A stretch of DNA of 21,139 nt from a virus. Shown one piece after another: positions 1-21,139 of this stretch (positions within the stretch are counted from its first letter, which is position 1; each line of letters starts with the position of its first letter). The DNA lies in the IMG/VR virus record IMGVR_UViG_3300021405_000183, positions 1 to 21,139 of that record; one strand, written 5' to 3'. The position numbers were made by a program, and so were the translations under genes. The notes beneath the pieces are model-generated. The model was given only the letters and a program-made list of their open reading frames with translations. It had not been told where the DNA came from and ran no database searches.

Positions 1-1
1 A

Positions 2-448
2 CCGACGATCACAGTAATGACCGCGCAGGGCGACGAGACTCGTTTCTTGCAGGAAGATTTTTTCGAAGAGTTCACAGATGTCAACGGAAACCAAAGTGAG
101 CGCCGCGGTGCTCCAATGGAGATTATCGTAACCATAGAAGCGTTGGGTTTAGACACTATCACGCGAGATCAATTGGTGGATCGTTTGTATGAGAAATTTA
201 AAATTCTCACAACTGATCTCGCACAAAATGGTATAGGTATCCTCAAGACGTCGATACCTCCAGATAGCCGTAAATTTGAAAATGATCGTTGGTACTACAC
301 TTCGAGCGTAGTGATGCGTATGTACGCAGAATGGCTTGATGAGAATATCACGCCGCCGAATACATCGTTAACAGGTATTGGTAGCGTTATCTATACACCA
401 CCGCCGAATGGAATTATTCAGCGCTTCGATTTAAAGCAAGGGCTTTAA
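2..448 (+). CDS. neck / tail-terminator-like protein, 3' part
   Basis: The frame is open to the first base of the window. An ATG at 17 has no Shine-Dalgarno sequence before it, so I read this as the C-terminal ~148 residues of a gene that begins upstream. The visible part is acidic at its start, then mixed alpha/beta (METIVTIEALGL-like strand and helix, a WYYTSSVVMRMYAEW segment). It ends 20 nt before the sheath gene. A gene directly upstream of the sheath in contractile-tail clusters is usually a neck, head-completion or tail-terminator protein, and that is the only basis for the name. I see no catalytic motif. The alternative is a complete 143-aa protein starting at 17. Confidence 0.55.
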   Translation, partial: PTITVMTAQGDETRFLQEDFFEEFTDVNGNQSERRGAPMEIIVTIEALGLDTITRDQLVDRLYEKFKILTTDLAQNGIGILKTSIPPDSRKFENDRWYYTSSVVMRMYAEWLDENITPPNTSLTGIGSVIYTPPPNGIIQRFDLKQGL

Positions 449-455
449 AAAATTT

Positions 456-460
456 AGGAG
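456..460 (+). promoter_or_regulatory. strong ribosome binding site of the sheath gene
   Basis: AGGAG lies 8 nt before the ATG at 469. It is one of the best Shine-Dalgarno matches in the window, which fits the high copy number needed for sheath subunits. Confidence 0.75.
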
Positions 461-468
461 ACAATAAC

Positions 469-3400
469 ATGGCAGATACACAGCCTTCTTTAGCCGCAGA
501 AAATGCACTATCAGGAGTAGTCGTTGCTGAAGTTCCTGCGACCGCTCAACCCTCTATTCCTGGGGGTTTACGTGTTGTTGGTCTTATTGGTACAGGATTA
601 AATTACAAAAATGTTACTGTTACCATCACTCGCGGATCAATTCCAGACACATTCGATCTGCTTAACCCGGTAGCGTTGTCTCTCCCCAGCACGATCACGG
701 ATGAGAATAATAAAGTTTATTCTCTAGGATCGGGCCCAGGAGTTCTTGACTACTGGCTGTCTCTGCCAACGAGCACTTCCGCTGCAGGCGTATCCACCAT
801 CGATTGGAACGCCGCTCTACCTTCCGTTGGATTCAATACTCTCATTGTTAATCTTAACGGCGATGGTAACCAGACAATTACTCTGTTCACCACTGACGCA
901 AATCCGGTTGCAGTGGCCGCAGATATTCAACTGAAGGTTCGTGCGCTTGTTCCTTTCAACACGAACAACGCTCAGGCATATCTTCAGTTCACTGCTGTCG
1001 CGCAAGCTTCAACTAATCAGTATGTATTGACTTCCGGAACAACGCCGCTCGGTTCTGTGAACGTGAATGGGGGAACTGCCGCAGCTCTTCTGAAGTTGGG
1101 AACTGCTAATGATGGTATTGAAGTTCCTGGAGGAAGCATCAGCTGGGGACCTGCAGGAGTCGCAGCAGTCACTGGCGCAATTGACATAGGTGCAGCTGCA
1201 TTCCCTTCTGGAGTCAATCTTAATGGTCAGACATTTGAAGTCTCCGCCAATGGAAGTCCTGTCGTGCAGTCAATCACTTTCGTAGGTACTAGCTTGAGTC
1301 CTACGGATTTCACGACTCTGACAGGTGGAGTCGATCTCGTTCATAATTCAACTGCGGTGAATGGAGTGGGCACTTTATTCCTAGCGCAGTTGGCGCCAGG
1401 AGATCTCGTTCAATTCAACGGAGTAGCTCCGTCGTATCAGGTCGCAGCTGTTAACAGTAACACGAGCTTGACTCTCACAACAGAATTTGCGGGAGCAACT
1501 AATCCAGTGACAACTGGGTACGCTCTACTTTCTGATACCTCTATCTCTAACACTGGAGCATCTGTAATCAACGGAGACGTGGATCTTTCACCAGCGGGTT
1601 CTATTACACCTGGAGGTTGGACTGTAACGGGTACTGTTCACAACGGTGACGCGACTGCTGCGGCGGCTCTAGCAGCAGCCAACGCTTCATTCACTGCAAA
1701 GCAGTCGGCAGCTCTTGCGAGTGAGCCGGGAAGCAACATCCCTTCAGTATTAGATGGACAGACTCTCAACTCCCCTGCGGTAGGTGTGACTCAATACTTT
1801 ACGTTCGCATCTGGAGCAGCGACATTAAACGGAGTTCTAACGCTTAATGGTCCAGGCAACTTCGTAATTTACACCGCTAGTACGTTGGGCGTAGGAGCCA
1901 GCGGAGCTGCAACGGTAACCCTTACAGGTGGAGCGTTGGCTTCAAACGTCTACTGGGTCGTAGGTTCTTCTGCCACATTGCAGAATGCAGGTACAATATT
2001 CAACGGAAACGTTCTCGCGCAAGCTGCTATCTCCTTCCCCGCAGGCGGCTTGTACAATGGATCTTTTGCGGCGCTCGGTGCAGCTCTGACGACCGGAGGA
2101 GCAATAACGGTCAACGGTAATTCTGCTACACCTATTCCTGTTCCTATCAGCTTAGGAGATGGAATTGTCGAGCAGATGAATGCAGGCTTCTCACCAGTGA
2201 TAACGTTTAATTCGACGGTATCTACTTTAGCACATACAGTTACACTTCCGTCACTTCCTGTAACTGGTGACACGTTATTAATTCCTGGATTTACTTACAC
2301 TGTCTCACCAACGCCTGCATCCGGGCAGTATACGATCAGCGGAGTCAATCCTCTGTTGGTAGTCTTCAATGCGACAGCTGCTAATCAGTTCGTCCAGATT
2401 ACGTACGCAGTAGCTCCTACATTAGTAGCTTCCATATTCGCACCTCCTTTCCCGTCGACGGCGAACTACGTCGTAGTATCTACAGTGTCCACCGTCAATG
2501 CAGAAATACAAATCGGTAATGGTACGGCTAATACTACTCTTGGATTTACTCCAGGTACCCTTATCGAAGGTCCTCAAGAGCCTGCTGCAGGTGTTACATA
2601 CACGTTTACGTACGGAACACCGAAGATGACTACCGCGACGTTTGATGACTATGGTCCTACTCTGTATACGGATTTGATAAGTCTCATCGCAGCGTATGGC
2701 CCCGTTGCAACGTCCAACGACTTTACGAGTCCGCTACCTGGATCATCTTCCTTACCGCCGTGGGCGCCTTGGAGTGTAACAAATACGCTTCCTCTTGGAG
2801 CGCAGATCGTCTTCACAAACAGTGGAAACACTGGTGGCATCATGGCAGTACAGTGTAATCCAGCTGATGGAGCTCCTCTCGCTCAGTTCCAGAATGCTCT
2901 CAACAAGCTCGCGAACGTTTCGGGTGTTAACATCGTCGTGTGCTTAACTCCAGATCCGTTACTCACGCCGTCAATCGTGTCCCATGTTGTTAACGCGAGT
3001 CAGCCGCTCGAAGGTAACTTCCGCACAGCCATGATAGGTTTCGATCCTGCGCAAGTGTCTTTGACTAACTCTGGCGTCGATACCGCGATCTCTATAGCTG
3101 AAGGGGTAGCAGCATCAGGTAGTGGGCGTCGTTTCTTAATGCCATGGCCTCCCGCAGTCAACCTGTTCCTTGCGGGTAGCTCTACCATTCCGGCACAGCT
3201 AGACGGATCATTCCTCGCAGCAGCGATCGCAGGATTACGTATCGATGGAAACAATGACGTTGCTACACCGTTACTTAGACAGTTCTTATTCCCGTTCACG
3301 ACTGCAGCAGTCAACCTTATGCGCACGACCAAGCTACAGCTTCGTGATGGAGGAGTGACTGTTGTGGAACTTCAGAATGGTAATATCGTAATCACAGAAG

Positions 3401-3720
3401 ATACCACGACGGATCGTTCCACTGTTGACAACGAAGAGTTCTCAGTTACGGAGATTGTCGACTTCACCGCAACAACAGTAAAGACTCTCCTTAACTCGAT
3501 CTTCATCGGAGTTAAGATTCTTTCGAATACGACAAGCATCATCACTGCGACTATCCAGGTTCTTCTTAACAACTTGATCGCATTGAACATCATCACGAAC
3601 TACCAGAATGTCACCGCACAAGTCAGTCCTCTAGATCCTAGACAGATCGATGTTTCATTCGAAATCGCTCCTGTATACGGTCTAAGATACATCTCCGTGC
3701 AGTTCTCTCTACAACAGTAA
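469..3720 (+). CDS. tail sheath protein with inserted DUF3494 and other modules
   Basis: This is the contractile sheath subunit that surrounds the tail tube. The C-terminal part (about residues 720-1083) has the sheath pattern: TFDDYGP near 725, an NGNIVITEDTTTD strand-turn at 970-982, a helical FxGxKxLxxTTxxxI segment, and a final strand pair ending in ISVQFSLQQ. The N-terminal ~120 residues (GLRVVGLIGTG followed by a TRGS segment) also look like a sheath N-terminus. Between them lie accessory domains: a hook-like repeat (123-222), a G-T-x-F beta module (286-353), a full DUF3494 ice-binding-like domain (354-552) and a beta module (588-646). The 1083-aa length compares with roughly 400-700 for most sheaths, and the inserts account for the excess. 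Insertions in known sheaths face outward, so these domains are probably displayed on the tail surface. The start is fixed by the strong ribosome binding site. Two tube-like genes follow at once. Confidence 0.9.
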   Translation: MADTQPSLAAENALSGVVVAEVPATAQPSIPGGLRVVGLIGTGLNYKNVTVTITRGSIPDTFDLLNPVALSLPSTITDENNKVYSLGSGPGVLDYWLSLPTSTSAAGVSTIDWNAALPSVGFNTLIVNLNGDGNQTITLFTTDANPVAVAADIQLKVRALVPFNTNNAQAYLQFTAVAQASTNQYVLTSGTTPLGSVNVNGGTAAALLKLGTANDGIEVPGGSISWGPAGVAAVTGAIDIGAAAFPSGVNLNGQTFEVSANGSPVVQSITFVGTSLSPTDFTTLTGGVDLVHNSTAVNGVGTLFLAQLAPGDLVQFNGVAPSYQVAAVNSNTSLTLTTEFAGATNPVTTGYALLSDTSISNTGASVINGDVDLSPAGSITPGGWTVTGTVHNGDATAAAALAAANASFTAKQSAALASEPGSNIPSVLDGQTLNSPAVGVTQYFTFASGAATLNGVLTLNGPGNFVIYTASTLGVGASGAATVTLTGGALASNVYWVVGSSATLQNAGTIFNGNVLAQAAISFPAGGLYNGSFAALGAALTTGGAITVNGNSATPIPVPISLGDGIVEQMNAGFSPVITFNSTVSTLAHTVTLPSLPVTGDTLLIPGFTYTVSPTPASGQYTISGVNPLLVVFNATAANQFVQITYAVAPTLVASIFAPPFPSTANYVVVSTVSTVNAEIQIGNGTANTTLGFTPGTLIEGPQEPAAGVTYTFTYGTPKMTTATFDDYGPTLYTDLISLIAAYGPVATSNDFTSPLPGSSSLPPWAPWSVTNTLPLGAQIVFTNSGNTGGIMAVQCNPADGAPLAQFQNALNKLANVSGVNIVVCLTPDPLLTPSIVSHVVNASQPLEGNFRTAMIGFDPAQVSLTNSGVDTAISIAEGVAASGSGRRFLMPWPPAVNLFLAGSSTIPAQLDGSFLAAAIAGLRIDGNNDVATPLLRQFLFPFTTAAVNLMRTTKLQLRDGGVTVVELQNGNIVITEDTTTDRSTVDNEEFSVTEIVDFTATTVKTLLNSIFIGVKILSNTTSIITATIQVLLNNLIALNIITNYQNVTAQVSPLDPRQIDVSFEIAPVYGLRYISVQFSLQQ
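835..1134 (+). repeat. hook-like repeat domain, copy in the sheath
   Basis: Sheath residues ~123-222. The pattern is a LIVNLNGDGNQTITL strand pair, a helix (AVAADIQLKVRAL), an exposed segment, then YVLTSG, VNVNGGTAA, LKLG and a closing GG. Three further copies occur in the 1392-aa protein. The arrangement recalls flagellar 'hook-IN' type domains, but that comparison is only from memory of the pattern. Confidence 0.7.
1324..1527 (+). repeat. G-T-x-F beta module, copy in the sheath
   Basis: Sheath residues ~286-353. Key features are NGVGTLF, LAPGDLVQF, YQVAAVNSNTSLTLTTEFAG and TTGYAL. Two copies with the same order (GT-x-F, GD/GE, SI.D...LTL, YTG) lie in the 1392-aa protein. It ends exactly where the DUF3494 domain begins. 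Confidence 0.65.
1528..2124 (+). other. DUF3494 (ice-binding-like) domain within the sheath
   Basis: Sheath residues ~354-552. It has the full order of DUF3494 hallmarks: SISNTGASVINGDVDLSP, an Ala-rich helix after HNGDATAAAALAAAN, a FxxGxxTLNGVLTLNG strand, FVIYTASTLG, TLTGGALASNVYWVVGSSAT, FNGNVLAQAAISF, and a final LTTGGAITVNG. Length is about 200 residues, as usual for the family. The family is known from secreted ice-binding and ice-recrystallisation-inhibiting proteins with a right-handed beta-helix packed on an alpha-helix; not every member binds ice. Confidence 0.85.
2230..2406 (+). repeat. small beta module (TVTL..P ... GQ ... ITY), copy in the sheath
   Basis: Sheath residues ~588-646: HTVTLPSLP, IPGFTYTVSPTPASGQYTIS, VVFNATAANQFVQITYA. 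The same strand order (xVTLxxLP, GQFxVxYxTG, VTFxxAxAGDxVxITY) recurs in the 1392-aa protein and in the fibre-like gene at the right end. Confidence 0.55.
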
Positions 3721-3726
3721 TAGACA

Positions 3727-4314
3727 ATGGCTGTACCACGATTACCTCAAACGGATCTCCGTCTAGCTACATCGGTCTCTATCTTTTTCTTACCAGAGAG
3801 CTCGATAAGCCTAGCTACTTCTTTTGCGAGCATCTTTGCACCGAGATCCACGACAACAGCTGTCGTGAATCAGATGCAGCAGCTAGACGGGATCGTTTCG
3901 TTTGTGGAGGAACAGTCTAGAGAGTTGGAATCGCGATACGAGGTGGATTCAGATGGTATCGGATCTCCGCTGGAGATAATGGCATCACCTGTGCGACATT
4001 CTTTCAAGCTCAGGAGAGCTGTAACGTATTATGCCGACTTGATCAGCATTTTGGGTTTTAACTCGCTAGGGATTAATTCTAGTCAAGGAATTCCCGCAGA
4101 TGGAACAGTAGACGGCGGATTGTTAGCACAAGCTATTAGTAATCCGTATATCTTTATCAAGAGGGAGATTTCGCCCTCAGGTGGAGACATCGTTACCTTT
4201 TATAGAAATTGTTTGATTGGTAACATTTCGAGAGACACTAGCGTAGTCAACAGTCTAGGCGTGTATGAAGACGCTAACATCTATTACGCAGACAGACAAC
4301 TTTTTACTTCATAA
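3727..4314 (+). CDS. tail tube-like protein 1
   Basis: A 195-aa protein right after the sheath, the classic position of the tail tube subunit. It is a paralogue of the next gene: both start MAxPxLPxTxxRLxTSV, have a conserved SR...RxExxSDxxG block near residues 63-80, an R..xLxRxVxYxxD strand, and NPYxFIKxE / I.TFYRxC near the C-terminus. Compared with the second copy it has an extra loop (about residues 108-135, rich in Gly, Asn and Ser). The start is only 6 nt from the sheath stop and I see no Shine-Dalgarno sequence. A stop at 3721 rules out an in-frame upstream start, so translation is probably coupled to the sheath. Which of the two paralogues forms the tube itself is not decidable here. 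Confidence 0.75.
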   Translation: MAVPRLPQTDLRLATSVSIFFLPESSISLATSFASIFAPRSTTTAVVNQMQQLDGIVSFVEEQSRELESRYEVDSDGIGSPLEIMASPVRHSFKLRRAVTYYADLISILGFNSLGINSSQGIPADGTVDGGLLAQAISNPYIFIKREISPSGGDIVTFYRNCLIGNISRDTSVVNSLGVYEDANIYYADRQLFTS

Positions 4315-4324
4315 GAGGTAGGAG
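4315..4324 (+). promoter_or_regulatory. ribosome binding site of tube-like protein 2
   Basis: GAGGTAGGAG follows directly on the stop codon of tube-like protein 1, 6 nt before the ATG at 4331. This is much stronger than the signal for the first tube-like gene, which has none. Confidence 0.7.
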
Positions 4325-4330
4325 AAATAA

Positions 4331-4858
4331 ATGGCAACACCGCAATTACCAGTTACAGTAGCTCGATTATCTACATCGGTTACTATCAGACTTATTCCGA
4401 TGGATACTCTTAACTCAGCAGCACTGGCTAACCCTGCTTCTATTTTGACAGCAGTGCAGAGTGCACCTATTGGTGCTGTGGAGAGTTTTCAGGAAACTAA
4501 CTCACGTCCAGCAGTGATTCGTTTCGAGATGAACTCTGATGCTCCGGGAGTCGTACAGGAAGTAACACCCAATCAGGTTGAGGCTCGTACGATTACGCTT
4601 GATCGAGTCGTATTGTATTCCGGCGACGTTCTGGATACCTTTGATGTCACGAACGGGGATATCGTATTCCAGTATTATCCTTTCGCTTTAATCAAGGTGG
4701 AAGTAGCTCCGGCTGCTGCCAATCTTCCAGACATCATCACGGTGTATCGCGACTGCTGGTTCACAACTAACCCGAAGGCGTATGCAGTCCGCGATTCCCT
4801 AAAGATCATTCAGACTGTTAACATCACGTACTCAGAAAGAGAAGTTGTAACCGTCTAA
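4331..4858 (+). CDS. tail tube-like protein 2 (paralogue)
   Basis: A 175-aa paralogue of the preceding gene, sharing the MATPQLPVTxxRLSTSV start, the SRPAVIRFEMNSD block, a RTITLDRVVLYSGD strand and a C-terminal VYRDCWF...NITYSERE segment. Such pairs often comprise the main tube subunit plus a tube-end or baseplate-cap variant, or two tube subunits. The strong ribosome binding site and its position next to the chaperones, the usual tube-then-chaperone order, make this copy a good candidate for the main tube. That choice is inference. Confidence 0.75.
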   Translation: MATPQLPVTVARLSTSVTIRLIPMDTLNSAALANPASILTAVQSAPIGAVESFQETNSRPAVIRFEMNSDAPGVVQEVTPNQVEARTITLDRVVLYSGDVLDTFDVTNGDIVFQYYPFALIKVEVAPAAANLPDIITVYRDCWFTTNPKAYAVRDSLKIIQTVNITYSEREVVTV

Positions 4859-4872
4859 TTCGTTCGGTCGTG

Positions 4873-4880
4873 AAGGAGAG
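4873..4880 (+). promoter_or_regulatory. ribosome binding site of the tail chaperone gene
   Basis: AAGGAGAG lies 5 nt before the ATG at 4886, which settles that start. Confidence 0.7.
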
Positions 4881-4885
4881 ATAAG

Positions 4886-5278
4886 ATGACACCCGCAACC
4901 GCAGCAATGCCCGACGTAAAGAAACCAATGACACTAAATGAAATTTCACAGCTTGGCTACAATCAGAAAACCAAAGAAGTATTCGATGGTGCGACTCTGA
5001 CTGTCCAAACTTTGTCGTTATCCCGCCAACAAAAAATCCTATCAAACATTCCCGCCGAAGCGACGGACCCTCTTGTGCGGTACACTCATCTACAGATTGA
5101 GACCCTGGCAAATGCGACGCTTGCAATTAACGATGAGAAGTACTCCGAGGCAGATGTAAATCGTTTGCGCGCGTTTTACGGTGGCTTACAAAGCAGAGTC
5201 TTACAGTTCTTCTACGAAGTCTATCAGGATATGATGGATGAGCAGGAGAAGACTTTGTCGGGTTTAAAAAAAACCTAA
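4886..5278 (+). CDS. tail assembly chaperone, first product (gpG-like)
   Basis: A 130-aa soluble protein between the tube genes and the tape measure gene, where tail assembly chaperones sit in nearly all long-tailed phages. It is mostly helical, with LTVQTLSLSRQQKILSNIP and RLRAFYGGLQSRVLQFFYEVYQDMMDEQEK segments. Its last sense codons run over T TTA AAA AAA ACC TAA, a double -1 slippery site, so part of the ribosomes should continue into the next frame. The short form stops at 5278. In lambda the corresponding gpG and gpGT coat the tape measure protein and recruit tube subunits; I assume the same role. Confidence 0.85.
   Translation: MTPATAAMPDVKKPMTLNEISQLGYNQKTKEVFDGATLTVQTLSLSRQQKILSNIPAEATDPLVRYTHLQIETLANATLAINDEKYSEADVNRLRAFYGGLQSRVLQFFYEVYQDMMDEQEKTLSGLKKT
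5263..5272 (+). promoter_or_regulatory. -1 programmed frameshift site (double slippery heptamer)
   Basis: In the zero frame the codons are GGT TTA AAA AAA ACC TAA. T TTA AAA (5263-5269) and A AAA AAA (5266-5272) both fit the X XXY YYZ rule, and slipping at either gives the same peptide (GLKKNL...). The -1 frame is closed upstream by TGA at 5239 and open from 5242 to 5610, so the shift must happen within 5242-5278, exactly where the slippery run lies. I see no obvious stem-loop directly downstream. Confidence 0.85.
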
Positions 5279-5610
5279 GCCTTGAGGAGATACCATTTCG
5301 TAGCGACTACGAAATATGTAAGCTCTTAAACTGTACCCCGAACGATAAGAAGTTTACGGACCTGACTATAGCTCAACGGCTATGGTTCTCGCTTAATATT
5401 CATAGAGATAAAGTAGAACACGCAGAACAGATTAAGAATATCTGTATGCATATACAGCCTGGCGCTTACTTTACTAAGAAGCCGGACGCTGTATCTACTG
5501 ACTTTATCGGAGATATTATGCAAAAGTTGGGTCGAGAACTCACTCCCGAAGAAAAAATGGCTTTGGATGTTCCTGATGATGGCGATGTAGACATAATCAC
5601 GAGAGAATAA
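5269..5610 (+). CDS. frameshift extension of the tail chaperone (gpT-like half of gpGT)
   Basis: This 113-residue -1 frame extension fills the gap between the first chaperone product and the tape measure gene. It has no start codon or ribosome binding site of its own near its beginning; the only internal ATG with any length is at 5446. Joined through the slippery site (4886-5269 then 5269-5610) it gives a 241-aa fusion. The extension begins KNLSLEEIPFRSDYEICKLL, continues with an AQRLWFSLNIHRDK helix and an ITRE end, and is acidic near its C-terminus. The G/GT arrangement is conserved across long-tailed phages; the T half typically binds the tube protein while the G half binds the tape measure. 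Confidence 0.85.
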   Translation, partial: KNLSLEEIPFRSDYEICKLLNCTPNDKKFTDLTIAQRLWFSLNIHRDKVEHAEQIKNICMHIQPGAYFTKKPDAVSTDFIGDIMQKLGRELTPEEKMALDVPDDGDVDIITRE

Positions 5611-5611
5611 A

Positions 5612-7378
5612 ATGGCTGATGACATTCCTCTACCCGGAGAAACTCCTGACAATGTAGGCCCCTCTTCTGCAGAGAAGTCAGAAGCGGCGAAGGCAGCTCT
5701 TCGGGATATAGACGCTCTTTACAGCTCGCTTATTGGAAAGCAGAAAGATTCTACTAGAGAGGAGAATGCTTTTCTTAATTTGCTGTCTAAGCGACAGGCG
5801 ATATTGGATGAGATCTCTCAGAAGATGGTTGGTCTCTCCGGTGAGCAGAGAGCGTACGCTCGTGCGGAGTACGAAGCGATAGAAGATGAATCGAAAAGGA
5901 TTGCTTCTGTTGAAAAATATTTCGGCGTGACTAAGGGAGTTACAAAAGAGTTACAGGAGCAGGAGCGTATTCGTAAGGCTATTGAGAAAACGGGCGCAGC
6001 TCTTGGGATGCAGACAGCTGATATCGCTAGGCTCCAGGCTCTCGCCGCTGCGGATACGATGTTGGAACAACGACAGGGACATGCTGCAGCATTCGGAGAA
6101 AAAGTAGGGAGGGTAACCTCCACCGCCGGTAGCGCGTTGGGTGCCGCAGATGCTGTGTTCAATTTTCAGTTACAGAATGCGATGATAGGCGCCATCGGCA
6201 AGGCGACTACTCTGATGCAGGGTGGAAATATCCGGGGAGGAGCGCAGGCTTTATCTAACCAGCTATTTGGTGGTACAGGTGAAGCAATGGGGCCCGTTGA
6301 GAGGATGGAAGCTCTCAATAAGGTCTTAATGAATGCGCCGCGCGCCGCGGGAGAAACTTCTGCGTCCATGAATAAGATGATCGGTACCATGGCTTTCTTT
6401 GGTGCGGATATGGATAAGATCACGGAAAATCTTATCAAGGGCAATAAAGATCTTAATCTTTCCGCAGATAATCTCGCCGACGTGTACATGTCTGCGAATG
6501 CGGTATCAAAAAATTTGGGGCTATCCACACTAGACACATCTGACAACTTGCTCGAGATGTACGCGTCTCTTCGCCAGGTTGGTGGATCTGTTCATCAAGC
6601 GGAATCGATTTTAGACTCATTTGGTAAGACAGTTGGCAAGACAGGAATGTCCGCATCTGAAGCGGCAAGTCTGGCTCAAAAATTTTCACAAGGAATTTCT
6701 TCGCTGCCCATCGAAAAGATGATGGGTCTAGTACAATTTACAACCGGAAAACCTTTACAGGCACAGACGGCAGCGGATCTAGGTAATGGTAATATAATAC
6801 CTACAGTCTTAGCGACATTCAGTAAAATTTCTAGCCAAATGGGCGGCAGCTATAGTGAGCAGCTGGTAGCCACAGAAAAGATAGCACAGATGGTTGGTAT
6901 TAATGTGTCAAGCTTCCGTGACGTTTCTAATCTCATGACACAATTAAAGTCGGGCGCTCTCACGGAACATGACATTAATTTGTTATCGAATCCGGCTGTA
7001 GCCGCTGCAAAAGGTATTGAAGATCTCAAAGCAACAATCGATCCTCTTAAGAGGATCGCGAATGCTACGGAAAATTTACAAGCAACTGTATCGACACTAA
7101 GTGCTACAATCACGAATTGGGGATTAGGTAACTTGATGCCTGCGCTTATCGGACTCAAGGTCGGATCGGGAGTAGTAGGTGCTTTCGGCGGTGCTGCTAA
7201 GGTTGCAGCGGCTACTACTGGAACGGGTATAACTGCTGGTCTCGGTACAATGGAAGTAGGAGAGATAGCTGCTATGGGGCTGCTCAGCGCTCCTGCGCTA
7301 GTCGCTACGGCAGGTGTGGCTGCGGCAGGAGCCGCAGGATACTATGGCACCAAGTATGCAATGGATAAGCTGAGGTAA
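5612..7378 (+). CDS. tape measure protein
   Basis: A 588-aa protein directly after the chaperone pair, matching the position of the tape measure protein that sets tail length and occupies the tube lumen. Residues ~15-150 are charged and helical with coiled-coil character. The middle is Ala/Gly/Met-rich with long helices (MNKMIGTMAFFGADMDKITENL, and a Ser/Ala-rich stretch near 340-360). The last ~70 residues are strongly hydrophobic and Ala/Gly-rich, ending GYYGTKYAMDKLR, and could form a membrane segment. I see no lysozyme or peptidase motif. Length is modest: at the rule of about 1.5 angstrom per residue it would span at most ~90 nm. GAGAG 6 nt upstream of the ATG supports the start. Confidence 0.75.
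   Translation: MADDIPLPGETPDNVGPSSAEKSEAAKAALRDIDALYSSLIGKQKDSTREENAFLNLLSKRQAILDEISQKMVGLSGEQRAYARAEYEAIEDESKRIASVEKYFGVTKGVTKELQEQERIRKAIEKTGAALGMQTADIARLQALAAADTMLEQRQGHAAAFGEKVGRVTSTAGSALGAADAVFNFQLQNAMIGAIGKATTLMQGGNIRGGAQALSNQLFGGTGEAMGPVERMEALNKVLMNAPRAAGETSASMNKMIGTMAFFGADMDKITENLIKGNKDLNLSADNLADVYMSANAVSKNLGLSTLDTSDNLLEMYASLRQVGGSVHQAESILDSFGKTVGKTGMSASEAASLAQKFSQGISSLPIEKMMGLVQFTTGKPLQAQTAADLGNGNIIPTVLATFSKISSQMGGSYSEQLVATEKIAQMVGINVSSFRDVSNLMTQLKSGALTEHDINLLSNPAVAAAKGIEDLKATIDPLKRIANATENLQATVSTLSATITNWGLGNLMPALIGLKVGSGVVGAFGGAAKVAAATTGTGITAGLGTMEVGEIAAMGLLSAPALVATAGVAAAGAAGYYGTKYAMDKLR
7039..7058. repeat. 20-bp perfect palindrome inside the tape measure gene
   Basis: CGATCCTCTTAAGAGGATCG reads the same on both strands, with no mismatch and no spacer. 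It encodes the residues IDPLKRI in the tape measure frame. Confidence 0.8.
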
Positions 7379-7380
7379 TT

Positions 7381-7887
7381 ATGGCTAATACGAAATTTCC
7401 GCTGAAATTAAATGGAGTGAGCTTCTTGGTCAACCCTACTAATTTGAGCGTCAAGAAGCCCATCGTCAAGGGGGCAGTTAGTACCCAGTCTGGTGTACGA
7501 TTCCAGATATGGTATAATAATCCAGAGATATTGACCATAAGTGGTCTATCTACCGGTCAGTCCGCTTACTCTGAATTACTATTTCTTAAACAGAACTACG
7601 AAATCACTAGAACGTCGACGATCAGCACTCTCTTCTACAAAACTAAACTTTACCGCGGTTTTATAGATTCTATAGAAGTGGGACACTCGATTGATAGGCA
7701 TCAGCGGTGGCCTTATACGATCCAATTCCAATTGATACAAGGGGAGCAATTTAATATAATGGACTTTGCTCTACAGCCAGGTACAGGGCCTCTAGGACAG
7801 ATCACCAATCTATTGGAACAAAATATCAACGCGCCTATTGCTAGAGCGACCGGCGCGCTTAATGGCGTGATAGGAAAAGTAATCTAA
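7381..7887 (+). CDS. tail tube-baseplate junction protein (putative)
   Basis: A 168-aa protein that begins 2 nt after the tape measure stop and overlaps the next start by one base (TAATG). Residues ~1-130 are beta-rich: FPLKLNGVSFLVNPTNLSV, GVRFQIWYNNPEILTISG, then a KLYRGFIDSIEVGHS pair and a YTIQFQLIQGEQFNI strand. The last 35 residues are a helical tail. Small proteins with a G..FQIWYNNPE.L.I.G strand pattern in this position are usually tube-initiator or baseplate-cap proteins on which the tube is built. The function is inferred from place and fold pattern, not from a specific motif. GAGG 5 nt before the ATG supports the start. Confidence 0.5.
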   Translation: MANTKFPLKLNGVSFLVNPTNLSVKKPIVKGAVSTQSGVRFQIWYNNPEILTISGLSTGQSAYSELLFLKQNYEITRTSTISTLFYKTKLYRGFIDSIEVGHSIDRHQRWPYTIQFQLIQGEQFNIMDFALQPGTGPLGQITNLLEQNINAPIARATGALNGVIGKVI

Positions 7888-9497
7888 TGATATCATCCGG
7901 TGCAGGAGGCTACCCAGTGCCTCCAACTAGCGGGTCTATACCAACGCCAACTAGTTCTCCAAGTAATCAATCGTCGGATCAGGACATCTCTAGTCCTCTT
8001 CTGATTGATTACTTAAAGACACGTTGCTACTTGTACAAGTTTACTCCGGAGGTTTCTTTCGGAGGTAAGGTAGTAGCTCCTGCTCCTCCTCCCATTCCTA
8101 AGAGTACGACATCTGTGATAAGCACGAAGTTACACGCGATGGCTGCGCAGGTCTATGCATTTAACCAAGCGCTACTCAACACTTTTATAGGTAACAGCTC
8201 TGCGGATATTAGCGATAATTCCTTTGCTGTAGCGAAAGTTATTTCCACCTTCGTCAACTCTATTCTCGTTCCGAATAATGGAATAGTTCTGCCTACTGCG
8301 ACTAGTAGTCTTCATATATCTTTGTATGATGGACTCGTTGAAGATGCCAACGACGTAGCCGCCTACTTGGTCGATCGATCAGATGGGGCTCCTCCAATCG
8401 ACTCTCAGAGACAAGCAGAACTCCTGCAGGAGGTCGCAAACTTGGAGACGTGGGCAGCGTCTGCGTACGCTGTCATTATCAATGCGGCGACCTCGGCAGA
8501 TGCTGCGACGTCAGGAATAGTTTCATCGGCGGTAGCTGCTTCTTACACAGCGACTGCTTTACAACAATTTAAAGTTAATCGCTTCGTCTACGATTTGAAT
8601 ACTAAGGATCTATCTCGATTTGATTTATCGAGGTTCATCAGTAACTATTCCGTTCAGCAGCAGCTCGGAGACATCTCAACCGTGGGGACAATGAGTAGCA
8701 CTGTAGCGCTGCAGAATGCTATCATTCCTCTGCAGGATCTTGGTCCTATTGCAAGTCCTACATCTGTTCGTCGTCCGATGTTTTTCCCAAATGCTAAGGG
8801 CGACTATGCGGGTTATGTCAACGGATTGCCTAGTGCTGCATCGCCTTCGGTTATACCTTCTCTGGATCCCATATCTCTCGAACCGATATCGACACTGCAA
8901 GCGGACGAACTAATGACGCGGATAGCGATGGCACAAACTCTAGAAGATGACGGCGGAGCAGGAGATGGTACTGAACAACTTCAGTCAGGAGTTACTAGTC
9001 CTTATCCTGATGCGTTTCTCACCGACGTAGATAGGGTGGAGATAGCCATCCGCTTAAGGGGTATAGCAAATCCGCGGAAGAAAGAATTGATTGCTGAGTA
9101 TTTTAGTACGGGAAAGGTCAGCACAGATCTCATTCGGCTGCTGCCTAATCCTGCTCAAAATACTATCTCGGGTCAAGTAGCCACCGCTGCGTTAGCGACT
9201 TCTACAGCCTTATCTAATCTGGTTACTAATGGTAACGCTCTTCCCGGTTTAACTCAGTCGCAACAGGCCATCGCGAATCAACTCACCGCGAAACCGGGGG
9301 ATACCGCGACACAACTTGCCAATCTGTCAGAGCTGTTGACCGATGCTAAAGTGGACGGTATAGCCGTAGGTGACCTGGTTCAAAAGTATGACTTCTTCAG
9401 TATCTTTGTTTATAAGCATGAGGTTTCTCCAGACGCCGTAGAAGAAACTCTCACGTTGAATACAAATATTTTTTTGATAAAGAATCTCTACCACTAG
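7887..9497 (+). CDS. baseplate hub-like protein, first part (zero frame)
   Basis: This frame encodes 536 aa. It starts with a low-complexity Ser/Pro/Gly segment (SGSIPTPTSSPSNQSSDQD), then YLKTRCYLYKFTPEVSFGGK, helices, and a VKVNRFVYDLNTKDLSRFDLSRFI-like strand block near residues 233-258. The end of the frame reads ...NTNIFLIKNLYH and stops at TAG 9495-9497. The sense continues in the -1 frame: the peptide FFDKESLPLVTPFVFYLNNYGPG follows if the reading frame slips at the seven-T run (9469-9475). I therefore treat it as the N-terminal part of a 1273-aa protein continuing in the next entry. The truncated form could also be made on its own if the shift is programmed. Confidence 0.7.
   Translation: MISSGAGGYPVPPTSGSIPTPTSSPSNQSSDQDISSPLLIDYLKTRCYLYKFTPEVSFGGKVVAPAPPPIPKSTTSVISTKLHAMAAQVYAFNQALLNTFIGNSSADISDNSFAVAKVISTFVNSILVPNNGIVLPTATSSLHISLYDGLVEDANDVAAYLVDRSDGAPPIDSQRQAELLQEVANLETWAASAYAVIINAATSADAATSGIVSSAVAASYTATALQQFKVNRFVYDLNTKDLSRFDLSRFISNYSVQQQLGDISTVGTMSSTVALQNAIIPLQDLGPIASPTSVRRPMFFPNAKGDYAGYVNGLPSAASPSVIPSLDPISLEPISTLQADELMTRIAMAQTLEDDGGAGDGTEQLQSGVTSPYPDAFLTDVDRVEIAIRLRGIANPRKKELIAEYFSTGKVSTDLIRLLPNPAQNTISGQVATAALATSTALSNLVTNGNALPGLTQSQQAIANQLTAKPGDTATQLANLSELLTDAKVDGIAVGDLVQKYDFFSIFVYKHEVSPDAVEETLTLNTNIFLIKNLYH
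9470..9476 (+). promoter_or_regulatory. candidate -1 frameshift site, T TTT TTG
   Basis: In the zero frame the codons are ATT TTT TTG ATA AAG. T TTT TTG fits the X XXY YYZ slippery rule. The -1 frame is closed by TGA at 9419 and open from 9422 through the whole downstream 700-aa frame, so a shift must fall within 9422-9497. The T run is the only good slip point I see there. A missing T from sequencing or assembly, or a true mutation, would give the same picture. Confidence 0.55.
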
Positions 9498-11707
9498 TCA
9501 CCCCTTTCGTTTTCTACCTAAACAATTATGGTCCCGGCGCGACTAATACTCCCACTGCAGACAGCAGAGTCGTTCCTACGTACGCCTCCGAATTTAATGG
9601 CTTCGTGGCGGAGACGACTTATTCTTCAGTTCCGGGTTCGGTTAACATGCTGAATTTGAATCTCATGAGTTCTATGGGACTAATGGGAGCGACAAAGCGT
9701 ATCTACAACGCAACCATCTATCAGCAGTCCGTCTTCGATGCGGCGGAAACGTTTGATTCGGATATATTCAATCTCTACCAGAATCTTTATGTGGGCAAAG
9801 ATCCGCTACAAATCCTGACTATACTTTTGGATAGTCTTTATCTTTTACGTATTGGTCTCCCATATCAAGCTTTTCAAAAAGCGTTATCGACAGATCAGAT
9901 TGCCCAAATTAATGCCACTGTAGCGCAGACACTTCAAGCATCCGCTCCGAGTCTCATAGCGGCGCAACAGTCGATCGCGGTGGCAGCTGCTCAGCGTAAC
10001 TTACAGCAAACGAGCATCGGTGGTCGCACCGTGCGTGACTCCGCAGGTAATTTGTCCTCTTTCTTAGATATATTGAGCATGAGGGCTTTCAACCAATTTG
10101 GAGTAGACAACGTAAGTAGTGATGGCTCGACAGCCGCCGCGGGAGCCATAAATCTTTTCAACATGGCATCATTTTTGTACGCTAATGTAATGAGACAGAG
10201 ACGATTCAACGTCAGAGTAGCTACGGAGTCACAGATTGCGCAGCTAGATGAACTCTATGGAGGTACTGGAGTAAATACGGGTATCCTGCCTTTCTTCCTA
10301 GAGAGTCCGGAGAATACTGGTACTCCGTTCGGCGTCAAGGGCGGATCAGGATTCAACGATCTCGGTGCGTTTCAACCGTTTATCAGTTCTTCTGGTCAGC
10401 TAATAGCGGGGACTGCGGCTATACCTAAGGAGTGTGATGGATCGGGTGGAAGTATTCTCGAAATTAATCCGTTTCTAGATACAGCTGGTTCCTATCTAAA
10501 TTCCTCTGTGACGTCTCTACAGACGGGTCTTCAGCAGGCGCTAGATTGGAAAACTTATTTCGTCTTCTTGTCTTCCAGCTTTGATCAATTCGTTGCGGAT
10601 CTAAAGACGCCCTACGAAATAATGGGGGATGTAGTCAGCTCGTGCTACTTAGAACTCTTTGAAACTCCGGGTGGACGATTCATTTTCAGAACTCCTCAAT
10701 ATAACAATAAGATACCATTATATCGACTAAGCTCCCAAGATGGAAATGTACAAGTTCCTGCTCAGCAGACACTTGTTACTAACGCGGCGAACGGGGCTAC
10801 GGAAACAAGTTCAACTGCTACGGAAGCATCTAACTATGCGCACATGATTACGTCGACGGACATATATGTCATTTCTTCCGAATACAGTCAGTCAGCAAAG
10901 AATCTAGTCTCTAAACAAGCGATCGCGTACGGCGCAGATCTGATAGGTGTCCCGGTTATTCCACAGTTATATTATTTTTATAGCAACGGCAAGATGATAG
11001 CTCAGTATGGGTTGACTCTCGGTAAGTCTATTGAAAATCCTAACGTGAGAGCTATACCTCACGATAAGATACAATTGTCCTCCGCTGGCTCTACCATCTT
11101 CAATGGAATTTTTCACTACTGCAGATTTTTCTTAGAGTATGCCAATATGAATAATTTTACGGCTACTATTACTGCTATCGCGGATCCTGTCATACAGGCA
11201 GGTCGCACCTATTTTGATATACAGAATCAGAAATTCGGATATATCTCTAACGTGACTAAAAACTTAGAAGTGGGTGGTACTTACACTTGTACGTTCACGC
11301 TGAAAGCGGTTAGAGATGCTGTGTACGGCGTCTACGTGACAGATAGCGGGAGCTCTTCACCAACACAGCCTCTATCGAGTCCTACTTTTAGATACTTACC
11401 GGAGATGGAGCAATTCATCGGTAAATTTACGGGCAACAATACTATTGTAAAGAATCTGTCTACGACGCAAGTCAGTAAGGCGGGACCCGCACAGGTCTTC
11501 CAGCCTCTACCTACCAGCGCGCGTCTGGCTGCGTTAACTGCAGCATCTTCGCAGCAACCGGGCTCTGTAAATACGCCGGCGACGACGCCATCTACGGTTC
11601 CTTCACCTGTGCAGTATACTCCCGTAACAATACCTGTCCCTATCGCTTTGCCTCCAGCGCAGACGCCGCCTGTTTACGTATCTATACCAATTCCTCCTCC
11701 AAAGTAA
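9476..11707 (+). CDS. baseplate hub-like protein, second part (-1 frame)
   Basis: This 743-codon frame is open from 9422. A conventional start would be GTG at 9605 (700 aa), but it has no Shine-Dalgarno sequence, and the ~40 residues before it (9476-9604, ESLPLVTPFVFYLNNYGPG and onward) look like ordinary protein. I therefore join it to the preceding frame as one 1273-aa product. Near its C-terminal third is a hub-like segment: ITAIADPVIQAGRTYFDIQ, KFGYISNV, GTYTCTFTLKAVRDAVYG. This resembles the 'transport/binding domain' end of gp27/gpD-type baseplate hubs, which form the ring at the base of the tube. The last ~45 residues are Pro/Thr-rich (TIPVPIALPPAQTPP) and end in PIPPPK, probably a flexible tail reaching the spike. 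The spike gene follows after 1 nt. Confidence 0.6.
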   Translation, partial: DKESLPLVTPFVFYLNNYGPGATNTPTADSRVVPTYASEFNGFVAETTYSSVPGSVNMLNLNLMSSMGLMGATKRIYNATIYQQSVFDAAETFDSDIFNLYQNLYVGKDPLQILTILLDSLYLLRIGLPYQAFQKALSTDQIAQINATVAQTLQASAPSLIAAQQSIAVAAAQRNLQQTSIGGRTVRDSAGNLSSFLDILSMRAFNQFGVDNVSSDGSTAAAGAINLFNMASFLYANVMRQRRFNVRVATESQIAQLDELYGGTGVNTGILPFFLESPENTGTPFGVKGGSGFNDLGAFQPFISSSGQLIAGTAAIPKECDGSGGSILEINPFLDTAGSYLNSSVTSLQTGLQQALDWKTYFVFLSSSFDQFVADLKTPYEIMGDVVSSCYLELFETPGGRFIFRTPQYNNKIPLYRLSSQDGNVQVPAQQTLVTNAANGATETSSTATEASNYAHMITSTDIYVISSEYSQSAKNLVSKQAIAYGADLIGVPVIPQLYYFYSNGKMIAQYGLTLGKSIENPNVRAIPHDKIQLSSAGSTIFNGIFHYCRFFLEYANMNNFTATITAIADPVIQAGRTYFDIQNQKFGYISNVTKNLEVGGTYTCTFTLKAVRDAVYGVYVTDSGSSSPTQPLSSPTFRYLPEMEQFIGKFTGNNTIVKNLSTTQVSKAGPAQVFQPLPTSARLAALTAASSQQPGSVNTPATTPSTVPSPVQYTPVTIPVPIALPPAQTPPVYVSIPIPPPK

Positions 11708-11708
11708 T

Positions 11709-12866
11709 ATGATAACATGGTACGAAGGTGAAATAGTTTCTTATCTACCCCAAGTCGAAACTGGACTCGGGATACTAAGAGCTGTTGTCCGAGAGCTGAC
11801 GCAAGGTATTGAGATACAGGGTGTGCAGATGCCCGTTATTAACGGGATGCAGATTTATCCTGCTCCAGCTAATCCTGCGACAGGAACGCGAGGCACTCGC
11901 ATCGCTTTTTATAGAGATTCTGCGGCTACTGCAAAATTTGGTTTTATACTGAGTGATCCGGTACCGCTGCATAGTCCTATTGTGTTCGATACGGCCACTC
12001 TCGCACTGGAGCAGCCTAACGCTCTCCCCTTTGATTACGGCGAAGTGGCGCTAGCCGCTGCGGGCATAGATAATGCTGCGGGTACGAATGAGGGAGGACA
12101 GCTCTGGCTTCGAAATACCGGAGACGCAGCGCTTCTATCTGGTTCATTCATGCAACGCATCGTCGCGAGCGATTCCTCTAGTTCTATTGACATAGAAGGA
12201 ACTAACGTAGACATTTACGGCCACGGCAACTTGATCGCCACTCATTTTTATGCTATTGACGATGTTCTTGGCGTGACTTCTCTAAGTCTTGGAATGCGTA
12301 ATCCTATAACAGGAATTGGATACACTACCTTAGAATGTCACTTCGATGGCTCTTTCACGATAGGAGACTCTTTAGGATTGTCGGGGATTGAATACAATCT
12401 TGTACCCTCATTACCATTCGTCACATTAGTACCGCAGATATCCTTGACGTCTGTACCTTTAGTATCTGAGTTAATCGTTAATCCGAAGGGATTAACCGTC
12501 TTTGGTCCTACTATCGATTTGACTGGTATTACTTCTATCGATGGAGCTACTACGATAACAGGTGCAACAGTTATAACAGGTGCCACTGCTATTACTGGGG
12601 TAACTACTATCACACCAGAATTGAATGTTACAGGAAGTGTTGCTATTGCAGGTTCTCTCGCAGTATTCGGTTCTATAGTTGCTGCGGCGACAGGCACGAG
12701 TAATGCGCTAACTATAATAGATCTTGAGGCCGCCTTTGAGTATATTGGGCCTATAGTTCCTACAACAAGCCCTCAAGCGGTTCTCGCAGGAATTCAATAT
12801 CAAATTCCTGTTAAAACAGCTCTCGGACCAATGTTTTTAGCTTTGAGTCAGACAGGTTGGGCATAA
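11709..12866 (+). CDS. baseplate central spike with hexapeptide beta-helix
   Basis: A 385-aa protein. The N-terminal ~90 residues (WYEGEIVSYLPQVETGLGILRAVV, then GTRIAFYRD and FGFILSDPV) look like an OB-like beta-barrel, typical of spike proteins. Residues ~268-324 form a regular hexapeptide repeat with Gly at 273, 279, 285, 291, 297, 309, 315 and 321 (Pro replaces Gly at 303) and alternating Ile/Thr/Val, for example GATTITGATVITGAT. This is the signature of a triple-stranded or left-handed beta-helix like the gp5/gpV needle, though T4 gp5 uses an octapeptide. A C-terminal ~60 residues (LEAAFEYIGPIVP...) follow. I see no lysozyme domain. It follows the hub gene by 1 nt, the expected partner order. 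Confidence 0.65.
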   Translation: MITWYEGEIVSYLPQVETGLGILRAVVRELTQGIEIQGVQMPVINGMQIYPAPANPATGTRGTRIAFYRDSAATAKFGFILSDPVPLHSPIVFDTATLALEQPNALPFDYGEVALAAAGIDNAAGTNEGGQLWLRNTGDAALLSGSFMQRIVASDSSSSIDIEGTNVDIYGHGNLIATHFYAIDDVLGVTSLSLGMRNPITGIGYTTLECHFDGSFTIGDSLGLSGIEYNLVPSLPFVTLVPQISLTSVPLVSELIVNPKGLTVFGPTIDLTGITSIDGATTITGATVITGATAITGVTTITPELNVTGSVAIAGSLAVFGSIVAAATGTSNALTIIDLEAAFEYIGPIVPTTSPQAVLAGIQYQIPVKTALGPMFLALSQTGWA

Positions 12867-12867
12867 T

Positions 12868-13440
12868 ATGGGTTTACCAATTCTACAGGCGGCGCTTAAA
12901 AAGCAATTAGAGAACACTGCGAATGCTAGTCTTACCGGCTGGTTGGCCATATCTAGCTTGCTCTGTCTCGAAGAATTTTTACTTTTACTATTTACCGCGG
13001 GCATATTAGAAGAGTTTAAGGTGGCGTTGGAGGGGCTTATAGCAGCTGCAGCTGCGCAAGTTGCCATCCTCGAGGTAGTTGTCGCGGAGCTAGAATCTAT
13101 CAATACGGTCATAAGCACTTTTATCAACACGGTCAAATCATTAATCGCAGCTGCGGCTGCCAAGTTATCAATTTTTCCTTTTAACAATCCCCTTTTCCAA
13201 CAGTGCCCCATCGTGCAGGCTATTGAGCAGGATATAACTGTTCTCGTTCAGTCTTCCCTTTCCCCTTTCGCAAAGGTGTATAAAGGTACGCTCGCTGATA
13301 TCAATTTATTGCAATACCAGCTTCTCAGGAACCAAAAAAGTTTACTCCAAATCAATCAAAAGATTGCGGCGTTACAGCAATCGATACTTGCTTGGCAGGC
13401 TATCATAAACGCGATAGCGAATCAGTTCGGTATACATTAA
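12868..13440 (+). CDS. hydrophobic helical protein of unknown function
   Basis: I do not recognise this 190-aa protein. It is almost entirely helical. Residues ~22-46 (LTGWLAISSLLCLEEFLLLLF) are strongly hydrophobic and could span or insert in a membrane. The motif LIAAAAA appears twice (57-63 and 92-98), separated by a helix with heptad-like spacing, and the C-terminal ~75 residues are a coiled-coil-like helix pair rich in Gln and Leu. Gene order places it between spike and gp25-like wedge genes, so a baseplate component, a hub-associated coiled coil, or a membrane-active tail part are all possible. It starts 1 nt after the spike stop and no ribosome binding site is visible. Confidence 0.5.
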   Translation: MGLPILQAALKKQLENTANASLTGWLAISSLLCLEEFLLLLFTAGILEEFKVALEGLIAAAAAQVAILEVVVAELESINTVISTFINTVKSLIAAAAAKLSIFPFNNPLFQQCPIVQAIEQDITVLVQSSLSPFAKVYKGTLADINLLQYQLLRNQKSLLQINQKIAALQQSILAWQAIINAIANQFGIH

Positions 13441-13448
13441 GAGGTAAA

Positions 13449-13925
13449 ATGGATTTCCTTTTACAGACGCTACCCAATCAAAATAATCCCTATAATAATA
13501 CTGTCTTAAATCCCGTTACTGGCTCCTTTTGGGGGCAAGGTACTAACGATTTTATTGTAGATAATACTGGAGATTTCGCCCTCGTCAATGGTGAAAATAA
13601 TCTAGCTCAATCCATATGTAAAATTATCGTGACCACCAGAGGCGACAATACTTTTTTGCCTATGTATGGATCTATCATTAATAGTTTTGTCGGCTCACCT
13701 ATTAATATTGATGAACTTCGCGCCAACATAAAGACGGACTTAATCGACACTCTTCGTATATATCAGTTTATTAATCAAGGGAATCCAGATCCTAAGGAGC
13801 AGATTGATATTTTACAGTCGCTAGCGGTCAACCTAATTCCGGGCGTCAACGGGATCACTGTTACTTTTCAAGTGATTACACTGGCAGGAACAGCCGTAGG
13901 TAGTACTATAACGGTCGAGGGATAA
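13449..13925 (+). CDS. baseplate wedge protein, gp25/GPW-like
   Basis: A 158-aa protein. I choose the ATG at 13449, preceded by GAGGT at 13441-13445, over a longer in-frame ATG at 13392 that would overlap the previous gene by 49 nt and adds residues unlike the family. The sequence has the GPW/gp25 pattern: DFALVNGENNLAQSICKIIVTTRGDNTFLPMYGS, a helical segment, and a C-terminal strand pair ending in ITVEG. This small protein forms part of the inner baseplate wedge and starts sheath polymerisation in T4 and related tails. It sits directly before the baseplate J gene, as in P2 and Mu-like modules. Confidence 0.8.
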   Translation: MDFLLQTLPNQNNPYNNTVLNPVTGSFWGQGTNDFIVDNTGDFALVNGENNLAQSICKIIVTTRGDNTFLPMYGSIINSFVGSPINIDELRANIKTDLIDTLRIYQFINQGNPDPKEQIDILQSLAVNLIPGVNGITVTFQVITLAGTAVGSTITVEG

Positions 13926-13927
13926 TT

Positions 13928-15382
13928 ATGATACTTACGGTCACCCAAGTAATTAACAATATGGTCGCGTATATTCAGAATGTCATCCCTGGATTGTCGC
14001 TCTTGGAGGGAACTGTCGCCAGAGATGTCGTCATAGAGTCGCCAGCTCAAGAGTTTGGCCGCGTATGGACTGAATTGGGTAGAGTGGAAGCTATGCAGAC
14101 GATGACGGATCCTACTGCATTCATTAACAATGAGCTCGATAATCTCGCTTCCAGCTTTGGTCTTACGCGTAAACCTGGAACAGCCGCATTGGGCTCCGTT
14201 ACATTCTCTCTCGCTAATTTTTCGCCCTCGTCGAGCAATATTACTATTTCTGCGGGCACGGAAATATCGACACAGTCTAGTCTGACTAATAATACCGTTG
14301 TCACATTTACAACGACTTCAACCGTAACATTCGTGGCCGCCAACGCAAGTACTTTCTACAATCCGCAGAACGGAGACTATGAGATAACTGTACCTATTCA
14401 GGCAACGACTGCCGGTACTCAAGGTAATGTAGCAGCGGGTACGATCAACGTTCTCGTAACCTCTTTACCGAATAATATAACGGTTAGTAACTCCAACGCA
14501 ACTTTTGGAGGATCGGCAGCAGAGTCAGACGCGGCACTTCTCACACGAATTCAACTGAAGTTAGCGGGTACCGCTATGGGTACTCCAAGCGGAATACTCA
14601 GCTTTGTAAATGCAAGCCCCTACGTGATAGCCTCCCTACTAGTGGGTCCTACTGATCCTTTGCTGGTTCGTAGCTCTTATGGCAATGCGGCAGATGTATA
14701 TATCATCGGAGATCTTCCAACACCTGTCGTAGAAACGCAAACGTTTACCGCGGGAATAGCTACGTACGTCTTACAGCAGCAACCTGTGGAGGCGGGATCG
14801 GTTAATCAAATCATAGCAGGTACCGTCGGTGGATTGAGTTTTAACTTTGTAGAGGGAACTAATTTCGTAGTCAATCAGGATAACACAACATCTGCGGGTG
14901 GATCTGTCAATGCACAGACCTCCGTGACTTTTCTCGGGTCGCCTTTCCCCGATGCGAATACGGGTATTACTATAGATTATTCCGTTAATAATCTCATTGT
15001 TGATCTGCAGACTTCGATCAACAGCGATACTAATCACATTGTGGGGACAGATATTCTAATAAGAGAAGCCATTCAGGTTCTTGTAGATGTAAGCGCCTTC
15101 ATTACTGTCTTTCCAGGCTATACGAAAGCGAATGTAGTCGCGGCGGCAGTCACCAATGTAGATAACCTTTTGAATTCATCTACGCTCGGATCTTCCATCA
15201 GCGAGTCAGATATTATAGCCACTATTCAAGAAACTCCTGGGGTCAATGCTGTCTCAATACCTATTTTCATATCTATCTCTACTCCAACGGTTCCCGCGCT
15301 CACACCTGTGGTTAATCTTGTGACGGCCGAAAATCAATATTTGAGACCTAACCCGGCTCCTAACTCGATATCAATTACCTAA
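13928..15382 (+). CDS. baseplate J-like wedge protein
   Basis: A 484-aa protein with a clear Baseplate_J pattern: helical N-terminus with EGTVARDVVIESPAQEF, then LASSFGLTRKPGTAALGSVTF, SAGTEISTQ, FYNPQNGDYEITVPIQA, GTQGNVAAGTI near residue 185, and SAAESDAALLTRIQLKLAGTAMGTPSG near 205-230. The middle adds a VETQTFTAGIATYVLQQQPV beta segment and the C-terminal ~100 residues carry the NVDNLLNSSTLGSSISESDIIATIQETPGV pattern. It is the wedge component linking the inner baseplate to peripheral proteins. GAGGGA 5 nt before the ATG supports the start, and the gap to the gp25-like gene is 2 nt. Confidence 0.85.
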   Translation: MILTVTQVINNMVAYIQNVIPGLSLLEGTVARDVVIESPAQEFGRVWTELGRVEAMQTMTDPTAFINNELDNLASSFGLTRKPGTAALGSVTFSLANFSPSSSNITISAGTEISTQSSLTNNTVVTFTTTSTVTFVAANASTFYNPQNGDYEITVPIQATTAGTQGNVAAGTINVLVTSLPNNITVSNSNATFGGSAAESDAALLTRIQLKLAGTAMGTPSGILSFVNASPYVIASLLVGPTDPLLVRSSYGNAADVYIIGDLPTPVVETQTFTAGIATYVLQQQPVEAGSVNQIIAGTVGGLSFNFVEGTNFVVNQDNTTSAGGSVNAQTSVTFLGSPFPDANTGITIDYSVNNLIVDLQTSINSDTNHIVGTDILIREAIQVLVDVSAFITVFPGYTKANVVAAAVTNVDNLLNSSTLGSSISESDIIATIQETPGVNAVSIPIFISISTPTVPALTPVVNLVTAENQYLRPNPAPNSISIT

Positions 15383-15394
15383 CGAGGATATAAA

Positions 15395-15925
15395 ATGTCT
15401 AATCCTTCTCCATGGCCCGTAACACCATCAATCGAATCAACTAGCTTAGTAACTCTATTTGATCAACATTCATCAACTCCGACCCCATACGCTGGACAGC
15501 TATATTTAGTACCTTCTACAGGGATTGTATTCTTGCAGGAAAATCCCCTCCAGACGAATACAGCTGTTCCCACGGGAGTGAGCTGCATTGAAACATCAGG
15601 TCCTCATACAGGTGTACTGAAAGAGGTGTTGATATCTCCTCCGGCAGCTGGACAGTTTTACGTAGATTATTTTAATGGATCAGTACAGTTCGGAGATGTA
15701 GGTGCAACGGTCGCTGTTACGTATCAGGGCGTAGGATCGGTTGTACTCGCTGAGACTATCAACAATATGGTTACGTACATTATAGCGGCCTCCAGCGCTG
15801 CGTCATTTATCGCGCCTAACTTTGTTACAGATCCTGGTTCGCCAGGCGTAGGACAGATTTGGTTTAATACGACGGATAGTCAGTTTAAAGGATGGAATGG
15901 TTCAGCAGTTGTAATACTAGGATAA
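15395..15925 (+). CDS. small baseplate or fibre-attachment protein
   Basis: A 176-aa beta-rich protein. Residues ~92-129 read GQFYVDYFNGSVQFGDVGATVAVTYQGVGSVVL, ending AETIN. The C-terminus is DPGSPGVGQIWFNTTDSQFKGWNGSAVV, a pattern common at the ends of phage fibre and baseplate-attached proteins. I cannot tell whether it is a fibre or a baseplate plug. Its core matches the small beta module (GQFxVDYxTGxVxF...VTY) also found in the sheath and in the two following genes. GAGG at 15384-15387 supports the ATG at 15395. The next gene begins 1 nt after its stop. Confidence 0.6.
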   Translation: MSNPSPWPVTPSIESTSLVTLFDQHSSTPTPYAGQLYLVPSTGIVFLQENPLQTNTAVPTGVSCIETSGPHTGVLKEVLISPPAAGQFYVDYFNGSVQFGDVGATVAVTYQGVGSVVLAETINNMVTYIIAASSAASFIAPNFVTDPGSPGVGQIWFNTTDSQFKGWNGSAVVILG

Positions 15926-15926
15926 T

Positions 15927-18900
15927 ATGTCAGAATACGGAACGATATTATACACGGGCCGCGGAGGCCCTACTAACTACTACACGGGAGCTGGTACTGA
16001 TCAGCCCCAGAGTCTAGATTTCTATCGAACGGATACCGATGGAGACTATGTATTTCACTGGACATTTTTACAATCGTTTGTGAGCCCTCTCATAAATCCT
16101 ACGCTCTTTAGCCTCGACTATATCCTGCAGCTAGATACTAATCCAACGTTCAATCTGCCGACAACCTTCGAAACGGTTTCAGGTCAGGCGGATGTATCTG
16201 CTCACGGGAAAAATATATCGGGGCCCTACGCCGCAACGGCTATAGGATCGGGCCTCACTCTTATCATCAATATTGATGGAGACGGACTGCAGACAGTTAC
16301 TCTCCCTGCTAACGCTTCAGGGACGGCTATCGCGGCGAGTATTCAGTCGGCTGTACAAGCTTTGACGGCCTTTCACCCCGCTCTGCAGTCCTCCTATAAT
16401 AATTTTCTAGCTAACTTCGAGTTGCTCAGCGGTGCGCCTACTTACGTACTATATTCTGGGAGTATAGGTGTGTCTAGTTCGGTGGTTGTGTTGGGAGGTA
16501 CTGCCGCTCCGATATTAAATCTGGGGGTGCCTTATGGAGGGATTCAGTCGTTAGGTGGAGAACATGTTTTACAATTTCTACCTGGAGGAGTGCTGAGTGT
16601 AACGGATAGTTCAGGCGTCGTTTACACTGATGTATCCGCAACGACTAACACACCAGGACTTAATCAATTCGTTGTGAGTATTCCTACGGGTGTGATCACT
16701 TTCAACATAGGAAATATTCCAGGCCTTCAAGATACTTTCACCATAATATACTTCCCGGCTACTAGTGCGCCTATTCTTAATTTTCAAGACGGTAATGTGG
16801 AGAAGGGATTTACGGTACCAGTACCTCCGCGAGTGGCGAGTGCTCCTGTCACCTTCTACGCTAGAGTAGCCGTTAAGTATGGTCCATTCTCTTATGGAAC
16901 GTGGTCTTCTACCTTAACTGTTCTGACGATTCCTAACGTCATCAATGAGACGTTCAGTCGTCTGATGTTGGCTCTTCCTGACTTCCACGTATATCCCACG
17001 GATAACGCTTACTTACTTAATGGTTCCCTAGTCGATGGAATAATTCCAAATCCGCTGCCAGCAGGATTGAGTAATATTGCCAAAGTGTACTTGGCGTACG
17101 CCACACAATTCGATTTAGAGTATCTCGAAAAAGAGAATGCCATAAGAGACGTGAGACAGGATCGTCAGCGCGACGAGCGCTTAGGATCTATTCTAGGCGC
17201 TCTATATAAGTATCCCCAACCGAAGGGGGTGCAGAACGTAGATTATCGACTAATACTTAGCGATATGAAGGCAGCTTCTCTAGATGGAGCCACATACGAA
17301 GCGGTTAAGTTAGTCGGCGCAGCATTCACGGGTGTCGATCCCACAATATTTCCTATATCGAAAATCCTTAATTTTATTACAGCAAGTTTTGATACCGAAC
17401 TTACCGGAGTCAATTATCCTGGAGTCATTCAGAATATAACAGTTGATCCTGTTACTCATATGGCAACATTGTCGGATGGTGTTGCTAACGATCCGATTAT
17501 TCCTGGATCACTCATCTCAGGACCTGTGGCTTCTATTACAGATGGACCCGAATCTATTCCATCTGTCGCGCCTTTCACCCTGACGCTATCACAGCTGCCC
17601 GCGGATATCCCTACTATCGCTGGATATACGTTCACCACAGGAGCTCCCGCTGTGAATCAGTTCAGCGTGAACTTCGCAGCGCCAGGAGCGTCCATATCTG
17701 GTGCTTCTCCTGCGACTACTACTTCTGGACTGTCCTTCAATATTGATATTAATGGAGATGGAATTCAAACCGTTACAATCGGCGCTCAGTCATCTGGAGC
17801 GAATATTGCCGCAGCGATACAGGCAGTCATTCGTTCGCTCACAGCTAATACTCCATTTAACCAGGCGGCGTACGATGCAACCACTGTTGTGTACACAACT
17901 GTTTACACGCTCACTTCTGGAGCAGGCGGATTAAACTCGAGTGTCATCATCACAGGCTTAGGAGCTGCACCCCTAAAGCTTGGGCAAGCGAATGGGGGAA
18001 CTGAAACAGGCCCTTCGGGTGTCGTAACTTTCAACCCATCTAATGCAGGAGATTCTGTTTCAATTACGTACGTACCTAATTACGAGCGCGGAAATATGGA
18101 TGTTCCCGGCAGAACACTTATCATCAATATCGATGGTCTTGGACCTCAAACGATTACTCTGGTAGCTAATGCTGCCAACGATTACTTAGCTACGAAGACA
18201 GGCGTCGCGTTAGCTATACAGACTGCGGTCAATAATCTTGGTCCAGCGCCTGCAACTACTCAGTTAGCGCTACTCGCTTCATCGACTATTACGAACAGCG
18301 GGTCATCTATCATCACGGGTGACGTTGATCTTACTCCGGGTTCCTCCGTAACAGGATTTCCTCCAGGAACATATAGTGGTACACTTAATATAGATAATGC
18401 AGCAGCAGCGAATGCTATGGCAGCAGCTAACACTGCATTCACAGCAGGGCAATCTGCGGGACTAGGTGGTACGTTACTCACCGCAGATTTGAGCACGTAC
18501 AGTCCTCTACCTCCGGGTAATTACTATTACTCCGCGTCAGGAGGTTTGACAGGTAGCTTAGTTCTGAATGGTACAGCATCCTCCACGTGGGTTATCTACA
18601 CGGGGAGCACTTTAACTACTGCTTCCGCCTCCTCCGTTACGATGACAGGAGGAGCTTTAGCGAAAAATGTGTTATGGGTTGTAGGTAGCTCTGCGACATT
18701 TGGAACTTCAACTTCTTTCCAGGGAAATGTTATCGCACACGCGAGCATCACGTTGAATGGTGCCGACGCTATGAATGGACAGTTATCGGCTCTCACAGGG
18801 GCAATAACTATCGCGACCGCTAGTACAGTTGTTGGATCTACTCAACCAGCTGCTCCAGGATCCCAGACAGCTTACACTGATTTCGCGGCCCTATACAATT

Positions 18901-20105
18901 CCGCAACGGACGCGTTTACGCTTGTTTCGGGAAATCAATCGCCTACACAAACTAGTACCGTTGCTGTAACAGGAGGGACTGCGGCTACTCAGTTGCGCTT
19001 GTTAGCTGCCGACGGCGCTACACAAACTTACGGTCTAGTTTACGAAACTCCTCCAGGTCCCCCTCTCGGTCCTCCTTCTGGAAAATTTGCAAGTAATATC
19101 GTTCCGCCGGGAGATGGAAGTATTCTGACATTCAACGCAAATGAAGCAGGGAATATACATACAGTACTATTTCTTCCCGTGGCTGATATCTTCACATATC
19201 TACCGGGGATAACTGTGGAAAATATACCTATTGCTCTTACGGTTCCCTCATCGCCACCGTATACGATCACGCTGGCTAACGCATCCTGCGACATCCCTAA
19301 GATAATACTTGTTAAAGGAACAGTTAATGTTAACAACGGGTCTCCTCTCGTAGTGGGTAGCGGTACTATGTTCACTTCTCTAGAGATAGGAGATACGGTT
19401 GCGGTACTGGCCTCTGGTGTTTACTACGGACCTTATATCATCCAGAGCATTGCAGATAATACTCACCTGACTCTGGCGTCTAACTATACAGGGACTAACG
19501 CCGGATCAGCGGGCTTCATAGACTATGATCGCAGCTCTTATAAATTCATACCGACGCCTACGGTGGCAGGTGCATCTATCTCAGGAACTGTATCAATAAC
19601 TAACGGCTCCCTATTAGTCGTAGGTACCGCTACGTCTTTCACTGCTACTCTATCTGTAGGAGAAGCTATTCAGTTCAGCAGTCAACTCGGTACTCTCTAC
19701 TTCATTGAGTCTATCACGGATGACTTCAACTTAACATTAGAGACAGCGTACACAGGAATAACTACGACGTCAACGACCGTTAATCCTCCGGGGTTAGCGC
19801 CATTCCCTCCTGTGGTTAATCCGGGTGAGTTCACGGACGACTTTGGTACACCTGCAACTTTGACATTCAATGCATCGGCAGCAGGCGACCCCATAATTGT
19901 ATCATATACGATACGTGTACCTATCCAGGATATTGATACGGTTAATAATGCGCCTATATTGTTCAGTGATACCGAAGCAGGTTTCGGTATCGAAATCATA
20001 TTGAATAACCCCGCGTTGTTCACTTTAGATCTATCTAACATATCGTTCCTATTGACACAGATTCTTCCAGCGAATACAAAATTCATCCTGACGGAAGTAC
20101 CATAA
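15927..20105 (+). CDS. 1392-aa multidomain baseplate protein with nested DUF3494
   Basis: A large structural protein at the periphery of the baseplate. From the N-terminus: an Fn3-like domain interrupted by a hook-like repeat (halves ~30-86 and ~284-336, insert ~108-211); a helical region (~337-490) with ATQFDLEYLEKENAIRDVR and DYRL (439-442), resembling tail-protein-I/wedge-linker domains; a small beta module split by another hook-like repeat (549-586 and 698-717 around 599-695); a third hook-like repeat (729-778 plus 980-1036) split by a DUF3494 domain (780-970); and a beta module (from 1110 and ~1307-1328) holding two G-T-x-F modules (1131-1201, 1220-1285). The last ~65 residues (GFGIEIILNN..., ILTEVP) close the chain. 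Position after baseplate J suggests a peripheral baseplate or fibre-linking role; the wedge-like region is the least certain call. Confidence 0.7.
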   Translation: MSEYGTILYTGRGGPTNYYTGAGTDQPQSLDFYRTDTDGDYVFHWTFLQSFVSPLINPTLFSLDYILQLDTNPTFNLPTTFETVSGQADVSAHGKNISGPYAATAIGSGLTLIINIDGDGLQTVTLPANASGTAIAASIQSAVQALTAFHPALQSSYNNFLANFELLSGAPTYVLYSGSIGVSSSVVVLGGTAAPILNLGVPYGGIQSLGGEHVLQFLPGGVLSVTDSSGVVYTDVSATTNTPGLNQFVVSIPTGVITFNIGNIPGLQDTFTIIYFPATSAPILNFQDGNVEKGFTVPVPPRVASAPVTFYARVAVKYGPFSYGTWSSTLTVLTIPNVINETFSRLMLALPDFHVYPTDNAYLLNGSLVDGIIPNPLPAGLSNIAKVYLAYATQFDLEYLEKENAIRDVRQDRQRDERLGSILGALYKYPQPKGVQNVDYRLILSDMKAASLDGATYEAVKLVGAAFTGVDPTIFPISKILNFITASFDTELTGVNYPGVIQNITVDPVTHMATLSDGVANDPIIPGSLISGPVASITDGPESIPSVAPFTLTLSQLPADIPTIAGYTFTTGAPAVNQFSVNFAAPGASISGASPATTTSGLSFNIDINGDGIQTVTIGAQSSGANIAAAIQAVIRSLTANTPFNQAAYDATTVVYTTVYTLTSGAGGLNSSVIITGLGAAPLKLGQANGGTETGPSGVVTFNPSNAGDSVSITYVPNYERGNMDVPGRTLIINIDGLGPQTITLVANAANDYLATKTGVALAIQTAVNNLGPAPATTQLALLASSTITNSGSSIITGDVDLTPGSSVTGFPPGTYSGTLNIDNAAAANAMAAANTAFTAGQSAGLGGTLLTADLSTYSPLPPGNYYYSASGGLTGSLVLNGTASSTWVIYTGSTLTTASASSVTMTGGALAKNVLWVVGSSATFGTSTSFQGNVIAHASITLNGADAMNGQLSALTGAITIATASTVVGSTQPAAPGSQTAYTDFAALYNSATDAFTLVSGNQSPTQTSTVAVTGGTAATQLRLLAADGATQTYGLVYETPPGPPLGPPSGKFASNIVPPGDGSILTFNANEAGNIHTVLFLPVADIFTYLPGITVENIPIALTVPSSPPYTITLANASCDIPKIILVKGTVNVNNGSPLVVGSGTMFTSLEIGDTVAVLASGVYYGPYIIQSIADNTHLTLASNYTGTNAGSAGFIDYDRSSYKFIPTPTVAGASISGTVSITNGSLLVVGTATSFTATLSVGEAIQFSSQLGTLYFIESITDDFNLTLETAYTGITTTSTTVNPPGLAPFPPVVNPGEFTDDFGTPATLTFNASAAGDPIIVSYTIRVPIQDIDTVNNAPILFSDTEAGFGIEIILNNPALFTLDLSNISFLLTQILPANTKFILTEVP
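16014..16184 (+). other. Fn3-like domain, first half (residues 30-86)
   Basis: FHWTFLQS..., then LDYILQLDTNPTFNLPTTFETVSG, resembles fibronectin type III strands A-C'. The missing strands reappear at 16776-16934 (residues 284-336): QDGNVEKGFTVPVPPR, VTFYARVAVKYGPFSYGTWS. The material between is a hook-like repeat and a beta module, so the domain is split by an insertion. Confidence 0.45.
16248..16559 (+). repeat. hook-like repeat, copy 1 in the 1392-aa protein
   Basis: Residues ~108-211: LTLIINIDGDGLQTVTL, AIAASIQSAVQAL, YVLYSG, VVVLGGTAAP, NLGV and a closing GG. Lies inside the Fn3-like domain. Confidence 0.7.
17721..18011 (+). repeat. hook-like repeat, copy 2 in the 1392-aa protein
   Basis: Residues ~599-695: LSFNIDINGDGIQTVTI, NIAAAIQAVIRSL, TLTSG, SVIITGLGAAP, LKLGQANGG. 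The beta module strands flank it on both sides (NQFSVNF before, GVVTFNPSNAGDSVSITY after). Confidence 0.7.
18111..19034 (+). repeat. hook-like repeat, copy 3, interrupted by DUF3494
   Basis: First half at residues ~729-778 (RTLIINIDGLGPQTITL, VALAIQTAVNNL). Second half at ~980-1036 (QTAYTDFAALYNSATDAFTLVSG, VAVTGGTAA, LRLL). Removing the intervening ~200 residues restores a repeat of about 107 aa, the same length as the uninterrupted copies. Confidence 0.7.
18264..18836 (+). other. DUF3494 (ice-binding-like) domain, second copy
   Basis: Residues ~780-970: ASSTITNSGSSIITGDVDLTPG, SSVTGFPPGTYSG, an Ala-rich helix (NAAAANAMAAANTAF), GNYYYSASGGLTGSLVLNG, WVIYTGSTLTT, VTMTGGALAKNVLWVVGSSAT, FQGNVIAHASITLNG, and GAITIATASTVVG. 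The block order is the same as in the sheath copy, with clear identity but many differences, so the two are diverged. It includes the FPPGT motif common in the family, which the sheath copy lacks. Confidence 0.88.
19317..19529 (+). repeat. G-T-x-F beta module, copy 1 in the 1392-aa protein
   Basis: Residues ~1131-1201: GTVNVNNGSPLVVGSGTMF, LEIGDTVAV, YIIQSIADNTHLTLASNYTG. Same order as the sheath copy. Confidence 0.65.
19584..19781 (+). repeat. G-T-x-F beta module, copy 2 in the 1392-aa protein
   Basis: Residues ~1220-1285: GTVSITNGSLLVVGTATSF, LSVGEAIQF, YFIESITDDFNLTLETAYTG. Tandem with the preceding copy; about 18 residues separate them. Confidence 0.65.
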
Positions 20106-20106
20106 C

Positions 20107-21139
20107 ATGCAGAAAGAACAATTCTTCGAAGATCAACCCATCCTCCAAAGTGATTTGCAGCTTGCTGAAAGCAGCAAGGAAAACGCGATCAGAGAGCGTC
20201 AGCTTGATCTCTTAGATCCGGGCGTAGTCGTTGGTTCTCAGTTACTCGGAGAACCAATCTCTCTCGCGGTTACTCAGGGCCCTAGCGCGGGACTGTTTAT
20301 CACTGTTAACACAGGAGTTGCGGTATCTCCTGAAGCGGAGAGAATCATTATTCCTTCCGTAGTGGCGTATAACGCCTCTCTTCCGACGACTCAAACGGAT
20401 AATGGTATCGGCGGAATGGTATTGACTCCGCAGTCTTCCGGGTCTCAGAATATTCCGGTGGCTAATAATACCATTAACTGGATTTGGGTCGGTTATCTAG
20501 AAACAACCGATACGAGCGTGTTTACTCTCAGCGAGGCGAATAATTCGCGTTTATTCGTTAAGCATGATGACGGTTATATCATTCAGGTAACCCAGATCAG
20601 TACTAACCCTGATCCTACAACGTACGTGTTGGTTGCACAGGTTACTACGGCGGGCGGGCTCGTGACGTTGATCAATACAACCAACTTCTTACAGCCTATG
20701 GTTTATGGTCCCGTATTAATTCCAGGATCATATCTATTATCCTTGCCCGTGCTCCCAAATCTTTCACCGGAGTTTAATTTCCCAAGTAGCGTACCGATAA
20801 TTGGTGAAGACAATACCGACACCCTTTTAGTTCCCTCTGTGGCGCCATACGCTGTCACCCTATCCCGAATACCTCTAGACACTACATGGAATATTCCAAT
20901 CGTCACAGGAGTAATCAACCCCACTTACTCATATGTGGTAGGAACTCCCGTAGGTACTCAATTCTCTCTCAACTACTCTACAGGCGTCGTCACTTTTAGC
21001 TCAGCGGCGTCCGCAGATACCGTTACCATTACTTACGCGGAAGCTATTGATCCTTTCACGTATACTCTAACAGCTCCTACAGCTACGGGGCAGTTCACCG
21101 TAGATTTTTCGACAGGTATCGTACAGTTCTACTCCGCAG
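20107..21139 (+). CDS. fibre-like / baseplate protein, 5' part
   Basis: An ATG 1 nt after the preceding stop opens a frame that stays open for 344 codons to the window end, so the gene is truncated on the right. The N-terminal ~45 residues are charged and helical (MQKEQFFEDQPILQSDLQLAE, NAIRERQLDLLDPGVVVG). Next comes GLFITVNTGVAVSPEAERIIIP, a pattern typical of fibre or baseplate-attachment N-termini. Residues ~247-310 are the small beta module (PYAVTLSRIP, GTQFSLNYSTGVVTF, ASADTVTITY), and a second copy begins near 316. I expect more repeats or a receptor-binding tip beyond the window. The start has only a weak upstream GGAAG. Confidence 0.65.
   Translation, partial: MQKEQFFEDQPILQSDLQLAESSKENAIRERQLDLLDPGVVVGSQLLGEPISLAVTQGPSAGLFITVNTGVAVSPEAERIIIPSVVAYNASLPTTQTDNGIGGMVLTPQSSGSQNIPVANNTINWIWVGYLETTDTSVFTLSEANNSRLFVKHDDGYIIQVTQISTNPDPTTYVLVAQVTTAGGLVTLINTTNFLQPMVYGPVLIPGSYLLSLPVLPNLSPEFNFPSSVPIIGEDNTDTLLVPSVAPYAVTLSRIPLDTTWNIPIVTGVINPTYSYVVGTPVGTQFSLNYSTGVVTFSSAASADTVTITYAEAIDPFTYTLTAPTATGQFTVDFSTGIVQFYSA

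Follow-up and report, generated by a model that had tools for sequence, protein, structure and literature searches.

Cellular DUF3494 proteins are known mainly as secreted proteins, and their structures include those of AnpIBP (PDB code: 7bwx), EfcIBP (PDB code: 6eio) and a Flavobacteriaceae ice-binding protein (IBP; PDB code: 5uyt). The domain described here has the same fold, length and B-face make-up and shares with AnpIBP the two site residues tested there, but theirs are cellular, whereas here it is part of the sheath of a virion and, in one family of sheaths, is circularly permuted. Viral genes of the corresponding Pfam family, PF11999, have themselves already been reported: three from the Central Arctic were presented as auxiliary genes with a possible role in protecting the host (PMC11515562). 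They likewise place an ice-binding-like domain in viral contigs, but as an auxiliary gene, with no virion protein mentioned in the accessible part of that report, whereas in the present case the domain belongs to a sheath. The same source names homologs in Synechococcus phage S-SKS1; a search of the S-SKS1 record (HQ633071) for PF11999 returned nothing at E ≤ 1. In BFVD, DUF3494 proteins of 261, 389 and 623 amino acids are assigned by title to the giant virus Hyperionvirus, so that these too are viral proteins with the domain, but they are not named tail sheath; several other top BFVD rows are tail sheaths.

The Ig-like adhesive domains of phages are similar in being accessory virion domains that, in the excerpts available, may hold the particle at a surface, but their presumed ligand is different. 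Their fold is also other than that of DUF3494. The core of the sheath is homologous to the sheaths of phi812 (PDB code: 5li2), Bixzunavirus-type mycobacteriophages and the Tunturiibacter phage Tunturi_5. Unlike the sheath described here, the records of the sheath relatives Tunturi_5, Mx1, Phrappuccino and LR745208 returned no PF11999 match at E ≤ 0.1, in a search that was also blank for control genomes and positive for the present record and other IMG/VR records. The main text of the report on the Tunturi viruses (PMC11924767) contains neither ice-binding nor DUF3494 nor tail sheath. In the open-licence literature, preprints excluded, no report was found that joins DUF3494 with phage or ice-binding with tail sheath, which agrees with the initial annotation, whose author knew of no such domain in a phage sheath. 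The fold described below is thus not itself new, but its place in a structural protein of the virion is.

The stretch analysed (hereafter, the window) is a virus record of 21,139 bases with a tail gene block on the plus strand, in which the sheath gene is followed by genes for a probable tape measure, a probable sheath initiator, a Baseplate_J protein and long proteins beyond it (Table 1). The sheath gene was assigned by matches to two PHROGs tail sheath families, phrog_2839 (E = 1.7e-27, residues 770–1081) and phrog_279 (E = 3.3e-21), and Phage_sheath_1C (PF17482) matches residues 992–1080 with 23.6 bits (E = 5.7e-5), under the cut-off of 26.9. The predicted fold of residues 991–1083 matches sheath structures 3lml (Z 10.3, 92 aligned) and 5li2 (Z 9.8, 87 aligned), and a sequence profile of the sheath (A4) finds the phi812 sheath 5li2 at E = 5.6e-6. 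The Baseplate_J gene, with a match above its cut-off, confirms a contractile-tail gene block; the matches for a tail terminator, tape measure and sheath initiator are all below their cut-offs. Two window reading frames (7887–9497 and 9605–11707) correspond to a single 1275-aa ORF in a matching contig (L003:16391–20218), so the two sequences differ there by a frameshift, which is perhaps a sequencing or assembly error.

Table 1. Coordinates of the sheath gene, its domains and other features (window positions unless a contig label precedes them)
Feature	Position	Strand	Residues and basis
Tail sheath gene, DUF3494 carrier	469..3720	+	1083-aa ORF; phrog_2839/phrog_279; fold match 3lml, 5li2
Small uninterrupted module	829..1134	+	121–222; one of 8 copies in module profile
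Interrupted FliD-D2-like module, first half (two strands)	1216..1323	+	about 250–285; alignment to L084, L096 and L097 sheaths and L084 model (module profile not significant here)
Small accessory domain	1324..1509	+	286–347; phrog_9922/phrog_1980; alignment
DUF3494/PF11999 ice-binding-like domain	1519..2121	+	351–551; profile made in this analysis, Pfam, fold
S500-S501-A502-T503 of sheath	1966..1977	+	S500 and T503 align with S153 and T156 of AnpIBP
Helix GDGIVEQMNAGF of interrupted module	2155..2190	+	563–574; empty-site alignment; helix inferred from L084
Interrupted module, last part	2464..2556	+	666–696; alignments
Conserved sheath core and C-terminal domain	2776..3717	+	770–1083
Probable tape measure protein	5612..7378	+	588 aa; TMP_3 E = 5e-9, 36.6 bits, under cut-off 41
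Baseplate_J protein	13928..15382	+	PF04865 E = 4.5e-21; phrog_6
Second DUF3494 carrier, after baseplate genes	15927..20105	+	1392-aa protein; ORF, profile match
First half of module split by second DUF3494	18108..18260	+	profile 3–65 at residues 728–796
Second DUF3494 domain	18261..18839	+	about 779–971; PF11999 E = 3.9e-35
Second half of module split by second DUF3494	18879..19034	+	profile 8–102 at residues 941–1036 (first part of this match overlaps second DUF3494)
Third DUF3494 domain, in 1077-aa protein	L014:8884-9492		
Similar small modules	829-1134, 16248-16559, 17724-18008; L014:13768-14421; L003:1-2859		

In the Pfam search the sheath matched PF11999 (Ice_binding) over residues 354–541 with E = 6.6e-21 and 75.4 bits against a cut-off of 28.7, the match covering positions 2–201 of the 208 in the profile. 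The claim of the initial annotation that a phage tail sheath holds a complete DUF3494 domain is thereby borne out, and its bounds of 1528–2124 were right to within 9 bases of those set by the new profile. It had also anticipated a right-handed beta-helix with a packed alpha-helix. An AlphaFold2 model of the sheath, built on an alignment of 19 sheaths, has a beta-solenoid of many short strands with a long packed helix (residues 395–417) in this region, in essence the fold anticipated. The predicted model is closest to AnpIBP (residues 349–554; Z 24.8, 1.6 Å rmsd, 187 aligned) and EfcIBP (residues 349–557; Z 24.8, 2.1 Å rmsd, 195 aligned), and 25 ice-binding or antifreeze entries match at Z 21.5–24.8, the next row falling to Z 13.3. 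The DUF3494 part has ten-residue mean pLDDT values of 49–90, mostly 65–90; the full 1083-aa model has a mean of 46 and is weak outside DUF3494 and parts of the C-terminal region. For this reason the smaller sheath of a relative in the same family, L084 (756 aa), was also modelled, with a mean pLDDT of 66.6, and its residues 163–363 superimpose on AnpIBP with Z 35.3 and 1.0 Å rmsd over 199 residues at 44% identity.

The ice-binding site of AnpIBP, its strands and residues S153 and T156, has been described, and at S153 and T156 a change to tyrosine lowered activity to 17% (PMC7277481, in the part accessible). The B-face positions of the phage domains were mapped by alignment to AnpIBP rather than from coordinates, and the remaining domain, core included, served as the control in place of the other faces. 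By this mapping 21 of the 24 outward B-face residues of the window sheath domain are A, G, S or T, 13 are S or T and none is charged, against an A/G/S/T fraction of 0.50 in the remaining domain. The corresponding means are 0.89 versus 0.51 for 49 other phage domains, 0.85 versus 0.53 for 11 L084-type sheath domains and 0.70 versus 0.43 for 76 bacterial rows. As the entire phage set is rich in these residues, part of the B-face signal may reflect general composition. Of the 62 phage domains of full length, 61 have serine or threonine at position 500 and 61 have threonine at position 503, whereas among the 76 bacterial rows the counts are 27 and 44; permuted and partial domains are outside the set counted.

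The same phage carries further copies of the domain. An IMG/VR contig of 49.9 kb (3300050821_005866; G001), 99.94% identical to the window over the 13.7 kb compared, has three DUF3494 domains: one in the sheath, one in the 1392-aa protein and one in a protein of 1077 aa that is encoded past the end of the window. In a 59-kb contig (3300014501_000021; G002) the sheath is 65% identical and holds DUF3494 at the same place, and two more copies occur in the counterparts, assigned by gene order, of the 1392-aa and 1077-aa proteins. The two PF11999 matches of the window each fall within a long tail-region ORF, so that neither is a separate gene of the auxiliary kind. Nor did the window record or G001, each of which may be a fragment, yield a small PF11999 gene standing on its own.

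Relatives without the domain define the insertion site. Two close relatives of the window sheath, L096 (474 identities over 768 aligned residues) and L097 (425 over 743), lack DUF3494, and alignment to them places the insert between the end of the small accessory domain and the helix GDGIVEQMN, which follows immediately 3' of it. The accessory domain is present in both of these relatives. A phrog_1980 match extending over residues 286–532 had pointed to a fibre family with DUF3494, but in the 1392-aa protein and in L096 phrog_1980 covers the small accessory domain only, and the longer extent was therefore taken as spill-over. The window-type insert precedes the helix of the module, whereas the L084-type insert follows the corresponding helix, and this location on opposite sides indicates two insertion points within one sheath family. 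Residues 94–406 of the L084 model, which span the insert, match the flagellar cap protein FliD (PDB code: 6kty; Z 10.1, 2.9 Å rmsd, 100 aligned), and in this predicted model the interrupted module resembles the D2 domain of FliD. A profile of the module, made from eight copies that have no insert, is matched in two parts on either side of DUF3494 in the 1392-aa protein, in its G002 counterpart and in the third carrier. Beside the insert of the window sheath the same profile gave no significant match, so the nesting in that protein rests on the alignments. The uninterrupted module near the N-terminus of the window sheath is of the same kind as those in other virion proteins of the phage, and similar small modules, FliD-like by the L084 model, recur in several proteins of one phage.

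The distribution of the domain was surveyed by two scans of IMG/VR. An alignment of seven such domains served as the query of the first, and the best 80 of 181 relatives correspond to 70 loci, whose carrier ORFs were clustered by shared coverage; 25 of these 70 loci are sheaths. Five belong to the family of the window sheath: L084 was identified as phrog_2839, and L063 and L077 have no PHROG match and match the window sheath core at E ~1e-36. A second family has 19 members, two of which were put to PHROGs and matched tail sheath family phrog_279, and with the C-terminal part of L054, one of these two, every member of the family gave a match at E ≤ 1.3e-47. The remaining sheath, L087, matches phrog_16991 (tail sheath, E = 4.6e-5). 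In a 10-member carrier family the one member put to Pfam is Baseplate_J, and a 2585-aa Baseplate_J protein with DUF3494 was observed at L035:5888–13642. Families of 16 long and 17 short ORFs had no PHROG match for the two members of each that were searched; the short-ORF family is mixed, in that L074, L078 and L086 carry the domain in permuted form and are perhaps sheath ORFs that have been broken.

The second scan, with the sheath core of the window family as query, gave 23 loci, of which 15 have DUF3494 and eight, representing six distinct sequences, lack it. Taken together, the scans yield at least 35 DUF3494 sheaths, at least 27 of them distinct at 90% identity and forming at least six groups at 50%, so that the combination of sheath and DUF3494 for which the initial annotation proposed searching viral metagenomes does recur there. 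Among 20 chosen viral contigs PF11999 was found in all 20 and at least twice in 19, the halves of permuted domains not being counted apart. By tblastn against 50,697 phage records, no match was obtained for five single domains, namely two from the window (E limit 0.01) and one L084-type, one permuted and one bacterial domain (E limit 0.1). Two whole sheaths did find matches in the phage records, and those listed (30 of 214 and 30 of 33) all start after DUF3494. A pattern-based scan of species genomes for the sheath core gave 123 matching stretches and no relatives, and no host is therefore inferred. In another phage, a 578-aa protein with DUF3494 (L006:6061–7797) is encoded between a major-capsid-like gene and a gene with a weak major-tail match, and is perhaps a decoration protein.

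Most members of the 19-member, phrog_279-type family have the domain in circularly permuted form. The part that matches profile positions of about 40–200 comes first, and a later stretch starting from position 1 or 2 is found in 13 of the 19 (E < 0.05), most strongly in L080 (residues 350–399, E = 4e-15). Of 84 ORFs, 14 scored more than 5 bits better with a profile rotated near position 44 than with the original, and each of these either belongs to this family or is one of the short ORFs L074, L078 and L086; the gain amounts to 20–42 bits in L051, L053, L071, L072, L075, L076, L080, L085 and L089. Rotation at alignment column 90 was ahead in nine ORFs, at column 130 in one and at column 170 in none, and since neighbouring rotations also win, the exact cut of the permutation is not sharp. 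The exceptions within the family are L044, which is not permuted, and L050, L054, L056–L059 and L067, which gain less than 5 bits. In four members viewed by eye, the flanks of the permuted domain look like the same FliD-like module.

Other stretches were seen in the N-terminal region of related sheaths, namely L104 and L105, where they appear by eye to be repeated, and Tunturi_5, whose sheath (L090:3469–7083) has 1204 amino acids and no PF11999. The N-terminal region of the sheath thus seems to be a hotspot where accessory domains are inserted.

A quick tree of 138 full-length domains, with SH-aLRT as its support measure and the permuted domains left out, groups the window sheath domain with domains of other carriers (8 rows, support 98; 11 rows, support 100), and closest to it is a short protein of L021 at 59% identity. 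A separate set is made up of the L084-type sheath domains (8 rows, support 99; all 11 with three bacterial rows, support 97). This topology suggests that domains pass from one virion protein to another and that different sources supplied the two insertions into sheaths. Two placements do not fit a simple account: weakly supported forks keep the sheath domains of the window and G002 from being sisters, and the second domain of the window, on a long branch, falls close to the bacterial rows and apart from the corresponding G002 domain. Because a phage-based query was used to collect the bacterial rows, the tree has limited bearing on the cellular source. From the insertion points, the empty sites and the tree together, we infer that sheaths gained DUF3494 more than once.

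As a part of the sheath, the domain would be present in many copies on each virion. The initial annotation spoke of hundreds: the multiplicity stands, and the number comes down to about 130–140, nearer to over a hundred, when the tail length is estimated from the 588-aa tape measure by the rules of thumb of 1.5 Å per residue and six subunits per sheath ring of about 38 Å. These copies would be displayed outward around the tail, because the tube fills the sheath lumen, which is a steric argument; the full model, with a mean pLDDT of 46, has too low a confidence to show which way the domain points. We consider it an even chance that DUF3494 acts as a surface-binding cassette round the tail that binds ice by its B-face and keeps virions at the ice-water boundary. 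The presumably flat, uncharged, Thr/Ser-rich B-face would be what binds ice, a step of which we are less sure; free virions would then be held where the remaining liquid concentrates host cells, and perhaps be protected through freezing and thawing. Among the ligands proposed at the outset, namely ice, polysaccharide or the host surface, the conserved Ser/Thr-rich B-face leans towards ice. Judged from sequence and comparison, the domain is most likely adhesive, with ice as the likeliest single ligand, and the sheath domain can probably bind ice. A broader reading, that of widespread ice-adhering tailed phages whose sheath, baseplate and fibre-like proteins are coated with ice-binding domains that turn the virion into an ice-binding particle, and which gained them more than once within FliD-like modules, in one sheath family in permuted form, is put forward tentatively, at somewhat below even odds.

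Glycan adhesion is the main rival to ice binding. Virions would be held on the host capsule, biofilm matrix or environmental polymers and the ligand would not be ice, which we regard as rather unlikely, if far from negligible. The carriers of DUF3494 include not only sheaths but also a baseplate protein and further long proteins, a range that is usual for general adhesive domains, and a role in mucus or epithelial adhesion has been published for phage Ig-like domains (PMC6867891, PMC13370021, in the parts accessible). DUF3494 proteins have also been described as substrate-binding (PMC12337378, again from the accessible part), a Ser/Thr face could serve for glycans instead of ice, and some DUF3494 contigs may come from places without ice. 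Against this, the AnpIBP-like face, including the two tested residues, is present in nearly all full-length phage copies, and the 25 PDB sequences matching the domain profile are all named ice-binding, antifreeze or DUF3494 proteins save one with an Ig-domain title, which is itself a Shewanella ice-binding protein.

It is improbable that the domain has no ligand and serves as a stiff spacer, resistant to proteases, which makes the tail thicker, occupies a hotspot of insertion or protects the sheath. Such a role would fit the other inserts in the N-terminal region of related sheaths (Tunturi_5 and the repeats of L104/L105) and the eight of 23 related loci that manage without the domain, but it does not lead one to expect a presumably flat, uncharged B-face with positions 500 and 503 kept across divergent copies, nor presence in several sheath families. 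Protection of the host population, by virions or unassembled sheath that are freed at lysis and inhibit ice recrystallisation around it, is very unlikely: host cryoprotection was suggested for the three PF11999 genes of the Arctic viral contigs (PMC11515562, in the part seen), but the domain here is inside long tail-region genes and neither the window nor G001 has a small PF11999 gene of its own. An assembly chimera, in which a bacterial ice-binding gene was fused to a sheath, was rejected as having next to no chance. The window and its kin are metagenome contigs and no match to the domain was found in the isolate collection, as a chimera would have it, but the reading frame is open through both joints, the 65%-identical relative has the same joints, distinct DUF3494 sheaths number at least 27, and the domain-bearing sheath gene is also found in contig L003 (99.94% over 13.7 kb), which is perhaps of the same population as the window contig.

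On the preferred reading of surface adhesion, viruses of bacteria with such tail domains could adhere to ice, or else to some other surface at which they meet their hosts. If ice binding is true, virions use ice as a surface, which bears on phage survival, spread and host encounter in frozen or freezing places, and each particle would be a natural display of over a hundred ice-binding domains. Even with a glycan as the ligand, one cellular fold has been repeatedly captured by contractile sheaths. The repeated capture, the permuted form and the relatives with an empty site make the function of sheath decorations directly testable.

Some further proteins were noticed by eye. Long proteins with many FDGxNMWV-type repeats are encoded at L003:2863–5700 and L004:626–6938 and are perhaps beta-propeller fibres. 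The products of L015:3131–5629 and L015:9515–9892 resemble ribonucleotide reductase and a QueC-like protein, respectively.
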